Assembly (NCBI RefSeq): GCF_001905595.1
Contig: NZ_LIXI01000002.1
Location: forward strand, 124,001-188,000
DNA: 64,000 bases
Source: Streptomyces sp. CB00316
Lineage (GTDB): Bacteria > Actinomycetota > Actinomycetes > Streptomycetales > Streptomycetaceae
Reading direction: 5' to 3'
The notes under the pieces were generated by a model. It saw nothing but the letters and a program-made list of their open reading frames with translations. It had not been told where the DNA came from and did not search any database. The position numbers and the translations under genes are program-made. Positions 1 to 64,000 of the stretch are shown here, in pieces; position 1 is the first letter of the stretch, and the number at the start of each line of letters is the position of its first letter.

Positions 1-77
1 GACAACGCAGCGACCGTTTCACGTCCACCGATACGGTCTTCCCTGCCATCCTGGGCCTCTTGGAGGAGCAGTCGTGA
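1..77 (+). CDS. C-terminal end of an unidentified protein (partial)
   Basis: An open frame enters from the left edge and stops with TGA at 75-77. That stop overlaps the GTG start of the next gene, so the two are probably translationally coupled. The visible 24 residues end in LGLLEEQS. No family can be assigned from this tail. It is probably the upstream gene of a two-gene unit with the NUDIX protein inside the mobile element. Confidence 0.5.
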   Translation, partial: QRSDRFTSTDTVFPAILGLLEEQS

Positions 78-487
78 CGCAGCAGACCACGGACGAGCGG
101 CCGGGCATCGCCGCCGCCATCGTCGTTCACGAGGGCCGCGTGCTCATGGTCCGCCGCCGGGTGAGCGAGGGGCAGCTCTCCTGGCAGTTCCCCGCCGGGG
201 AGGTCGGGCCCGGCGAGGAACGTGAGGCCGCCGCCGTACGGGAGACCCAGGAAGAGGCAGGGCTGACCGTGGAGGCGGTCAAGCTGCTCGGCGAGCGCGT
301 TCACCCCAAAACGGGCCGCCTCATGTCCTACACCGCCTGCCAGATCCTGGGCGGCACGGCTCACGTCGCCGATACCGAGGAGCTTGCCAAGCTTGCCTGG
401 GTCACCCTCGGCGACATCCCGGAGTACGTGCCGTACGGGCTGTTCGAGCTGGTGCAGGACTACCTCGACGGTGCCTTGTCCGCGTAG
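74..487 (+). CDS. NUDIX hydrolase
   Basis: This 137-residue protein has a complete Nudix box at about residues 42-64: G-x5-E, seven residues, then RETQEEAGL, which fits GX5EX7REUXEEXGU. Such enzymes hydrolyse nucleoside diphosphates linked to another group, using the box to bind divalent metal. The substrate cannot be read from the sequence. The GTG start overlaps the stop of the preceding gene. The gene converges on the relaxase and lies inside the integrated element. NUDIX proteins are known cargo of actinomycete integrative elements; Pif of pSAM2, which blocks transfer between carriers, has a Nudix motif. A Pif-like exclusion role is possible but is inference. Confidence 0.85.
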   Translation: MTQQTTDERPGIAAAIVVHEGRVLMVRRRVSEGQLSWQFPAGEVGPGEEREAAAVRETQEEAGLTVEAVKLLGERVHPKTGRLMSYTACQILGGTAHVADTEELAKLAWVTLGDIPEYVPYGLFELVQDYLDGALSA

Positions 488-589
488 ACCGCTCCGAGCT
501 CCGGCGGGGAACTGCGGGCGAGCACCAAAGCTCCACGACTTACTGGGGCTTGCCTGGATGCAGGGTTCCGTGCCAACGAACGCCCCCCC

Positions 590-2302
590 TCACAGACGTG
601 GACGGTGCTTCTGTTCCGCCGGGACCGCCGACCGTGCGGGCTCAGCCACACCGGCCGACAGTGCAGTCGCGGACAGTCGCATGGTCGTAGTCCTGCGGGC
701 GGCTTCGGCGCGGGGGTTGGGTGCGGGGTTTCGGCTGGTGTGCTGGATGCGGGTGATCAGGACGCGGGCGGGCTGGCGGGCGCTCGTGAGTTCGCGCTGG
801 GCGGCGGCTTCCTTGAGGAGCTGGTGGGGTTTGTGACCGCCTGCTTCGGCGTCGGCGAGGACGGTGGCGAGGGCTGGCCAGGCGGGGTCGGTGAGGATGC
901 GGTCGGCGTGGTCGGGGACGGCGGCCCGGACGTCATGGGCCAGGGTTCGGCTGGCCTGCTGGCTCGGCTGACGGGCGGCGAGGTTGTCGATGACCGGGAC
1001 GAGGGCGTGGTCTGCGGCGTTGTGTAGGTGGTGGAGGGCCTGACGGGCGGCTTCGGCCTGGTGGGCGTGGTTCTTTGCCTCGTGCCAGCGGGCGGCGATG
1101 ATCGTGGCCCAGACGAGGGCGGCGAGCAGGGCGGCGAAGGCGCTGCCGTCGGGGCCGGTGGCGGTGTGGGCGATGTCGCGGGTCGCGCGGCGCAGGGTAT
1201 GGGCGGCCTGGTTCTCAGCGCGGATCTGGGAGCGCTGGGCGCGGGCGAATATCCGTGCTGCGGTTCGCAGTTCGGCTCGGGAATGGTCAGGTGCCTTCTG
1301 TGCGGTGGCCTGGATGAGTTCGCCGAGCGCCGTGATGTGGGCCTGGGCGTGGGTGTCGTCGGTCATGCCTTGGTGGAGGGTGTCGAGGGCGTCGGTGGCC
1401 TGGTGCCAGGGGGTGGTGGGGCGCTGTCGGCGTGCGGTGGGATGTTCTTCCGGTGCGGTGGTTTCCAGACGGGCCTTGAGCTTGGGGAGGGTGAGGTCGG
1501 GGGCGATCCTTCCGCCGGGGTGGAAGATCTGTTTCCCGTCCTTGTTGAGGTCGCCGGGGCGGCCGGCGGCGTAGCCGAGGAGATCTCCGGACGGTCCGCG
1601 GCGGGGTTTGATCGCGATGCCGTCGGCTTCGAGGTAGGCGAGGAGTTCCTCGGCGTTGCTGGCGTGGGGGATGGCGGCGCGGATGCGGTCCTGGAGCCAG
1701 TCACCGCTGGTCTGCTCCCAGCCGAGGCGTTGGGCCTTGTGCATCTCTGCCTGCGTGGGGCGCTTTCCAGCGGTGCGGTCGCCCTTCTTCAGCTGGCGCA
1801 GGCCGTAATCGGTCTCGATCTGGCGGCAGGCGTCGCCGACACGGATACCGCTGCCGTGGAGCTTGGGGCGGCGGCCGTCTTCGCGGACGGTGGTGGCGAG
1901 GATGTGGATGTGGTCGTCCGCGTGGCGGACGGCGATCCACCGGCAGCCGAGGTCATCGCCGGGCGGGGCGATGCCCGCGGCTTCGACGATGCGCTGGGCG
2001 ATGTCGGCCCACTCGGCATCCGAGAGGTGCCGGTCCTCGGGGGCTGCGCGGACTGGGCAGTGCCAGACGTGCTCGGTGATCTTCTTCCCGAACTCGCTTT
2101 TCCGGAGATGCACCGGCTCGTCCAGGTGGTGAGCGAGCTGGGTGAGCGTGGCGTCCGGGTTCCGGCCGGGGTCGGGCATACCGAGCATCGCGAAGCCCGC
2201 GACGATGTGCGGGTCGAGGTGCTCGTCGTGGCGGCCGGGGCCGTAGAGGTAGGCGAGCAGGCCACGGGTGTTGGTACCGGCCGGCTTGATGGCGGCGATC
2301 AC
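590..2302 (-). CDS. Relaxase / mobilization nuclease
   Basis: This is a 570-residue relaxase. The N-terminal domain has the three-histidine metal-binding motif at H127, H131 and H133 (RHADDHIHI), as in HUH relaxases that nick oriT and attach to the 5' end through a tyrosine. Tyr18 and Tyr20 in LLAYLYGPGRHDEH are the candidate nucleophiles. The C-terminal half is Ala/Arg/His-rich, probably helical, and not recognisable as a helicase or primase. Its ATG overlaps the stop of the MobC-like gene by 4 bp, so the pair is translationally coupled and probably forms the relaxosome. The gene makes the surrounding element mobilisable as single-stranded DNA. Confidence 0.9.
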   Translation of the reverse strand: MIAAIKPAGTNTRGLLAYLYGPGRHDEHLDPHIVAGFAMLGMPDPGRNPDATLTQLAHHLDEPVHLRKSEFGKKITEHVWHCPVRAAPEDRHLSDAEWADIAQRIVEAAGIAPPGDDLGCRWIAVRHADDHIHILATTVREDGRRPKLHGSGIRVGDACRQIETDYGLRQLKKGDRTAGKRPTQAEMHKAQRLGWEQTSGDWLQDRIRAAIPHASNAEELLAYLEADGIAIKPRRGPSGDLLGYAAGRPGDLNKDGKQIFHPGGRIAPDLTLPKLKARLETTAPEEHPTARRQRPTTPWHQATDALDTLHQGMTDDTHAQAHITALGELIQATAQKAPDHSRAELRTAARIFARAQRSQIRAENQAAHTLRRATRDIAHTATGPDGSAFAALLAALVWATIIAARWHEAKNHAHQAEAARQALHHLHNAADHALVPVIDNLAARQPSQQASRTLAHDVRAAVPDHADRILTDPAWPALATVLADAEAGGHKPHQLLKEAAAQRELTSARQPARVLITRIQHTSRNPAPNPRAEAARRTTTMRLSATALSAGVAEPARSAVPAEQKHRPRL

Positions 2303-3033
2303 GCGGCCTGCTCCTTCTCCGCCTCGACGGGTTCACACAGGGCCCCGGCGATCAGCTCCAGCAGGTGGTGCAGCTCGTCAAGGCGGTCCCGTACGTCGGG
2401 CGGGGTGAGGTCGCTGTTGAGGGCGCGGGCGATCTGGTTGACGTTGACGCCGATCCGGTTGAGTTCGCGCAGTACCTGGGCGCGGAACATGTGGGTGCGG
2501 CGGCGGTCCTCGGACAGCGGCAGGTTCGCGGTGAACCGGCCGGTGATGAAGGCGAGGGCGATGTCCGCGGTGAAGCCGGATTCCCCTTTGTAGCCGTGCT
2601 CGGCCGCGGCCTCCTGGAGCGCGGCGTGCTCGTCTCCGGTGAAGCGCAGCGGGCCGACACGGACGGTCCGCTTGGTGCCGGTGAAGCGGCGGATCGTCGG
2701 CTGCATGCTCTGCGGTGCTCGTTCGCCGGCCGTCGGTTCGGTGGCGGGTGCGGGGCGAAGGATCTGCTGCTGGGCGGTGTGGAGCTCGTCCTGGTCGGGG
2801 CCGCCCTCGGCCCCGACCTCCCGGCCAAGCGCCTCTTGGCGCTGGGCCGACTCCGCCACCCCCGGGGCGGAGATCCCCGAAGACCGGCCTTGAGTCGGAC
2901 TCGGGGTACTACTGGCTCCGCCCGGGGCCGTCCGCCCAAATACCCGACGTAGACGGGACAGCAGCGTACGAGGCTGTGCCGAGGCGGGCGGCTCAGCGGA
3001 GGTGTCGTCAGGTAGGTGCTGGCTGTGCTGCAT
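2299..3033 (-). CDS. MobC-like relaxosome accessory protein
   Basis: This 244-residue protein has a disordered, Ser/Pro/Gln-rich N-terminal half and a conserved C-terminal domain of MobC/ribbon-helix-helix type. That domain contains LRELNRIGVNVNQIARALN at about residues 188-206. MobC proteins bind oriT and help the relaxase open DNA. The start chosen is ATG at 3033, which has GGAG eight bases upstream; the frame is open to 3105 but with no better site. The stop overlaps the relaxase start (ATGA). The hairpin at 3133-3177 lies just upstream and may be its DNA target. Confidence 0.8.
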   Translation of the reverse strand: MQHSQHLPDDTSAEPPASAQPRTLLSRLRRVFGRTAPGGASSTPSPTQGRSSGISAPGVAESAQRQEALGREVGAEGGPDQDELHTAQQQILRPAPATEPTAGERAPQSMQPTIRRFTGTKRTVRVGPLRFTGDEHAALQEAAAEHGYKGESGFTADIALAFITGRFTANLPLSEDRRRTHMFRAQVLRELNRIGVNVNQIARALNSDLTPPDVRDRLDELHHLLELIAGALCEPVEAEKEQAA

Positions 3034-3132
3034 GGAAGATGCTCCAGATGCGGCTCGGCGGACAGGATCACTGCGACCCGGCGGCGCGAGCCATCGCGTT
3101 GTCACGGGTGTGGGGATCTACGGGGCGACCGG

Positions 3133-3177
3133 CGCGTGCTCGGGTGACCGGAAGGGTTCCGGTCACCCGAGCACGCG
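3133..3177. repeat. Perfect 21-bp inverted repeat with 3-base loop
   Basis: Arms at 3133-3153 and 3157-3177 are exact reverse complements around GGG. The repeat lies after the stop of the DUF2637 gene and about 100 bp upstream of the mobC start. It would form a very stable terminator. Its position directly upstream of a mobC-relaxase pair is also where oriT is often found, so an oriT role cannot be excluded. Confidence 0.8.
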
Positions 3178-3182
3178 AGGCG

Positions 3183-4037
3183 TCAGCCTCCGGAGACCTT
3201 GATGCCAGCGGCTTCGAGTTCCGGCCGGAGCGACTCCATGACTTCGGTCTGCCGGGCGCTTCCGATCGTCAAGTTCCGTTCCTTCACGGCATCTCGCAGC
3301 AGGCCACGCGTGAGTTTGCCGTGCTGGCGACCGGCGGCCCGGCCGATGGCCTTCAGTTCCGCGATGGTCGCCTTCGGAGGACGGCCGCCGACTGGTTTGG
3401 CCTTCGGCACCGGGGACGTGGATTCCGTCCGTTCCTCGCCAGAAGCTTGCGGAACCTCGGCGGCAGCGTCCTGCCATCGACCCTCGCCGTGCTCACCGAC
3501 CGCCCGGTTCCGCACAGCTACGGAGCCGATACCGGATGGGACATCGGTTGGTGCCACATGCTGGTGGATCTGTCGCATCAGCACGCCGAACGCGACCATC
3601 GCGGCGGCCGGAGGGACGGCAGCGACCACGTAGTCGAGGAGCGGAACGCTGCGCTCGCTGTCCGCGCCGCTGACCCCAGCGACGTTCAGTGCAATAGAGC
3701 CGACCGATCCGGCAGCGGTCACGGCGACCGCCCAGAGGTCGGTCGTACGCCGGAGCGCAGCCCGCAGCATGAGCAGTTCACCGGCGACGATGAACGCGTC
3801 CAGGGTGGCGGGCCAGGCCCATCGGCGGATGGGGGATGCGCCCAGCCCGTGCTGGCCTGCGACATCGGCGAGGTGCGCGTAGGACAGCCAGAACGCTCCG
3901 GCTGTCAGAACCACGATGACGATGCCGGCCGCGCCGAGCACGAGCCGCTCTGCGTCGGCACGCTTCGGGCGCTGCCCTTCGGCTGGAACGTCATCTCGTG
4001 TCTGCGGTGATGACGTGGTGAGGTGCGGGGCGGTCAA
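3183..4037 (-). CDS. DUF2637 membrane protein (element-encoded)
   Basis: This 284-residue protein has four likely membrane segments at about residues 32-56, 76-95, 101-121 and 132-154. A charged C-terminal tail carries a helical segment at about 225-275 that resembles a small DNA-binding or oligomerisation region. This matches the DUF2637 family, common in Streptomyces plasmids and integrative elements next to transfer or spread genes. Its molecular job is unknown. The start is TTG at 4037, supported by AAGGAG eight bases upstream. It is read in the same direction as mobC and the relaxase but is separated from them by a strong hairpin. Confidence 0.75.
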   Translation of the reverse strand: MTAPHLTTSSPQTRDDVPAEGQRPKRADAERLVLGAAGIVIVVLTAGAFWLSYAHLADVAGQHGLGASPIRRWAWPATLDAFIVAGELLMLRAALRRTTDLWAVAVTAAGSVGSIALNVAGVSGADSERSVPLLDYVVAAVPPAAAMVAFGVLMRQIHQHVAPTDVPSGIGSVAVRNRAVGEHGEGRWQDAAAEVPQASGEERTESTSPVPKAKPVGGRPPKATIAELKAIGRAAGRQHGKLTRGLLRDAVKERNLTIGSARQTEVMESLRPELEAAGIKVSGG

Positions 4038-4076
4038 GCGGGAATCTCCTTGGGGGTAGTGGGTGAGGGGCGTCTT

Positions 4077-4389
4077 TGCCGTCTTGTGCGTTGCACGTGC
4101 AGGTCAGCGCGGTACGGCAGCGCGCCTGACGTGCCGTCTTGGCGGGAAGCTCTGGCGTCTTGTCCCGACTCGGGACAGGGATGAGGCGGATCCGCCCCGG
4201 CTCGTGTCCGGGCGCCTGCATCCGCTGGGACGGCCGGTCGCGGCAGCCGTCCCAGCGAGCAGGACTGTGACCTGCTGCGATACGGCGAAGACGCCTGGGA
4301 CGGGGCAAGACGGATCTGGACGCCGTGCCCCTGCTGGCTGCACGTGCTCAGGCGCGTGCGCTGCCGTCTTGCCCTCGGCTGCCGTCTTG
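4077..4389. repeat. Iteron-like region, putative replication or control locus
   Basis: The decamer TGCCGTCTTG occurs exactly at 4077, 4132, 4362 and 4380. A one-mismatch copy is at 4153, and a related inverted copy (CCGTCTTGCC on the minus strand) is at 4304-4313. The segment also contains two GCACGTGC palindromes and an exact inverted repeat (4225-4234 with 4246-4255). The whole interval 4038-4456 lacks a convincing gene. Clustered short direct repeats beside an AAA-like ATPase gene are typical of plasmid-type origins, so this is a candidate origin of the excised element. That role is inferred. Confidence 0.55.
4225..4255. repeat. 10-bp inverted repeat inside the iteron-like region
   Basis: CTGGGACGGC at 4225-4234 is matched exactly in reverse complement at 4246-4255, with an 11-base loop. 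It could be a terminator for the DUF3631 gene, which ends at 4457 and reads in this direction, or a structural part of the putative origin. Confidence 0.5.
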
Positions 4390-4456
4390 CTGATGTGGGC
4401 CCTGACCTGCACGATCACGGCAGGGACGGCAAGTACGGCAACCAGGGAGGTGGGGG

Positions 4457-5755
4457 TCAGCTTTCGCCGCGACGAGCGTCGACCGGGTGGACGGTTGGGC
4501 AGTAGCGCCGCCAGGCGTCCAGGAACTTGTTGCGCGTGTAGCCCTTGCGCTGAGTCCGGTCGGCCATGCGCACGTTGCCGGGCCGAATGTCGTAGTCGCG
4601 CAGCATCCCGCTGAGCTCCCGGGAGGTCAGGCCGTAGCGTCCACGCTCTCCCCACGGGGCTTCGGCGTCCGCGTTCAGGTGGTGCAGGAGGTCTTCGGTG
4701 GAGAGGCTGTCCGCCTCCCGCTGCGCGAAGAAGACCCGTCGGATGTCAGCGAGGATGCGCGCCCCACTCGGGTGGTCCTCCTCGGCCGCCACCTCGGCCG
4801 CGACCATCCGTGCGCACGCGATCCGCGCGAGCCGTGGCCAGCGGCCGCCGGCCAGGTCCGCAACGATCACAAGAGGCTCCCAGGTGTCGGCGGCTCGATC
4901 CTCGACCGGCATCTCCGGCTCCAGGCTCGCAGCGTCCTCCAGTAGCGGGAGGGCCCAGGCGCGGATACGGTCGCGCAGTTCGTGCAGAGCGGGGATGTCG
5001 CGTCGCGAGCGGAAGGGTTTGACCTTCTCGCCCTCGGCCCTGCGGCGCATGCGGATGACGACGGATCGATCCATGACGGTGTCCGGCAGGTCTCCGATGC
5101 CCGCGATGGCCGCCATGGCGAAGGTGGCGAACTTGTGCGGGGTGTGGTCGTTGCCAACGACCCGGGTGACGTACCGGCCGCGCTGGTGGCCGGCGTTGAG
5201 GAGGCCGCGTGTCTCCTCGTTCTTCTCCGCGACCTTGGGGCCGAAGATGGTGTCGGCCTCGTCCACCAGCAGCGTCGGCGGCTCCTCCTCGTTGATCGAG
5301 CGGAAGATGGCCGCTGGTGTGGTGTTGATGGTGAGCATCGGCTCGTGGACCGTTTCGGTCAGCACGTCCAGGAGCCGAGACTTCCCGCACCGCTTCGCAG
5401 GTCCCACCACTGCCAGCCGCGGGGCGTGCTGCCAGGCGGGCTGGAGCTGCGTCGCCGCCACCCAGAGGGTGGTCGCGTCCAGCGCCTCGGGAGAGGGCGG
5501 AATCACGAACTGGGCTACCTGGGAGCGCAGTTCGTCCAGCAGATCCGATCCTGGCGTCGGCTCCGCGTCGGGAATGGTCTCCAGCCTCCTTGCCGGGTCC
5601 GCCTCGCTGCCGTCAGCCGGACCATCGTGCATCTCCGCTGTGGCATAGGCGGCCTGGGCCGGACCCAGATGAGCGCCGGGCCGGCCGGGGGTGGCAGTGG
5701 CGGGCCATCCCGCTCGGGCGGGGGTGGAATAGGAGTCGGGATTCTCGGGTTGCAC
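4457..5755 (-). CDS. DUF3631-domain ATPase (candidate replication protein)
   Basis: This 432-residue protein has a P-loop (GPAKRCGKS, about 118-126) and a Walker B motif (TLLVDEAD, about 161-168), followed by a C-terminal region typical of DUF3631. In other actinomycete elements this domain is found fused to, or beside, primase-polymerases, so a helicase/loader role in replicating the excised element is likely. The first 70 residues are low complexity. The start chosen is GTG at 5755, with GAGGAG seven bases upstream; the frame stays open to 6067 but would then overlap the excisionase gene. The iteron-like repeats lie immediately downstream. Confidence 0.75.
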   Translation of the reverse strand: MQPENPDSYSTPARAGWPATATPGRPGAHLGPAQAAYATAEMHDGPADGSEADPARRLETIPDAEPTPGSDLLDELRSQVAQFVIPPSPEALDATTLWVAATQLQPAWQHAPRLAVVGPAKRCGKSRLLDVLTETVHEPMLTINTTPAAIFRSINEEEPPTLLVDEADTIFGPKVAEKNEETRGLLNAGHQRGRYVTRVVGNDHTPHKFATFAMAAIAGIGDLPDTVMDRSVVIRMRRRAEGEKVKPFRSRRDIPALHELRDRIRAWALPLLEDAASLEPEMPVEDRAADTWEPLVIVADLAGGRWPRLARIACARMVAAEVAAEEDHPSGARILADIRRVFFAQREADSLSTEDLLHHLNADAEAPWGERGRYGLTSRELSGMLRDYDIRPGNVRMADRTQRKGYTRNKFLDAWRRYCPTVHPVDARRGES

Positions 5756-5988
5756 TGGGCGGCTCCTCGTCTGGCGGTGTCGGGCTTGCACGCCCTTGCC
5801 GCCGGGTCGGATCTCACGGGATTGCTGGGGAGTCCTGGAGCCTCCGGCGTTGGACCGCCGGAGGCTCTCCCTCTTCTCGCGGGGGTTTCGGTACCGCGAG
5901 CGACCACGGACAGTACGTCCACGCCGTGCCACAGTCCAGCGTTTCTGTGTCAGCTCAGCGCAGAAGTGCCTACGGCGCATCAGGTGCC

Positions 5989-6183
5989 TCATGCGGCCAG
6001 CCCCAGCAAGGCCAACAGGTCTGCGGTCACCACCCGGTAGGCGTTCCCGAGCCTGAGCACCTTGCACGGGTACTGGCCGCGCTTGGCCAGCTCGTAGCCC
6101 TTGCTCCGGCCGAGCCCCAGCGCGCGGTTGCCCGTCTCCAGGTCAACGGCCGCCGGAAGCCCCAGAAGCTCCTCGCGACTCAT
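5989..6183 (-). CDS. Small helix-turn-helix protein, excisionase-type
   Basis: This 64-residue protein begins MSREELLGLP and contains LGLGRSKGYELAKRGQYPCKVLRLG, the winged HTH pattern of MerR/Xis-like excisionases encoded next to integrases in Streptomyces elements. It would bend DNA at the attachment site and direct the integrase to excision, and may also act as a regulator. The start ATG at 6183 has GGAGAGG eight bases upstream. In-frame starts at 6219 (GGAG five bases upstream) and 6246 are also possible. It is transcribed divergently from the XRE regulator. Confidence 0.75.
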   Translation of the reverse strand: MSREELLGLPAAVDLETGNRALGLGRSKGYELAKRGQYPCKVLRLGNAYRVVTADLLALLGLAA

Positions 6184-6304
6184 CCCCTTCGCCTCTCCGG
6201 CGTCTTCGTTCTGGCGCATGCGCACTCCATCCATGACTGAGCCCACGGCGAACGCGGCCTCCGCGCCCGTCTCCAGGTCTTGGAATCAACGCTAAGCGAG
6301 CTAA

Positions 6305-6321
6305 TGTGTCTGTATGACACA
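6305..6321. promoter_or_regulatory. Palindromic candidate operator at the XRE gene start
   Basis: TGTGTC at 6305-6310 and GACACA at 6316-6321 are exact reverse complements with a 5-base spacer. The ATG of the XRE gene (6314) lies inside the spacer. No Shine-Dalgarno sequence precedes it, which suggests a leaderless mRNA with an operator over the transcription start. Autoregulation is inferred. Confidence 0.45.
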
Positions 6322-7015
6322 ACGTCGAAGTCACCATGGATCGAGTAAGGCCGACGACGAGGACGACGTCCCGGAGTGGGTGGACCAGGTCATGGCCACC
6401 GTGGCCGCCGAGGTCCGCAGACGACGAAAGGAACTGGGTTGGAGCGCACAGGACTTGGCCGAAAGATGCGCGGAGATCGACCATCCGATCCCGCGCAACG
6501 TCATCGCCAACATGGAGTCCGGACGCCGCTCCAACCTGCCCTTGGTCGACGTCATGGTGCTGGCCGAGGCGCTGGGCACCCCGCCCATCTGCCTGCTCTA
6601 TCCCGTGGGCTATGTCGATGACGTGCAGCGGCTCCCGCTGCAGGACTCCACTTCCACTCTGGATGCGCTGCGGTGGTTCACCGGAGAGGAGACCGATCTC
6701 GGCGCGGACGACGACATGCTCCGCTACTTCCGAGTCCATCACGCCGCCCAGGAGCAGCTGCGAAGTGCGCGACGCGACGAGGAGTACGCGCGCTACCACG
6801 CCCAGACCGCCCCGAATGCCGACCGGAAGGCCGAGGCCCTCCGCTCCCAGGCCCGTGCCGCCGAGGCGGCCGACGACGCCGAAAACCGCCTGCGCAGAGT
6901 TCGCGCCTTCATCGAGGAAGAGGGCGCCACACCCCCGCACCTGTGGCACGACGTGGTCCACGTAATCGACTCATCCGGGAGCGATCCCGAAACCAGCGAG
7001 GAGAATGATCTTTGA
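6314..7015 (+). CDS. XRE-family transcriptional regulator
   Basis: This 233-residue protein has an XRE-type helix-turn-helix at about residues 31-90 (RRRRKELGWSAQDLAERCAE, then VIANMESGRRSNLPL). A long, charged C-terminal region is probably coiled coil around 150-215. It is the likely control protein of the element, deciding between integrase and excision functions. It lies divergent to the excisionase gene and its TGA overlaps the TTG start of the integrase, so regulator and integrase are co-transcribed and coupled. The start at 6314 is the first ATG and has no visible ribosome site; ATG at 6392 is an alternative. Confidence 0.85.
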   Translation: MTQRRSHHGSSKADDEDDVPEWVDQVMATVAAEVRRRRKELGWSAQDLAERCAEIDHPIPRNVIANMESGRRSNLPLVDVMVLAEALGTPPICLLYPVGYVDDVQRLPLQDSTSTLDALRWFTGEETDLGADDDMLRYFRVHHAAQEQLRSARRDEEYARYHAQTAPNADRKAEALRSQARAAEAADDAENRLRRVRAFIEEEGATPPHLWHDVVHVIDSSGSDPETSEENDL

Positions 7016-8685
7016 AGGGCTCCACCTATCGCCGCTGCTCCTGCCGCGACCCGAAGACCGGCAAGGAACTCGGCGTCTCCTGCCCCAAGCGCAACAGCAG
7101 GAACCACTGCACCTACTCCGTCCGCCAAGAGCTCTCACCCCGCGAGAACGGCAGCCGCCGCTCCTTCGCCCGTGGCGGGTACGCGAGTCTCAAGGCCGCC
7201 CAGGCCGACCTCGACCACGTACGCGCCTTGCTCGGGCTCGCCGACTCGGACGACCCCGAGGGCACCGAACTCATCGCCGAGATGCTGGCCGAGGTCAGCC
7301 GCGAACGGTCACCTCTGCCCGAGGTCGAGGAGACGCGGCGGCGCCTCAACTCCGGTCAGGACCTCATAGGCAGCCTGACCGTCGCCGAATGGCTCGACCG
7401 GTGGTTGGCCGGCAAGCGCATACGCAAGTCCGGCCTCAACCGCTACGAGACCGATATCCGCGTCCATCTGAAGCCGCGCATCGGCAGCCGGCGCCTGGAC
7501 CGGCTGCGCGTCAGCCACCTCAGCGAGATGTTCACCGACATTCACGAGGCGAACACCCAGATCCTGGAGGACAACGCCCAGCGGCGAGCCGCTCTCGACG
7601 AGCTGGCGACGGTGCCGTGGAAGGGCGTCGGGAACCGGGCTCGTCGCAAGGCCATGAAGGCCGCGATCGACGAGATGCCGCCCTTTCGGCGCGCCACCGG
7701 CCCTGCCACGCGGCTGCACGTAAAGGCCACCCTCCGGGCCGCCCTGAACGACGCGATCGGGCAGCAGATCATCACGTTCAACCCGGCCGCCCATGTCGAG
7801 ATCGACCCCGTGCGCAAGCCGAAGGCGCTCGTGTGGACGGACGAGCGGGTCGCCAAGTGGGCGCAGACAGGCGAGAAGCCGTCGCCCGTGATGGTCTGGA
7901 CGCCGGAACAGACCGGTGCCTTCCTCGACTTCGTCGCTGAGGACCGGCTGTACGCGATGTGGCACCTGATCGCGTTCCGCGGCCTCCGCCGTGGCGAGGC
8001 GTGCGGCCAGCCGTGGTCGGAGACGAACCTCGACACCCACTTCCTCACCGTCTCCTCTCAACTCGTCCAGGACGGCTGGGAGGTGGAAGCGTCCGACCCC
8101 AAGACCGACAGCGGCTCCCGCGTGGTCGCCCTCGACGACGACACCGTCGACGTTCTGAAGCACCACCGCGAACGGCAGGAAACGGCCCGCGAAGAATGGG
8201 GCACAGCCTGGGTCGAGACCGGCCACGTCTTCACGCAGGAAGACGGCTCCTGGCTCCACCCCGGCAAGGTGACCGACCTCTTCGAGCGCCTCGTCGCCGC
8301 CTCCGGTCTCCCGCCGATCCGCCTGCACGATCTGCGCCACGGCGCGGCCACCCTCATGCTCGCCGCCGACATCGACATCAAGATCGTGTCGGACACCCTT
8401 GGGCACAGCGACACCCGCATAACGCGGGACATCTACCAGAGCGTCCTCCCCCACGTCGGCAAGAGCGCCGCCGAGGCCACCGCGAAGCTCGTCCCCCTCC
8501 AGCGCAAGGCCGAGGCCGAGAAGGCCGCGCGCAAGGCCGCGAAGAAGGAGAAGGCCAGGAAGGCTGCGGCCAAGGCGGCCGACGTCGGCAAGGGCAGCAA
8601 GGGCGGCGGCAAGCCGAAGAGGGACAAGGCGAAAGCCCAGGCCAAGGCAGCCAAGAAGGCAACACGCCGCAAGCCCACAAAGTAG
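7012..8685 (+). CDS. int: Site-specific tyrosine integrase
   Basis: This 557-residue tyrosine recombinase has its catalytic residues in place: Arg326 in GLRRGEA, Lys364, His439 and Arg442 in LHDLRHG, His465 in LGHSD, and Tyr475 in IYQSV. The N-terminal region contains four cysteines (9, 11, 24, 33), then an arm-binding domain. The last 70 residues are a Lys/Ala-rich tail of the kind that binds DNA nonspecifically. It would integrate and excise the element at tRNA-Thr, which lies 130 bp downstream. The start is TTG at 7012, overlapping the XRE stop, with GAGGAG upstream. Confidence 0.95.
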   Translation: MKGSTYRRCSCRDPKTGKELGVSCPKRNSRNHCTYSVRQELSPRENGSRRSFARGGYASLKAAQADLDHVRALLGLADSDDPEGTELIAEMLAEVSRERSPLPEVEETRRRLNSGQDLIGSLTVAEWLDRWLAGKRIRKSGLNRYETDIRVHLKPRIGSRRLDRLRVSHLSEMFTDIHEANTQILEDNAQRRAALDELATVPWKGVGNRARRKAMKAAIDEMPPFRRATGPATRLHVKATLRAALNDAIGQQIITFNPAAHVEIDPVRKPKALVWTDERVAKWAQTGEKPSPVMVWTPEQTGAFLDFVAEDRLYAMWHLIAFRGLRRGEACGQPWSETNLDTHFLTVSSQLVQDGWEVEASDPKTDSGSRVVALDDDTVDVLKHHRERQETAREEWGTAWVETGHVFTQEDGSWLHPGKVTDLFERLVAASGLPPIRLHDLRHGAATLMLAADIDIKIVSDTLGHSDTRITRDIYQSVLPHVGKSAAEATAKLVPLQRKAEAEKAARKAAKKEKARKAAAKAADVGKGSKGGGKPKRDKAKAQAKAAKKATRRKPTK

Positions 8686-8773
8686 GTCCCGAGCGGCTCC
8701 GCTCACGCACCGCTCACGCAAGCAACATCACGGCAACCCGGCCGTGTGACCCGCCATGCCCCGAGCAACAGAA

Positions 8774-8806
8774 AACCCCAGGTCACGGGCTATGTGACCT
8801 GGGGTT
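8774..8806. terminator. Hairpin terminator between integrase and tRNA-Thr
   Basis: Arms 8774-8786 and 8794-8806 are exact 13-bp complements around a 7-base loop. On the minus strand the hairpin is followed by TTTTC, so it can end the tRNA transcript as well as integrase transcripts. It lies on the element side of the tRNA 3' end. Confidence 0.8.
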
Positions 8807-8813
8807 CTTCTGA

Positions 8814-8886
8814 GCCGCCTTCGGGATTCGAACCCGAGACCTACGCATTACGAGTGCGTTGCTCTGGCCAACTGAGCTAAGGCGGC
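8814..8886 (-). tRNA. tRNA-Thr (anticodon CGT)
   Basis: The minus strand folds as a standard 73-nt cloverleaf. The acceptor GCCGCCT pairs with AGGCGGC, there is a D arm with GCTC/GAGC, and the anticodon loop is CTCGTAA with anticodon CGT. The T arm is TCGGG-TTCGAAT-CCCGA. CCA is not encoded. The 3' end faces the integrase, as expected for an attachment site, and the gene is intact on this side. Confidence 0.97.
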
Positions 8887-8993
8887 ACGCCCTGTCGCAC
8901 TATGGTGCGATCAGCAGCGGGGCCAAGTCTACACAGTTTCCGGGGGTGCTCCGTACATGGCACCCCCGGAGGCGTTTGCCCTGGTCAGGGGCG

Positions 8994-10526
8994 TCAGGTG
9001 CACTTCTTGGCGTCGGTGGGCGGGGTGCCCTCCAGGAGGTACGTGTTGATCGACGTGTCGATGCAGTCGCTGCCCCGGCCGTACGCCGTGTGGCCGTCGC
9101 CGTCGTACGTGAGCAGGGTGCCGGAGGAGAGCTGGCCGGCCAGGGCCTGGGACCACTTGTACGGGGTGGCAGGGTCGCGGGTGGTGCCGACCACGACGAT
9201 CGGGGCGGCGCCTCTCGCCTCGGTGCGGTGCGGGGTGCCGGTGGCCTTGGTGGGCCAGTAGGCACAGTTCAGGGAGGCCCAGGCGAAGCCTCGGCCGAAG
9301 ACCGGGGAGGCCTTCTCGAAGTCCGGGACCGCCTTCTCCACGGCGTCGGGGGTGTCGAAGGCGGGCGGGAGGTCGAGGCAGTTCACGGCGGCGTTGGCGG
9401 ACATCAGGTTCGCGTACTTCCCGTCCGGGCCACGCTCGTAGTAGCTGTCCGCCAGCGACAGGAGGCCGGAGCCGTCGCTGCGCTGGGCGCCCGCCAGTGC
9501 CTCGCGGAGCTGGGGCCAGGCCGCCTCGTCGTACATCGCCGCGATCACCCCGGTCGTCGCCAGTGACTCGCCGAGCTTGCGGTCGTCGTCGCCGCTCGGG
9601 ATCGGCTTCGCGTCCAGGTCCTTGAAGAGCTGCTTCAGCGCGGTCGCCGCGTCGGCGGTGGACGTGGTGCCCAGCGGGCAGTCCGGCTGCTTGACGCAGT
9701 CGGCGGCGAAGGACTGGAACGCCCCCTCGAAGCCCGCCGTCTGGTCGCGGTTCATCTCGATGGCCGGGAGGGAGGGGTCCATCGCACCGTCCAGGACCAG
9801 GCGCCCGGCCCGCTCCGGGAAGAGGTCCGCATACGTGGCGCCCAGGAACGTGCCGTACGAGGCGCCCACGTAGTTCAGCTTCTCGTCGCCGAGCAGGGCT
9901 CGCAGGACGTCCATGTCGCGGGCCGTGTCGACAGTGGAGACGTAGGGGAGGATCTCGCCGCTCCGCTTCTCGCAGCCCGCCGCGAACTCCTCGAAAGCCG
10001 CGCTGAGCTTCTGGACCTCCGCCTCGTCGTCCGGGGTCTGGTCCACCTGCGTGTAGGCGTCCATCTCCTCGCCCGTCAGGCAGTCGACGGGTTCGCTGCG
10101 GGCCACGCCGCGCGGGTCGACGGCCACCATGTCGTAGCGGGCCCTGACCGGGGCCGGGTAGCCGAGTGCCGCGTACCCCTGGAGATAGCTGATCGCGGAG
10201 CCGCCGGGGCCGCCCGGGTTCACCAGGAGCGAGCCGATCCGCTGGCCGGGGCCGGTCGCCTTCTTGCGGGAGACGGCGAGGTCGGTGTCCCCGTCATCCG
10301 GCTTGTCGTAGTCCCTCGGCGCCTTCATGGTCGTGCACTCGAACCCCTCCACCCCGCAGTCACGCCAGCTCAGCTTCTGCGTGTAGTACGCCGACAGCCC
10401 TTCCGGCGCCGCTGTGCCGGTGGCCGAGGCGTTCGGCGACGAGCCTCCGCCACTACAGCCGGAGATGAGCAGGCCGGCAGTGCCGATCCCGATGGCGAAG
10501 GTGCGGAGCAGGCGCCTGGTATCCAT
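8994..10526 (-). CDS. Secreted alpha/beta hydrolase, tripeptidyl-aminopeptidase type
   Basis: This is a 510-residue exported hydrolase. Residues 1-24 form a lipoprotein signal with lipobox LISGC (Cys24). The alpha/beta fold follows, with the oxyanion segment NPGGPGGS (about 103-110) and nucleophile Ser223 in GASYG. Asp near 451 (TRDPATPY) and His near 479 (DGDGHTAY) complete the triad. A C-terminal TAP-like domain is present. Streptomyces relatives remove tripeptides from secreted proteins. The start at 10526 gives the signal peptide; the ribosome site is weak. It lies just outside the integrated element. Confidence 0.9.
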   Translation of the reverse strand: MDTRRLLRTFAIGIGTAGLLISGCSGGGSSPNASATGTAAPEGLSAYYTQKLSWRDCGVEGFECTTMKAPRDYDKPDDGDTDLAVSRKKATGPGQRIGSLLVNPGGPGGSAISYLQGYAALGYPAPVRARYDMVAVDPRGVARSEPVDCLTGEEMDAYTQVDQTPDDEAEVQKLSAAFEEFAAGCEKRSGEILPYVSTVDTARDMDVLRALLGDEKLNYVGASYGTFLGATYADLFPERAGRLVLDGAMDPSLPAIEMNRDQTAGFEGAFQSFAADCVKQPDCPLGTTSTADAATALKQLFKDLDAKPIPSGDDDRKLGESLATTGVIAAMYDEAAWPQLREALAGAQRSDGSGLLSLADSYYERGPDGKYANLMSANAAVNCLDLPPAFDTPDAVEKAVPDFEKASPVFGRGFAWASLNCAYWPTKATGTPHRTEARGAAPIVVVGTTRDPATPYKWSQALAGQLSSGTLLTYDGDGHTAYGRGSDCIDTSINTYLLEGTPPTDAKKCT

Positions 10527-10606
10527 CCTGGGAGCGTATCCGGCAGGTGACGTGTCGTCCGATTCCCTGCTCAATCGGGTGAACCGGGCCCCGCCAGGCG
10601 GATCCC

Positions 10607-11812
10607 TCAGCCCGCCCTCAGCGACATCGTCATCGCCTCCACCGCCAGCAGCGGCGCCACATTGCGGTCCATCGCCTGCCGGCACGCGATCACCGCCTCG
10701 ATCCTGCGCAGCGTCTGCGCGGGCGTCGAGGACTCCGCGATCCGGTCCAGTGAGTCCTGGACGTCCACATTGGCGATGGCGATCCGCGAACCGAGCTGGA
10801 GCGCCAGCACATCGCGGTAGAAACCGGTGAGCTCGGTGAGCGCCAGGTCCAAGCTGTCGCGCTGCGTCCGTGTCTTGCGGCGCTTCTGCTTGTCCTCCAG
10901 CTCCTTCATCGCCCCCGCGGTGCCGCGCGGCATCCGGCCGCCCGCGACCCCGCCGAGCGCCGCCTTGAGGTCCTCGGTCTCCTTGACGTCCACTTCCTCC
11001 GCCATCTGCTTGGCGTCTTCGGTGGCCGTGTCGATCAGCTCCTGGGCCGCCTTGAGGCAGCCGCCGACATCGGCGATCCGCAGCGGGACCTTGAGCACCG
11101 CCGCCCGCCGCGCGCGTGCCCGCTCGTCCGTGGCGAGGCGGCGCGCCCGGCCGATGTGCCCCTGGGTGGCCCGCGCCGCGGAATGCGCGCGCTCGGGGTC
11201 GACCCCGTCGCGGCGGATCAGGACGTCCGCCACGGCCTCGACCGGCGGGGTGCCCAGGGTCAGGTGGCGGCAGCGTGAGCGGATCGTGGGCAGGACGTCT
11301 TCGAGGGAGGGGGCGCACAGCATCCACACCGTGCGTGGCGCCGGCTCCTCGACCGCCTTCAGCAGGACGTTGCCCGCGCCCTCGGTGAGCCGGTCCGCGT
11401 CCTCCATGACGATGACCTGCCACCGGCCGACCGCCGGGGAGAGCTGGGCGCGGCGGACCAGGTCGCGGGTCTCCTTCACACCGATGGAGAGCAGGTCCGT
11501 ACGGATCACCTGGACGTCGGTGTGCGTACCGATCAGGCTCGTGTGGCAGCCGTCGCAGAACCCACAGCCGGGCTCCCCGCCCAGCGCCCGGTCCGGGCTG
11601 GTGCACTGGAGCGCGGCGGCGAAGGCCCGGGCGGCGGTGGACCGCCCGGAACCCGGAGGTCCGGTGAACAGCCAGGCGTGGGTCATCTTCGAGCCCTGCT
11701 CCAGCGGCTTGCCGTCGGAGACGGCCGTGACCAGCGCGTCGGCGTCCTTGGCGGCAGCGGCGAGCTGTCCCCTCACCCGGTCCTGTCCGACCAGGTCGTC
11801 CCATACGGTCAT
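10607..11812 (-). CDS. holB: DNA polymerase III subunit delta prime
   Basis: This 401-residue clamp-loader subunit has a modified P-loop, GPPGSGRST (about 51-59), in which Arg replaces the usual Lys. Four Zn-binding cysteines lie at 70, 83, 86 and 89. The sensor/DEAD-like region VMEDADRLTEGAGNVLLKAVEEP follows. With tau and delta it opens the beta clamp on primed DNA. The start at MTVWDDLVGQD fits the family. The upstream frame is open through a 12-bp tandem repeat but is probably not translated. It follows the tmk gene in the same direction, the common actinobacterial order. Confidence 0.95.
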   Translation of the reverse strand: MTVWDDLVGQDRVRGQLAAAAKDADALVTAVSDGKPLEQGSKMTHAWLFTGPPGSGRSTAARAFAAALQCTSPDRALGGEPGCGFCDGCHTSLIGTHTDVQVIRTDLLSIGVKETRDLVRRAQLSPAVGRWQVIVMEDADRLTEGAGNVLLKAVEEPAPRTVWMLCAPSLEDVLPTIRSRCRHLTLGTPPVEAVADVLIRRDGVDPERAHSAARATQGHIGRARRLATDERARARRAAVLKVPLRIADVGGCLKAAQELIDTATEDAKQMAEEVDVKETEDLKAALGGVAGGRMPRGTAGAMKELEDKQKRRKTRTQRDSLDLALTELTGFYRDVLALQLGSRIAIANVDVQDSLDRIAESSTPAQTLRRIEAVIACRQAMDRNVAPLLAVEAMTMSLRAG

Positions 11813-11845
11813 GGGCGCCGCCCTTCCCATCGCGGGATCCACCGT

Positions 11846-11905
11846 CGGATTCCCTGTCGAATCACCTATCGGATTCCCTGCCGGATTCCCTGTGCGATTC
11901 CATTG
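11846..11905. repeat. Five tandem copies of a 12-bp repeat upstream of holB
   Basis: Units of the type CGGATTCCCTGT lie at 11846, 11858, 11870, 11882 and 11894, from exact to four mismatches. They fill most of the gap between tmk and holB. If read in the holB frame they would encode tetrapeptides such as GNPA/GNPI. Confidence 0.8.
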
Positions 11906-11978
11906 TGGGGGACGCCACTGACAAGTCCGGCCCGCCCACCCCTCAGGGCGGACGGGCCGGACTCCCGACAGATTCGGG

Positions 11979-14900
11979 TCAGCCGCGCGGGCGGCGCCGG
12001 CCCGTAGGGCCGTCGTCGTCCTGGCCGCCGAGCAGCTCGTCCGCCAGCGTCGGCAGATCGTCCAGCGGGGTCTCCTCGGCCCAGTCCGGACGGGGCCGTT
12101 TGGGGCGGGCGCGGGACTCGTCACCGGCCTGGCCCGCGGCCCGCGGGTCCTCCACCTGCGGCAGTTCCCGGGTGCGTTCGTTCTCGCTCTCCGCCGGCGG
12201 GGAGGCGGGGCCCTCGTCCCGGAAGTAGCCCTTGGGCACCCGGTCGGAGGGCTGATCGCCGCGTACGGGCGGCAGCACCGCCGTCTCGTCGGCGGCCCGA
12301 GCTTCACGGGCGTCACGGGCATCCCGGGCGTCACGCGCGTCGCGCCCCGACCGCTCGTCCGTGATCCGCGGCAGCATCGCCGTCTCGTCGTCCCCGGAAG
12401 GCGCACCCGGCCCCGAAGCCGGGCCCGAAGCCGGTCCCTCCTCCGGACGCGCCGTGGGCACCTGCTGCGTGATCTCGTTCGGGTTCACGATCGGTGTAGG
12501 CACCGTGAGCTCGTTCTCCGGAACGGTGGGCCCGTGCCCCTCCGACCGCGAGACCGCCTCGGGCCGGGAGTCACGGGAAGCACGCGAAGCCTCCGCGCGC
12601 TCCGCCTCGGCCCGGGCCGCCTCCGTACGGGCGGCCGCCTCGGCCGCCGCCCGGCGGCGCGCCTCCTCGGCCCGTACCAGCGCCTCCTCCGCCTTCCGCT
12701 GCTTCTCCAGCCGGAGCGCCTCGGCCTCCTTGCGCAGTCGCGCCTCCTCCTCGGCCTGCTTGCGGAGGCGTTCCTGCTCGGCCTCGCGGGCCCGCTCCTC
12801 GGCCTCCAGCCGACGGCGGTCCTCCTCGGCGCGGCGGCGGGCCTCCTCGGCACGCTGCCGGGCCTCCTCCGCCTGCCGCTCGGCCTCGCGCTGCCGGGCC
12901 TCCGCCAGCTCGCGCTGCTTGCGCTCCTCCTCCTCGGCGCGCAGCCGGGCGAGCTGCTCCTGGCGCTCCTTCTCCAAGCGCTCCTCCTCGGCCTTGCGGG
13001 CGGCCTCTTCCTCCGCCTTGCGCCGGGCCTCCTCCTCCGCCTTGCGCCGCGCCTCCTCGATGGCCTCGATCTCGGCCTCGGAGAGCGGAAGGAGCCGGTC
13101 GAGCCGGTGACGTACGACGGTGGTGATCGCCTCGGGCTCCTGCCCGGCGTCCACCACCAGGTAGCGCGTCGGGTCGGCGGCGGCCAGGGTCAGGAACCCG
13201 GACCGTACGCGCTCGTGGAACTCCGCCGGCTCCGACTCCAGCCGGTCCGGCGCCTCCGTGAACCGTTCCCGCGCGGTCTGTGGGTCGACGTCCAGCAGCA
13301 CCGTCAGATGCGGTACGAGGCCGCTCGTCGCCCATCGCGAGATCCGGGCGATCTCGGTCGGGGCCAGGTCACGGCCGGCGCCCTGGTAGGCGACGGAGGA
13401 GTCGATGTAGCGGTCGGAGATGACGATCGCGCCGCGCTCCAGCGCCGGGCGGACGACGGAGTCGACGTGCTCGGCGCGGTCGGCGGCGTACAGCAGCGCC
13501 TCGGCGCGGTTGGAGAGTCCGGCGGAGGAGACGTCCAGCAGGATCGACCGCAGCCGCTTGCCGACCGGGGTGGCCCCGGGCTCTCGGGTCACGACGACCT
13601 CGTGGCCCTTGGCCCGGATCCAGTCGGCGAGCGCCTCGACCTGGGTTGACTTGCCCGCTCCGTCGCCGCCCTCCAGGGCGAGGAAGAAGCCGGTGGTGGC
13701 GGGCGCGACCGCCGGGTCGCCGCCGCGCAGCGCCTCGCGCAGGTCGCGGCGGAGCGGTACGCCCGCCCGGTCGTCCGTCTTGGCGAGGACGATGGCGGCG
13801 ACGGGCAGCAGCAGCGCGCCGATCAGCATCAGCGTGAAGGCCGCCCCGCCGTGGGCGAAGACGAAGTCACCGGCGGCCAGGCGGTGCTGCCCGATCGCGG
13901 CGGCGAGCAGCGGACCCGCGACCGCGCCGAGCGCGACGAGCACCCGGACGAGGGCCTGGAGGTGCTCGGTGGTCCGGGCCTGCCGGGGCGCCTCGGTCTC
14001 CTGGTCGATGATCGCGTGCCCGATGTTCGCGGCGACCCCGGCGGCGTAACCGGCCAGGAGCGCGATCGCGAGCACGGTGGCGGTGTCCGGCACCAGGCCG
14101 AGCGCGAGGAGGGCGATGCCCGTGACGGCGGTGGCCAGCGCGAGCAGGCGGCGCCGCGACAGGGCGGGCAGCACTTTCTGCGCCGTACGGATGCCGAGGG
14201 CGGTGCCGCCGGTCAGCGCGAAGATCAGCAGCGCGAACGTGACCGGTCCGCCGCCCAGGTCGTTGGCGTGCAGGACGGATACGGCGGCGGCCGCGGCGAT
14301 CGCCCCGGCGACGGCCGCGCAGACGGCGACGACCAGCGGGAGGGCACCGGTGCGGCCCTTGTCGGGCCCGCCGCCGGTGGTGGGGCGGCGCAGGCCTTCC
14401 AGGGGCGAGCGCGGCCGGGGGGTCTGGGTGTCGGGCAGTTCGAGGAAGTACAGAATGGAGATGGAGGCCGAGAACAGACCGGCCGCGACGTGCGAACCGA
14501 GGGCCGCCTGGTGGAAGGAGAACCACTCCAGGCCCGTGCCGAGGAGGTTGCCGACCAGTGTGGCGGCCAGCAGGACCACCGCGGCGGCGGGAACGGCGAG
14601 GAAGTTCGTACGGAGCGACAGCCTGCGCAGGGCGTCGAGGTGGTCGGGGAGCGGACGGACGGCGGCGCCCTCGATGGGCGGGGCCGGCAGCAGCGCCGGG
14701 GCGGCGCTCTCCTTGGCCACCGTCCACAGGCGCTCGGCGGCGCCCGTCACGAAGACGGTGATGAGGATCATCATGGGCGCCTTGTCGGGCACCCAGTCGA
14801 TCCACAGCGGGGCGATGACCAGCAGGACGAGCCGCAGCCCGTCCGTCCCGATCATCAGCCACCGCCGGTCCAGTTTCCCGCCGGGTGCCGTGAGCGATGT

Positions 14901-15209
14901 CAAAGGCCCCAGGAGTACGGCTCCGAAGAGCACGGTGGAAAGGATCCGGGCACCGAACACGGCGGCGACGGCGAAGGCCGCCCCGCGGTATCCGGCCCCG
15001 AATGAGCCCTCCAGGACCGCTGCTTGCAGCGACAACAGCACCAGCACGAGAAGGGCGAGTGCATCGCCGATACCGCCGACGAGCTGGGCGCTCCACAACC
15101 GCTTCAGCGGGGGAACACGCAACAGGGCTCGTACGGCGCGCTCGCGTGAGTCTGCGGCAAGTGTGTCGGAGGTGGGGCTCACGACCGTTGGCTGCTCGGC
15201 TCGCGTCAT
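11979..15209 (-). CDS. tmk: Membrane-domain / thymidylate kinase fusion (dTMP kinase)
   Basis: This 1076-residue protein is far longer than free-standing dTMP kinases (about 210). Residues 1-480 are a multi-pass membrane domain resembling an MFS transporter. Residues about 505-710 are the kinase: P-loop LEGGDGAGKST near 515, TREPG, and DRYIDSS near 601. Residues about 710-880 are an Arg/Glu/Ala coiled coil, and the tail is disordered. The kinase makes dTDP for DNA synthesis. The fusion is usual in Streptomyces; what the membrane part does is unknown. It is followed by holB and preceded by topA, all on the same strand. Confidence 0.93.
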   Translation of the reverse strand: MTRAEQPTVVSPTSDTLAADSRERAVRALLRVPPLKRLWSAQLVGGIGDALALLVLVLLSLQAAVLEGSFGAGYRGAAFAVAAVFGARILSTVLFGAVLLGPLTSLTAPGGKLDRRWLMIGTDGLRLVLLVIAPLWIDWVPDKAPMMILITVFVTGAAERLWTVAKESAAPALLPAPPIEGAAVRPLPDHLDALRRLSLRTNFLAVPAAAVVLLAATLVGNLLGTGLEWFSFHQAALGSHVAAGLFSASISILYFLELPDTQTPRPRSPLEGLRRPTTGGGPDKGRTGALPLVVAVCAAVAGAIAAAAAVSVLHANDLGGGPVTFALLIFALTGGTALGIRTAQKVLPALSRRRLLALATAVTGIALLALGLVPDTATVLAIALLAGYAAGVAANIGHAIIDQETEAPRQARTTEHLQALVRVLVALGAVAGPLLAAAIGQHRLAAGDFVFAHGGAAFTLMLIGALLLPVAAIVLAKTDDRAGVPLRRDLREALRGGDPAVAPATTGFFLALEGGDGAGKSTQVEALADWIRAKGHEVVVTREPGATPVGKRLRSILLDVSSAGLSNRAEALLYAADRAEHVDSVVRPALERGAIVISDRYIDSSVAYQGAGRDLAPTEIARISRWATSGLVPHLTVLLDVDPQTARERFTEAPDRLESEPAEFHERVRSGFLTLAAADPTRYLVVDAGQEPEAITTVVRHRLDRLLPLSEAEIEAIEEARRKAEEEARRKAEEEAARKAEEERLEKERQEQLARLRAEEEERKQRELAEARQREAERQAEEARQRAEEARRRAEEDRRRLEAEERAREAEQERLRKQAEEEARLRKEAEALRLEKQRKAEEALVRAEEARRRAAAEAAARTEAARAEAERAEASRASRDSRPEAVSRSEGHGPTVPENELTVPTPIVNPNEITQQVPTARPEEGPASGPASGPGAPSGDDETAMLPRITDERSGRDARDARDARDAREARAADETAVLPPVRGDQPSDRVPKGYFRDEGPASPPAESENERTRELPQVEDPRAAGQAGDESRARPKRPRPDWAEETPLDDLPTLADELLGGQDDDGPTGRRRPRG

Positions 15210-15312
15210 CCGCCCAGCCTATCGGCAGCGGTGCGGTGACTGTCGGCCCGCCCGAACATATGGCCGCAGATGACTTCCGGCCAGCTTCCGGACCGGCCCC
15301 CTGACGTGCCGC

Positions 15313-15363
15313 TGACGTACTGCTGCCCAGCACCTGGATCAGGCGCCGGGCAGCAGTACGTCA
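15313..15363. terminator. Terminator between topA and tmk
   Basis: Arms 15313-15328 and 15348-15363 are exact 16-bp complements with a 19-base loop. The hairpin lies 15 bp past the topA stop and separates it from tmk. Confidence 0.8.
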
Positions 15364-15378
15364 CAACAACAGATCCGG

Positions 15379-18264
15379 TCAGTCCTCCGACGAGGACGAC
15401 GAGGAAGCCGAAGCGGAAGCCGTCTTCTTCGCCGTCGCCGTCTTCTTCGCCGCCGTGGACTTGGTGGCCGTCTTCTTCGCCGCGGTCTTCTTGGCGGCCG
15501 TGGTCTTGGTCGCCGTCGTCTTCTTGGCGGCCGTCTTCTTGGCCGTCGCCTTCTTCGCCGGGGCCTTCTTCGCCGTCTTCTTCTTGGCGGGCCCCTTGGC
15601 GCGCTTCTCGGCGAGCAGCTCGTAGCCGCGCTCCGGCGTGATGTCCTCGACGCTGTCGTCGGTCCGCAGCGTCGCGTTGGTCTCGCCGTCGGTGACGTAC
15701 GCGCCGAAGCGGCCGTCCTTCACCACGACCGGCGAACCGCTCACCGGGTCGGTGCCCAGCTCCTTCAGCGGCGGCTTGGCCGCGGCCCGGCCGCGCTGCT
15801 TGGGCTGGGCGTAGATCGCGAGGGCCTCTTCGAGGGTGATGTCGAAGAGCTGGTCCTCGGAGGTCAGCGACCGGGAGTCGGTTCCCTTCTTCAGATACGG
15901 GCCGTACCGGCCGTTCTGCGCGGTGATCTCGACGCCCTCGGCGTCCTCACCGACGACGCGCGGCAGCGACATCAGCTTGAGGGCGTCGGCGAGGGTGACC
16001 GTGTCCAGGGACATGGACTTGAAGAGGGAGGCGGTCCGCGGCTTCACCGCGTTCTTGCCGGTCTTCGGCGTCCCCTCGGGCAGCACCTCGGTGACGTACG
16101 GGCCGTAGCGCCCGTCCTTGGCGATGATCTGGTTGCCGCTGACCGGGTCGGCGCCCAGCTCGAAGTCGCCGCTGGGCTTGGCCAGCAGTTCTTCGGCGAG
16201 CTCGACGGTCAGCTCGTCGGGTGCGAGGTCCTCGGGCACGTCGGCGCGCTGGTGGCCCTCGGCGTCCTTCTCACCCCGCTCGATGTACGGGCCGTAGCGG
16301 CCGACGCGGAGCTTGATGTCGTTGCCGACCGGGAAGGAGGAGATCTCCCGGGCGTCGATCGCGCCGAGGTCGGTGACCAGTTCCTTCAGGCCGCCGAGGT
16401 GGTCGCCGTCGCCGTTGCCCGCGTCGGAGGCCGCACCGGCGCCGGAGGTGTCGTCACCGGGCTGGGCGCCGAAGTAGAAGCGCTTGAGCCACGGCACGGA
16501 CTGGGCCTCACCCCGCGCGATGCGGTCGAGGTCGTCCTCCATGCGGGCGGTGAAGTCGTAGTCGACGAGCCGGCCGAAGTGCTTCTCCAGCAGGTTGACC
16601 ACGGCGAAGGAGAGGAAGGACGGGACGAGTGCCGTGCCCTTCTTGAAGACGTAGCCGCGGTCCAGGATGGTCCCGATGATCGACGCGTACGTCGACGGGC
16701 GGCCGATCTCGCGCTCTTCGAGCTCCTTGACCAGCGAGGCCTCGGTGTAGCGGGCCGGGGGCTTGGTGGCGTGCCCGTCGACCGTCATCTCCTCGGCGGA
16801 GAGCGCGTCGCCCTCGGCGACCTGCGGCAGCCGCCGCTCGCGGTCGTCCAGCTCGGCGTTCGGGTCGTCGGCGCCTTCGACGTACGCCTTCATGAAGCCG
16901 TGGAAGGTGATCGTCTTTCCGGAGGCGGAGAACTCGGCGTCACGGCCGTCGCTCGCCCGGCCGCCGATCTTGACGGTGACGGAGTTGCCGGTCGCGTCCT
17001 TCATCTGGGAGGCGACGGTCCGCTTCCAGATCAGCTCGTAGAGCCGGAACTGGTCGCCGGTGAGGCCGGTCTCGGCGGGAGTGCGGAAACGGTCGCCGGA
17101 GGGGCGGATCGCCTCGTGCGCCTCCTGCGCGTTCTTGACCTTGCCTGCGTACGTTCGCGGCTTCTCGGGCAGGTAGTTCGCCCCGTACAACTGCGTGACC
17201 TGGGCCCGGGCCGCGGAGACCGCGGTGTCCGAGAGGGTCGTGGAGTCCGTACGCATATAGGTGATGAAACCGTTCTCGTACAGCTTCTGCGCCACCTGCA
17301 TGGTCGCCTTCGCCCCGAAGCCCAGCTTGCGGCTTGCCTCCTGCTGGAGGGTCGTCGTCCGGAAGGGGGCGTACGGAGAACGTCGGTACGGCTTCGACTC
17401 GACGGACCTGACCGCGAAGGACGTGGCGGCGAGCGCGGCGGCCAGGGCGCGGGCGTTCACCTCGTCCAGGTGCAGGGTCTGGGCGGAGCCGGCCTTGAGC
17501 CGGCCGTCGGCACCGAAGTCGCGGCCCTGGGCGATGCGGCGGCCGTCGACCGCGCTGAGGCGGGCGGTCAGGGTCGAGGGATCGGAGGCGTCACCGGTAC
17601 GGCCGGTGGCGAACTTTCCGGTCAGGTCCCAGTACTCGGCGGAGCGGAAGGCGATGCGCTCGCGCTCCCGCTCGACGACGAGACGGGTGGCGACGGACTG
17701 GACGCGGCCCGCCGAGAGCTTCGGCATGACCTTCTTCCACAGGACCGGCGAGACCTCGTAGCCGTAGAGGCGGTCGAGGATGCGGCGGGTCTCCTGGGCG
17801 TCGACCATGCGCTGGTTGAGCTCGCGCGGATTGGCGACGGCCGCCCGGATCGCGTCCTTGGTGATCTCGTGGAAGACCATCCGGTGGACCGGGACCTTGG
17901 GCTTGAGCACTTCCTGCAGGTGCCACGCGATGGCTTCGCCCTCGCGGTCCTCATCGGTGGCGAGGAAGAGTTCGTCGGACTCGGCCAGCAGCTGCTTGAG
18001 CTTCCTGACCTGGGCCTTCTTGTCGGCGTTGACCACATAGATGGGCTGGAAGTCGTTGTCGACATCCACCCCGAGGCGGCGTACCTCGCCGGTGTACTCG
18101 TCCGGGACCTCGGCCGCGCCGTTCGGGAGGTCGCGGATGTGCCCGACGCTCGCCTCGACGACGTATCCGGGGCCGAGATAGCCCTTGATCGTCTTCGCCT
18201 TGGCAGGCGACTCGACGATGACGAGTCGGCGGCCGCCCTGTGCGGTCTCGCTGGTCGGGGACAA
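15379..18264 (-). CDS. topA: DNA topoisomerase I
   Basis: This 961-residue type IA topoisomerase relaxes negative supercoils. The Toprim domain starts with VIVESPAKAKTI near residue 15. The active-site tyrosine is in FITYMRTDST near 336. Several C-terminal topoisomerase repeats (each with GRYGPY or GRFGAY) replace the zinc fingers of the E. coli enzyme, and residues about 880-945 are a Lys/Ala-rich tail typical of actinobacteria that aids processivity. The start chosen is TTG at 18264 (LSPTSETAQ), matching the conserved N terminus. The frame stays open to 18357. Confidence 0.95.
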   Translation of the reverse strand: MSPTSETAQGGRRLVIVESPAKAKTIKGYLGPGYVVEASVGHIRDLPNGAAEVPDEYTGEVRRLGVDVDNDFQPIYVVNADKKAQVRKLKQLLAESDELFLATDEDREGEAIAWHLQEVLKPKVPVHRMVFHEITKDAIRAAVANPRELNQRMVDAQETRRILDRLYGYEVSPVLWKKVMPKLSAGRVQSVATRLVVERERERIAFRSAEYWDLTGKFATGRTGDASDPSTLTARLSAVDGRRIAQGRDFGADGRLKAGSAQTLHLDEVNARALAAALAATSFAVRSVESKPYRRSPYAPFRTTTLQQEASRKLGFGAKATMQVAQKLYENGFITYMRTDSTTLSDTAVSAARAQVTQLYGANYLPEKPRTYAGKVKNAQEAHEAIRPSGDRFRTPAETGLTGDQFRLYELIWKRTVASQMKDATGNSVTVKIGGRASDGRDAEFSASGKTITFHGFMKAYVEGADDPNAELDDRERRLPQVAEGDALSAEEMTVDGHATKPPARYTEASLVKELEEREIGRPSTYASIIGTILDRGYVFKKGTALVPSFLSFAVVNLLEKHFGRLVDYDFTARMEDDLDRIARGEAQSVPWLKRFYFGAQPGDDTSGAGAASDAGNGDGDHLGGLKELVTDLGAIDAREISSFPVGNDIKLRVGRYGPYIERGEKDAEGHQRADVPEDLAPDELTVELAEELLAKPSGDFELGADPVSGNQIIAKDGRYGPYVTEVLPEGTPKTGKNAVKPRTASLFKSMSLDTVTLADALKLMSLPRVVGEDAEGVEITAQNGRYGPYLKKGTDSRSLTSEDQLFDITLEEALAIYAQPKQRGRAAAKPPLKELGTDPVSGSPVVVKDGRFGAYVTDGETNATLRTDDSVEDITPERGYELLAEKRAKGPAKKKTAKKAPAKKATAKKTAAKKTTATKTTAAKKTAAKKTATKSTAAKKTATAKKTASASASSSSSSED

Positions 18265-18544
18265 CTTCGCTCTTCTCTCCGGTCGACACTCGATGGGCAT
18301 CCGGGCAGCGTCGGAACGCTTACCGCGGTGCTGTCGCTGCGGAGTGTGACGGTACAACCCGCCCCCGTGTCAAACGGCAAAAGCCCGCAACGGCCACTCG
18401 AACGGTAACCCGACTTCCGCCATTCCTGCCGCCCGGACCGTCGGGTCCGAGCCGCGCGAAGCCCGAGCCTGCGGCTTTTCCGGAGTGGTCGCGGTGATCG
18501 TCCGGCGCCCCTCGACCCGGGCGGAGCCCCGGCGGGGGCGGGGA

Positions 18545-18742
18545 TCAGACGAGCGTGAAGCACCACACGCCGAGGGCGAGGAAAACTACGCCGAAAAGTG
18601 TCGTGAGTGCGGTGGAGGCGACGGGGCTCACATCGTGCAGCACCGGCGCGCGGTGCACGGCGCGCGCCCCGGTCCAGATGAGGAGTGCGGCGCCGAACAG
18701 CGCGAAGGCCGTGCCGGCGAAGACTGCTGCGACGCTCTCCAT
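18545..18742 (-). CDS. Small two-helix membrane protein
   Basis: This 65-residue protein begins MESVAAVF and has two hydrophobic segments (about 3-25 and 42-63) joined by a short charged loop. No family is recognised. The start at 18742 has GAGGGG six bases upstream. A longer frame to 18811 would translate three 18-bp tandem repeats (RYDG-type units) and seems less likely. Confidence 0.65.
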   Translation of the reverse strand: MESVAAVFAGTAFALFGAALLIWTGARAVHRAPVLHDVSPVASTALTTLFGVVFLALGVWCFTLV

Positions 18743-18796
18743 GTCGTACCCCTCGACCCTGTCGTACCGCTCGAGCCCGTCGTACCGCTCGATCAT
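18743..18796. repeat. Three tandem 18-bp repeats upstream of the small membrane gene
   Basis: Units of the GTCGTACCGCTCGAGCCC type lie at 18743, 18761 and 18779. They fall just upstream of the preferred start and include its ribosome site. They are in frame with the gene, so a longer start would add YDGLERYDRVEG residues. Confidence 0.75.
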
Positions 18797-18875
18797 GGGG
18801 GAGGCTGCCACCCCGGGGCGTCACCGACGCGAACCCCGGGTGAACAGCACACACCCACGGGGAGTACCGGGGCAG

Positions 18876-19235
18876 TCACATGACGTCAAGGGCCGCGAGG
18901 GGTGAGGGGGCGAGGGGGCAGGTCGGGACGGTGCAGTGGCTCCGGGCCGCAGGCGCGGTACGGATCCGGCCACGCCGGGGGCAGAAGGGTCGGGCCGCCT
19001 CGGAAATCAGGAACACCTCGCGGACGGCGAGCCCGAGCCCCGCGGGCGGAACGCCGACGCGGCGTCGACGGGCGTCGAGCGGAATCCGCGGACCGAGCGG
19101 GCGTAAGGCGGCGGTCAGCGTGAAGGCGCTGATGAGAAGGCCGTCAAGGACATGGTGGCAAGGCCCGTCCGATCCGGAGCGGAGTCCGGCGGCAGTGGGG
19201 TGTCCGGCGCTCGCTCCGTACGCCTCGATCTCCAC
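18876..19235 (-). CDS. Possible 119-residue protein, unknown
   Basis: The interval 18812-19303 has no clear gene. Its best candidate is a minus-strand frame beginning GTG at 19235 (VEIEAYGASAGHP). Third positions are GC-rich but not decisively so, and the ribosome site is poor. The product is Arg/Pro/Ala-rich with no domain I recognise. It may be noncoding. Confidence 0.25.
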   Translation of the reverse strand: MEIEAYGASAGHPTAAGLRSGSDGPCHHVLDGLLISAFTLTAALRPLGPRIPLDARRRRVGVPPAGLGLAVREVFLISEAARPFCPRRGRIRTAPAARSHCTVPTCPLAPSPLAALDVM

Positions 19236-19303
19236 CAGGCCGCTTTCCCCGACGCGGGACTTGAGCCCGGCCGGGGAGGCCGGGAGCCCGGTTCGCGCCG
19301 CCC

Positions 19304-20836
19304 TCAGCCTGGGCCCTCCCCGGAAGCGGCCCCCGGCACCGGCTCCAGGAAGCCCTCCTCGACCAGCAGCCGGATCGCCTGCGGGGTGCGGTCGCGCAGG
19401 AGCACCGGGTCCTCGGACATCAGCTGGGCGATGGCGTCCAGGATCCGCCCGGCGGGCAGCGACCCGTCGCACACCCCGGCGAACCCGGCGGCCACCGCGT
19501 CCACCTTGGTCGCCCGCATCATCCCGCGGTGCTGACGCAGCACCACATGCTCGGGATCCTCCGCGCCGGGCAGGCCCACCTGCTCCTGCACGACCTCGGC
19601 GGCGAGGGTGAAATGCCCGGCGAGCAGCGCGGCGTCGTCCTGCTCGCGCAGATAGTCCTGGCGGGCGAAGTGCTCCTCCACGGCCCGGCCCAGCGGCTGC
19701 TGCACGGCGTGCGGCCACTCCTCGACGACGATCGACGGGTTCCCCGCGGCCGCCGCGGCGGACCGGCGCAGCGTGATCCAGCCGAAGCCGACGGACGTGG
19801 TCCCGCGCGCCTCGAACTCGTCGAGCCACGCCTCGTACCGCTCGGCGTACACCTCCGGGCCGCCGCGGTGGTCGCCGCTGTCGCGCAGCCACAGCTCGGC
19901 GTACTGCGTGACGTCCTGGACCTCGCGCTGCACGATCCAGGCGTCGCACCCGGCGGGCACCCAGGAACGCAGCCGGTCCTGCCACTCCTCGCCCTCCACG
20001 TGCTGCCAGTTGGCGAGGAACTGGGCGTATCCCCCCTCGTTCAGGTGACTCCCCGCCTGCTGGACCAGGGCGCGGCAGAGGTCGTCGCCGCCCATGCCGC
20101 CGTCCCGGTAGGTGAGGCGGGCGCCGGGAGAGATGACGAAGGGCGGGTTGGAGACGATCAGGTCGAAGGTCTCCGTGCCGACCGGCTCGAAGAGGGAGCC
20201 CTCGCGGAGGTCGGCGGGGGCGGCGCCGGAGAGGGCGAGGGTGAGCCGGGTGAACTCCAGGGCACGGGGGTTGAGGTCCGTCGCGGTGACCCGGGTGGCG
20301 TGCTGGGCGGCGTGCAGCGCCTGGATGCCGGAGCCCGTACCGAGGTCGAGGGCCGAGGCGACCGGCGTACGCACGGTGATGGAGGCGAGGGTGGTGGAGG
20401 CCCCGCCGACGCCGAGGACGACACCCTCCTCGTGCGAGCCGATCCCGCCCGCACCGCCGACCGCACAGCCGAGGTCGGAGACGATGAACCAGTCCTCACC
20501 ATCCGGACCGCCGTACGGACGTACGTCGACGGTGGCGCGGATTAGGCCGTCCTCGACGCTCACCCAGCCGTCCTGGACGCACTCCTCCAGCGGCAGGGCT
20601 GCGCGGGCCTGTTCCTGGGGGACGGGGCGCTGGAGCAGGAACAGCCGCACCAGCGTGTCGAGCGGCGAGACGCCCCGGGTGGCGCGCAGGGCGGGCACGG
20701 TCTCGCTGCGGGCGAGCGCGGCGTAGGCGGCGGCGCCGAGCCGGTCGAGGAGGCCGTCGGCGGTGAAGGCGGCGGCGAGCAGCGCCTCGCGGAGGCCGGC
20801 GGTGTGGTCGGGTGCGGGAAGGCTGGTCTTACTCAC
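19304..20836 (-). CDS. SAM-dependent methyltransferase, HemK/PrmC-like
   Basis: This 510-residue protein has a class I methyltransferase core. The SAM-binding DLGTGSGI lies near residue 165 and the NPPF motif near 232; NPPF/Y is typical of enzymes that methylate an amide or exocyclic amine. An N-terminal helical domain (1-130) and a roughly 200-residue C-terminal extension of unknown role flank it. The substrate cannot be told from sequence. The start chosen is GTG at 20836 (VSKTSLPAP), though the ribosome site is weak. It is transcribed with the downstream small membrane gene but is separated from it by about 560 bp. Confidence 0.85.
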   Translation of the reverse strand: MSKTSLPAPDHTAGLREALLAAAFTADGLLDRLGAAAYAALARSETVPALRATRGVSPLDTLVRLFLLQRPVPQEQARAALPLEECVQDGWVSVEDGLIRATVDVRPYGGPDGEDWFIVSDLGCAVGGAGGIGSHEEGVVLGVGGASTTLASITVRTPVASALDLGTGSGIQALHAAQHATRVTATDLNPRALEFTRLTLALSGAAPADLREGSLFEPVGTETFDLIVSNPPFVISPGARLTYRDGGMGGDDLCRALVQQAGSHLNEGGYAQFLANWQHVEGEEWQDRLRSWVPAGCDAWIVQREVQDVTQYAELWLRDSGDHRGGPEVYAERYEAWLDEFEARGTTSVGFGWITLRRSAAAAAGNPSIVVEEWPHAVQQPLGRAVEEHFARQDYLREQDDAALLAGHFTLAAEVVQEQVGLPGAEDPEHVVLRQHRGMMRATKVDAVAAGFAGVCDGSLPAGRILDAIAQLMSEDPVLLRDRTPQAIRLLVEEGFLEPVPGAASGEGPG

Positions 20837-20960
20837 CCGACCATTGTGTCCGGTCCCACCGACAACGGCAGCGGCCCGGGCACCCACCGGGCGTCCGGGC
20901 TGCCGCACCGAGGCCGTTCTCGCGGCCCTCAGGCCGCCTGGTCTCCCGGAAGCCGGAGGG

Positions 20961-21599
20961 CTACGCCTTCTTCTCCTCCGAGGCCGAGGCCGAGGGGGTC
21001 GCCGCGTCCGCTTCCGGCGCCGCGGATCCCCCGGGGCTGGCGGGCCCGGTCGAAGGTGCCGGCTTCTGGCAGCCCTTCTGCTTCGACATCGCGGCACCGA
21101 CCTCACCGGACTGCAGCTTCTTCAGCGCCTGGTCACCGCTGGTGCTGATCTTGTTCAGCTCGTCGGCGATGCCCTTGAGACCGTCGGCGAACTTCGCCTG
21201 GTCCTTGGTCTCCAGGGCGTCGACCTTGATCTTCAGACCCGCGTACGCCGTGGCGGAGGCGTTGAGTTCCTTCACGGCCTCCTTCTGCGTGGTCTCGCCG
21301 TCGTCGACCGGCGGCGGACCGGCCGAGTCCACCGCCGTGCCCAGCGACTTGTACGCCTGGGAGATCTGCTGGAAGGCGGCCGAGTCCGTCTTCTGGACGT
21401 CGGCGGGCTTGCTGTTGTCCGCGGTCTGCTGCTGGATGGAGGCGTTGGCGTCGGCGATCTTCTGCAACTGGGGCTGGACCTGGTCGCAGACCTTCTTGGC
21501 CCAGTCGTTCACCTTGTCGTCGCTGTCGTCGCTGCAACCCGACAGCGTCAGTACGAGTACCGCACCGCCGGACAGTGCGGCTGCAAGCTTCTTGTTCAC
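20961..21599 (-). CDS. Small secreted lipoprotein
   Basis: This 212-residue lipoprotein has a short signal sequence ending in lipobox LTLSGC, then a helical, Gln/Lys/Asp-rich domain with likely coiled coil. It ends in a Pro/Ala/Ser-rich tail finishing SASEEKKA. The function is unknown. The start chosen is GTG at 21599 (VNKKLAAALSG), with AAGGGA upstream; the frame is open to a TTG at 21617. It is transcribed toward the methyltransferase gene and is preceded by an AT-richer intergenic region. Confidence 0.8.
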   Translation of the reverse strand: MNKKLAAALSGGAVLVLTLSGCSDDSDDKVNDWAKKVCDQVQPQLQKIADANASIQQQTADNSKPADVQKTDSAAFQQISQAYKSLGTAVDSAGPPPVDDGETTQKEAVKELNASATAYAGLKIKVDALETKDQAKFADGLKGIADELNKISTSGDQALKKLQSGEVGAAMSKQKGCQKPAPSTGPASPGGSAAPEADAATPSASASEEKKA

Positions 21600-21809
21600 C
21601 GGATGGGTCCCTTCCAAGGCTCTCGGCCCCGGAACTTACACGCCGAGAGGGCTCCATCCGAGTGTCGGGCATCCGATATACACGATTTTGGGGCCATTTG
21701 CACCAACGCAAATGAGGGAGATGCCACTCGGCCGGAGATTTCGACACCCGCTCGATCACTCATCGGAACGACTGAGTTCGATCACCGGCCTCCACAAAGG
21801 AGCACGGAC

Positions 21810-21835
21810 GGGCGGTACGTCAACACGCACCGCCC
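21810..21835. terminator. Weak hairpin after hppA
   Basis: GGGCGGT at 21810-21816 pairs with ACCGCCC at 21829-21835 around a 12-base loop. It lies about 40 bp past the hppA stop on the minus strand. Confidence 0.5.
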
Positions 21836-21873
21836 GCCGGCACAGTGACGGAAGGTCACCCGGAGGCGCCGGG

Positions 21874-24318
21874 CTACGGGGCCACCGCAGGGTCCGGTGA
21901 CGGCAGCGACGGACCACCGCCGCCCGGAGCTCCGCTGTCGTCCTCACCGACGGCGATGCCGCGCCGCTTGGACACGTAGACCGCGCCGACGATGACCACG
22001 ATGGCGAAGACCGCCACCACCGCGCGGATCCAAGGGCTCGCGTCCGCCCCGTAGCTGAACTGCACCACCGCCGGGGCGATGAGCAGCGCGACCAGGTTCA
22101 TCACCTTCAGGAGCGGGTTGATCGCCGGGCCCGCCGTGTCCTTGAACGGGTCGCCGACGGTGTCGCCGATCACGGTCGCGGCGTGCGCGTCGCTGCCCTT
22201 GCCGCCGTAGTGCCCGTCCTCGACGAGCTTCTTGGCGTTGTCCCAGGCCCCGCCGGAGTTGGCGAGGAAGACCGCCATCAGGGTGCCGGTCGCGATGGCG
22301 CCCGCGAGGTACGAGCCGAGCGCGCCGACGCCGAGGCTGAACCCGACCGCGATCGGCGCCAGGACCGCGAGGAGGCCGGGCGTGGCCAGCTCGCGCAGGG
22401 CGTCCTTGGTGCAGATGTCGACGACGCGGCCGTACTCCGGCTTCTCCGTGTAGTCCATGATCCCCGGGTGTTCGCGGAACTGCCGCCGGACCTCGTGGAC
22501 GACGGCTCCGGCGGACCGGGAGACCGCGTTGATGGCGAGCCCGGAGAAGAGGAAGACGACCGCCGCGCCGAGGATCAGCCCGACGAGGTTGTTGGGCTGC
22601 GAGATGTCCAGGCTCAGCCCCAGCTCCCCCGCCCCGGCCCCGACGTCGGCGACCGCCGAGGCGATGGCGTCACGGTAGGAGCCGAAGAGCGCGGCCGCCG
22701 CCAGCACGGCGGTGGCGATGGCGATGCCCTTGGTGATGGCCTTGGTCGTGTTGCCGACGGCGTCCAGATCGGTGAGCACCTGGGCCCCGGCGCCGGTCAC
22801 GTCCCCGGACATCTCGGCGATGCCCTGCGCGTTGTCGGAGACCGGTCCGAAGGTGTCCATGGCCACGATGACCCCCACCGTGGTGAGCAGCCCGGTCCCG
22901 GCGAGCGCCACCGCGAAGAGTGCCAGCATGATCGACGTACCGCCCAGCAGGAACGCGCCGTAGACCCCGAGGCCGATCAGCAGGGCGGTGTAGACGGCCG
23001 ACTCCAGCCCGATGGAGATGCCGGCCAGCACCACGGTCGCCGGGCCGGTCAGCGAGGACTTCCCGATGTCCTGGACCGGGCGGCGCTTCGTCTCGGTGAA
23101 GTAGCCGGTGAGCTGCTGGATCAGCGCGGCGAGGACGATGCCGATGGCCACCGCGACCAGGGCGAAGACGCGCGGGTCGCCGCCGTGCGTGGTGATCGCC
23201 TCGTCGGTGACCCCGGTCAGCTCGGCGTACGAGGACGGCAGATAGGCGAAGGCGGCCACGGCCACCAGGACGAGCGAGACCACGGCGGAGATGAAGAAGC
23301 CCCGGTTGATCGCGGTCATCCCGCTGCGGTCGGCGCGCCGGGGGGCGACGGCGAAGATCCCGATCATGGCGGTGACGACACCGATCGCCGGGACCATCAG
23401 CGGGAAGGCCAGGCCGGAGTCACCGAAGGCGGCCATGCCGAGGATGAGGGCGGCGACGAGCGTCACGGCGTACGACTCGAAGAGGTCGGCGGCCATGCCC
23501 GCGCAGTCACCGACGTTGTCGCCCACGTTGTCGGCGATGGTGGCGGCGTTGCGCGGATCGTCCTCCGGGATGCCCTGTTCCACCTTGCCGACGAGGTCGG
23601 CGCCCACATCGGCGGCCTTGGTGAAAATGCCGCCACCGACCCTCATGAACATGGCGATCAGCGCCGCACCGAGGCCGAATCCCTCCAGCACCTTGGGCGC
23701 GTCGGCCGCGTAGACGAGCACCACACAGGAGGCGCCGAGCAGCCCGAGCCCCACTGTGATCATTCCGACCACCCCACCGGTACGGAAGGCGATTTTCATC
23801 GCCCGGTGCGAGACGGCGGTGAGATCCTTTTCCGGTTCGCCTTCTCCTGGAGTCGCCTCACGCGCGGCGGCGGCCACGCGCACATTGCTCCGTACGGCGA
23901 GTCGCATACCGATGTATCCGGTCGCCGCCGAGAAAAGCGCACCGACCAGGAAGAAGACTGAACGCCCCGCGCGCTGCGACCAGTCGTCGGCTGGCAACAA
24001 CAGCAACAGGAAAAACACGATCACGGCGAAAACGCCGACCGTTCGCAACTGCCGGGCGAGATAGGCGTTGGCGCCCTCCTGGACCGCCGCGGCGATCTCC
24101 TTCATACGCTCGGTGCCCTCGCCGGCCGCCAGGACCTGGCGCACCAGCAGCCGGGCGACGATGAGCGCGGCGACGGCGACGACCGCCACGATGATGACGA
24201 TCAGACGGTTGTCGTCGGTGAGGACCGCCGCCGCGAGGGAGACGGGCCCGTCGGAAAGTGCGGATTCCTGCGTCGGTGGGGCCGGTGCAGCCATTGGGGT
24301 GGTGAAGAGCTCCGCCAT
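21874..24318 (-). CDS. hppA: Proton-translocating membrane pyrophosphatase
   Basis: This 814-residue integral membrane pump hydrolyses pyrophosphate and moves H+ outward. It has about sixteen hydrophobic segments. The substrate site motif DVGADLVGKVEQGIPEDDPRN lies near residue 240, with DNVGDNVGDCAGMAADL following and a second acidic set near the C terminus (DTVGDPFKDTAGP). The segment GNTTKAITKG has Lys where K+-dependent enzymes have Ala, so this is the K+-independent H+ type. A textbook AAGGAGG ribosome site precedes ATG 24318. It recycles PPi from biosynthesis. Confidence 0.95.
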   Translation of the reverse strand: MAELFTTPMAAPAPPTQESALSDGPVSLAAAVLTDDNRLIVIIVAVVAVAALIVARLLVRQVLAAGEGTERMKEIAAAVQEGANAYLARQLRTVGVFAVIVFFLLLLLPADDWSQRAGRSVFFLVGALFSAATGYIGMRLAVRSNVRVAAAAREATPGEGEPEKDLTAVSHRAMKIAFRTGGVVGMITVGLGLLGASCVVLVYAADAPKVLEGFGLGAALIAMFMRVGGGIFTKAADVGADLVGKVEQGIPEDDPRNAATIADNVGDNVGDCAGMAADLFESYAVTLVAALILGMAAFGDSGLAFPLMVPAIGVVTAMIGIFAVAPRRADRSGMTAINRGFFISAVVSLVLVAVAAFAYLPSSYAELTGVTDEAITTHGGDPRVFALVAVAIGIVLAALIQQLTGYFTETKRRPVQDIGKSSLTGPATVVLAGISIGLESAVYTALLIGLGVYGAFLLGGTSIMLALFAVALAGTGLLTTVGVIVAMDTFGPVSDNAQGIAEMSGDVTGAGAQVLTDLDAVGNTTKAITKGIAIATAVLAAAALFGSYRDAIASAVADVGAGAGELGLSLDISQPNNLVGLILGAAVVFLFSGLAINAVSRSAGAVVHEVRRQFREHPGIMDYTEKPEYGRVVDICTKDALRELATPGLLAVLAPIAVGFSLGVGALGSYLAGAIATGTLMAVFLANSGGAWDNAKKLVEDGHYGGKGSDAHAATVIGDTVGDPFKDTAGPAINPLLKVMNLVALLIAPAVVQFSYGADASPWIRAVVAVFAIVVIVGAVYVSKRRGIAVGEDDSGAPGGGGPSLPSPDPAVAP

Positions 24319-24541
24319 ACGTCCTCCTTGACGCTCAGCGCTCAAGTCGTGGACGGATTGTAGGGAGCGGAACCGGATCAAAACAGTGGCCCGGAAGAGA
24401 ATTGAACGCACTCCCCCCAACGCCGAAAGATCGACGGCGGTATTTCCCCGAATGCAGTAACGGGGAAGGCGCATTACTCGGGATCATCGCCCAGGCGCAT
24501 CACCGCGAGGACTGCGCGGGACCGCATGGGAAAGGCGGAAA

Positions 24542-24721
24542 GGCCCTGCTCAGCAGGGCCTGGGAAGAAGCCGGCACGGGCGGTCGCCGGCATACCGCCG
24601 TACGGGACACCAGCATGACTACGCCGTACGGGTCACCCGCGCGACTAGTCACATGAGCCGCCGGACAGGCCCTACACCCGTACGGGTCACCCGCGCGACG
24701 GCGCCGCACGGGACACCAGCA
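24542..24721. repeat. Repeat-rich spacer between hppA and apgA
   Basis: This 430-bp gap holds no convincing gene. It contains a 22-bp exact direct repeat (24624-24645 and 24678-24699, CCGTACGGGTCACCC-type). A related pair of CGTACGGGACACCAGCA-type copies lies at 24599 and 24705. A GGCCCTGCT/AGCAGGGCC hairpin lies at 24542-24560 and probably ends the apgA transcript. Confidence 0.7.
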
Positions 24722-24745
24722 GGGCGCCGTGCGGGACCGCAGGCT

Positions 24746-25198
24746 TCAGGGGCGCACCGCGGCGAGGGCCGTCGGCCAGCTCATCCGGATGGTTCCGCCG
24801 TCCGCACCGGAACGGACCTCCACGTCGTCGACGAGACCACTGATGACCGCGAGGCCCATCTCGTCCTCGCCGCCATCGCTCTCGGGCCCGCCCGGCCCCC
24901 CGGACGCACCGCCGCGCGCTCCGGGCGTGGCGGGGTCGCTCCCGGGATCGGGAACGCCGTCGCCGACCTCGATGGAGAACGCCTTCTCCTCCTCGGTCAG
25001 CACGACGCTCACCGGCGCGGTGATGCCATGGCTGCGATGCAGCCCCACAGCACGGCTGCACGCCTCGCCGACGGCGAGCCTGACCTCGTCGAGCACCGCC
25101 TCGTCGACGCCGGCCCGGCGCGCCACTGCGGCCGCCACCAGGCGGGCCGTCCTGACATGTTCAGGCTGGGCACTGAAGCGCAGTTCAACGGTGGCCAT
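24746..25198 (-). CDS. apgA: Anti-sigma-factor-type ATPase, BldG partner
   Basis: This 150-residue protein of the RsbW/SpoIIAB HATPase family is encoded downstream of bldG, as in the bldG-orf3 pair of S. coelicolor. Relatives bind a sigma factor or an anti-anti-sigma protein and may phosphorylate the latter. The expected N-box reads GEACSRAV, with Arg where the Mg-binding Asn normally is, and a Gly/Pro-rich insert of about 25 residues lies before the G-box region MGLAVISGLVDD. Kinase activity is therefore doubtful. ATG 25198 has AGGGGG five bases upstream. Confidence 0.88.
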   Translation of the reverse strand: MATVELRFSAQPEHVRTARLVAAAVARRAGVDEAVLDEVRLAVGEACSRAVGLHRSHGITAPVSVVLTEEEKAFSIEVGDGVPDPGSDPATPGARGGASGGPGGPESDGGEDEMGLAVISGLVDDVEVRSGADGGTIRMSWPTALAAVRP

Positions 25199-25406
25199 GC
25201 GATCCCCCTGGAACGTTCGGGCGTACGCGTCAGAGGCCCCGGGCCTGAAGCCCGGCACCTCTGCTCTCCTCCTCCGGAAACCGACGAGATCGACAGAGCC
25301 GACAGCCGACCCGGAGGTCGACCGCCTGCCCGCCACGGCATGGTTTCTGCCGCTGTCGGTCCGTTCACCGCCTGACGACCGGCCCGGAGGCCGGTCGAAG
25401 CCGACC

Positions 25407-25760
25407 TCAGTCGGTGGCGGCGACAGCCTCGTCGACCGTGGTGTGAATCGGGAACACCTTGGTCAGGCCCGTGATCCGGAAGATCTTGAGAATGCGCTCC
25501 TGGTTGCAGACCAGGCGCAACGAGCCCTCATGGGCCCGGACACGCTTCAAGCCGCCCACGAGCACGCCGAGGCCGGTGGAGTCGAGGAAGTCGACACCTT
25601 CCATGTCGACAACCAGGTGGTAGCTGCCGTCATTCACCAACTCGACCAACTGCTCGCGCAGCTTGGGCGCGGTATACACATCAATCTCGCCACCGACCTC
25701 GACGACCGTACGGTCGCCACCAGGCCCGGACACATTGCGAGTCGACAGGGACAGGTCCAC
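25407..25760 (-). CDS. bldG: Anti-sigma factor antagonist BldG
   Basis: This is a 117-residue STAS protein required, in Streptomyces, for aerial hyphae and antibiotic production. The phosphorylated serine is Ser61 in DFLDSTGLG. The core matches BldG closely; an insert of about four residues (NVSGPGGD region) explains the extra length over the usual 113. Its phosphorylation state controls binding to ApgA and other anti-sigma factors. The GTG start at 25760 has GGAGG four bases upstream. It is divergent from the helicase gene, with only 79 bp shared. Confidence 0.95.
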
Positions 25761-25839
25761 GGATCCTCCAGCACCTTGCTATCGAGCGGTCGCCCCTCGG
25801 TCTCCCCGACGGAGGCCAGGGGACGGATCGCCAGCCGCG

Positions 25840-28332
25840 ATGGCATTCAATCACTTACCAGCAGCCATGCACGACGCCTTGGGACCATTGTCCGTCACAC
25901 CAGTGACACACTCGGTGCCGATGGCCAAGAATCACCGTCCCGGACGACCACCCGAGAGTGGGGACACACGCCCCTCTCCCGCCATGATCCTCGACCGGCT
26001 CGCCACAGGGGCGGGCCGGGCCGCGCGCATCACTCATACGGAGCACTTGCCCCCTAGATCGGGAACCCATGCCATCTGGCCGGATCGCATCCGGCCAGAA
26101 GTGATCTCGGCGATCGAGAAAGCCGGAATCGACCACCCGTGGGTCCACCAGGCGGCCGCCGCCGAGCACGCGCTGGACGGCGAATCGGTCGTGATCGCCA
26201 CCGGTACGGCGTCCGGCAAGTCGCTCGCCTACCTCGCCCCGGTCCTCAGCACCCTGCTGGAGGGCTCCGAGGCGCCGAACGGCCGCGGGGCGACCGCCCT
26301 GTACCTCGCCCCCACCAAGGCGCTCGCCGCCGACCAGCGGCGCTCGGTGAAGTCCCTGGCGGCCCCCCTCGGCAACGCCGTACGGCCCGCGGTCTACGAC
26401 GGCGACACCCCGGTCGAGGAACGCGAATGGGTGCGCCAGTACGCGAACTACGTCCTGACCAACCCCGACATGCTGCACCGCGGGATCCTGCCGTCCCACC
26501 CCCGCTGGTCCTCCTTCCTGCGCGCGCTGCGGTTCGTCGTGATCGACGAGTGCCACACCTACCGGGGCGTCTTCGGCTCCCATGTGGCCCAGGTCCTGCG
26601 CCGGCTGCGCCGCCTCTGCGCCCGCTACGGGGCGAGCCCGGTCTTCCTGCTCGCCTCCGCCACCGCGGCGGCCCCCTCGGTCGCCGCCGGGCGCCTGACG
26701 GGCCTGCCGGTCACGGAGGTGTCCGACGACGCCTCCCCGCGCGGCGAGCTGGTCTTCGCCCTCTGGGAGCCCCCGCTGACCGACCTGCACGGTGAGATGG
26801 GCGCCCCCGTACGCCGTACCGCGACGGCCGAGACCGCCGACCTGCTCACCGACCTGACCGTCCAGGGCGTCCGCTCGGTCGCCTTCGTACGCTCCCGGCG
26901 TGGCGCCGAGCTGATCTCGGTCATCGCCAAGGAACGCCTCGCGGAGGTGGACCGCTCCCTGCCGAAGCGGGTCGCCGCCTACCGCGGCGGCTACCTCCCG
27001 GAGGAACGCCGCGCCCTGGAACGGGCCCTGCACTCCGGCGAGCTCCTCGGCCTGGCCGCCACCACCGCCCTCGAACTCGGCATCGACGTCTCCGGCCTCG
27101 ACGCCGTCGTCATCTGCGGCTACCCGGGCACCCGGGCCTCCCTCTGGCAGCAGGCGGGCCGCGCAGGCCGGTCGGGGCAGGGCTCCCTGGCCGTACTGGT
27201 CGCCCGGGACGACCCGCTGGACACCTACCTGGTGCACCACCCCGAGGCGCTGTTCCGGCAGCCCGTGGAGTCGACAGTGCTGGACCCGGACAACCCTTAC
27301 GTCCTGGCCCCCCACCTGTGCGCCGCGGCCGCCGAGCTGCCCCTCACCGAGCCGGACATCGCCCTCTTCGGCCCCGCCGTGCCCGAGCTGCTGCCGCAGC
27401 TGGAGGCCGCGAAGCTGCTCCGCAGGCGGGCGTCGGGCTGGCACTGGACCCGCCGCGAGCGGGCCGCCGACCTCACCGACATCCGGGGCGGGGGCGGGCG
27501 TCCCGTCCAGATCGTCGAGGAGGGCACCGGCCGTCTGCTGGGCACGGTCGACGCGTCCGCCGCCCACACCGCCGTCCACGAGGGCGCCGTCCATCTCCAC
27601 CAGGGCCGCACCCATCTGGTCCGGAAGCTGGACCTGGAGGACTCCGTCGCCCTGGTCGAGCAGGCCGACCCCCCGTACTCCACCGTCGCCCGCGACACCA
27701 CGGCCATCTCCGTCCTGGAGACCGACACCGAGATCCCGTGGGGTCAGGGGCGGCTCTGCTACGGCTCCGTCGAGGTCACCAACCAGGTCGTGTCCTTCCT
27801 CCGCCGCAAGCTGATCACCGGTGAGGTCTTGGGCGAGACCAAGCTCGACCTGCCGCCCCGCACCCTGCGCACCCGCGCGGTCTGGTGGACGGTCACCGAG
27901 GACCAACTCGACGCCGCCCGCATCAACCCGGAGATCCTCGGCGGCGCCCTCCACGCGGCCGAGCACGCGTCGATCGGCCTTCTCCCGCTCTTCGCCACCT
28001 GCGACCGCTGGGACATCGGCGGCGTCTCGATACCGCTGCACCCGGACACCCTGCTGCCGACGGTCTTCGTGTACGACGGTCACCCGGGCGGTGCCGGATT
28101 CGCCGAGCGGGCCTTCCACACCGCCCGTACGTGGCTGACCGCGACCCGGGAAGCCATCGCCTCGTGCGAGTGCGAGGCGGGCTGCCCGTCCTGCATCCAG
28201 TCCCCCAAATGCGGCAACGGCAACGAGCCTCTGCACAAGCGGGGTGCCGTACGCCTCCTGACCGAACTCCTCAGGGGGGCGCCGCCGGAGGAGCAGACGG
28301 AGGAGCAGACGGAGGACCGGTCCGAGACCTGA
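25840..28332 (+). CDS. DEAD/DEAH-box helicase with C-terminal metal-binding domain
   Basis: This 830-residue superfamily 2 helicase has motif I GTASGKS near residue 123 and a DECH box (VIDECHTY) near 237. The helicase C half contains QQAGRAGRSGQG. A DUF1998/MZB-like C terminus carries four cysteines (CECEAGCPSCIQSPKCGNGNE) that probably bind a metal or Fe-S cluster. This is the Hrq1-like layout; relatives unwind DNA in repair. The start at MAFNHLPAAM fits the conserved N terminus. It lies divergent to bldG. Confidence 0.92.
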   Translation: MAFNHLPAAMHDALGPLSVTPVTHSVPMAKNHRPGRPPESGDTRPSPAMILDRLATGAGRAARITHTEHLPPRSGTHAIWPDRIRPEVISAIEKAGIDHPWVHQAAAAEHALDGESVVIATGTASGKSLAYLAPVLSTLLEGSEAPNGRGATALYLAPTKALAADQRRSVKSLAAPLGNAVRPAVYDGDTPVEEREWVRQYANYVLTNPDMLHRGILPSHPRWSSFLRALRFVVIDECHTYRGVFGSHVAQVLRRLRRLCARYGASPVFLLASATAAAPSVAAGRLTGLPVTEVSDDASPRGELVFALWEPPLTDLHGEMGAPVRRTATAETADLLTDLTVQGVRSVAFVRSRRGAELISVIAKERLAEVDRSLPKRVAAYRGGYLPEERRALERALHSGELLGLAATTALELGIDVSGLDAVVICGYPGTRASLWQQAGRAGRSGQGSLAVLVARDDPLDTYLVHHPEALFRQPVESTVLDPDNPYVLAPHLCAAAAELPLTEPDIALFGPAVPELLPQLEAAKLLRRRASGWHWTRRERAADLTDIRGGGGRPVQIVEEGTGRLLGTVDASAAHTAVHEGAVHLHQGRTHLVRKLDLEDSVALVEQADPPYSTVARDTTAISVLETDTEIPWGQGRLCYGSVEVTNQVVSFLRRKLITGEVLGETKLDLPPRTLRTRAVWWTVTEDQLDAARINPEILGGALHAAEHASIGLLPLFATCDRWDIGGVSIPLHPDTLLPTVFVYDGHPGGAGFAERAFHTARTWLTATREAIASCECEAGCPSCIQSPKCGNGNEPLHKRGAVRLLTELLRGAPPEEQTEEQTEDRSET

Positions 28333-28336
28333 TGGG

Positions 28337-28897
28337 TCAGGCCGGCAGCAGCGGCGTGACCAGCTTCTTCAGCTCCGCTTCGCCGATCGCCCCGATCCGC
28401 GCCGCCGCGATCCGCCCCTCCGGGTCGACGATGATCGTGAACGGGTAGCCGACGGTGCTGACCACGCCCTTAGGAAGGCGGAGAAGCTGCCGCCCCTGCG
28501 GGTCGTGCAGGCTCGGATACACGAGTGCCGCGTCCTTCTCGAAGGAGCGCGCCGCCTCGACCGAGACATCCGCGTTGACCCCGACGACGCGCAGGCCCCT
28601 GGCCCGCAGTTCCTCGTGCGCCCGGGAGAGACCGGGAGCCTCCGCACGGCACGGGCCGCACCACGACGCCCAGGCGTTGACCACGACGACCTTGCCCCGC
28701 AGCGCCTTCAGGCTGACCCGGCCGTCGCCGTCCACGCGCTTCCCCGCCAGCTCCGGCATCTCCGGCCGGTCGGCAGGGGCGAAGGACTTCAGCGGTCCGG
28801 GCCTGCGGGCGTCGTCCACCGGCGGAGGGGACGTCGAGCACCCCGCCAGCGCAGCAAGCAAGAGGACCGCCGCAGTTGAGGCTCGTAGCGTTTTCAC
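28337..28897 (-). CDS. TlpA-family thioredoxin lipoprotein
   Basis: This 186-residue exported redoxin has an N-terminal lipobox (LAALAGC). A thioredoxin fold follows, with active site WCGPC near residue 82 after VVVNAWASW. Such proteins reduce disulfides or deliver electrons to cytochrome and copper-protein assembly outside the membrane. The start is GTG at 28897. It converges on the helicase with a 4-bp gap, and no cytochrome-assembly genes are nearby, so the partner is unknown. Confidence 0.88.
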   Translation of the reverse strand: MKTLRASTAAVLLLAALAGCSTSPPPVDDARRPGPLKSFAPADRPEMPELAGKRVDGDGRVSLKALRGKVVVVNAWASWCGPCRAEAPGLSRAHEELRARGLRVVGVNADVSVEAARSFEKDAALVYPSLHDPQGRQLLRLPKGVVSTVGYPFTIIVDPEGRIAAARIGAIGEAELKKLVTPLLPA

Positions 28898-29009
28898 GTT
28901 CGCCGATGATGCCACCGCCGCCCGCCGGGGAAGGGGCCGGCCCCGGGAAAAGAGGCCGGCACTGGAAGGAATGTCGGGGCCCATGCGGAAGGGGCGTCCG
29001 CCATTCCCG

Positions 29010-29516
29010 TCAGGACAGGCCCCATTCCTGGCGACCGCGGGCCTTGCTCGAATCGCTGAGCTTCTCCAGGTACGGGTACGAACCGGCCTTCGTCGACTTG
29101 GAGGCGATGGCCTTGCCCGCCGACTTGTTGTAGATCTTCGAGCTTCCGAGAGTCCACTGGTGGCTCTTCTTCGTCGACTTGCAGGTGCTCTGCACCAGTC
29201 GGCTCTTGGCGCCGACGACCAGGCACTTCCCGGACTTGTCGTTCTTGATGATGAACACGGACTTGTTCTTGTAGAGGCGCTTGAGCGTCCACCGCTGCGT
29301 CTTGCCGGTCTTGTGGCACTTGGCCAGGACCGGCCGCGCGTTGTTCTTCTTGCTGCCGCCCGTCGAAAGGCAGTTGCCCGGCGCCCAGACCCGCTCGAGC
29401 CGGATGTGCGCGTACGGGTCCTTGGCCTGGGGCGCCGCTTGTGCGGGTGCGGTGAGGGCCGTCAACGACCCTGCCGTGAACACGGCCAGTACGAGCGAAT
29501 CGGTTGCCTTACGCAT
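29010..29516 (-). CDS. Secreted ricin-like beta-trefoil protein
   Basis: This 168-residue secreted protein has a signal peptide ending near APAQAA, then a single beta-trefoil-like domain. The three W-containing repeats RWTL, HQWTL and QEWGL and the cysteines in GNCLS, AKCHK and GKCLV resemble RICIN lectins. No catalytic domain is attached, so it may simply bind carbohydrate. It is rich in Lys. It lies in the variable patch between the helicase and the tad operon. Confidence 0.75.
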   Translation of the reverse strand: MRKATDSLVLAVFTAGSLTALTAPAQAAPQAKDPYAHIRLERVWAPGNCLSTGGSKKNNARPVLAKCHKTGKTQRWTLKRLYKNKSVFIIKNDKSGKCLVVGAKSRLVQSTCKSTKKSHQWTLGSSKIYNKSAGKAIASKSTKAGSYPYLEKLSDSSKARGRQEWGLS

Positions 29517-29722
29517 CGATATCCCCCTTCATGAAGGAACAGAAGACTGAGCGCCCCGAACCTAGGAACGAACTCCGGCCCGCACCAGACCCCTTGAGGA
29601 GGTGTCCAAAGGGGCATTGCCTCAAAGGGCAAAGGGAAGGCCCGCATTCAGAACGCCTCACCCCATGCCATAGCGTGTCGCACGACCACCTCCCCCCGGA
29701 GCGGGAAGACGAACTGTTGAGC

Positions 29723-30199
29723 ATGCCCAGCAGACGCACGACCCTCCCCCTGGCCGCTGCCGCCGTGGCTGTCGCCGCCGTGCTGATCTTCGTCGTGACC
29801 AAGGAGCCCCACTACAACGTCCGGCCGGGTGCCCAGGCCGGCAACGCCCATTGCGGACGCATAACGGAGAACGCTCCCGGCAAACTGGCAGGGCACCCCA
29901 AGCACGCCATCGAGCTGGCGGGTGTCGCGCTCTGGGGTGACAGCAACATCGTTCTGCGCTGCGGCGTGGCCGAGATCGGCCCCACCTCGGACCCCTGCTT
30001 CTCGGCCGGCGGCGTCGACTGGGTCATCGACACCGCGCGGTCCACCGACACCCAAAAGGTGATCATCACCTACGGCCGCACCCCGGCCACGGAGGTCACC
30101 GTCACTCACTCCGCCAAGGCACCCGACGAGGTCCTCGTCGAGCTCTCGGCCCTCATCGCGCCGATCACACAGACCTCGGAGTGCATCCGGTCGGAGTGA
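29723..30199 (+). CDS. DUF3515-family membrane-anchored protein
   Basis: This 158-residue protein has an N-terminal hydrophobic anchor (about residues 7-25). Its outer domain contains ALWGDSNIVLRCGV, which matches the WGDPAIVLRCGV pattern of DUF3515, plus three further cysteines. The family function is unknown. It normally sits elsewhere in Streptomyces, so this may be a second copy. The start choice (ATG 29723) lacks a strong ribosome site; an upstream TTG is possible. Confidence 0.7.
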   Translation: MPSRRTTLPLAAAAVAVAAVLIFVVTKEPHYNVRPGAQAGNAHCGRITENAPGKLAGHPKHAIELAGVALWGDSNIVLRCGVAEIGPTSDPCFSAGGVDWVIDTARSTDTQKVIITYGRTPATEVTVTHSAKAPDEVLVELSALIAPITQTSECIRSE

Positions 30200-30318
30200 G
30201 TACCCGCCGCTCCGGAGCGAGTTCGGGCGACTCAGCTCTGTGGAGCGCCGGCCGAGGATGGCCTCGGGCCGACCGGCTCGCGCCCGTCCCCGGTACGGAA
30301 CGGGCGCAAGCCGCGGCG

Positions 30319-30666
30319 TCATGCGACAGCAGGCCCCCGAAGACGGCCCGATGCCGCCACTTGGTGCCGCGTGCACGACGGGTCGTCACACAGCACGTCA
30401 TGCGCCAGAGCCGACACGATCGCGGCCTGTGTCCGCGTCTCCTGCCCGATCTTGCACACGATGTTCGCGATGTGCGCCTTAACCGTCCTGTCCGCTATCC
30501 CCAGCTCCTGTGCCAACTGTCTGTTGCCCAGACCCGTACCGAGCAGGAGAAGCACTTCCCTCTCCCGGTCGGTGAGGCTCTCCAACCGCCATGCAGCGCT
30601 CCTGGGGTCGCACCCCGTGCCCAGGTATGGACACGGTGTCTCCACCGCCTCGGACCGTGTGGTCAT
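30319..30666 (-). CDS. Short LuxR-type regulator with cysteine pairs
   Basis: This 115-residue protein is little more than a LuxR/NarL helix-turn-helix (LTDREREVLLLLGTGLGNRQLAQELGIADRTVKAHI). No receiver domain or sensor is attached. Cysteines at 12 and 19 and a CDDPSCTRH motif near the C terminus suggest metal or redox sensing, but this is inference. GGGAGGG lies upstream of ATG 30666. It is divergent from the FN3-like secreted gene and may control it. Confidence 0.82.
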   Translation of the reverse strand: MTTRSEAVETPCPYLGTGCDPRSAAWRLESLTDREREVLLLLGTGLGNRQLAQELGIADRTVKAHIANIVCKIGQETRTQAAIVSALAHDVLCDDPSCTRHQVAASGRLRGPAVA

Positions 30667-30892
30667 TCCGGCCCTCCCTGATCCCCGCTCCCTCCAGCAG
30701 ACCCCCGTGGTCTGGTGACGACAGAGATCAGCTTCCACCGTACCGCCCGCCTCTGACGTCGGCGCGATCGATACGACGCGGCCAAGGCCGCGTCGCACAC
30801 GTCGCATTGCCCTTTCGGGAGGGGCCTTCTCGGGCTATGCCTGAAAGGACAATTTCTCCCAACCCACCCTCTCCCTATCGTCATTGAGGCTC

Positions 30893-32188
30893 ATGCGCGG
30901 CCGGCTTCCGGGCATTCCGGAGGGCCGGCACCCAGCACGCGCGACGTCCCCCCGATACGAGAGGGATCCCACCTCCCCATGCCTACACAGGCTCCGCACC
31001 GGCGTCCTCACCGCGACCGGAGCATCCCTCATCATCGGCAGTCTCACGGCTGCGGCTCCCGCCCCGGCTCTGCCGAAAGTCACCGCTCCGACCTCCGAAG
31101 CCGTCTTCGTCCTCGATGCCGACAGCGGAGAGTTCGGCGCCACGGAACTCCGTCGCACCGCGCAGAGCCGCAGCATCAAGACCGTCAAGAACCATGTCGG
31201 CACGGCCACCGACACCCAGGTGCTCTCCCTCGTCAATCAGCGAGTGGTCGCCGACAGCACCCTCGCCTCCGCTCCCAACAAGGCCGAACGCGCCGCCTGG
31301 GCCGCCTCGTCCACCTTCGTCGACCTGACCTGGCCGGACCTCGGCGCCGCCCGTTACACCGTGTACCGCGACGGCGTCAGGATCGGCGGCACCAAGGGTG
31401 ACAGCATCCGGGACAGCGCCGTCACACCCGGCACCGAGGCCGCATACACCGTCTCCGCGGAGACCGAGGGAGGCACGGGCCACACCTGGCGGCTGAACGC
31501 CACAATGCCCACCGACGACAGGCCCGCCACGCTCGCGGCCACCGCGCGGCGGATCGAGGCGAAGGCGAAGAGGTACTCGAAGACCACGGTGGTCTGGCGC
31601 TCCTTCATCCGCCAGAAGTGGGCCACCGTGCCGAAGAAGCTCGGCTCGGTCTCCGGCTGCAAGTACACCTCCGGCTACAAGTACTCCGGCGACAACCGCG
31701 GCTACTCCAAGAAGATCACCGGCCCCGGCTTCCGGGCCGGGGTCCGAGGCGTCATCCACTGGAACGAGTCCTCGTACGATCTGTACCCCCAGACGGGATG
31801 GACGAAGGTCTACAAGGCGAAGACGGGGAAGTTCGTCGCCAAGCGCAAGGCCAGCACGAAGAAGATCGACTTCCGTGCGATGACGAAGCACAACGGCAAG
31901 ACCCGTTCCGTACGCGGCACGGTCGAGGCCACCGACCCGTTCTGCCCCAAGTCCGGGCCCCGCCGGGCCGGCATCGGCGTCACCTTCGACATGCGTGTGG
32001 CGCGCAACGGCGACTTCTACGCCACCGGCAAGTACCGCCAGGCCCCGGACCACGAGCTGTACGTCTTCGGCCACAAGGGGAAGAAGCACTCCACCAAGGT
32101 CGTGCACCGGTCGAAGTCGAGCAGCCTGCTCTGCCTGTCCCAGCCGATGTGCGAGCGCGGCACCATCAACAACCACGGCAGCTACTGA
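30893..32188 (+). CDS. Secreted FN3-like protein of unknown function
   Basis: This 431-residue protein has an export signal at about residues 37-60 (LTATGASLIIGSLTAAAPAPA). A fibronectin-III-like stretch (FVDLTWPDLGAARYTVYRDGVRIGG) follows at about 140-195. The C-terminal half is Lys/Gly/Tyr-rich with four cysteines and no recognised domain. The N-terminal region before the signal is unusually long and Arg/Pro-rich, so the true start may be later. ATG 30893 has GAGG just upstream. The DNA opposite is an unbroken frame belonging to the tad gene that has lost its stop. Confidence 0.7.
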   Translation: MRGRLPGIPEGRHPARATSPRYERDPTSPCLHRLRTGVLTATGASLIIGSLTAAAPAPALPKVTAPTSEAVFVLDADSGEFGATELRRTAQSRSIKTVKNHVGTATDTQVLSLVNQRVVADSTLASAPNKAERAAWAASSTFVDLTWPDLGAARYTVYRDGVRIGGTKGDSIRDSAVTPGTEAAYTVSAETEGGTGHTWRLNATMPTDDRPATLAATARRIEAKAKRYSKTTVVWRSFIRQKWATVPKKLGSVSGCKYTSGYKYSGDNRGYSKKITGPGFRAGVRGVIHWNESSYDLYPQTGWTKVYKAKTGKFVAKRKASTKKIDFRAMTKHNGKTRSVRGTVEATDPFCPKSGPRRAGIGVTFDMRVARNGDFYATGKYRQAPDHELYVFGHKGKKHSTKVVHRSKSSSLLCLSQPMCERGTINNHGSY

Positions 32189-32341
32189 CCCCTGCTGTGC
32201 GGAGGACTCACCGCCTGGGCGGCCGGGGACGAAGCGCCGGTGGACAGCGCGTTCGTGACAGGCATCTTCGCCCTCTTCAGCCTCCAGCTCCCGGCGGCGT
32301 GGGGGCTGTCCGGGTGGCGCTCGGGAAACCTGGAGGCCTAG
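32189..32341 (+). pseudogene. Fragment of a membrane-protein gene
   Basis: The sequence after the FN3-like stop codon, in the same frame, reads GGLTAWAAGDEAPVDSAFVTGIFALF then QLPAAWGLSGWRSGN and ends at TAG 32339-32341. It has coding-like third-position bias and a hydrophobic helix, but no start codon. It looks like the 3' end of a lost membrane-protein gene left at the junction with the tad operon. Confidence 0.4.
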
Positions 32342-32830
32342 CTCACAGCGGACGACTCCAACGTTCGGACCGGCTGACACCGTGCGGTGGCTCGTGGCCG
32401 AAGCGAAGGCCGACCGGTCGGCCACCGCACGGGGACCCGCCGGAGGGGCGGCCCGGGCCCGGACAGCGGGCGCGTAACGCCCGAGGCTCGACCGGGCGAC
32501 CACATCGGCGATCTCTCCGTGCACCGTGCAGCGGACGAGCACCGCCTTCTGCGCCAGGACCACCCTCCGGGCCGCCTCGCACGCGGCCTCCGGCCCCTCC
32601 AGCGCCCGGTCCGCGGCTGCCAGTGCCGCCAAATCCGCAGCACCCCCGGCCCGGTGACGTGCGGTCACGGCCTGCCCCAGCTCAAGCACGAGGGCGAACA
32701 CCGCACACAGGGCCACGGTGGTGACAGCCACCCATACTGTCGCCACCCCCTGGTCCGCTCCCCGAAACCGCTCCCCACCCGGCCGCCCGTGCTGGGGCCG
32801 GCTCCGGGCACCAGGGCCCATCGGCTTCAT
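32342..32830 (-). CDS. Rv3654c-type TadE-like protein with lost stop codon
   Basis: The start is ATG 32830, overlapping the stop of the TadE gene. A single helix (GVATVWVAVTTVALCAVFALVLELGQ) and the conserved HRAGGAADLAALAAADRALEG follow; this is the second TadE-like protein of actinobacterial tad operons, normally about 130-150 residues. Here the frame does not stop: it runs on to 30983, antisense to the FN3-like gene, giving 615 codons. The listed left end is where homology-like sequence fades and is approximate. It may be a truncated, recombined or nonfunctional gene. Confidence 0.65.
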
Positions 32831-33255
32831 GGCGCAGCACCTCCCACCGTGTCCTCGGCCAGGGCAGCCGCCTCGGCACGCAGCGTCAGGGCCAGGGCCG
32901 CCGGACCCGGAGTGGGCGCCTCCACCGTTACGCGCCACAACTCCCCGATCCTCCCCACCGCGACCCGTGCCCCACGGGGCGCGGCATCACGTGCGGCCGT
33001 CAGCACCGCCGCCTCCGGCTCCGAGCGGGCCGCGGCCCGGGCCCCCGCCCGTGCCGCGTCCACACACCGGATCTGGACCGAGGCCGCCGCCAACGCCCAG
33101 AGCAGCGCCATGGCGAAGGCCACCAGCACCGGGATCACCACAGCCGCCTCCGCCGTCACCGCCCCGCGGTCCCGGAGCCGACACACGCTCCGGCGTCCAG
33201 CCCCGGTCTGAGGACGTCTGCTCCGGCGTCCGGCCCCGGGCTCAGAACTTCGCAT
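32827..33255 (-). CDS. tadE: TadE-like pilus assembly protein
   Basis: This 142-residue protein has the TadE signature: a short basic N terminus, then RGAVTAEAAVVIPVLVAFAMAL, a type IV pilin-like cleavage/membrane segment with the conserved Glu. The rest is an outer domain with ARAGARAAARSE. It is a minor pilin of the Flp/Tad system. The gene overlaps both neighbours (start inside the end of the DUF4244 gene, stop overlapping the next start), so it is translated as part of the operon. Confidence 0.88.
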   Translation of the reverse strand: MRSSEPGAGRRSRRPQTGAGRRSVCRLRDRGAVTAEAAVVIPVLVAFAMALLWALAAASVQIRCVDAARAGARAAARSEPEAAVLTAARDAAPRGARVAVGRIGELWRVTVEAPTPGPAALALTLRAEAAALAEDTVGGAAP

Positions 33256-33538
33256 CGAGTGCGCCCTCGATCATGGACTGCATCGCCGACATGACCGGCC
33301 CACTGTTGACCACCTTGTAGAGCACCGCGGCGAATGCGCACGCGGCGATGGTGCCCACCGCGTACTCGGAGGTGGTCATCCCACGGTCGGACGACCGGCC
33401 CAGCCTTCCCTGCCACCGCGCGACCCATGTCGCCGCCGACCACGTCGACCGCCGTGTACAGCGGAGCGCACCAACCGCTCGCCTCTCTCCCTCCGTTCGC
33501 TCCTTCAGTTCCGTTCGTCCATCGAACTTCTCGTTCAT
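33242..33538 (-). CDS. DUF4244 Flp-pilin-like protein
   Basis: This 98-residue protein has a basic N-terminal half, then SSDRGMTTSEYAVGTIAACAFAAVLYKVV. That is the Flp pilin pattern with Glu in the membrane segment after the Gly cleavage site. This is the likely major pilin of the operon. GGGGGA lies four bases upstream of ATG 33538. The gap to tadC is 83 bp, larger than elsewhere in the operon. Confidence 0.88.
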   Translation of the reverse strand: MNEKFDGRTELKERTEGERRAVGALRCTRRSTWSAATWVARWQGRLGRSSDRGMTTSEYAVGTIAACAFAAVLYKVVNSGPVMSAMQSMIEGALDAKF

Positions 33539-33621
33539 TTCGTCCCCCGATGGGCATCGATCGATAGCGAGCAGGCGTCCGAACGGAACGCCCGTGAATC
33601 GTGAGTAGAGGCCGCGCGGGC

Positions 33622-34521
33622 CTAACTCGTGGCCAGCAGTCCGTCGGCCAGGCCGATGATCACCGGAGCCACCCCGACCGCCAGGAAGGCGGGGAGGAAG
33701 CACAGTCCGACCGGCGCAGTGATCAGGACCCCTGCCCGCTGAGCGCGAGCCACAGCGGCACCGGCCTGCTCGGCGCGCATCGCTTCGGCCAGCCTGGAGA
33801 CCGGCTCCGCCGCCGGGGCCCCGGTCGATCCGGCCCGGTGCAGACAGCGGGCCAGAGGTCCGGCGCCCGTTATCTCGCCGAGCCGCCCCCACGCCTCGGC
33901 GGGCTCCCCGCCTAGGCGGATCTCGGCAGCGACTCGGGCCAGCCGGTCGCCGACCGGGCCACCGATGGACTCACCGACCGCCTCCGCCGCCTCGCGGGGC
34001 CCGGCACCGACGGCGACGCAAGCCGCCAGCAGATCGGCGGCCAGAGGGAGCTGTCCGGCGATCGCGGCCCGCTCCTCACGGGACTCGCCAGGAACGGAGC
34101 GGGGCCGGGACCGCTGCCATCGCCACGTCCCGTACGCCGCTGCCGCACCGCCGGCACACCCCATCAGGCCGCCGACCAGAAACCATCCGGTCAGCCAGGC
34201 ACCGGCCGGAGCGGCCCACCGCAAGACACCGGCGCGAGCCCCGGAATCGGCCCCGGCACCACTGACCGTCCGGGCACCACCCTCCGTCCGGACACCTTCC
34301 CCACCCGTCCTGCCTCCGCCGCCCTTCCAGGCCCGCACCACCGCCGTCCGGGACCACCAGCCGGTTCCCAGGGCCGGTGCGGCCTTCAGCAGCAGTGCGC
34401 CCCGGCCACGCACCATCCGGCTCCGGTGCCCCGCGGCCACAGCGAGCGCCAATTGCGCCGCGGCCCCCGACAGCGCCCCCAGCATCCCCAGGCTGTGGAG
34501 AACTTCTCCCGTCGCGCTCAT
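33622..34521 (-). CDS. tadC: Type II secretion F-family membrane protein (TadC)
   Basis: This 299-residue polytopic protein has one long N-terminal hydrophobic stretch, an Arg/Gly-rich loop, then the T2SF domain (QLPLAADLLAACVAVGAGPREAAEAV) and a final pair of helices (LITAPVGLCFLPAFLAVGVAPVI). It forms the inner-membrane platform of the Tad pilus with TadB. The ATG at 34521 overlaps the tadB stop by 4 bp. Confidence 0.85.
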   Translation of the reverse strand: MSATGEVLHSLGMLGALSGAAAQLALAVAAGHRSRMVRGRGALLLKAAPALGTGWWSRTAVVRAWKGGGGRTGGEGVRTEGGARTVSGAGADSGARAGVLRWAAPAGAWLTGWFLVGGLMGCAGGAAAAYGTWRWQRSRPRSVPGESREERAAIAGQLPLAADLLAACVAVGAGPREAAEAVGESIGGPVGDRLARVAAEIRLGGEPAEAWGRLGEITGAGPLARCLHRAGSTGAPAAEPVSRLAEAMRAEQAGAAVARAQRAGVLITAPVGLCFLPAFLAVGVAPVIIGLADGLLATS

Positions 34522-35432
34522 GGCGCCTCCCCTCCCCGCACGATCCGGCAAGCCCAGAGCAGTCCGGCCGCCTCCAGGAGGCCCCCCACCGCCAGGCAGA
34601 ACAGCCCGCCCGACGTGTGGAGCAGCACCCGCAGCGGATCGGCTCCCAGCGCGGCGCCCATCCCCAGACCCGCCACCGGCAGCAGCGCCAGGACCACGAC
34701 GGTCGACCATGCTCCCGCCAACTGGGCCCGCAGCTCCTCCCGTCTTCGCCGGTCGGCTCGTAACGCCGTTTCAAGACGGTCCAGGCCCGCCACGAGACCG
34801 GCTCCGCCGTCCACCGCCACCTGCCAGCACGCGGCCATCCCGGACAGGCCCCCCAGCCCCGGCCCGGCCGCAGCCTGCCGCAACGCCTCGGGCACGTCTC
34901 CCCCGAAGCGCGCGGCCGCGAGCACAGCGGCCTCCGCGTCCCCGAGCCACGCACCGCCGCCCGGCCCGCCTCCGACCGGCGGCACCCCCTCCGCGGCGCA
35001 CTCCCTCAGCCCGGCCAACAGCGCCAGGCCCGGCTCCTGGCCGGCCCGCAGCTCCCCGACCACGGCCGCGCACAACGCCGCCACCGAGTCCGCCGCCCGC
35101 TCGCGCTGCCGTCGCCGGGCACGACCCCGCACCCACCTCCGTACCAACGGCACCGCCACGGCTCCGGCGATCAGCGGCAGCACCGAAGCCCCCAGGACGG
35201 CCAGCAGCACCGCCACCGGAACGCACCACCACTCGCGCCGCTCCACAGCCAGCTGCCGGACCTTGATCAGGAACGGCCACGATCGCCACGCCCGCCACGG
35301 CTCGGCCGGACCGTCCACGAACAGGACCCGCGCCCGTCGGGCCCCGGTCTCCCGCGTCGCGACCAGCCACACGGCCGCGCCCGCGCAGAGGGCCGCCGCA
35401 TGCGCCGCATACCCCGCGGCTCCCCCCGTCAC
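34518..35432 (-). CDS. tadB: Type II secretion F-family membrane protein (TadB)
   Basis: This 304-residue platform protein has N-terminal helices, a central pair (VPVAVLLAVLGASVLPLIAGAV), the T2SF region (ADSVAALCAAVVGELRAGQEPGLALLAGL) and C-terminal helices. The GTG start overlaps the tadA stop (GTGA), so coupling is very tight. It works with TadA and TadC in pilus extrusion. Confidence 0.86.
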   Translation of the reverse strand: MTGGAAGYAAHAAALCAGAAVWLVATRETGARRARVLFVDGPAEPWRAWRSWPFLIKVRQLAVERREWWCVPVAVLLAVLGASVLPLIAGAVAVPLVRRWVRGRARRRQRERAADSVAALCAAVVGELRAGQEPGLALLAGLRECAAEGVPPVGGGPGGGAWLGDAEAAVLAAARFGGDVPEALRQAAAGPGLGGLSGMAACWQVAVDGGAGLVAGLDRLETALRADRRRREELRAQLAGAWSTVVVLALLPVAGLGMGAALGADPLRVLLHTSGGLFCLAVGGLLEAAGLLWACRIVRGGEAP

Positions 35433-36577
35433 AGCGCACCCCCGATCAGCGACTCCAGCCGTGCCCGGCCGGGCTCCGGGATGAACCCGTCCACGCCCCA
35501 GCTCAGCGCGGGCACCGTGAACACCAGCCCGGCCGCGTCCCGCTCCAGGACGTGCACGTCGGCGATCCGTCGCCGTCCGGCCCGGTCCCGTACGAGATGC
35601 ACGACCACCGAGAGCGCGGCCGCCAACTGGCTGTGCAGAGCCGTCCGGTCGAGGCCTGCGGCGGTCCCGAGCGCCTCCAGCCGGGCGGGCACGTGCTCGG
35701 CGGCGTTCGCGTGGACGGTGCCGCAGCCGCCCTCATGACCCGTGTTCAAAGCGGCCAGCAACTCCGTCACTTCGACACCTCTGACCTCTCCCACCACCAG
35801 CCGGTCGGGACGCATCCGCAGGGCCTGGCGCACCAGGTCGCGCAAGGTCACCCGGCCCGCGCCCTCCTGGTTGGCGGGGCGGGACTCCAGGCGCACCACA
35901 TGGGGGTGATCGGGACGCAGTTCGGCGGAGTCCTCGGCGAGCACGATCCGTTCGTCCGCACCGACTGCGCCCAGCATGCTGGCGAGGAGGGTCGTCTTGC
36001 CCGCCCCGGTACCGCCGCTGATCAGGTACGAGAGACGGGCCTCCACCATGGCCCGCAGGATCCGGTCGCCACCCGGCGGCACGGTCCCGGCCTCCACCAG
36101 CTCCGCCAGGGAGAAGGCTCGCGGGCGCACCACCCGCAGTGAGAGGCAGGTCGAGCCGACGGACACCGGGGGCAGCACGGCATGCATCCGCGTCCCGTCC
36201 GGCAGCCGCGCGTCCACCCATGGCCGGGCATCGTCCAGCCGTCTGCCCGCGACCGCGGCGAGCCGCTGGGCCAGCCGCCGAACCGCCGCCGCGTCCGGGA
36301 AGGTGATCCCCGTCAGCTGAAGCCCGCCGCCCCGGTCCACCCATACCCGGTCGGGCGCGGAGACCAGCACATCGGTCACCTCGGGGTCCGCGAGCAACGG
36401 CTCCAGCACGCCGGTCCCGACAAGTTCGCCACGCAGCTCGGCCGCGGCCCCGAGCACCTCGGCATCGCCCAGCAGCCGCCCCTGGGCCCGAAGCGCGGCC
36501 GCCACTCCGGCAGGTGTCGGCGCGTCACCACTGCGCGCCAGCCGTTGGCGCACGGCATTCAGGAGCGCATCGGTCAT
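35429..36577 (-). CDS. tadA: TadA/CpaF-type pilus assembly ATPase
   Basis: This 382-residue secretion ATPase has Walker [12 protein letters not shown] near residue 200, an Asp box with [12 protein letters not shown], a Walker B region [12 protein letters not shown], and a His box with [13 protein letters not shown]. It powers pilus assembly as a hexamer. ATG 36577 overlaps the stop of the CpaE-like gene by 4 bp. Confidence 0.93.
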
Positions 36578-37713
36578 GGTGCGCCTCCCCCTGCCGGAGC
36601 CGCGGCGGCACCGCGCTCCCCCGCTGCTGCCGCCGCCTGCTCCCAGAACTGCGCGCAGAAGCGGGCGAGCGGGCCGCGGGCGCTGCCGCCCGGTGGCGTT
36701 CCGGCGTCCTGGGCGGCCAGGAGGTCCGGCTCCGGAGGCAGTTCACCGACGAGCGGCAGGCCGATGGCCTGGGCGACCCAGCGCTCGTCCAGACCTGCCG
36801 CATACGGTCCCCGAGCCACCACCCTCACGTCGTCCAGCACCATGCGAACCATGGACGCCACGCGCTGTGCAGCCGCGACCGCCCTCAGTTCGCCCGGCAC
36901 CACCAGCAGGCCGAGGTCGAGCTGGGCCAGGGCTTCCGCGACGCCCTCGTCCACCCGGCGCGGCAGATCGACGACCACCACCCCGCCGAGCCGGCGCGCG
37001 GCAGCCAGGACCGCCCGCACAGCCTGCGGTGCGATGGCCACCTCGTCGTCACGGCCCCAGCTCAGCACCCGCAGCCCGTGGAGCGCGGGCAGGGAATCCT
37101 CCAGCGCCCCACCACCGAGGCGGCCCTTCGAGTGAGCGAAATCCGGCCACCGCATGCCCTCGGCCCGTTCTCCGCCGAGGAGGACGTCGATGCCTCCGCC
37201 CAAGGGGTCCGCGTCGATCAGCATCGTCCGCCGACCGGACCTCGCCGCACTGACGGCGAGGGCACAGGCCAGCGTCGATGCGCCGGAGCCGCCCCGTCCG
37301 CCGATCACCCCGACCGTGAGCGCCGGCCTGCCGACGCCCTCGGCCGCATTGGCGATCTGGTCGACGAGCCAGCCCTCCGAATCCGGCAGCCGCAACACGT
37401 ATTCGGCCCCGATCTCGACCGCCCGCCGCCAGACGTCCGGATCGTCCTGGTCCCGCCCGACCAGCATCACCCCCCGCCTGCGGGCAGCACCGCGGCACCG
37501 CGCGGCCGCGTCGTCGCCCACCAGGACCATAGGAGCCCGCTCCCAGCCACCCGGCCGCCCGGGCGGCCCGTGATGAACCTCCGGCTCCGCGCCGGCCGCC
37601 GCGCAGAGCCGCAGCAGATCATCGAGCAACTCCACGTCTTCCGTCACGATCAGCGGTCCGCCGTGTCGCCCTTCGGCGACCGTCAGCCCTTCTCGCGTGA
37701 GGGATCCAGCCAC
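36574..37713 (-). CDS. CpaE-like / septum-site-determining protein
   Basis: This 379-residue protein begins the tad operon. An N-terminal receiver-like domain is followed by a MinD/ParA-type domain. Its P-loop reads GVIGGRGGSGAST, with Arg and Ala where the two signature lysines of KGGxGKT should be, so ATP hydrolysis is questionable. VVVDLPRRVDEG stands for the switch region. Actinobacterial homologues are called Ssd and affect septation. GTG 37713 follows GGAG. It may position the Tad machine. Confidence 0.82.
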   Translation of the reverse strand: MAGSLTREGLTVAEGRHGGPLIVTEDVELLDDLLRLCAAAGAEPEVHHGPPGRPGGWERAPMVLVGDDAAARCRGAARRRGVMLVGRDQDDPDVWRRAVEIGAEYVLRLPDSEGWLVDQIANAAEGVGRPALTVGVIGGRGGSGASTLACALAVSAARSGRRTMLIDADPLGGGIDVLLGGERAEGMRWPDFAHSKGRLGGGALEDSLPALHGLRVLSWGRDDEVAIAPQAVRAVLAAARRLGGVVVVDLPRRVDEGVAEALAQLDLGLLVVPGELRAVAAAQRVASMVRMVLDDVRVVARGPYAAGLDERWVAQAIGLPLVGELPPEPDLLAAQDAGTPPGGSARGPLARFCAQFWEQAAAAAGERGAAAAPAGGGAP

Positions 37714-38215
37714 GATCTCCGCCCCTTCTCACTGCCCCTTCAGTGCGGTTCGCGGCGATCTCGGGCGTTTCCGAGATGCGCGATTCCGGTACCCGCGGAC
37801 TTCGCGGGAGGAATCAACGTGCAGCACCCCGGAAAAACATGTGGATCTTGCTCGAAAACTGTGGACAACTTCGGCGTTGTGAATATCTCCATCACCCGAA
37901 CCGGCGACTTCCGGAGCGCAGTCCTGCTGCTACACACTGTGACGAGGCGAGGCTCGCGGTCGACGCCTCGCACGAGCGGGCCCAGCAGGGTCCGGAAGGG
38001 AGGGAGGCATCGGGCCCGGATGTCAGAAATGCATCCGGACATGCGACGACCCCCGCCGGGGGGGAGAGCGGGGGTCGTCCCCACGGCCGACTCGGGGGGG
38101 GAGGAGCCGGACCGGGGTTGGCACGGTCGCGAACGATCCGTGACTTCCATGGTGTACCCGAGGGCCCTCTCAGGCAAACCCACGCGCCGGATTTTACGCC
38201 GAATGGCGGCCCCCT
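37714..38215. other. Divergent spacer with a strong hairpin, no gene
   Basis: This 500-bp interval between divergent genes holds no credible frame. It contains a DnaA-box-like TGTGGACAA at 37860. An exact 12-bp hairpin lies at 38045-38079, and a 7-bp hairpin at 38016-38038. A promoter for the HAD gene must lie in it; the AT-richer CGGATTTTACG near 38190 is a weak candidate. Confidence 0.5.
38045..38079. terminator. Hairpin in the leader of the HAD gene
   Basis: GACGACCCCCGC at 38045-38056 pairs exactly with GCGGGGGTCGTC at 38068-38079. It is about 135 bp before the HAD start, between divergent genes, where a terminator is not needed. An attenuator role is possible. Confidence 0.55.
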
Positions 38216-39061
38216 ATGCTCAGCGTTGTGGAAAACTGCTTCTCGCCGCGCACAGCAGCCTTCTTTGACCTGGACAAGACGGTCATTGCGAAGTCTTCGA
38301 CGCTGACCTTCAGCAAGTCCTTCTACCAAGGCGGACTGATCAACCGCCGTGCCGTACTGCGCACCGCGTACACACAGTTCGTGTTCCTGGCCGGGGGCGC
38401 CGATCACGAGCAGATGGAGAAGATGCGCGCCTACCTCTCCGCCCTCTGCAAAGGATGGAACGTCCAGCAGGTCAAGGAGATCGTCGCCGAGACCCTGCAC
38501 GACCTGATCGACCCGATCATCTACGACGAGGCAGCCACCCTCATCGAGGAACACCACACGGCCGGCCGCGACGTGGTCATCGTCTCGACCTCCGGCGCGG
38601 AGGTCGTCGAACCGATCGGCGAACTGCTGGGCGCCGACCGTGTCGTCGCCACGCGCATGGTCGTGGGCGACGACGGCTGCTTCACGGGAGAGATCGAGTA
38701 CTACGCCTACGGGCCGACCAAGGCAGAGGCGGTGAGGGCGCTCGCCGCCTCGGAGGGGTACGACCTTTCGCGCTGCTACGCCTACAGCGACTCGGCGACC
38801 GATGTGCCGATGCTGGAAGCGGTCGGCCACCCGCACGCCGTCAACCCCGATCGCGCGCTGCGCCGCGAAGCGACCCTTCGCGAGTGGCCGATTCTCGTCT
38901 TCAATCGCCCGGTCCGACTGAAGCAACGGCTTCCCGACTTCTCCATGCCGCCTCGTCCGGCACTCGTGGCCGCCGCCGCGGTCGGTGCCGCAGCCGTCAC
39001 CGCGGGGCTCGTCTGGTACGTCAGCCGTCGACGTACGCCCGGGGCGACACTGCCCGGCTGA
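38216..39061 (+). CDS. HAD-IB family hydrolase (SerB-like phosphatase)
   Basis: This 281-residue HAD-superfamily protein has motif I FFDLDKTVI (residues 16-24), motif II IVSTSG, and motif III/IV in CYAYSDSATDVPML. The C1-cap layout is that of SerB-like phosphatases and CicA. A C-terminal hydrophobic helix (AAAAVGAAAVTAGLVWYV) with RRR after it anchors it to the membrane. The substrate is not known. The start is ATG at 38216; an in-frame GTG lies four codons later. Confidence 0.9.
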   Translation: MLSVVENCFSPRTAAFFDLDKTVIAKSSTLTFSKSFYQGGLINRRAVLRTAYTQFVFLAGGADHEQMEKMRAYLSALCKGWNVQQVKEIVAETLHDLIDPIIYDEAATLIEEHHTAGRDVVIVSTSGAEVVEPIGELLGADRVVATRMVVGDDGCFTGEIEYYAYGPTKAEAVRALAASEGYDLSRCYAYSDSATDVPMLEAVGHPHAVNPDRALRREATLREWPILVFNRPVRLKQRLPDFSMPPRPALVAAAAVGAAAVTAGLVWYVSRRRTPGATLPG

Positions 39062-39530
39062 GGCGCTCCGCGACCGGAGAGGCCGAGCGGCCCGCGATAG
39101 ACGAAACCGAGCGCCCGCGACCGGGGGACGGAGCACCCGGCCCGCGGGCATCACCGCCCGGTTCGCCCTTGATTGAACGTAAAAGTAAAGAAGTACGGCC
39201 AGGGCTTTCCCTTCCCCCGGTCCTGGAGTACAAAGGACTCAACGGCCCGCGAGACCAAGGACATCCGTGAGGATGACCTGTAACGCAGTGACGGCCCCAC
39301 GGACCGAGCACGAAAGCCGAGTACCCACGCGACGTCGACCCGTCGATTACGGGCCAGCCGCACCAGGTGACGGGCAAAGTACCCGACCTGATGGGCAATT
39401 TACGAGGACGCTTGGTAACTGGGCGGACGTGCCAGCGGCGGTACCGCTTCCGGTACCGCCGCAACCCTTTTCGGGGTCGTTCCTTCGAAGCCGGACCGTT
39501 CCCGGACCCCCGCCGCCCCGGTGCGTACGC
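39062..39530. other. Intergenic region, no convincing gene
   Basis: These 470 bp separate the convergent HAD and Fic-like genes. Frames present look like shadows. The segment has a locally AT-richer stretch around 39170-39240 and ends in the terminator at 39435-39462. Confidence 0.5.
39435..39462. terminator. Bidirectional terminator
   Basis: GCGGCGGTACCG at 39435-39446 pairs exactly with CGGTACCGCCGC at 39451-39462 around CTTC. AACCCTTTT follows on the plus strand. It serves the convergent HAD and Fic-like genes. Confidence 0.8.
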
Positions 39531-40355
39531 CTACGCCGCGCCGCGCTGGAGGGCCTCGCAGACCGCCGTCGACTCGCGGACGCCCAGCTCCACCGAGCGC
39601 CCGCAGTGCGCGATCCACGCGGCCAGGCCTTCGGGGGTACCCGTCGTATAGCCCTCGAACGCCGCGACGTACGCCGCGCGCCCCTGTTCCGCATGACCCA
39701 CCTCGGCCGGGCAGATGGACTTCGGGTCCAGTCCGCTGCCGATCAGCACGATGCGCTCGGCGGTCCGCGCCACCAGACCGTTGTGCGAGCCGAAGGGGCG
39801 CAGCGCCAGCAGTTCGCCATGGACCACCGCGGCCGTCACCAGGGCCGGGGCCGCGGTGCCCGCGATGATCAACTGCGACAGCCCTTCGAGCCGTCCGGCC
39901 ACCTCGTCGGCGCCGGGGAGCGGCGCCTCGATCAGCGGCTCGTCGACGGACTCCCCGGCCAGCCGCGGGCGGCCGACCGCGTCGTCGGGCGCTGCCCCGC
40001 CGGCCGCCACCAGGTGCAGCCGGGCCAGCACCCGCAGCGGCGACTGCCGCCAGATGGAGAGCAGTTGCCCGGCCTCCGCGGTGAGCCTCAGCGCGGCTCC
40101 GACCGTGCGCGCCTCGCCCTCACCGCTGAAGTCGGTGCGCCGGCGCACCTCCTCCAGGTTCCAGTCGGCACCGGCGAGCGCCGCCGAACCCCGGGAACCC
40201 CGCAGCGCGGCCTCGGCCGTGACCTCGTTGCTGCGGCGGCGCATGACGCGGTGACCGTAGACCCGGTCCACGGCCTTGCGTACGGAGTCCACGGCATCGG
40301 GCACTCCGGGCAGGGAACCGAGCGTGGCGAGCGGGTCTGAGGCAGTCGTACTCAT
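39531..40355 (-). CDS. Fic-like protein with degenerate active site
   Basis: This 274-residue protein is mostly helical. Near residue 190 it has LRPFGSHNGLVARTAER, which lines up with the Fic motif HPFx(D/E)GNGRxxR. The catalytic His is replaced by Arg and most nucleotide-binding residues are changed, so AMP-transfer activity is unlikely. Streptomyces homologues are often labelled oxidoreductase without basis I can see. It is divergent from the ATPase at 40458. Confidence 0.6.
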   Translation of the reverse strand: MSTTASDPLATLGSLPGVPDAVDSVRKAVDRVYGHRVMRRRSNEVTAEAALRGSRGSAALAGADWNLEEVRRRTDFSGEGEARTVGAALRLTAEAGQLLSIWRQSPLRVLARLHLVAAGGAAPDDAVGRPRLAGESVDEPLIEAPLPGADEVAGRLEGLSQLIIAGTAAPALVTAAVVHGELLALRPFGSHNGLVARTAERIVLIGSGLDPKSICPAEVGHAEQGRAAYVAAFEGYTTGTPEGLAAWIAHCGRSVELGVRESTAVCEALQRGAA

Positions 40356-40457
40356 AAGTAGCGAGGCTACGCGCCCCCTACACCCGGACCACCCTCAAGT
40401 GGCCATCTTCACGAACATCGACAGCGCAGTGCGATCGACCCGCTACCCTAGGTGAAC

Positions 40458-41453
40458 ATGAAGATCGCTTTCGTCGGGAAGGGCGGCAGCGGTAAGACCA
40501 CGCTGTCCTCGCTCTTCATCCGCCACCTCGCCGCCAACGAAGCCCACGTCATCGCCGTCGACGCCGACATCAACCAGCATCTGGGCGCCGCCCTCGGCCT
40601 CGACGAGGCGGAGGCGGCCGTGCTGCCCGCCATGGGTGCGCACCTGCCCCTCATCAAGGACTACCTGCGCGGCACCAATCCCCGGATCGCCTCCGCCGAA
40701 ACGATGATCAAGACGACTCCGCCCGGCGAGGGCTCACGGCTGCTGCGGGTCTGCGAGGACAACCCGGTCTTCGACGCCTGTGCGCGTACGGTCCGGCTCG
40801 ACGACGGGGACATCCGGCTGATGGCCACCGGCCCGTTCACGGAGTCCGACCTCGGGGTGGCCTGCTACCACTCCAAGGTCGGGGCCGTCGAGCTCTGCCT
40901 CAACCACCTGGTCGACGGCCCGGACGAGTACGTCGTGGTGGACATGACGGCGGGGTCGGACTCGTTCGCCTCGGGGATGTTCACACGCTTCGACATGACG
41001 TTCCTGGTCGCGGAGCCGACTCGCAAGGGGGTGTCGGTGTACCGCCAGTACAAGGAGTACGCACGGAACTTCGGCGTCGCGCTGAAAGTCGTCGGCAACA
41101 AGGTGCAGGGGCCGGACGACCTGGACTTCCTGCGCGCGGAGGTCGGCGACGACCTGTTGATCGGGGTGGGTCAGTCCGACTGGGTACGGTCCATGGAGAA
41201 GGGGCGGCCGTCCCGGTTCGAGCTCCTGGAGGCGGACAACCGGATGGCCCTGCAGGCCCTCCAGGACGCCGCCGAGGACTCGTACGGGCTGCGCGACTGG
41301 GAGCGCTACACCCGGCAGATGGTGCACTTCCACCTGAAGAACGCGGAGAGCTGGGGCAACGAGAAGACGGGCGCCGATCTGGCCGCCCAGGTCGACCCCT
41401 CCTTCGTGCTCGGTGAGCGGCGGGCCGGAGCGGGCGTCCCGGCGCCCGCCTGA
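40458..41453 (+). CDS. CooC-type ATP/GTP-binding protein
   Basis: This 331-residue SIMIBI-class NTPase has a deviant Walker A GKGGSGKTT at residues 7-15. VDADINQHLGAAL follows at about 36-48 and VVVDMTAGSDSFASG near residue 160. It resembles CooC, which inserts nickel into CO dehydrogenase, but no nickel enzyme is nearby. The role in Streptomyces is unknown. ATG 40458 follows AGGTGAAC; a GTG two codons earlier is possible. Confidence 0.85.
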   Translation: MKIAFVGKGGSGKTTLSSLFIRHLAANEAHVIAVDADINQHLGAALGLDEAEAAVLPAMGAHLPLIKDYLRGTNPRIASAETMIKTTPPGEGSRLLRVCEDNPVFDACARTVRLDDGDIRLMATGPFTESDLGVACYHSKVGAVELCLNHLVDGPDEYVVVDMTAGSDSFASGMFTRFDMTFLVAEPTRKGVSVYRQYKEYARNFGVALKVVGNKVQGPDDLDFLRAEVGDDLLIGVGQSDWVRSMEKGRPSRFELLEADNRMALQALQDAAEDSYGLRDWERYTRQMVHFHLKNAESWGNEKTGADLAAQVDPSFVLGERRAGAGVPAPA

Positions 41454-41550
41454 CCCGCCGAGCCCGCACCCGGCCACCCACGGCGCCACGATCGAGCCGC
41501 GCCGCCCCCATCACTCCGGCCACGTTCGACCGGGGTGACGGGAAGGGGTG

Positions 41551-42885
41551 CTAGCCGGCGTCCCCGGCCGCCGGCTCTCCGGCCTCCGGGCCCGCCGCCT
41601 TGCCCTTCTCGGCCTTCGGGGCGGCGGCGGCCTGGGCGCCGAGGTAGGTCTTCCACCCTTCCTTGGGCGCCTCACCGACGCCGAGCGTGGCGAGCTTGGC
41701 CAGCGCCTGCGGGTCCTGCGCGTCCAGCCAGTCCGCCAGCTGCCGGAAGGAGACGCAGCGGACCTCTTCCTTGGTGCACACCTTCGCGATGGTCTCCTCG
41801 ATGGCGCGCATGTAGGTGCCGCCGTTCCAGGACTCGAAGTGGTTGCCGATGATCAGCGGCGCCCGGTTGCCGTTGTACGAGCGGTCGAAGGCCTGGAGCA
41901 GGCCGTCGCGCATCTGGTTGCCCCAGTACTCGTGCTGGGAGGGGTCGCCCTGGGTCGTCGTACCGGACTGGTTGACCATGAAGTTGTAGTCCATCGAGAG
42001 CGTCTCGAAGGCGCGGCCGGGCATCGGGACGAGCTGGAGCGGGATGTCCCAGACGCCGTTCTTCTTCTTGGGCCAGACCTGGTTGCCGACGCCGCTGGAG
42101 TCGTAGCGGAAGCCCATGTCGCGGGCCGCGGCGACCATGTTCTTCTGCCCTTCGAGGCAGGGGGTGCGGGCGCCGATCAGTTCCTGGTCGTAGTCGAAGG
42201 GGAGCGGGGCCTCGCCCTTCAGCTCCGGAGCGTTGGTCTTCCAGTTCTTGACGAAAGCTTTCGCCTGACTGATCTCGCTCTTCCACTCCTCGACCGACCA
42301 GGTGCCCACACCGCCGTCCGGGCCGCAGAAGTGGCCGTTGAAGTGGGTGCCGATCTCATTGCCGTCCTTCCAGGCGGCGCGCATCTCGGCGAGGGTATTG
42401 CGAATGCCCTCGGTGTCGTTGAAGCCGATGTCGGAACGGCCCGCCGAGTGCTGCGGCGGAGCGTAGAGGGATCGTTTCTCCTCAGGCAGGAGATACACAC
42501 CGCTGAGGAAGTACGTCATGGTGGCGTTGTATTTCTTGGCGACGCCACGGAAGTGCGAGAAGAGCTTCTGGCTGTCCTCTCCGGCACCGTCCCAGGAGAA
42601 CACCACGAACTGCGGGGGCTTCTGACCCGGCGCCAGGCGCTGGGCGGCCGACAGCTTCGGCTGGGCCCCGGTGAAGGCGGTGGAACCGTCGCCGATGAGC
42701 TTGACGGCGCTCTTCGGGGCGGCCTGCGGAGCGTTCTCCTTCGCGCCGTGGGCCCCCTTCTCCGCGCCGGCACCCGTCCCGCCGGGCTCGGAACCTCCGG
42801 AGCCCGCACCGGAACAGCCCGCGAGTACGGCGACCAGCGCCGCGGTCATGACGCCCGAGGCGATCCTCTTCGTGGCGGCCATCAT
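41551..42885 (-). CDS. Polysaccharide-deacetylase-like lipoprotein
   Basis: This 444-residue lipoprotein has signal and lipobox VAVLAGC, then a Gly/Ala-rich linker. The (alpha/beta)-barrel resembles the NodB family: FSWDGAGED holds the likely metal Asp, and GTHFNGHFCG the H-x3-H pair. This would remove acetyl groups from a cell-wall or surface glycan. The C terminus is Ala/Glu-rich. ATG 42885 has GAGG eight bases upstream. It is preceded by an unusually AT-rich promoter region. Confidence 0.8.
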   Translation of the reverse strand: MMAATKRIASGVMTAALVAVLAGCSGAGSGGSEPGGTGAGAEKGAHGAKENAPQAAPKSAVKLIGDGSTAFTGAQPKLSAAQRLAPGQKPPQFVVFSWDGAGEDSQKLFSHFRGVAKKYNATMTYFLSGVYLLPEEKRSLYAPPQHSAGRSDIGFNDTEGIRNTLAEMRAAWKDGNEIGTHFNGHFCGPDGGVGTWSVEEWKSEISQAKAFVKNWKTNAPELKGEAPLPFDYDQELIGARTPCLEGQKNMVAAARDMGFRYDSSGVGNQVWPKKKNGVWDIPLQLVPMPGRAFETLSMDYNFMVNQSGTTTQGDPSQHEYWGNQMRDGLLQAFDRSYNGNRAPLIIGNHFESWNGGTYMRAIEETIAKVCTKEEVRCVSFRQLADWLDAQDPQALAKLATLGVGEAPKEGWKTYLGAQAAAAPKAEKGKAAGPEAGEPAAGDAG

Positions 42886-42976
42886 CCGCCCACCCTCTTC
42901 CTTGCAGGTCATTTGCGTTGAGTGCCGACGCGGCGCGGCCAAACTCGCACGGGACCCCGCGAGGCAGAGAGCGACA

Positions 42977-43100
42977 TACCGAATGAAAAGCTGCCTATTC
43001 ACTTGAATGAGTGACTAGTTGGTCTAAATGCCCTGAATGCGAGATGCCAAGCTTTACTCTCCATTACCATTCTTTTACTGAGCGTTGAGAAATTCCGCCC
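42977..43100. promoter_or_regulatory. AT-rich divergent promoter region
   Basis: This stretch is markedly less GC-rich than its surroundings (for example CATTACCATTCTTTTACTG near 43060). It includes TTGGTCTAAATGCC at 43019-43032, half of which resembles a DasR operator. It lies between the deacetylase gene and the SulP remnant. Confidence 0.4.
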
Positions 43101-43171
43101 CTGCACTCCGTGGCTAACGGCCGCGTCCCCCATGCCCTCGCGACCGCGCTGACTCCGCAGGAGACGGGAAC

Positions 43172-43572
43172 ATGTCTGCCTGCGCCCCCACTCGTCATGA
43201 CCCCCCGCGCCGCCGTCCGCGCCGCCGCCGCGCCCTGGGTACGAAGAGACCCCACGCCCCGCCACCGGCCGGTGGCCGCCGCCTGCGGATCGGGGGCGCG
43301 GATGTGTCCGCCTCCATTTCGAGTGGATCCCACTGGCCGCGCTCGCCGCCCTGGTGATGGTGGTCGGGGTCCCGATGGTGAGCTTCGCGCACATCCGTAA
43401 CGTCCATAAGCACCGCGAGTTCCCCGTCTGCGCGGCCACGGTCGCCGGTGTCGCCGGCTTCGGCGCCCTGGCGGGTGTCGCGCTCGGGGTGGCCGCGGCG
43501 GTGATGGTCTCGCTACACCGGCTGGGCCGTACGAAGATCACCGTGACCGAGCAGACGGGCGCCACGCGGTGA
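43172..43572 (+). pseudogene. SulP anion transporter remnant (internal deletion and frameshift)
   Basis: The gene starts correctly: AGGAG then ATG 43172, MSACAPTRHD to GGADVSASIS, the usual N terminus of Streptomyces SulP-carbonic anhydrase fusions. Near 43320 it jumps, out of frame, to EWIPLAALAALVMVVGV, which belongs near the end of the transporter. Almost the whole membrane core is missing. The last transporter part ends at TGA 43570-43572 after EQTGATR, where one base appears lost before the STAS domain. Confidence 0.8.
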
Positions 43573-44660
43573 CCGTCCACGGCCAGTTGACGTTCCTGGC
43601 AGTGCCGCGGCTCACCCGGACCCTCGGGCAGCTGCCGCCGGGCGTCGACGCGACCGTCGAGCTGGACGGCTTCTTCATGGACCACGCCGCCTACGAGGCG
43701 ATCCAGGCCTGGCGCAACGCCCAGCTCGCCCAGGGCGGCCGGATCACCTTCACCGGCCGGTCCGGCAGCCGCATCGCCGAGCCCGCCGCCGTGGCCCACT
43801 CCTGTTGCCGCCCCTTGACCCCGTGGCGCAACCACCACTGCCACGACCGACCCGCAGACGACGCCGGACCCGCCACCGACACCAGCAGCGATTCCGGCAC
43901 CTCCCCCACCCCAGGGGCCGGCAGGAGGGGCGGCGCCCATCGGCTGCTGAGCGACCTGAGTTCGTTCCAGCGGAACACCGCGCCTCTGGTCCGCGGCGAG
44001 CTGGCCCGGCTCGCCTCCGAGGGTCAGCGCCCCTCGCAGCTCTTCATCACCTGCGCCGACTCCCGCCTGGTCACCAGCATGATCACCTCCAGCGGACCGG
44101 GCGACCTCTTCACCGTTCGCAACGTCGGCAACCTCGTGCCCCCGCCCGGCACCGGGCCCGCCGGCACCGTGCCGGCCGGGAGCGGCGACGACTCGGTGGG
44201 CGCGGCGATCGAATACGCGGTGGACGTGCTGCGGGTCGAGTCCATCACTGTCTGCGGACACTCCGGCTGCGGCGCCATGCAGGCGCCGCTCAAGGGCGAG
44301 CCGGAGACCGGTCCGGGGAAGCCGCGGACACCCCTGTGGCGCTGGCTGCGCCACGGGCTGCCGAGCCTGGAGCGGATGGCGTCGCGCCGCCACTCCTGGG
44401 CCCGGATCTCCGGCCGGCTGCCCGTCGACGAGGTCGAGCAGCTCTGTCTCACCAACGTGGTCCAGCAGTTGGAGCACCTGCGGGCGCACGAGGCGGTGGC
44501 CCGACGGCTCGCCGAGGGGACACTCCCGTTGCACGGTATGTACTTCCACGTCGGCGAGGCGCAGGCGTACCTGCTGACCGAGGAGTCCAGCTCCGGTACG
44601 GGCCCCGACGAGGTCTTCGACCGGGTCGGCACGGGAGAACGGGAGCGCACCGCCGTGTGA
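43569..44660 (+). CDS. STAS plus beta-carbonic anhydrase domains (3' part of broken SulP fusion)
   Basis: This 363-residue frame starts with GTG overlapping the TGA of the SulP remnant. Residues 1-75 are a STAS-like domain (VELDGFFMDHAAYEAI). A linker follows, then a beta-carbonic anhydrase with all zinc and catalytic residues: Cys162, Asp164 and Arg166 in CADSR, and His231 and Cys234 in HSGCG. The enzyme part, which interconverts CO2 and bicarbonate, may still work if translated. No ribosome site is obvious other than coupling. Confidence 0.8.
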   Translation: MTVHGQLTFLAVPRLTRTLGQLPPGVDATVELDGFFMDHAAYEAIQAWRNAQLAQGGRITFTGRSGSRIAEPAAVAHSCCRPLTPWRNHHCHDRPADDAGPATDTSSDSGTSPTPGAGRRGGAHRLLSDLSSFQRNTAPLVRGELARLASEGQRPSQLFITCADSRLVTSMITSSGPGDLFTVRNVGNLVPPPGTGPAGTVPAGSGDDSVGAAIEYAVDVLRVESITVCGHSGCGAMQAPLKGEPETGPGKPRTPLWRWLRHGLPSLERMASRRHSWARISGRLPVDEVEQLCLTNVVQQLEHLRAHEAVARRLAEGTLPLHGMYFHVGEAQAYLLTEESSSGTGPDEVFDRVGTGERERTAV

Positions 44661-44876
44661 ACCGGGGCGGCACCGCCGTCTGAACCGGACAGCCCCCGGG
44701 TCCGTGAGACCTCATGACCCCGCTCCGCGCCGTGCGGCGGGAAGAGCAGTCGTACGGCGGGAAGAGCAACACGGAGCGCCAGAACCGACAGAGCGACTTT
44801 GCGCCACACGTCGTGAACACGCGTCGTGAAGCCGCCCTGACCAGCGGAGCGGGATCATGCTTCCATACACGAAGAC

Positions 44877-44892
44877 ACAGGTCTAAACCAAT
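44877..44892. promoter_or_regulatory. DasR-like (dre) operator upstream of acs
   Basis: The 16-mer ACAGGTCTAAACCAAT matches the remembered DasR consensus ACTGGTCTAGACCACT at 13 positions, including the GGTCTA-ACC core. It lies about 85 bp upstream of the acs GTG start. DasR is the GntR-type repressor responding to aminosugars in Streptomyces. Confidence 0.5.
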
Positions 44893-44976
44893 TCCCGGCA
44901 GACACTTGTCACCCGGCCCCGCGCCTGATGAGCTATGCCCCGGGACACAACGGACACCCTGGGACTGGGAGAAGTC

Positions 44977-46932
44977 GTGAGCAACGAGAGCCTGGCCAAC
45001 CTGCTTCGGGAAGAGCGGAAGTTCGCTCCGCCTGCCGAGCTGGCCGCCAACGCCAACGTCACCGCAGAGGCGTACGAGCAGGCCGAGGCGGACCGGCTGG
45101 GCTTCTGGGCCGAGCAGGCCCGCCGCCTGACGTGGGCCACCGAGCCGACCGAGACCCTCGACTGGAGCAACCCGCCCTTCGCGAAGTGGTTCGCGGACGG
45201 CAAGCTGAACGTCGCGTACAACTGCGTGGACCGCCACGTCGAGGCGGGCAACGGCGACCGGGTCGCCATCCACTTCGAGGGCGAGCCCGGCGACAGCCGC
45301 GCCATCACCTACGCGGAGCTGAAGGAAGAGGTCTCCCGGGCCGCCAACGCGCTGACCGAGCTGGGCGTCAGCAAGGGTGACCGGGTCGCCGTCTACCTGC
45401 CGATGATCCCCGAGGCCGCCGTCGCGATGCTGGCCTGCGCCCGTATCGGCGCCACGCACTCGGTGGTCTTCGGCGGCTTCTCCGCCGACGCCATCGCCAC
45501 CCGCATCCAGGACGCCGACGCCAAGGTCGTCATCACCGCCGACGGCGGCTACCGCCGCGGCAAACCCACCGCGCTCAAGCCCGCCGTCGACGGCGCCGTC
45601 TCCCGTATCGACAGCGTCGAGCACGTCCTCGTGGTCCGCCGCACCGGTCAGGACACCGCCTGGACCGAGGGCCGCGACGTCTGGTGGCACGAGATCACCG
45701 CCCGGCAGTCCGCCGAGCACACCCCCGAGGCCTTCGAGGCGGAGCAGCCGCTCTTCATCCTCTACACCTCGGGCACCACGGGTAAGCCGAAGGGCATCCT
45801 GCACACCTCCGGCGGCTACCTCACCCAGGCGGCCTACACCCACCACGCGGTCTTCGACCTCAAGCCCGAGACCGACGTCTACTGGTGCACCGCCGACGTC
45901 GGCTGGGTCACCGGCCACTCGTACATCGTCTACGGGCCGCTGGCCAACGGCGCGACCCAGGTCATGTACGAGGGCACCCCGGACACCCCGCACCAGGGCC
46001 GCTTCTGGGAGATCGTGCAGAAGTACGGCGTCACGATCCTCTACACCGCGCCGACCGCGATCCGTACGTTCATGAAGTGGGGTGACGACATCCCCGCCAA
46101 GTTCGACCTGAGCAGCCTCCGCGTCCTCGGTTCGGTCGGTGAACCGATCAACCCCGAGGCGTGGATGTGGTACCGCAAGAACATCGGCGCCGACAAGTGC
46201 CCCATCGTGGACACCTGGTGGCAGACCGAGACCGGTGCCATGATGATCTCGCCGCTGCCGGGCGTCACCGAGACCAAGCCGGGCAGCGCCCAGCGCGCCC
46301 TGCCGGGCATCGCCGCCACCGTCGTGGACGACGAGGCGAACGAGGTGCCGAACGGCGGGGGCGGCTACCTCGTCCTCACCGAGCCGTGGCCCTCCATGCT
46401 CCGCACCATCTGGGGCGACGACCAGCGGTTCCTCGACACCTACTGGTCGCGCTTCGAGGGCAAGTACTTCGCGGGCGACGGCGCCAAGAAGGACGAGGAC
46501 GGCGACGTCTGGCTGCTCGGCCGGGTCGACGACGTGATGCTCGTCTCCGGGCACAACATCTCGACCACCGAGGTCGAGTCGGCCCTCGTCTCCCACCCGT
46601 CGGTCGCCGAGGCGGCCGTGGTCGGGGCGAACGACGAGACGACCGGCCAGGCCATCGTCGCCTTCGTGATCCTGCGCGGCACCGCGACCACCTCCGACGA
46701 GCTGGTCGCGGAGCTGCGCGACCATGTCGGCACGACGCTCGGCCCGATCGCCAAGCCCAAGCGCGTCCTGCCGGTAGCCGAGCTGCCCAAGACCCGCTCC
46801 GGCAAGATCATGCGCCGCCTGCTGCGCGACGTCGCCGAGAACCGTGAGCTGGGCGACGTCACCACGCTCACCGACTCCTCGGTGATGGACCTGATCACCA
46901 CCCAGCTGCCGTCCTCGTCCTCCGAGGACTGA
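44977..46932 (+). CDS. acsA: Acetyl-CoA synthetase
   Basis: This 651-residue AMP-forming acetate:CoA ligase makes acetyl-CoA from acetate via acetyl-AMP. Motifs include the phosphate loop [11 protein letters not shown] near residue 265, DTWWQTETG near 420, and the C-terminal [10 protein letters not shown], whose Lys is the known acetylation target. The start chosen is GTG 44977 ([10 protein letters not shown]), matching the conserved N terminus, with GGGAGAAG upstream; the frame extends to ATG 44935. It is a monocistronic gene ending in a strong terminator. Confidence 0.96.
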
Positions 46933-46951
46933 GAACACCCTCTGTGACGGT

Positions 46952-46990
46952 GCCGATGGGCACCCGGCGACATGCCGGGTGCCCATCGGC
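46952..46990. terminator. Terminator of acs
   Basis: Arms 46952-46968 and 46974-46990 are exact 17-bp complements around GACAT. The hairpin lies 20 bp after the stop. Confidence 0.9.
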
Positions 46991-47151
46991 GTCTACCGGG
47001 ATGATCAACGGGTAAGGGTTGAAGCACCCCAGGTAGAGTGAGCACTTCCAGTCATAACTTCATACAGATCTCCACAGGGGCGCCGGGAAGTCTGGTCGGC
47101 ACGTGTCATCACTCATGCCATTTTCGCCGTACAGATCCGGAGGACTCCCTC

Positions 47152-48558
47152 GTGGCCCCGCCCACCCCCACTCCTTCCCCGCCCAACCGCACCCTCCTGG
47201 GACGGCTCCCGCTTCCGGAGCGGAGTTACGTCGCCGAAGCACTGCGCACCGAGACCGTGGGCGGTGTGCTTCTCCTGGTCGCGGCAGTCGCGGCACTCAT
47301 CTGGGCGAACGCCTTCGGCGGCTCGTACGACTCCGTGAGCGACTTCCACTTCGGTCCGGGCTTTCTCGGCCTGGACCTTTCTGTGGCGCACTGGGCGGCT
47401 GACGGACTGCTCGCCGTGTTCTTCTTCGTCGCGGGCGTCGAGCTCAAGCGAGAACTGGTCGCCGGCGAGCTCCGTGACCCCAAGGCCGCCGCCCTGCCGG
47501 TGGTGGCGGCCCTGTGCGGCATGGCGGTGCCCGCCCTCGTCTACACACTCACCGTGGTCGTCGGTGGAGGCTCCCTTGCCGGCTGGGCCGTGCCGACCGC
47601 CACGGACATCGCCTTCGCGCTCGCCGTCCTCGCGGTGATCGGTGCCTCGCTGCCGTCCGCGCTGCGGGCCTTCCTGCTCACCCTGGCCGTCGTCGACGAC
47701 TTGTTCGCCATCCTGATCATCGCGGTCTTCTTCACGTCGGACCTGAACTTCCTGGCTCTCGGAGGGGCTGTCGTCGGCCTGGCCGCCTTCTATCTGCTGC
47801 TCCGCTTCGAGGTCCGGGGCTGGTACGTGTACGTCCCCCTGGCCCTGACGATCTGGGGTCTGATGTACAACAGCGGCGTCCACGCCACCATCGCCGGTGT
47901 CACCATGGGTCTGATGCTGCGCTGCAGCCGCCGCGAGGGCGAATCCCACTCCCCCGGAGAGCACATCGAACACCTCGTCCGCCCGGTGTCGGCCGGGATC
48001 GCCGTCCCGCTCTTCGCCCTGTTCGCGGCCGGGGTGACCATGAGCGGAGAAGCTCTGGCGGGCGTATTCACCCGGCCGGAGACCCTCGGTGTCGTCCTCG
48101 GGCTGGTCCTCGGCAAGACCTTCGGCATCTTCGGCGGTACGTATCTCGCAGCCCGCTTCACCAAGGCGGAGCTGAACAAGGACCTGGCCTGGGCGGACGT
48201 CCTCGCACTCGCCTCTCTGGCGGGCATCGGTTTCACCGTCTCCCTCCTCATCGGCGAACTCGCCTTCTCGGACGATGCGGAAATGACCAACGAGATCAAG
48301 GCTGCTGTCCTGATCGGTTCGCTGGTCGCGGCCCTGCTCGCCTGCGTGCTGCTCAGGATGCGCGTACGCCGGTACCGCGCCCTCTTCGACGCCGAGGAGC
48401 TGGACGAGGACGGGTCCGGGGTCCCCGATGTCTATGAACAGGACGATCCGGGGTACCACCTGCGGATGGCCGCGATATACGAGGAGAAGGCGGCCAAACA
48501 CCGCCGCCAAGCCGAAGAGGCGGGCGCAGCGCGCAACAAGCCGGACAGTCCGGCATGA
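47152..48558 (+). CDS. nhaA: Na+/H+ antiporter NhaA
   Basis: This 468-residue antiporter exports Na+ in exchange for H+ and has about twelve membrane segments. It carries the paired aspartates of the ion site in LAVVDDLFAILI (near residue 183) and the unwound helices TATDIAFALAVLAV and GIGFTVSLLIGELAF. The C-terminal cytoplasmic tail of about 60 charged residues is longer than in E. coli. GTG 47152 has GGAGG eight bases upstream. Confidence 0.94.
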   Translation: MAPPTPTPSPPNRTLLGRLPLPERSYVAEALRTETVGGVLLLVAAVAALIWANAFGGSYDSVSDFHFGPGFLGLDLSVAHWAADGLLAVFFFVAGVELKRELVAGELRDPKAAALPVVAALCGMAVPALVYTLTVVVGGGSLAGWAVPTATDIAFALAVLAVIGASLPSALRAFLLTLAVVDDLFAILIIAVFFTSDLNFLALGGAVVGLAAFYLLLRFEVRGWYVYVPLALTIWGLMYNSGVHATIAGVTMGLMLRCSRREGESHSPGEHIEHLVRPVSAGIAVPLFALFAAGVTMSGEALAGVFTRPETLGVVLGLVLGKTFGIFGGTYLAARFTKAELNKDLAWADVLALASLAGIGFTVSLLIGELAFSDDAEMTNEIKAAVLIGSLVAALLACVLLRMRVRRYRALFDAEELDEDGSGVPDVYEQDDPGYHLRMAAIYEEKAAKHRRQAEEAGAARNKPDSPA

Positions 48559-48598
48559 TCTGACATCGGATGTGTCGAAGACGGAGAGGGAGTCAGGG

Positions 48599-49132
48599 AT
48601 GAGCGACCCCGGCAACTACGTGGGCAGCGCGGACCGCAGCATCGGGCAGTTGGTCGCGTCGGCGACGGCCGAGATGTCCGCGCTGGTGCACGACGAGATC
48701 GCCCTGGCGAAGGCGGAGGTGCGCCAGGACGTCAAGCGCGGGGTGATCGGCAGCGTCGCGTTCATCGTGGCGGGCGTGCTGCTCCTGTTCACGATGCCGA
48801 TGCTGAGCTTCGCGGCCGCTTACGGCATCCACAACCTGGGTCTCGGCCTGGCCTGGTCGTTCCTGATCGTGGCCGGCGGGTTCGTCCTTCTGGCGGCACT
48901 GCTCGGGCTGGTCGGCTGGCTGAAGTTCAAGAAGGTCAAGCCGCCGGAGAAGTCCATCGCCTCCGCCAAGCAGACCGCCGCCGTCCTGCAGAAGGCGAAG
49001 CCGCACCCCCGCCCGGCCATCGAGGCCGACGCGATCCTCAAGCGCTCCGGCTCCAGCCTCGCGGCGGGTTCGGGCGTCGAGAGCCTTCCCGGTAAGGACA
49101 AGCCCGCCGCTGTGGCACGCTCGTCCACATGA
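48599..49132 (+). CDS. Phage-holin-family membrane protein
   Basis: This 177-residue protein has a cytoplasmic N-terminal helix (SATAEMSALVHDEIALAKAEV) and two membrane helices (IGSVAFIVAGVLLLFTMPML; AWSFLIVAGGFVLLAALLGLVGWL). That is the holin superfamily III pattern widespread in Streptomyces chromosomes, where no phage role is shown. The basic C terminus has KAKPHPRPAIEA. Its stop overlaps the hydrolase start (ATGA), so the two are coupled. Confidence 0.8.
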   Translation: MSDPGNYVGSADRSIGQLVASATAEMSALVHDEIALAKAEVRQDVKRGVIGSVAFIVAGVLLLFTMPMLSFAAAYGIHNLGLGLAWSFLIVAGGFVLLAALLGLVGWLKFKKVKPPEKSIASAKQTAAVLQKAKPHPRPAIEADAILKRSGSSLAAGSGVESLPGKDKPAAVARSST

Positions 49133-50103
49133 CGGTTCCCGATTCCAGCACATCCGGCCCGGCGGGCTCGGCGAGCCCGGCCGGCGCCGGAGGCCCCGTA
49201 CGGCTCGACGGCCCCTGGACCCACCGCGACGTGGCGGCCAACGGGGCACGGTTCCACATCGCCGAGATGGGCGAGGGGCCGCTGGTCCTCCTGCTGCACG
49301 GGTTCCCGCAGTTCTGGTGGACCTGGCGCCACCAACTGCCCGCGCTCGCGGAGGCGGGCTTCCGGGCCGTCGCGATGGACCTGCGCGGGGTGGGCGGCAG
49401 CGACCGGACGCCGCGCGGTTACGACCCCGCCAACCTGGCCCTCGACGTCACCGGGGTGATCCGCTCCCTCGGTGAACCGGACGCGGCCCTGGTCGGCCAC
49501 GATCTGGGCGGCTACCTCGCCTGGACGGCCGCCGTGATGCGGCCCAAGCTGGTGCGCCGGCTCGCCGTCTCGTCCATGCCGCACCCGCGCCGCTGGCGCT
49601 CCTCGATGCTGTCCGACTTCGCGCAGTCGCGGGCGGGCTCGTACATCTGGGGCTTCCAGCGCCCCTGGCTGCCGGAGCGTCAGCTTCTCGCGGACGGCGC
49701 CGCCCTGGTGGGCCGACTGGTCCAGGACTGGGCCGGGCCCCGCACGCCGGAGTTCCCCGACGAGGAGACCCTGGCCGTCTACCGGCGGGCGATGAGCATC
49801 CCCTCGACAGCGCACTGCTCGATCGAGCCGTACCGCTGGATGGTCCGTTCGATGGCGCGTCCGGACGGGGTCCAGTTCAACCGGCGGATGAAGCGGCCCG
49901 TGCGCGTGCCCACCCTGCACCTGCACGGATCACTCGATCCGGCGGTCCGGACCCGGAGTTCGGCGGGGTCCGGCGAGTACGTCGAGGCGCCCTACCGGTG
50001 GCGACTTTTCGACGGTGTCGGTCACTTCCCCCATGAGGAGGATCCGATCGCCTTCTCCACCGAACTCATCAACTGGCTCAAGGATCCTGAGCCCGACCGG
50101 TAG
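49129..50103 (+). CDS. Alpha/beta hydrolase, epoxide-hydrolase type
   Basis: This 324-residue enzyme has an oxyanion turn HGFPQFWWTW and an Asp nucleophile in GHDLGGYLAW (near residue 124). A lid region and a His in GVGHFPHEEDP near the C terminus follow. An Asp in place of Ser at the nucleophile is typical of epoxide hydrolases and haloalkane dehalogenases. The substrate is unknown. The start overlaps the holin-family gene stop. Confidence 0.88.
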   Translation: MTVPDSSTSGPAGSASPAGAGGPVRLDGPWTHRDVAANGARFHIAEMGEGPLVLLLHGFPQFWWTWRHQLPALAEAGFRAVAMDLRGVGGSDRTPRGYDPANLALDVTGVIRSLGEPDAALVGHDLGGYLAWTAAVMRPKLVRRLAVSSMPHPRRWRSSMLSDFAQSRAGSYIWGFQRPWLPERQLLADGAALVGRLVQDWAGPRTPEFPDEETLAVYRRAMSIPSTAHCSIEPYRWMVRSMARPDGVQFNRRMKRPVRVPTLHLHGSLDPAVRTRSSAGSGEYVEAPYRWRLFDGVGHFPHEEDPIAFSTELINWLKDPEPDR

Positions 50104-50218
50104 CCGCGCAGCCCCCAGGGGCACAGCCGTGCGACGAACAGCCACTTGCCTGCCGCATAAGCCGATTGGCTGACGCGCGCACGATTACCGACCTTGGGTC
50201 ACGGGCAGACGTCGGGGT

Positions 50219-50437
50219 ATGGGCTGGACGCACGACTTCACTGACGAAGCACGCAACCGCCGCTCCACCGCGACAGCAGGTGCGAGCACTCATGAGGGGG
50301 GCGGCCCCCTGGGCCGGGTGCACGATGTGCAGGACCTTCATCATCACCGACTCGGGAATCACCGCCTCGGGATCTCGCGCATCCTCCGCCGTCGGGCCCG
50401 CTGGGTCTCGGCGCGGCTGCGCCACCCCCGTAGCTGA
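50219..50437 (+). CDS. Small conserved-looking basic protein, unknown
   Basis: This 72-residue frame begins MGWTHDFTDEARNRR and ends with RRRARWVSARLRHPRS. It also has VHDVQDLHHHRLGNHRLG, which looks more like a real protein than a shadow. No domain is known to me, and the ribosome site is poor. It lies in the otherwise empty interval 50104-50536. Confidence 0.45.
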   Translation: MGWTHDFTDEARNRRSTATAGASTHEGGGPLGRVHDVQDLHHHRLGNHRLGISRILRRRARWVSARLRHPRS

Positions 50438-50464
50438 TCTCTCCGGTATCTCCTGACAACCCCG

Positions 50465-50499
50465 CCCCCGCCGATCCGCGTGGTGCTGACCGGCGGGGG
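50465..50499. terminator. Hairpin between convergent genes
   Basis: CCCCCGCCG at 50465-50473 pairs with CGGCGGGGG at 50491-50499. It probably ends transcripts of the MarP protease (minus strand) and anything from the left. Confidence 0.65.
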
Positions 50500-50536
50500 T
50501 CCTTCAGCTCCTGACCGCCTCAGGGCTTCACCCGCC

Positions 50537-51742
50537 TCAGAGGGCGCAGCCCTGGCTGTCGACCTGCTGGTTGGCCGTGCGGCCGATCTCGATGTCCTCG
50601 CGGATCTCGTCGGCCGTCAGCGCGTATCCGGTGTCCGGGTCATCGAGCGACTTGGCGAACACCACTCCGTACACCTTTCCGTCCGGAGTGAGCAGCGGGC
50701 CGCCCGAGTTGCCCTGGCGCACGGTCGCGTAGAGGGAGTAGACGTCGCGCAGGACGGTGCCCCGCTGGTAGATGTCGGGGCCGTTGGCGTCGATACGGGC
50801 GCGGACCCGGGCGGAGCGTACGTCGTAGGCGCCGTTCTCCGGGAAGCCGGCGACGATCGCGCTGTCGCCGCTCTGCGCGTCGTCGTTCGTGCCGGTGAAC
50901 TCCAGCGGTGTGGCCTGGAGGTCGGGGACGTCCAGGACCGCGATGTCGCGCTGCCAGTCGTAGAGGACCACCTTGGCGTCGTAGAGACGGCCCTCGCCGC
51001 CGATCTGGACGGTCGGCTCGCTGACGCCGCCGACGACGTGGGCGTTGGTCATCACACGGCGGTCGGAGAAGACGAAACCCGTGCCTTCGAGGACCTTGCC
51101 GCAGCTCGGGGCCGTACCCACGACCTTGACGATCGACTTCTTGGCGCGGGCGGCCACCGGGCTGCCCACCAGGGCCGGGTCCGGGGGCTTGACCTCGGTG
51201 ATCGGCTCGTTGGCGAAGGGGCTGAAGACCTGAGGGAAGCCGTTCTGCGCGAGAACGGAGGAGAAGTCCCGGAACCAGGGCGGCGCCTGTTGGGGCATCA
51301 CCCGGGAGATCCCGAGGAGGACCGAGGAGTTACGGACCTCCTTGCCGAGGGTCGGCAGCGAGGTGCGGGCCAGCGGCAGGGCGATCAGCCAGGCGACCAG
51401 CAGCATGGCCACCACATTGACCAGGGCCCCACCGGTGGCGTCCAGCGCGCGGGCGGGCGACCAGGTGATGTGTCTGCGGAGCTTGTTGCCCAGGTGGGTG
51501 GTGAAGGCCTGGCCGACCGAGGCGCAGACGATGACGATGACGACCGCGCCGATGGCGGTCGCGGTGGAGACCTCCGCCCCCTCGGTCACCCGGTCCCAGA
51601 TGATCGGCAGCAGATAGACGGCGACGAGACCGCCCCCGAGGAAGCCGATCACCGACAGGATGCCGACGACGAAACCCTGTCGGTAGCCGATGACCGCGAA
51701 CCATACGGCGGCGAGCAGCAGCAGGATGTCCAGCACGTTCAC
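50537..51742 (-). CDS. MarP-family membrane serine protease
   Basis: This 401-residue protein has an N-terminal CvpA-like domain with four membrane helices (about 5-155), then a trypsin-like protease outside the membrane. The triad is His near 229 (TNAHVV), Asp near 265 (RDIAVLD) and Ser near 341 (GNSGGPLL). Two cysteines (SCGKVL, QGCAL) may form a disulfide that gates activity, as known for mycobacterial MarP, which supports acid and oxidative stress resistance. GTG 51742 is the start. The CoA-type NUDIX gene lies just upstream. Confidence 0.92.
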   Translation of the reverse strand: MNVLDILLLLAAVWFAVIGYRQGFVVGILSVIGFLGGGLVAVYLLPIIWDRVTEGAEVSTATAIGAVVIVIVCASVGQAFTTHLGNKLRRHITWSPARALDATGGALVNVVAMLLVAWLIALPLARTSLPTLGKEVRNSSVLLGISRVMPQQAPPWFRDFSSVLAQNGFPQVFSPFANEPITEVKPPDPALVGSPVAARAKKSIVKVVGTAPSCGKVLEGTGFVFSDRRVMTNAHVVGGVSEPTVQIGGEGRLYDAKVVLYDWQRDIAVLDVPDLQATPLEFTGTNDDAQSGDSAIVAGFPENGAYDVRSARVRARIDANGPDIYQRGTVLRDVYSLYATVRQGNSGGPLLTPDGKVYGVVFAKSLDDPDTGYALTADEIREDIEIGRTANQQVDSQGCAL

Positions 51743-51833
51743 CGTCGATAGCCTCGCAGTTTCGTCACCTGGCCCGTCGGGGGTGACGGGGTCCGGGCCG
51801 GGCCCGGTACAGCGCAGCAGGACAGCCAGCCTG

Positions 51834-52574
51834 TCATGCGCGCCAGTCGAGCGGCACCTGTCTGGCCCGGTCCCACGGGCGTTCCCAGCCCGCGTAGTGC
51901 AGGATCCGGTCGATCACTCCGGCCGTGAATCCCCAGACCAGGGCCGATTCGACCAGGAAGGCCGGGCCGCTGTGGCCGCTCGGATGGACGGCCGTGGCCC
52001 GGTTGGCCGGGTCCGTGAGATCCGCCACGGGAACAGTGAAGACCCGGGCCGTCTCGGCCGGATCGACCACTCCGACCGGGCTGGGCGCACGCCACCAGCC
52101 GAGGACGGGCGTCACGACGAAGCTGCTGACGGGGATGTACAGCCGGGGCAGCACGCCGAAGAGCTGGACGCCTCGGGGGTCGAGTCCGGTCTCCTCCTCG
52201 GCCTCGCGCAACGCGGCGCGCAGCGGCCCGGTGGTGGCCTGGTCGCCGTCGTCGGGGTCGAGGGAGCCGCCGGGGAAGGACGGCTGGCCGGGGTGCGAGC
52301 GCAGGGTGCCGGCGCGCTCCATCAGCAGCAGCTCGGGGCCGCGCACCCCTTCGCCGAAGAGGATCAGGACGGCGGACTGCCTGCCCGCCCCGCTCTCGGG
52401 CGGGAGGAATCGACTGAGCTGGTGCGGGCGGACGCTGCGGGCGGCCCGGGCCACGGGGTCGAGCCAGGCGGGCAGGCCCGCGGTGGTCACGTCGACCGCC
52501 GTGCGGTCGAGCGCCGCGCGGGTATCCGCGTCCGCGTCTGCCTCCGTGTGCATGTGTGCGTGCGTGTGCGTCAT
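51834..52574 (-). CDS. NUDIX hydrolase, CoA pyrophosphatase type
   Basis: This 246-residue protein has a NUDIX domain with the stretched box GGSLDPDDGDQATTGPLRAALREAEEETGLD and the upstream LLLMERAGTLRSHPGQPSFPGG that marks CoA pyrophosphatases (NudL type). It would cleave CoA to phosphopantetheine and 3',5'-ADP. The N terminus MTHTHAHMHTEADADADT comes from a GT/GC simple repeat. ATG 52574 follows GAGGGGGG. Confidence 0.88.
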   Translation of the reverse strand: MTHTHAHMHTEADADADTRAALDRTAVDVTTAGLPAWLDPVARAARSVRPHQLSRFLPPESGAGRQSAVLILFGEGVRGPELLLMERAGTLRSHPGQPSFPGGSLDPDDGDQATTGPLRAALREAEEETGLDPRGVQLFGVLPRLYIPVSSFVVTPVLGWWRAPSPVGVVDPAETARVFTVPVADLTDPANRATAVHPSGHSGPAFLVESALVWGFTAGVIDRILHYAGWERPWDRARQVPLDWRA

Positions 52575-52686
52575 CGGCACCCCCCTCGTTCCCCTGGTCT
52601 CACAACGCCTGTCGTCGGCCATTTCGTTCCGAGCCATTCCGTGGTTCGTCGTGGTTCGTCGGGAGGGTGCTCGATGCGGCACTTAC

Positions 52687-53586
52687 TCATACGGCTCCGA
52701 GCGCGGGAGCGGGCTTGCCCGGGAAGTCGGGGGGCGGGCTGAGCCGCTGGCCCGGATGACCGCCCATCTCGTACTTCAGGAGCTTCCTGGCCTTCTCGGG
52801 GTCGGTCTCCCCCTCACCGTACGAAGGACACAGGGGGGCGATGGGGCAGGCGCCACAGGCCGGTTTCCGGGCGTGGCAGATGCGGCGGCCGTGGAAGATC
52901 ACCCGGTGGGAGAGCATCGTCCACTCGCTCTTCGGGAAGATGTCGGCGATCACCGCCTCGACCTTCACCGGGTCCTCCTCGTCCGTCCACTTCCAGCGCC
53001 GGACCAGGCGGCCGAAGTGCGTGTCCACGGTGATGCCGGGGACCCCGAAGGCGTTGCCCAGCACCACGTTGGCGGTCTTGCGGCCGACGCCGGGGAGCTT
53101 GACCAGGTCCTCCAGACGGCCGGGGACCTCGCCGCCGAAGTCGTCCCTCAGGGCGGCGGAGAGGCCGAGGAGCGACTTGGTCTTGGCCCGGAAGAAGCCG
53201 GTCGGCCGGATCAGCTCCTCCATCTCCTCCGGGACGGCCGCCGCCATGTCCTCGGGCGTCGGATAGGCGGCGAAGAGCGCGGGGGTGGTCTGGTTGACCC
53301 TCAGGTCGGTGGTCTGGGCGGAGAGGACCGTGGCGACGAGCAGCTCGAAGGGGTTGCGGAAGTCCAGCTCGGGGTGGGCGTACGGATAGACCTCGGCGAG
53401 CTCCCGGTTGATGCGGCGGGCGCGGCGGACCAGCGCGAGGCGCGATTCGCCCTTCGGGATCTCGGGCGCCTTGAGGCTCTTCGACGCCCTGGACGCTCCG
53501 GACGCTGTGGATGCCGCGGTCGCCTTCGAGGCCTTCGGGACCTTCGAGGCCTTCGGCGGTGTCGTTCCGGGCTCTGACGATGTCAC
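52687..53586 (-). CDS. nth: Endonuclease III
   Basis: This 299-residue DNA glycosylase/AP lyase removes oxidised pyrimidines. The helix-hairpin-helix LPGVGRKTA holds catalytic Lys near 170, and VDTH holds the Asp near 188. The Fe-S ligands are C-x6-C-x2-C-x5-C ([17 protein letters not shown]). The first 50 residues are a Lys/Ala/Ser-rich tail. The start is GTG 53586, preceded by AGGAGG six bases upstream, which rules out the longer frame to 53751. It is divergent from crp. Confidence 0.94.
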
Positions 53587-53935
53587 TGAGAACCTCCTGG
53601 CCGACTTCGAGGCCGGCGTCCCCGGCCCTCCCAGGGAGCCATTTGCGGCACTCTCCGGGCGAACCGGGGAGTGTTCGCCCACAGCGGAATCACGCCTTCC
53701 CGACACCCCATCAGCCCCCTCGGCCCGTGTACTCCCCGGCATTCTGGACACCCGGCCAGCCTAGAGCCAGCCACTGACAACCGCCCCGGTCACCGCGGAT
53801 CCACCCCCGATCGGCCCCCTGCCGTAGGGACCGGCACGCCCGTGCGTCAAACTGGTTTGTGATTGATCGCACTGTTTTACCGTCCGGCATGATGGGGACC
53901 ACGGTTCCCTGAACAGGCCGACAAGGAGAGAACTC
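53587..53935. other. Divergent nth/crp promoter region
   Basis: These 350 bp lack a credible gene. They hold a Crp-like site at 53859-53872 and an AT-richer stretch (TTTGTGATTGATCG... TGTTTTACCG) that probably contains the crp promoter. Confidence 0.55.
53859..53872. promoter_or_regulatory. Candidate Crp binding site
   Basis: GTGATTGATCGCAC fits the GTG-N8-CAC dyad type of Streptomyces Crp sites. It lies 64 bp before the crp start, so it may be autoregulatory. Confidence 0.4.
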
Positions 53936-54610
53936 GTGGACGACGTTCTGCGGCGCGCCCCGCTTTTCGCGGCGCTCGATGATGAGCAGGCCGCGGAGCT
54001 CCGCGCCTCGATGAGTGAGGTGACCCTCGCGCGCGGCGACGCGCTTTTCCACGAGGGCGACCAGGGTGACCGCCTGTACGTGGTCACCGAGGGCAAGGTG
54101 AAGCTCCACCGCACCTCGCCCGACGGGCGCGAGAACATGCTGGCCGTGCTCGGTCCCGGCGAGCTGATCGGTGAGCTCTCGCTCTTCGACCCCGGCCCGC
54201 GTACGGCGACCGCCTCCGCGCTGACCGAGGTCAAGCTCCTCGGCCTCGGCCACGGCGACCTGCAGCCCTGGCTCAACGCCCGGCCCGAGGTCGCCACCGC
54301 GCTGCTGCGCGCGGTCGCCCGGCGCCTGCGCAAGACCAACGACCAGATGTCCGACCTGGTCTTCTCCGACGTGCCGGGCCGTGTCGCCCGCGCCCTCCTG
54401 GACCTGTCGCGCCGCTTCGGCGTCCAGTCGGAGGAGGGCATCCACGTCGTGCACGACCTCACCCAGGAGGAGCTGGCCCAGCTGGTCGGCGCCTCTCGCG
54501 AGACGGTCAACAAGGCCCTCGCGGACTTCGCGGGCCGCGGCTGGCTGCGCCTGGAGGCCCGCGCGGTCATCCTGCTGGACGTGGAGCGCCTCGCGAAGCG
54601 TTCGCGCTGA
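53936..54610 (+). CDS. crp: cAMP receptor protein, Crp/Fnr family
   Basis: This 224-residue regulator has a cyclic-nucleotide domain (about 10-120, with GELIGELSLFDPGPRTATASA for phosphate binding). A dimer helix follows, then a winged helix with LTQEELAQLVGASRETVNKAL (about 176-196). In Streptomyces Crp controls germination and antibiotic precursor supply. GTG 53936 has AAGGAG eight bases upstream. It ends in a strong terminator. Confidence 0.95.
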   Translation: MDDVLRRAPLFAALDDEQAAELRASMSEVTLARGDALFHEGDQGDRLYVVTEGKVKLHRTSPDGRENMLAVLGPGELIGELSLFDPGPRTATASALTEVKLLGLGHGDLQPWLNARPEVATALLRAVARRLRKTNDQMSDLVFSDVPGRVARALLDLSRRFGVQSEEGIHVVHDLTQEELAQLVGASRETVNKALADFAGRGWLRLEARAVILLDVERLAKRSR

Positions 54611-54634
54611 CCCGGTGATGTGACTGACGCGAAG

Positions 54635-54675
54635 GGCCCCGCGCCGACCGGAGTACGTCCGGTCGGCGCGGGGCC
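54635..54675. terminator. Terminator of crp
   Basis: Arms 54635-54651 and 54659-54675 are exact 17-bp complements with a 7-base loop, followed by TTTCC. It also serves the convergent MBL gene. Confidence 0.9.
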
Positions 54676-54716
54676 TTTCCGTTCACGCGGCTCCCTGTAC
54701 GTTCACGCGGGCGGCT

Positions 54717-55547
54717 TCAGATGAGCCCGTGCCCCGCGAGGTACTCCAGCTGGGCCCGTACCGACAGCTCGGCAGCCGGCCACAGGGAGCGTTCCACATC
54801 GGCGTACACCCGGGCCACCACCTCCGACGGCGTACGGTGTCCCGCCTCCACCGCCGTCTCGACCTGGGCCAGTCGGTGCGCGCGGTGGGCCAGGTAGAAC
54901 TCCACGGCCCCCTGGGCGTCCTCCAGCACCGGCCCGTGGCCCGGCAGCACCGTGTGCACGCCGTCGTCGACCGTCAGCGAGCGCAGCAGCCGCAGCGAGT
55001 CCAGGTAGTCGCCGAGCCGCCCGTCCGGGTGCGCGACCACCGTCGTACCGCGGCCCAGGATCGTGTCGCCCGTCAGCACCGCCCGGTCGGCGGGCAGATG
55101 GAACGAGAGCGAGTCGGCGGTGTGGCCCGGCGTCGGGACCACCCTCAGCTCCAGGCCGCCGGTGGTGATCACATCGCCCGCCCCGAGACCCTCGTCCCCC
55201 AGCCGCAGGGCCGGATCCAGGGCCCGTACCTTCGTCCGTGTCAGCTCGGCGAACCGCCCCGCGCCCTCCGCGTGATCGGGGTGGCCGTGCGTGAGCAAAG
55301 TAAGGGCCACGCGACGACCGGACCGCTCCACCGCGTCGATCACGGTCCTCAGGTGTACGTCGTCGAGCGGCCCCGGGTCGATGACGACGGCGAGATCGGA
55401 GCCGGGCTCGGCGACGATCCAGGTGTTCGTGCCGTCGAGCGTCATCGCGGACGGGTTCGGCGCGAGGACGTTGACCGTACGGGCGGTCGCGGGCCCGGAA
55501 GCCACCACTCCGCGCGGCTGTCCCGGGAGGGCGGCTGCGTCGCTCAT
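54717..55547 (-). CDS. MBL-fold metallo-hydrolase
   Basis: This 276-residue protein has the metal motif THGHPDHAEG (near residue 87), the further metal ligand GHTADS near 140, and TGDTILG near 160. Relatives include glyoxalase II and beta-lactamase-like hydrolases, often LACTB2-like; the substrate is unknown. Its start overlaps the NUDIX gene stop by 4 bp, so the two form an operon. Confidence 0.9.
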   Translation of the reverse strand: MSDAAALPGQPRGVVASGPATARTVNVLAPNPSAMTLDGTNTWIVAEPGSDLAVVIDPGPLDDVHLRTVIDAVERSGRRVALTLLTHGHPDHAEGAGRFAELTRTKVRALDPALRLGDEGLGAGDVITTGGLELRVVPTPGHTADSLSFHLPADRAVLTGDTILGRGTTVVAHPDGRLGDYLDSLRLLRSLTVDDGVHTVLPGHGPVLEDAQGAVEFYLAHRAHRLAQVETAVEAGHRTPSEVVARVYADVERSLWPAAELSVRAQLEYLAGHGLI

Positions 55548-56440
55548 CCCGCTCCACCGCTCGCGCCCGCCGTGGGCACGTGCTTGGTGAACTCGTCGTG
55601 CCCCGGCCAGCTCAGCACCAGCTCATCCCCCTCCAGGCGGGCCTGCGCGAGTACGGGAGTCATGTCCTGGACGTCCGCCGCCCCGAGCGCCTCGGCGGCC
55701 GTCCTGAACGGCGTCAGGGCCCGCAGCGTCGAGACGGTGGGCGGCATCATCAGCAGCTCGCCCAGATCGTAGCGGCGGGCCGCATCGGCCGGGGCGATCC
55801 ACACCGTGCGGTCCGCCTCCGTGGAGACGGCCCGGGTGCGCTGCCCTTCGGGGAGCGCGGCGACGAAGAACCAGGTGTCGTACCGCCTCGGTTCGAACTC
55901 CGGGGTGATCCAGCGGGCCCAGGCGCCCAGCAGGTCCGAGCGGAGCAGCAGCCCGCGCCGGTCCAGGAACTCCGCGAAGGACAGATCGCGGGCGACCAGC
56001 GCCTCACGCTCGGCTTCCCAGTCGGCCCCGGTCGTATCGCCGACCACCGTCCCGGCGGTCTCCCCGGCGAGCAGGACGCCCGCCTCCTCGAAGGTCTCGC
56101 GGACCGCCGCACAGACGATGGCCTGCGCCTCGGTGACCGTCGCCACGCCGAGCCGGGCGGCCCAGTGCTCCAGCGAGGGCCCGGCCCACCCGATCAGCCG
56201 GTCGTCGTCGCGCGGATCGACGCCTCCACCCGGATAGGCGTACGCGCCTCCGGCGAACGCCATGGAGGTCCGCCGGCGCAGCATGTGCACCACGGGGCCG
56301 GGCGTCGCGCCCTGAGGCCCCGGATCGCGGAGCAGCATCACGGTGGCCGCCCGCCGGGGTGCCACGGCCGTCAGCTCACCGGCGGCGAGCGCCCGGATCC
56401 GGTCGGGCCATTCCGGGGGGTACCACTGACCTTGGGACAT
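55544..56440 (-). CDS. NUDIX hydrolase, long type
   Basis: This 298-residue NUDIX protein has AFAGGAYAYPGGGVDPRDD before a broadened box that ends RETFEEAGVLLAGE. About 60 residues lie between the Gly and the REx2EE motif, a known feature of this actinobacterial group. The substrate is unknown. It is coupled to the MBL-fold gene downstream. Confidence 0.85.
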   Translation of the reverse strand: MSQGQWYPPEWPDRIRALAAGELTAVAPRRAATVMLLRDPGPQGATPGPVVHMLRRRTSMAFAGGAYAYPGGGVDPRDDDRLIGWAGPSLEHWAARLGVATVTEAQAIVCAAVRETFEEAGVLLAGETAGTVVGDTTGADWEAEREALVARDLSFAEFLDRRGLLLRSDLLGAWARWITPEFEPRRYDTWFFVAALPEGQRTRAVSTEADRTVWIAPADAARRYDLGELLMMPPTVSTLRALTPFRTAAEALGAADVQDMTPVLAQARLEGDELVLSWPGHDEFTKHVPTAGASGGAG

Positions 56441-56540
56441 GGCCGGAGGCTATCCGGAACCGCGCCGTTGTTCGAGAGGCTCCGTGTTCATCACAGGGCC
56501 CCCACACGCCACGTACACGCCCGGTCCCGCCCGTCATACA

Positions 56541-56579
56541 CCCGATCCCGCCCGGTCGCGGGGACCGGGCGGGATCGGG
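56541..56579. terminator. Terminator of ridA-like gene
   Basis: Arms 56541-56557 and 56563-56579 are exact 17-bp complements around a 5-base loop, just after the RidA stop on the minus strand. Confidence 0.88.
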
Positions 56580-56613
56580 AGGAAGATCGAAAAGGGCGGG
56601 TACGGCTTACGGC

Positions 56614-57084
56614 TCAGGCCTCGACGAGCTCGACCTGGACCTCGACCTCGACCGGGGCGTCCAGCGGCAGCACGGCGACGCCCACGGCGCTGCGTGCGTG
56701 CACACCCTTGTCGCCCAGGACCGCGCCCAGCAGCTCGCTCGCACCGTTGATCACGGCGGGCTGCCCGGTGAAGTCGGAGGCCGAGGCGACGAAGCCCACG
56801 ACCTTCACGACGCGCTTGATCCGGTCCAGGTCACCGGCGACCGACTTCACGGCGGCCAGGGCGTTGAGCGCGCAGGTCCTCGCGAGCTCCTTCGCCTCGT
56901 CCGGCGTGACCTCGGCGCCGACCTTGCCGGTGACGGCGAGCTTGCCGTCCACCATCGGGAGCTGGCCGGAGGTGTACACGTACACCCCGGACTGCACGGC
57001 CGGCTGGTACGAGGCCAGCGGCGGCACGACGGCGGGCAGGGTCAGGCCGAGCTCGGCGAGCTGAGCCTCGACGGCGCCCGCCAC
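56614..57084 (-). CDS. RidA/YjgF-family protein
   Basis: This 156-residue protein of the RidA family hydrolyses reactive imines or enamines. It has VYTSGQLPMVDGKLAVTGKVG, TCALNALAAVKSVAGDLDRI and ending VEVEVQVELVEA, which is the Rid core. The Arg that marks active RidA is not clearly present near the C terminus (HARSAVGVAVL has one). GTG 57084 overlaps the stop of the DUF4177 gene; GGGAG lies upstream. Confidence 0.85.
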   Translation of the reverse strand: MAGAVEAQLAELGLTLPAVVPPLASYQPAVQSGVYVYTSGQLPMVDGKLAVTGKVGAEVTPDEAKELARTCALNALAAVKSVAGDLDRIKRVVKVVGFVASASDFTGQPAVINGASELLGAVLGDKGVHARSAVGVAVLPLDAPVEVEVQVELVEA

Positions 57085-57242
57085 TAGCCCTTCTCCCGCT
57101 TCAGGTAGGCCACGAGCTGCTCGGGGTTGTTCGGGCCGGGAACGACCTGGACCAGCTCCCAGCCGTCCTCGCCCCAGGTGTCCAGAATCTGCTTGGTCGC
57201 GTGCACGAGAAGGGGCACGGTCGCGTATTCCCACTTGGTCAT
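57084..57242 (-). CDS. DUF4177 small protein
   Basis: This 52-residue protein begins MTKWEYATVPLLVH and ends in WGEDGWELVQVVPG and AYLKREKG, the DUF4177 pattern. The function is unknown. It is the first gene of an operon with the RidA-like gene, sharing one base (TAG/GTG overlap), and is divergent from the ArsA-like pair. Confidence 0.85.
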   Translation of the reverse strand: MTKWEYATVPLLVHATKQILDTWGEDGWELVQVVPGPNNPEQLVAYLKREKG

Positions 57243-57314
57243 GGGCCTGACTGTAACGCCTGGCACCCATGGTCCCGTGCGTAGCCCGGGGCCGGACTGG
57301 TTAGGCTCGAATAC

Positions 57315-58289
57315 GTGAGCAGGTTCCAGGTCGTCAGCGGCAAGGGCGGTACCGGTAAGACCACGGTCGCCGCCGCCCTCGCGCTCGCCCTCGCGACCGA
57401 GGGCAGGCGCACCCTCCTGGTCGAGGTCGAGGGCAGACAGGGCATCGCCCAGCTCTTCGATTCCGACACGCTTCCCTATGAGGAGCGGAAGATCGCCGTC
57501 GCGCCGGGTGGCGGCGAGGTGCACGCGCTGGCGATCGACGCCGAGCAGGCGCTCCTCGACTACCTCCAGATGTTCTACAAGCTCGGCGGCGCGGGCCGGG
57601 CGCTCAAGAAGCTCGGCGCGATCGACTTCGCCACCACCATCGCGCCCGGGGTCCGGGACGTCCTGCTGACAGGCAAGGCCTGCGAAGCCGTACGCCGCAA
57701 GGACAGGCAGGGCCGGTTCGTCTACGACTACGTGATCATGGACGCCCCGCCGACCGGCCGCATCACTCGCTTCCTGAACGTCAACGACGAGGTCGCCGGG
57801 CTGGCCAGGATCGGCCCGATACACAACCAGGCCCAGGCCGTGATGCGGGTCCTGAAGTCCCCGCAGACCGCGGTCCACCTGGTGACCCTGCTGGAGGAGA
57901 TGCCGGTCCAGGAGACCGCGGACGGCATCGCCGAACTGCGCGCCGCCGACCTGCCCGTGGGCCGCGTCATCGTGAACATGGTGCGCCCGCACCTGGTCGA
58001 CGAGGAGACCCTGCGCACCGGCGCGACCGGCCGCCGCAAGGAGATCGCCAAGGCGCTGACCCGCGCCGGGGTGGCCGGCTCCGCCGCCCTCGTACGGCCC
58101 CTGATCGAGCAGGCCTCCGAACACGCCCAGCGCGTCGGCCTGGAGCGCGAGCAGCGCGCCGTACTCGCCGGGCTCGGCCTGCCGACGGCCGAGCTGCCGC
58201 TGGTCGGCGACGGGGTGGATCCCGCCGCGCTGCACGACCTGGCCACGGAGCTCCGTAAACAGGGCGTTGGGGAAGGGGCGGACGCATGA
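57315..58289 (+). CDS. ArsA-family ATPase (first of pair)
   Basis: This 324-residue SIMIBI ATPase has deviant Walker A KGGTGKTT (residues 10-17) and switch region VIMDAPPTG near 140. It lacks the cysteine triad of arsenite ATPases and stands alone without an ars operon, so it is more like Get3/ArsA-like targeting or regulatory proteins. GTG 57315. Its stop overlaps the second ArsA-like start (ATGA). Confidence 0.88.
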   Translation: MSRFQVVSGKGGTGKTTVAAALALALATEGRRTLLVEVEGRQGIAQLFDSDTLPYEERKIAVAPGGGEVHALAIDAEQALLDYLQMFYKLGGAGRALKKLGAIDFATTIAPGVRDVLLTGKACEAVRRKDRQGRFVYDYVIMDAPPTGRITRFLNVNDEVAGLARIGPIHNQAQAVMRVLKSPQTAVHLVTLLEEMPVQETADGIAELRAADLPVGRVIVNMVRPHLVDEETLRTGATGRRKEIAKALTRAGVAGSAALVRPLIEQASEHAQRVGLEREQRAVLAGLGLPTAELPLVGDGVDPAALHDLATELRKQGVGEGADA

Positions 58290-59704
58290 CGCGGGCCGCG
58301 GACCACATCACTGAGCCGGCCCTCGGGGCGGCCTCCGGGCTGGACACCGACGCGCTGCTCGACGACCCGGGCATCCGGATCATCGTCTGCTGCGGCTCCG
58401 GCGGCGTCGGCAAGACCACGACGGCCGCCGCCCTCGGCGTACGGGCGGCCGAGCGCGGCCGGAAAGCCGTGGTCCTCACCATCGACCCGGCCCGCCGGCT
58501 CGCGCAGTCCATGGGCATCGACCAGCTGGACAACGTCCCGCGCCGGGTCGAGGGGATCGCGGGCGAAGGCGAACTGCACGCCATGATGCTCGACATGAAG
58601 CGGACCTTCGACGAGACCGTGGAGGCGCACGCGGACGCGGAAAGAGCCCGCGCGATCCTGGAGAACCCCTTCTACCAGTCCCTGTCGGCCGGATTCGCCG
58701 GTACGCAGGAGTACATGGCGATGGAGAAGCTCGGGCAGCTGCGGGCGCGCGACGAGTGGGACCTGATCATCGTCGACACCCCTCCCTCGCGCTCCGCGCT
58801 GGACTTCCTGGACGCGCCGAAGCGGCTCGGCTCGTTCCTGGACGGGAAGTTCATCCGGCTGCTGATGGCGCCCGCGAAGGTGGGCGGCCGGGCCGGGATG
58901 AAGTTCCTCAATGTCGGTATGTCGATGATGACCGGGACGCTGGGCAAGCTGCTCGGCGGTGGGTTCCTGCGGGACGTGCAGACGTTCGTCGCCGCGATGG
59001 ACACCATGTTCGGCGGCTTCCGCAGCCGTGCGGACGCCACGTACAAGCTGCTCCAGGCCCCCGGTACGGCCTTCCTCGTGGTCGCGACCCCGGAGCGGGA
59101 CGCGCTGCGCGAGGCCGCCTACTTCGTGGAGCGGCTGGCGGCGGAGAACATGCCGCTGGCCGGTCTCGTCCTCAACCGGGCGCACGGCAGCGAGGCCTCC
59201 CGGCTCTCCGCCGAGCAGGCGCTGGCCGCCGCAGAAAATCTTGACGACGCCCGCATTGTGGATCAGACGGCCGGGAAGGCTGGCCTTGGTGACCGGGAGG
59301 CCCCCGACCCTGCGGTCACCGCCCCCGAAGCCAGCACGACGCCGCTCTCCCCCGACCACGAACCCGACCCCGACCCCGAGCCCGAGCCCGAGAACACCGA
59401 AGAACACGACCACGCCCACAAGGACCGGCACGAGCCGCATGCGAAGGGCACGACGGACGGCACCGCCGCAGTCCAGGTGGACATCGACGAACTGACGGCA
59501 GGTCTGCTGCGTCTGCACGCCGAGCGCATGCAGGTCGTCGCGCGCGAACAGCACACACGCGACCGCTTCACCGAGCTGCATCCCGAGGTCCTGGTGACCG
59601 CGGTGGCCGCACTGCCCGGCGATGTGCACGACCTGGACGGACTGCGGGCCATCGGCGACCGCCTGGCCTCCGGTTCCGCCCCGACTCCGGCCGGAGCGGC
59701 CTAG
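58286..59704 (+). CDS. ArsA-family ATPase (second of pair)
   Basis: This 472-residue partner ATPase has P-loop GSGGVGKTTT near residue 40, DPARRLAQS near 75, and IVDTPPSRSALDFLDAP near 165. A long acidic and His-rich linker (about 340-395, EPDPDPEPEPENTEEHDHAHK) precedes a small C-terminal helical domain. The pair probably works as a heterodimer, as in other actinobacteria. The linker could bind metal. The 4-bp overlap with the first gene shows coupling. Confidence 0.88.
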   Translation: MTRAADHITEPALGAASGLDTDALLDDPGIRIIVCCGSGGVGKTTTAAALGVRAAERGRKAVVLTIDPARRLAQSMGIDQLDNVPRRVEGIAGEGELHAMMLDMKRTFDETVEAHADAERARAILENPFYQSLSAGFAGTQEYMAMEKLGQLRARDEWDLIIVDTPPSRSALDFLDAPKRLGSFLDGKFIRLLMAPAKVGGRAGMKFLNVGMSMMTGTLGKLLGGGFLRDVQTFVAAMDTMFGGFRSRADATYKLLQAPGTAFLVVATPERDALREAAYFVERLAAENMPLAGLVLNRAHGSEASRLSAEQALAAAENLDDARIVDQTAGKAGLGDREAPDPAVTAPEASTTPLSPDHEPDPDPEPEPENTEEHDHAHKDRHEPHAKGTTDGTAAVQVDIDELTAGLLRLHAERMQVVAREQHTRDRFTELHPEVLVTAVAALPGDVHDLDGLRAIGDRLASGSAPTPAGAA

Positions 59705-59741
59705 ACATCCCGTAGCGCCCTGCCCGAGCGGCCCGAGCGCG

Positions 59742-60092
59742 CTACCCCACAGCGGCGTACGTCTCGTGCAGTTCGTCGTCCTCCAGCCCGATCACCGCGG
59801 GCAGAATGCCGGTGGACCGCTCGTACTCACTGCGTGCGGTCTCCAGCAAACGACGCCAGGACGTGACGGTGGGCCGGCGGCGCAGCAGTGCGCGGCGCTC
59901 CCGCTCCGTCATTCCGCCCCACACGCCGAACTCGACGCGATTGTCCAGCGCGTCGGCCAGGCACTCGGTCCGCACCGGGCATCCGGTGCACACCGCCTTG
60001 GCCCTGTTCTGCGCTGCCCCTTGTACGAACAGTTCATCCGGATCGGTAGTGCGGCAGGCTGCCTGCGCACTCCAGTCGGTTACCCAGCCCAT
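59742..60092 (-). CDS. wblA: WhiB-like regulator WblA
   Basis: This 116-residue WhiB-family protein carries a [4Fe-4S] cluster on Cys13, Cys35, Cys38 and Cys44, plus the GVWGG turn and a basic helix RRALLRRRPTVTSWRRLLE. It matches WblA, which represses antibiotic production and is needed for sporulation. The start at MGWVTDWSAQ (60092) fits the known protein; the frame is open to 60149. Its long upstream region suggests extensive control. Confidence 0.93.
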   Translation of the reverse strand: MGWVTDWSAQAACRTTDPDELFVQGAAQNRAKAVCTGCPVRTECLADALDNRVEFGVWGGMTERERRALLRRRPTVTSWRRLLETARSEYERSTGILPAVIGLEDDELHETYAAVG

Positions 60093-60664
60093 GCCGGCGC
60101 CGTCCTCTCCCGAATCGAGGCTCCCCCACGGCGGTAGCGGCATATTCACCGCTGCCAGTTGAGGACGTTACGGAAGGTGGGGACAGCACAACACCCCCTT
60201 CGGGCCCAATCTTGAATGGTCCGAACGGACTATGCGTATGCGGCAGATCACCCAGGGGAGTGAGGGGAAGACATGCGCGACCAACTCCGCGAAAACGGGA
60301 CAGCACGCCCGAATGGCAACGGACGTTCAGTGACACACGGGGCGATTTCGGGAGCGTCGCAGTGTGCGATTCATCTGTGCGTCGGCCGGGAGAAGAATGA
60401 CCAGAAGAGGTGCATGGGGCTGCAGGGGGGTTGATACGGAACCGGACTGCTGTGACAGTTGAGAGCAGCTTAGGCCAAGGCCTGTCCGCCTGTCCGGCGA
60501 ATGAGAACGTAAGCGCCTCATGTGGGTGTGCCCGTTCGCCGTGCCGCCCTGCGCACCCGGGGCCGCGAGCCCACCCGCACCCGGATGTCACGGTCTGGTA
60601 CGCGAACGCTCCGAGAGGCCCCCGCTCCTACAGAACGCTCATAACTACGGATTAGGCTGCCCTC
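60093..60664. other. Divergent wblA / penicillin-binding protein control region
   Basis: No gene is seen in these 570 bp. A spacer this long between divergent genes points to multiple promoters or a long leader for wblA, which is a known target of BldD and other regulators. The GC content dips around 60190-60300. Confidence 0.5.
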
Positions 60665-62908
60665 ATGCCAAAGAAGCGCTCGGGCGGGGGTCTCACCACG
60701 ACCCAGCAGGCCGCCAAGTTCCTCGGTGTCGCCGCACTCTCCGGAGCTGTCCTGGCAGGCATCGCGCTGCCCGCAGCCGGAGCGTTGGGGCTCGCCGCCA
60801 AGGGGACGGTCGAAGGGTTCGACGAGATCCCCTCCAACCTGAAGACTCCGCCGCTCAGCCAGCGGACCACGATCCTGGACCGCGACGGCGGGGCGATCGC
60901 GACGGTCTACTCGCGCGACCGCACGGTGGTCCCGCTCAAGGACATCTCCCCGTACATGCAGGACGCGATCATCGCGATCGAGGACTCCCGCTTCTACGAG
61001 CACGGGGCGGTCGACCTCAAGGGCATCCTGCGCGCGATGAACCGCAACGTACAGACGGGCGGGACCGCGCAGGGCGCGTCGACCCTCACCCAGCAGTACG
61101 TGAAGAACGTGTTCGTCGAGGAGGCGGGCGACGACCAGGAGAAGGTCGCGCAGGCCACCCAGCAGACGCTCGGCCGCAAGGTCCGTGAGCTGAAGTACGC
61201 GATCCAGGTCGAGGAAGAGCTCGGCAAGAAGAAGATCCTGGAGAACTACCTCAACATCACGTTCTTCGGCCAGCAGGCGTACGGCGTCGAGGCCGCGTCC
61301 CAGCGGTACTTCTCCAAGCACGCCAAGGACCTGAAGGTGGAGGAGGCCGCGCTGCTCGCCGGCATCGTCCAGTCGCCGACCCGCTACGACCCGGTCAACG
61401 ACACGGAGGAGGCCACCAAGCGACGTAACACCGTGCTCGCCCGGATGGCCGCCACCCGCGCCATCACCCAGGCCGAGGCCGACAAGGCCATGGAGACCCC
61501 GATCAAGCTGAAGGTCCGCAAGCCGCAGAACGGCTGCATCACGGCCGTCAGCGGCTCCGGGTTCTTCTGCGACTACGTGCGCAAGACGATCCTGACCGAC
61601 CCGGCGTTCGGGAAGACCGAGGAGGAGCGCTCCAAGCTCTGGAACCTCGGCGGGCTCACCATCAGGACCACACTCGACCCGCGCGCCCAGCGGGCCGCCA
61701 ACGAGGCCGCGACCGCGAAGGTCAACAAGGACGACAAGTTCGCGGCCGCCGTGGTGCAGGTGCAGCCGGGCAGCGGCAAGATCCTCTCCATGGGCCAGTC
61801 CCGCCCGTACGGCCTGGACCAGAAGCAGAACGAGACCGTGCTCAACCTCGCCGTCAGCAACAAGATGGGCGGCAGCACGTACGGCTTCCAGGTCGGCTCC
61901 ACGTTCAAGCCGTTCACCGCGGCGGCGGCGCTGGAGAAGGGCATCACCCCGGCGACGTCGTTCTCGACGGACTGGAAGATGACCCTGAAGGAACAGGACT
62001 TCCGGAACTGCACCGGCTCCCCGGCGGGCTACGCGGACTGGCCCCTGCAGAACGAGCTGGAGTCCGAGAAGGGCTCCTGGGACATGACCAGCGCGCTCGG
62101 CAAGTCCATCAACACCTACTTCGCGCTGCTGGAGCAGAAGGCCGGCCTCTGCGAGACCGTGGAGATGGCGAAGAAGGTCGGTTACGAGCGCGGTGACGGC
62201 AAGAAGATCGGCGAGTACCCCTCGATCACCCTCGGCGGTGAGGTGAGCACCCCGCTCTCCATGGCCGGCGCGTACGCCGCGTTCGCCAACCGGGGCACGT
62301 ACTGCACGCCGATCGCCATCGAGTCGATCACCGACCCGAACGGCAGGAAGCTCAAGGTCCCGCAGTCGAAGTGCTCGCGGGCGATGAGCGAGAACACAGC
62401 GGACACCATCAACCAGATGCTCAAGGGCGTCGTCGAGGACGGCACCGGTACGCAGGCCGGGCTGAGCGACCGGGACAACGCGGGCAAGACCGGTACGACG
62501 AACGACCGCAAGGACGCCTGGTTCGTCGGGTACACGCCGAACCTCTCCACCGCGGTGTGGGTCGGTGACGACATCGGCGACAAGAGCTCGATGTTCAACG
62601 TCACCATCGGCGGCCAGTACTACGACAAGGTCTGCGGCGGCTGCCTCCCCGGACCGATCTGGCGGATCGCCATGACCGGCGCGCTCAACGCCTCCGAGAC
62701 TCCGGCGTTCAACCACGTCTCCGTCCCCCGGGCGAAGGCCAAGGAGGAGAAGGAGGACGGCGACCGCGACGGCGACCGCGACGGTGACCGCGGCGGCGAC
62801 GAGGACGGCAGGCCCGGCCGCGACCGGCCCGGCAACCAGCTCCCGCCCGGCCTGATCGGCGGCGGCGGCGATGACGACCAGCGGGGCGGCGGCAGGTCCG
62901 GCCCCTGA
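60665..62908 (+). CDS. Bifunctional penicillin-binding protein (transglycosylase/transpeptidase)
   Basis: This 747-residue class A PBP builds peptidoglycan. It has an N-terminal membrane anchor (about 20-45). The transglycosylase Glu lies in EDSRFYEHG near 106 and is followed by GASTLTQQYVKN. The transpeptidase Ser lies in STFK near 412, with SIN near 480 and KTGTT near 610. The C-terminal tail after 690 is Asp/Gly/Arg-rich and disordered. It is divergent from wblA and ends in a strong terminator. Confidence 0.94.
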   Translation: MPKKRSGGGLTTTQQAAKFLGVAALSGAVLAGIALPAAGALGLAAKGTVEGFDEIPSNLKTPPLSQRTTILDRDGGAIATVYSRDRTVVPLKDISPYMQDAIIAIEDSRFYEHGAVDLKGILRAMNRNVQTGGTAQGASTLTQQYVKNVFVEEAGDDQEKVAQATQQTLGRKVRELKYAIQVEEELGKKKILENYLNITFFGQQAYGVEAASQRYFSKHAKDLKVEEAALLAGIVQSPTRYDPVNDTEEATKRRNTVLARMAATRAITQAEADKAMETPIKLKVRKPQNGCITAVSGSGFFCDYVRKTILTDPAFGKTEEERSKLWNLGGLTIRTTLDPRAQRAANEAATAKVNKDDKFAAAVVQVQPGSGKILSMGQSRPYGLDQKQNETVLNLAVSNKMGGSTYGFQVGSTFKPFTAAAALEKGITPATSFSTDWKMTLKEQDFRNCTGSPAGYADWPLQNELESEKGSWDMTSALGKSINTYFALLEQKAGLCETVEMAKKVGYERGDGKKIGEYPSITLGGEVSTPLSMAGAYAAFANRGTYCTPIAIESITDPNGRKLKVPQSKCSRAMSENTADTINQMLKGVVEDGTGTQAGLSDRDNAGKTGTTNDRKDAWFVGYTPNLSTAVWVGDDIGDKSSMFNVTIGGQYYDKVCGGCLPGPIWRIAMTGALNASETPAFNHVSVPRAKAKEEKEDGDRDGDRDGDRGGDEDGRPGRDRPGNQLPPGLIGGGGDDDQRGGGRSGP

Positions 62909-62926
62909 TACGGCGGACATACATGA

Positions 62927-62970
62927 GGGTGGGGCGCCCCGGCCGATGATCGGACCGGGGCGCCCCACCC
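62927..62970. terminator. Terminator of the PBP gene
   Basis: Arms 62927-62942 and 62955-62970 are exact 16-bp complements followed by TTTTC. Confidence 0.9.
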
Positions 62971-62986
62971 TTTTCTACATCCGCAG

Positions 62987-63074
62987 GGGGCTCAGCCCGC
63001 TTTTTTCCTCCGTACGGGGCTCAGCCCGCTCTGTACGTCCGTACGTCCGTACGTCTGTACGGGGCTCAGCCCGC
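62987..63074. repeat. Triplicated 3' end sequence of the YqeY gene
   Basis: GGGGCTCAGCCCGC occurs at 62987, 63016 and 63061. The last copy contains the stop codon of the minus-strand YqeY gene. Between the second and third copies lies a GTACGTCC-type 8-bp tandem run. The arrangement looks like tandem duplication of the gene's last bases. Confidence 0.75.
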
Positions 63075-63530
63075 GAGGAGCTTCTTCACCACAGCGGCGA
63101 CCCGGCCGCCCTCGGCGAGGCCCGCCACCTTGGGGTTGACGATCTTCATGACGGCGCCCATGGCGCGCGGCCCCTCGGCTCCGGCGGCCTTCGCCTCCTC
63201 GACGGCGGACGCCACGACAGCGTTCAGCTCGTCGTCGGTGAGCTGCTTGGGGAGGTAACCGTCCAGCAGCTCGCCCTCCGCCTTCTCCCGCTCCGCCTGC
63301 TCGGTCCGGCCGCCCTGGGCGAACGCCTCGGCCGCCTCGCGGCGCTTCTTCGCCTCCTTGGCGATCACCTTCTGCACCTCGTCGTCGGAGAGCTCGCGCG
63401 CCGACTTGCCGCTGACCTCTTCCTTGGTGATCGCGGTGAGGGTGAGCCGAAGGGTGGACGAGGTCAGCTCGTCACGCGCCTTCATGGCTGTGTGGAGGTC
63501 TTCCTTGAGCTTGGACTTGAGCGTGGTCAT
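63066..63530 (-). CDS. GatB/YqeY-domain protein
   Basis: This 154-residue protein of the YqeY family is made of helices resembling the C-terminal domain of GatB (LKSKLKEDLHTAMKARDE ... GAVMKIVNPKVAGLAEGG). GatB uses this region to bind tRNA, but the free-standing protein has no known activity. ATG 63530. It is divergent from the phosphoesterase. Confidence 0.9.
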   Translation of the reverse strand: MTTLKSKLKEDLHTAMKARDELTSSTLRLTLTAITKEEVSGKSARELSDDEVQKVIAKEAKKRREAAEAFAQGGRTEQAEREKAEGELLDGYLPKQLTDDELNAVVASAVEEAKAAGAEGPRAMGAVMKIVNPKVAGLAEGGRVAAVVKKLLAG

Positions 63531-63609
63531 GCCGTGATTGTGACAGGTGCGGGGTGCCCGCCGCCCTCCGGTTTTCCGCTCCAGGCACCGTGTCTGCGAC
63601 GATGGACAG

Positions 63610-64000
63610 ATGCGCGCACGCTACGGAGTACCCCTGAAAGTCACGGCAGTCGGTGCGGCGATCGGTGCCGCCGGCCTCGCCTACGCCGCCGGATTCGAGG
63701 CCCGCTCGTTCCGCCTGCGGCGGGTCACCGTTCCCGTACTCCCGCACGGCGCACGTCCGTTGCGCGTCCTCCAGGTGTCCGACATCCACATGGTGAGCGG
63801 CCAGCGCAAGAAGCGCGCCTGGCTCCAGTCGCTGGCGGGCCTGCGCCCGGACTTCGTCGTGAACACGGGCGACAACCTCTCCGACCCGGAGGCCGTGCCC
63901 GAGGTGCTGGACGCGCTCGGCCCGCTGATGGAGTTCCCGGGGGTGTACGTCTTCGGCTCCAACGACTACTACGGGCCCAAGCTGCGCAACCCGGGCCGCT
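63610..64000 (+). CDS. Metallophosphoesterase, N-terminal part (partial)
   Basis: The frame from ATG 63610 runs off the window. Residues about 10-25 form a hydrophobic anchor. The calcineurin-like fold follows with QVSDIHM (metal Asp and His near 56-58), then NTGDN near 87 and GSNDYYGPK near 117. Homologues are membrane-anchored phosphoesterases near PBP genes in Streptomyces. The substrate is unknown. Confidence 0.85.
   Translation, partial: MRARYGVPLKVTAVGAAIGAAGLAYAAGFEARSFRLRRVTVPVLPHGARPLRVLQVSDIHMVSGQRKKRAWLQSLAGLRPDFVVNTGDNLSDPEAVPEVLDALGPLMEFPGVYVFGSNDYYGPKLRNPGR

Follow-up and report, generated by a model that had tools for sequence, protein, structure and literature searches.

Among the described replication systems of actinomycete integrative elements, the closest is that of pMEA300. 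The accessible text of PMC3218068 names the PF12307/DUF3631 family RepAM, the replication initiator of pMEA300, and repeats a prediction of rolling-circle initiation by this protein, with nick sites like those of pC194. A second point of reference is the repAB locus of the Streptomyces plasmid pWTY27, for which the accessible part of the report describes a ~300-bp non-coding array of 7-8-bp direct and inverted repeats, footprinting of RepA on this array and bidirectional replication (PMC3583192). A mapped origin for RepAM was not found in the literature that we searched.

Here we analyzed a 64,000-nucleotide stretch of Streptomyces sp. CB00316 (hereafter the window), in which a DUF3631 gene is followed by a segment rich in short repeats (4038-4456). 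The initial annotation of this DNA had read the segment as a candidate origin with iteron-like repeats, carried by an integrated element, and possibly as an undescribed type of replicon. The first part of this reading stands, with the array being conserved beside DUF3631 genes. The second does not: DUF3631 is RepAM, a family already named from pMEA300 in the available text of PMC3218068, and the replicon class is therefore not unknown. We consider it probable that the segment represents the RepAM-dependent replication origin (oriV) of the excised, circular element.

The host element and its RepAM protein

An element of 24,216 bp is integrated at tRNA-Thr(CGT), and positions 1-8854 of the window cover its right part. 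The ends of the element are an 85-bp exact direct repeat (contig positions 108554-108638 and 132770-132854). The right copy (window 8770-8854) covers part of tRNA-Thr(CGT); its left counterpart is found beyond the window, at a distance of 24,216 bp. Between the right end and the array, the element encodes a tyrosine integrase (7012-8685, plus strand; PF00589, E=3.3e-17), an HTH regulator (6314-7015, plus strand; PF13560/PF01381), a small protein without a Pfam match (5989-6246, minus strand) and RepAM (4457-5755, minus strand). The small protein occupies a position suggestive of an excisionase and lies beside repAM in most related elements examined. The first gene past the array encodes a DUF2637 protein (3183-4037; PF10935), and a MobC-like mobilisation protein (2299-3105; PF05713) and a MobA/VirD2-like relaxase (590-2302; PF03432) are encoded beyond it, all three on the minus strand. 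Matches to the FtsK domain (PF01580) within the same genome all lay outside the element (C12:108554-132854), and two FtsK queries gave no match in L061/L279. By the FtsK criterion the element is thus not an AICE; with its integrase, 85-bp attachment repeats and relaxase it looks like a mobilizable element. FtsK clt repeats were ruled out as the identity of the array because the element has no FtsK domain.

Restriction-modification/defence cargo is present in the left part of the element (G000:C12:108000-124500, L279), with genes for a restriction endonuclease of the NaeI type (PF09126, E=9e-116), a C5 cytosine methylase, an SNF2-like helicase, an HD protein and a NUDIX protein. A further NUDIX gene is present in the window at 74-487. 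The same genome harbors a second RepAM element (L080, G000:C23:265000-284000) whose iterons differ (ACTCGTCCC). Its integrase falls into two adjacent matches and may thus be broken.

The product of the DUF3631 gene (432 aa from the GTG at 5755, in an open frame that extends to 6067) matched PF12307 with E=6.9e-75 and 251.7 bits against a curated cut-off of 24, which identifies it as a member of the RepAM family. It comprises an AAA+ ATPase part and a C-terminal domain in an AlphaFold model of moderate confidence (pLDDT 74). The best structural matches, which concern the ATPase part of this model, were MCM AAA+ helicases (Z 14.0, rmsd 6.2 Å over 267 residues; best Foldseek E 3e-6, Z re-scored from Foldseek's own list). 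The predicted structure resembles AAA+ replicative helicases, with the reservation that a shared fold is no proof of function. The model of the C-terminal domain (pLDDT 80) ends in the order helix-strand-helix-helix-strand-strand-helix, and winged helix is our suggestion for naming this predicted fold; a Foldseek search of the domain against the PDB gave no significant match (best E 0.24). A profile search of solved structures returned a single match, a bacterioferritin (E 0.028), which was judged to be due to chance.

RepAM/DUF3631 relatives are widespread, with matches in 158 of 295 genomes sampled from the genus. Outside the actinomycetes, where it was unexpected, a protein resembling RepAM (41% over 87% of the query) is encoded at PV029746.1:31485-32564, in a record named Pseudomonas phage.

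The repeat array 3' of repAM

Four exact decamers, one near copy, one inverted copy and an inverted repeat had initially been described in a gene-free segment of 313 bp 3' of the DUF3631 gene. We recovered all of them. The decamer TGCCGTCTTG occurs exactly at 4077, 4132, 4362 and 4380 when read on the plus strand, a number reached in none of 100 dinucleotide shuffles of the window (mean 0.13, largest 2). The near copy TGGCGTCTTG starts at 4153, the inverted copy CAAGACGG(AT) at 4306 with 8/10 bases matching, and the inverted repeat forms a stem at 4223-4257 (DNA fold z = -4.6, 0/200 shuffles as good). The segment from 4077 to 4389 measures 313 bp and lies 3' of the gene, whose stop is at 4457-4459 on the minus strand. 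Mechanical ORFs overlap the segment.

While these copies are present, the array had been undercounted. The decamer represents one form of a longer motif, CCRRGACGGCAA, that occurs in both orientations. To score this motif, we trained a matrix on 69 loci of the same RepAM clade (clade 1, defined below; the window, L075, L079, L204 and L206 were left out of 74). At a threshold of 8 bits, the matrix detected 11 sites in 4038-4456, where 0.32 would be expected given the remainder of the window. Seven sites reached at least 12 bits, compared to 11 such sites in the other 63.6 kb and to at most one in 200 shuffles of the segment. The initial annotation had also missed an octamer, GCAGGTCA/TGACCTGC, which has three copies in the segment (4099, 4268, 4403) and three elsewhere in the window.

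Reading away from repAM, two overlapping iteron-like sites at 4421-4441 (plus strand; 15.4 and 15.3 bits, identity to the window 0.95 and 0.85) form one flank of the first octamer (4403-4410, minus strand), which lies 46 bp 3' of the repAM stop and has an identity of 1.00 among 31 aligned loci. There follow two iterons on the minus strand at 4379-4390 and 4361-4372 (each 15.4 bits; decamers at 4380 and 4362), an iteron in the opposite orientation at 4305-4316 corresponding to the inverted copy (plus strand; 13.0 bits, identity 0.91), a weak iteron-like site at 4277-4288 (plus strand; 9.0 bits) and the second octamer (4268-4275, minus strand; identity 0.96, 31 loci). The stem at 4223-4257 consists of a perfect inverted repeat of 12 bp whose arms, GGGACGGC/GCCGTCCC, are iteron-like; the arm at 4244-4255 scores 10.0 bits. 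Further on lie the near-copy iteron, which is the least conserved site (4152-4163, minus strand; 10.6 bits, identity 0.46), the iteron with the decamer at 4132 (4131-4142, minus strand; 16.9 bits), an iteron-like site GCGGTACGGCAG (4109-4120, plus strand; 11.2 bits, identity 0.94), the third octamer in opposite orientation (4099-4106, plus strand; identity 0.99, 31 loci) and the iteron with the decamer at 4077 (4076-4087, minus strand; 16.7 bits). A tRNA-Thr called by ARAGORN at 4170-4256 was judged false, as it was not reported by Rfam and is absent from locus L062, whose array is 90% identical.

With 11 sites, the segment has one of the features of an iteron origin, namely several copies of one short site beside a rep gene. 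An A+T-rich stretch was absent from the segment (30% A+T, compared to 29% in the window), and a DnaA box was absent at up to one mismatch, with one found at two. Not every iteron origin requires both an A+T-rich unwinding element and a DnaA box.

The initial annotation had named a lack of conservation next to DUF3631 genes as one outcome that would refute it, and the array is in fact conserved beside repAM in related elements. A search with the DNA of the segment gave some match in 60 of 295 genomes, many of them short and weak. In an alignment built from 33 loci, identity to the window among 31 of them (omitting L017 and L030) was 0.98 for octamers and 0.82 for iterons compared to 0.53 for other array positions. 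When the site mask was shifted circularly, none of 394 shifts reached this contrast. The octamer is the most conserved part of the segment. Within 440 bp 3' of repAM, the 33 loci contained 117 copies of CCGTCTTG (0.9 in shuffles) and 83 copies of TGACCTGC (0.5 in shuffles). The neighboring modules vary among the elements, including the tRNA used for integration (Thr, Lys, Arg), the type of relaxase and DUF2637. Circular RepAM plasmids of 13.5 and 14.3 kb exist and carry repeat arrays 3' of repAM; a search of a plasmid collection with the DNA of the array itself gave no match.

Outside the genus, 15 of the 18 readable loci of a class-wide sample had no repeat 3' of repAM above shuffles, and arrays are present in named loci of related genera, e.g. 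in Kitasatospora (L195) and Actinacidiphila (L214). Within clade 1, the motif is absent from L204 and L206. Several loci were interrupted or split: an insertion of ~2 kb interrupts the array in L075 (G058), another of ~2 kb separates the array from DUF2637 in L063 (G290), and the element of L079 is distributed over two contigs, its array being at the end of the one that lacks L079. In genome G041 the array and the relaxase are on one contig and repAM on another (L275/L276), reflecting either an assembly break or a rearrangement. L274 (G080:C1:3961000-3977000) is a decayed element with an integrase fragment and an array remnant and no RepAM match.

Octamer, repeat spelling and competing readings

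We collected 212 RepAM loci, of which 197 were distinct and 190 were used; seven were dropped due to short domains or short downstream sequence, and loci L001-L060 entered only the 33-locus alignment. Clades were defined as clusters of the C-terminal domain (residues 316-422 of the window protein) and repeats were read in the 420 bp following repAM. Omitting nine loci of small clades, 181 loci were inspected for the octamer. GCAGGTCA was found exactly at -20 to +160 of the repAM stop in 149 of them, compared to 0.022 expected per locus. The proportion was 67/74 in clade 1 (the clade of the window), 32/43 in clade 8, 11/12 in clade 7, 27/29 in clade 5, 7/11 in clade 10, 3/3 in clade 6, 1/1 in clade 9 and 1/8 in clade 2. 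Among the 154 loci of the six clades that have the octamer, repeats located up to 60 bp from it were mirrored, those on the left being in reverse (258/260) and those on the right in forward orientation (249/261). In addition, a 7-bp inverted repeat spans the octamer in 141 of 150 cases at repAM, compared to 85 of 277 elsewhere. We propose that the octamer at 4403-4410, whose position is kept in most RepAM elements, is the initiation core.

One variant of the origin reading holds that the segment is a rolling-circle double-strand origin, with RepAM nicking at or near the octamer. This agrees with the prediction of pC194-like nick sites for RepAM repeated in the accessible text of PMC3218068, and in clades 5 and 8 the octamer is flanked by G+C-rich arms whose complementarity would allow a hairpin. 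Against it, no HUH motif was conserved among 46 RepAM sequences (best column 1/46), which share a single conserved tyrosine, Y418, and the RepAM model is AAA+ helicase-like. Moreover, the fold around the octamer of the window is only mildly stable (z -2.0, 6/200 shuffles as good). We regard rolling-circle initiation as unlikely, its odds overlapping with those of the origin reading as a whole. On the separate question of how an origin at this site would be activated, we favor initiation by unwinding rather than by nicking.

We found that the spelling of the repeats follows the C-terminal clade of RepAM and not the relaxase. The commonest triplet after GACG was GCA in 69 of 74 clade-1 loci, AGT or GGT in 41 of 43 clade-8 loci and GGT or AGT in all 12 clade-7 loci; in clade 5 it was GAT, leading in only 16 of 29. 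The clade thresholds and triplet classes behind these counts were chosen after the repeats had been seen. Clade 10, which comprises FtsK/primase-polymerase elements, has a GTAGCGGA-type repeat instead, with GTAGC occurring 7.0 times per locus. The ATPase parts of clades 1, 8, 7 and 5 form one cluster at the threshold used, except for two of the 74 clade-1 loci, and the spelling thus separates with the C-terminus. For several clade-7 and clade-8 arrays, single 8-mers did not exceed mononucleotide shuffles (e.g. 3 versus 7 in L085, 2 versus 5 in L087); for these loci the argument relies on the motif in pooled form and on the mirrored arrangement. In four clade-5 loci (L130, L135, L248, L249), another repeat, CGGTCCCC, is present upstream of repAM in 9-15 copies and could be their origin.

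The natural chimera L083 combines an ATPase part closer to clade 8 (81% identity) than to clade 1 (70% at best) with a C-terminal part that is 86% identical to clade 1, and its repeats are of the clade-1 type. L086 shows the reciprocal mismatch and is a weaker case, and L211, a third mismatch, has no clear repeat. As the array touches the 3' end of repAM, inheritance by physical linkage alone could create the link between C-terminus and motif, L083 included. The copies within an array share their spelling on both strands and change it together, which fits sites in double-stranded DNA and argues for recognition by a protein, without proving which one. Contrary to expectation, clade-separating residues were not concentrated in the helix/wing 375-410 (mean MI 0.58 versus 0.61). 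Co-resident RepAM elements belonged to the same clade in 6 of 25 pairs among 17 genomes, where 32% was expected, and thus gave no clear sign of incompatibility.

Iterons are control sites in many plasmids. The array might therefore consist of RepAM sites for copy control, autoregulation or partition, with initiation taking place elsewhere, e.g. inside or upstream of repAM. The pMEA300 origin is reportedly placed within or near repAM, and some clade-5 elements carry another array upstream of the gene. Yet no 8-mer had more than three copies upstream of repAM in 42 profiled loci, and control alone would not need an invariant octamer in a mirrored layout, which makes a pure control function quite improbable.

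The element encodes a relaxase and a MobC-like protein, and TGACCTGC resembles T..CCTGC, the nick consensus of VirD2/RP4-type relaxases. The segment could accordingly be read as an oriT, in which the MobA/VirD2-like relaxase would nick at GCAGGTCA/TGACCTGC and the repeats would be MobC or relaxase sites. However, the co-occurrence and co-variation with the relaxase that an oriT should display were not found, and the repeats track RepAM. Scoring the motif as present at three or more sites, we found it in 50 of 52 clade-1 loci with a window-type relaxase, in 16 of 16 with another relaxase and in 4 of 6 with none seen. Only three loci (L084, L144, L226) pair a window-type relaxase (at least 63% identity) with another RepAM clade, and all three have the motif of that clade. 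In clade 10, an exact octamer is present in 7 of 11 loci, and neither of the two relaxase queries had a match in this clade; five of the 11 matched FtsK, and those without an FtsK match are mostly short stretches. The complete plasmid L082 has the octamer and mirrored repeats without an annotated relaxase, and in L070 the array is present with neither relaxase nor MobC detectable; plasmid L081 has repeats and no close octamer. The presence of the octamer and its mirrored layout in FtsK-type elements without a detected relaxase renders an oriT very unlikely. Hardly credible is an operator or promoter of the DUF2637-mobC-relaxase genes bound by a regulator of the element, for although the array lies directly upstream of these genes and downstream of repAM, it sits between repAM and an HTH gene plus integrase in L081 and L082, is ~2 kb away from DUF2637 in L063 and has a motif that tracks RepAM.

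A proposed two-part origin

For the RepAM-dependent origin that we prefer, the following course of events can be proposed. RepAM molecules would bind the iterons CCRRGACGGCAA via their C-terminal domain. As the iterons are mirror-symmetric around the octamer GCAGGTCA, two RepAM assemblies would flank it, one on each side. The AAA+ ATPase would then open or enter the DNA at the octamer, the word that remains constant while the iterons change and hence the putative start point, and this opening may give rise to a replicating circular form after excision. Taken further, the layout might represent a two-part origin code, in which the universal octamer marks the start and the mirrored iterons are a swappable address for a swappable C-terminal domain. 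We put this forward tentatively, with the odds somewhat against it. If true, an MCM-like AAA+ initiator-helicase would gain a new replicon specificity by swapping its domain and the array together. The core and the binding sites predicted here, together with the natural chimera, render origin recognition by a bacterial MCM-like initiator directly testable and could be of use in new Streptomyces vectors.

The element shares its initiator family, an integrase and integration at a tRNA gene with the pMEA300-type RepAM replicons of actinomycete integrative elements, as far as the accessible text on these goes, and differs from them by having a relaxase and no FtsK/Tra. The two-part layout is not described for RepAM in the available portion of PMC3218068, and it may have been described in part in the literature on the pMEA300 replicon. 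The pWTY27 locus likewise has a ~300-bp non-coding repeat array beside its rep genes. Its repeat is GTGGGAAC, and its RepA is described as hypothetical and its RepB as primase/polymerase in the accessible part of PMC3583192. General iteron-type theta origins resemble the locus in having multiple short sites beside a rep gene. They differ from the array of the window, in which we saw neither an A+T-rich stretch nor a DnaA box and in which the iterons are mirrored around a fixed octamer.
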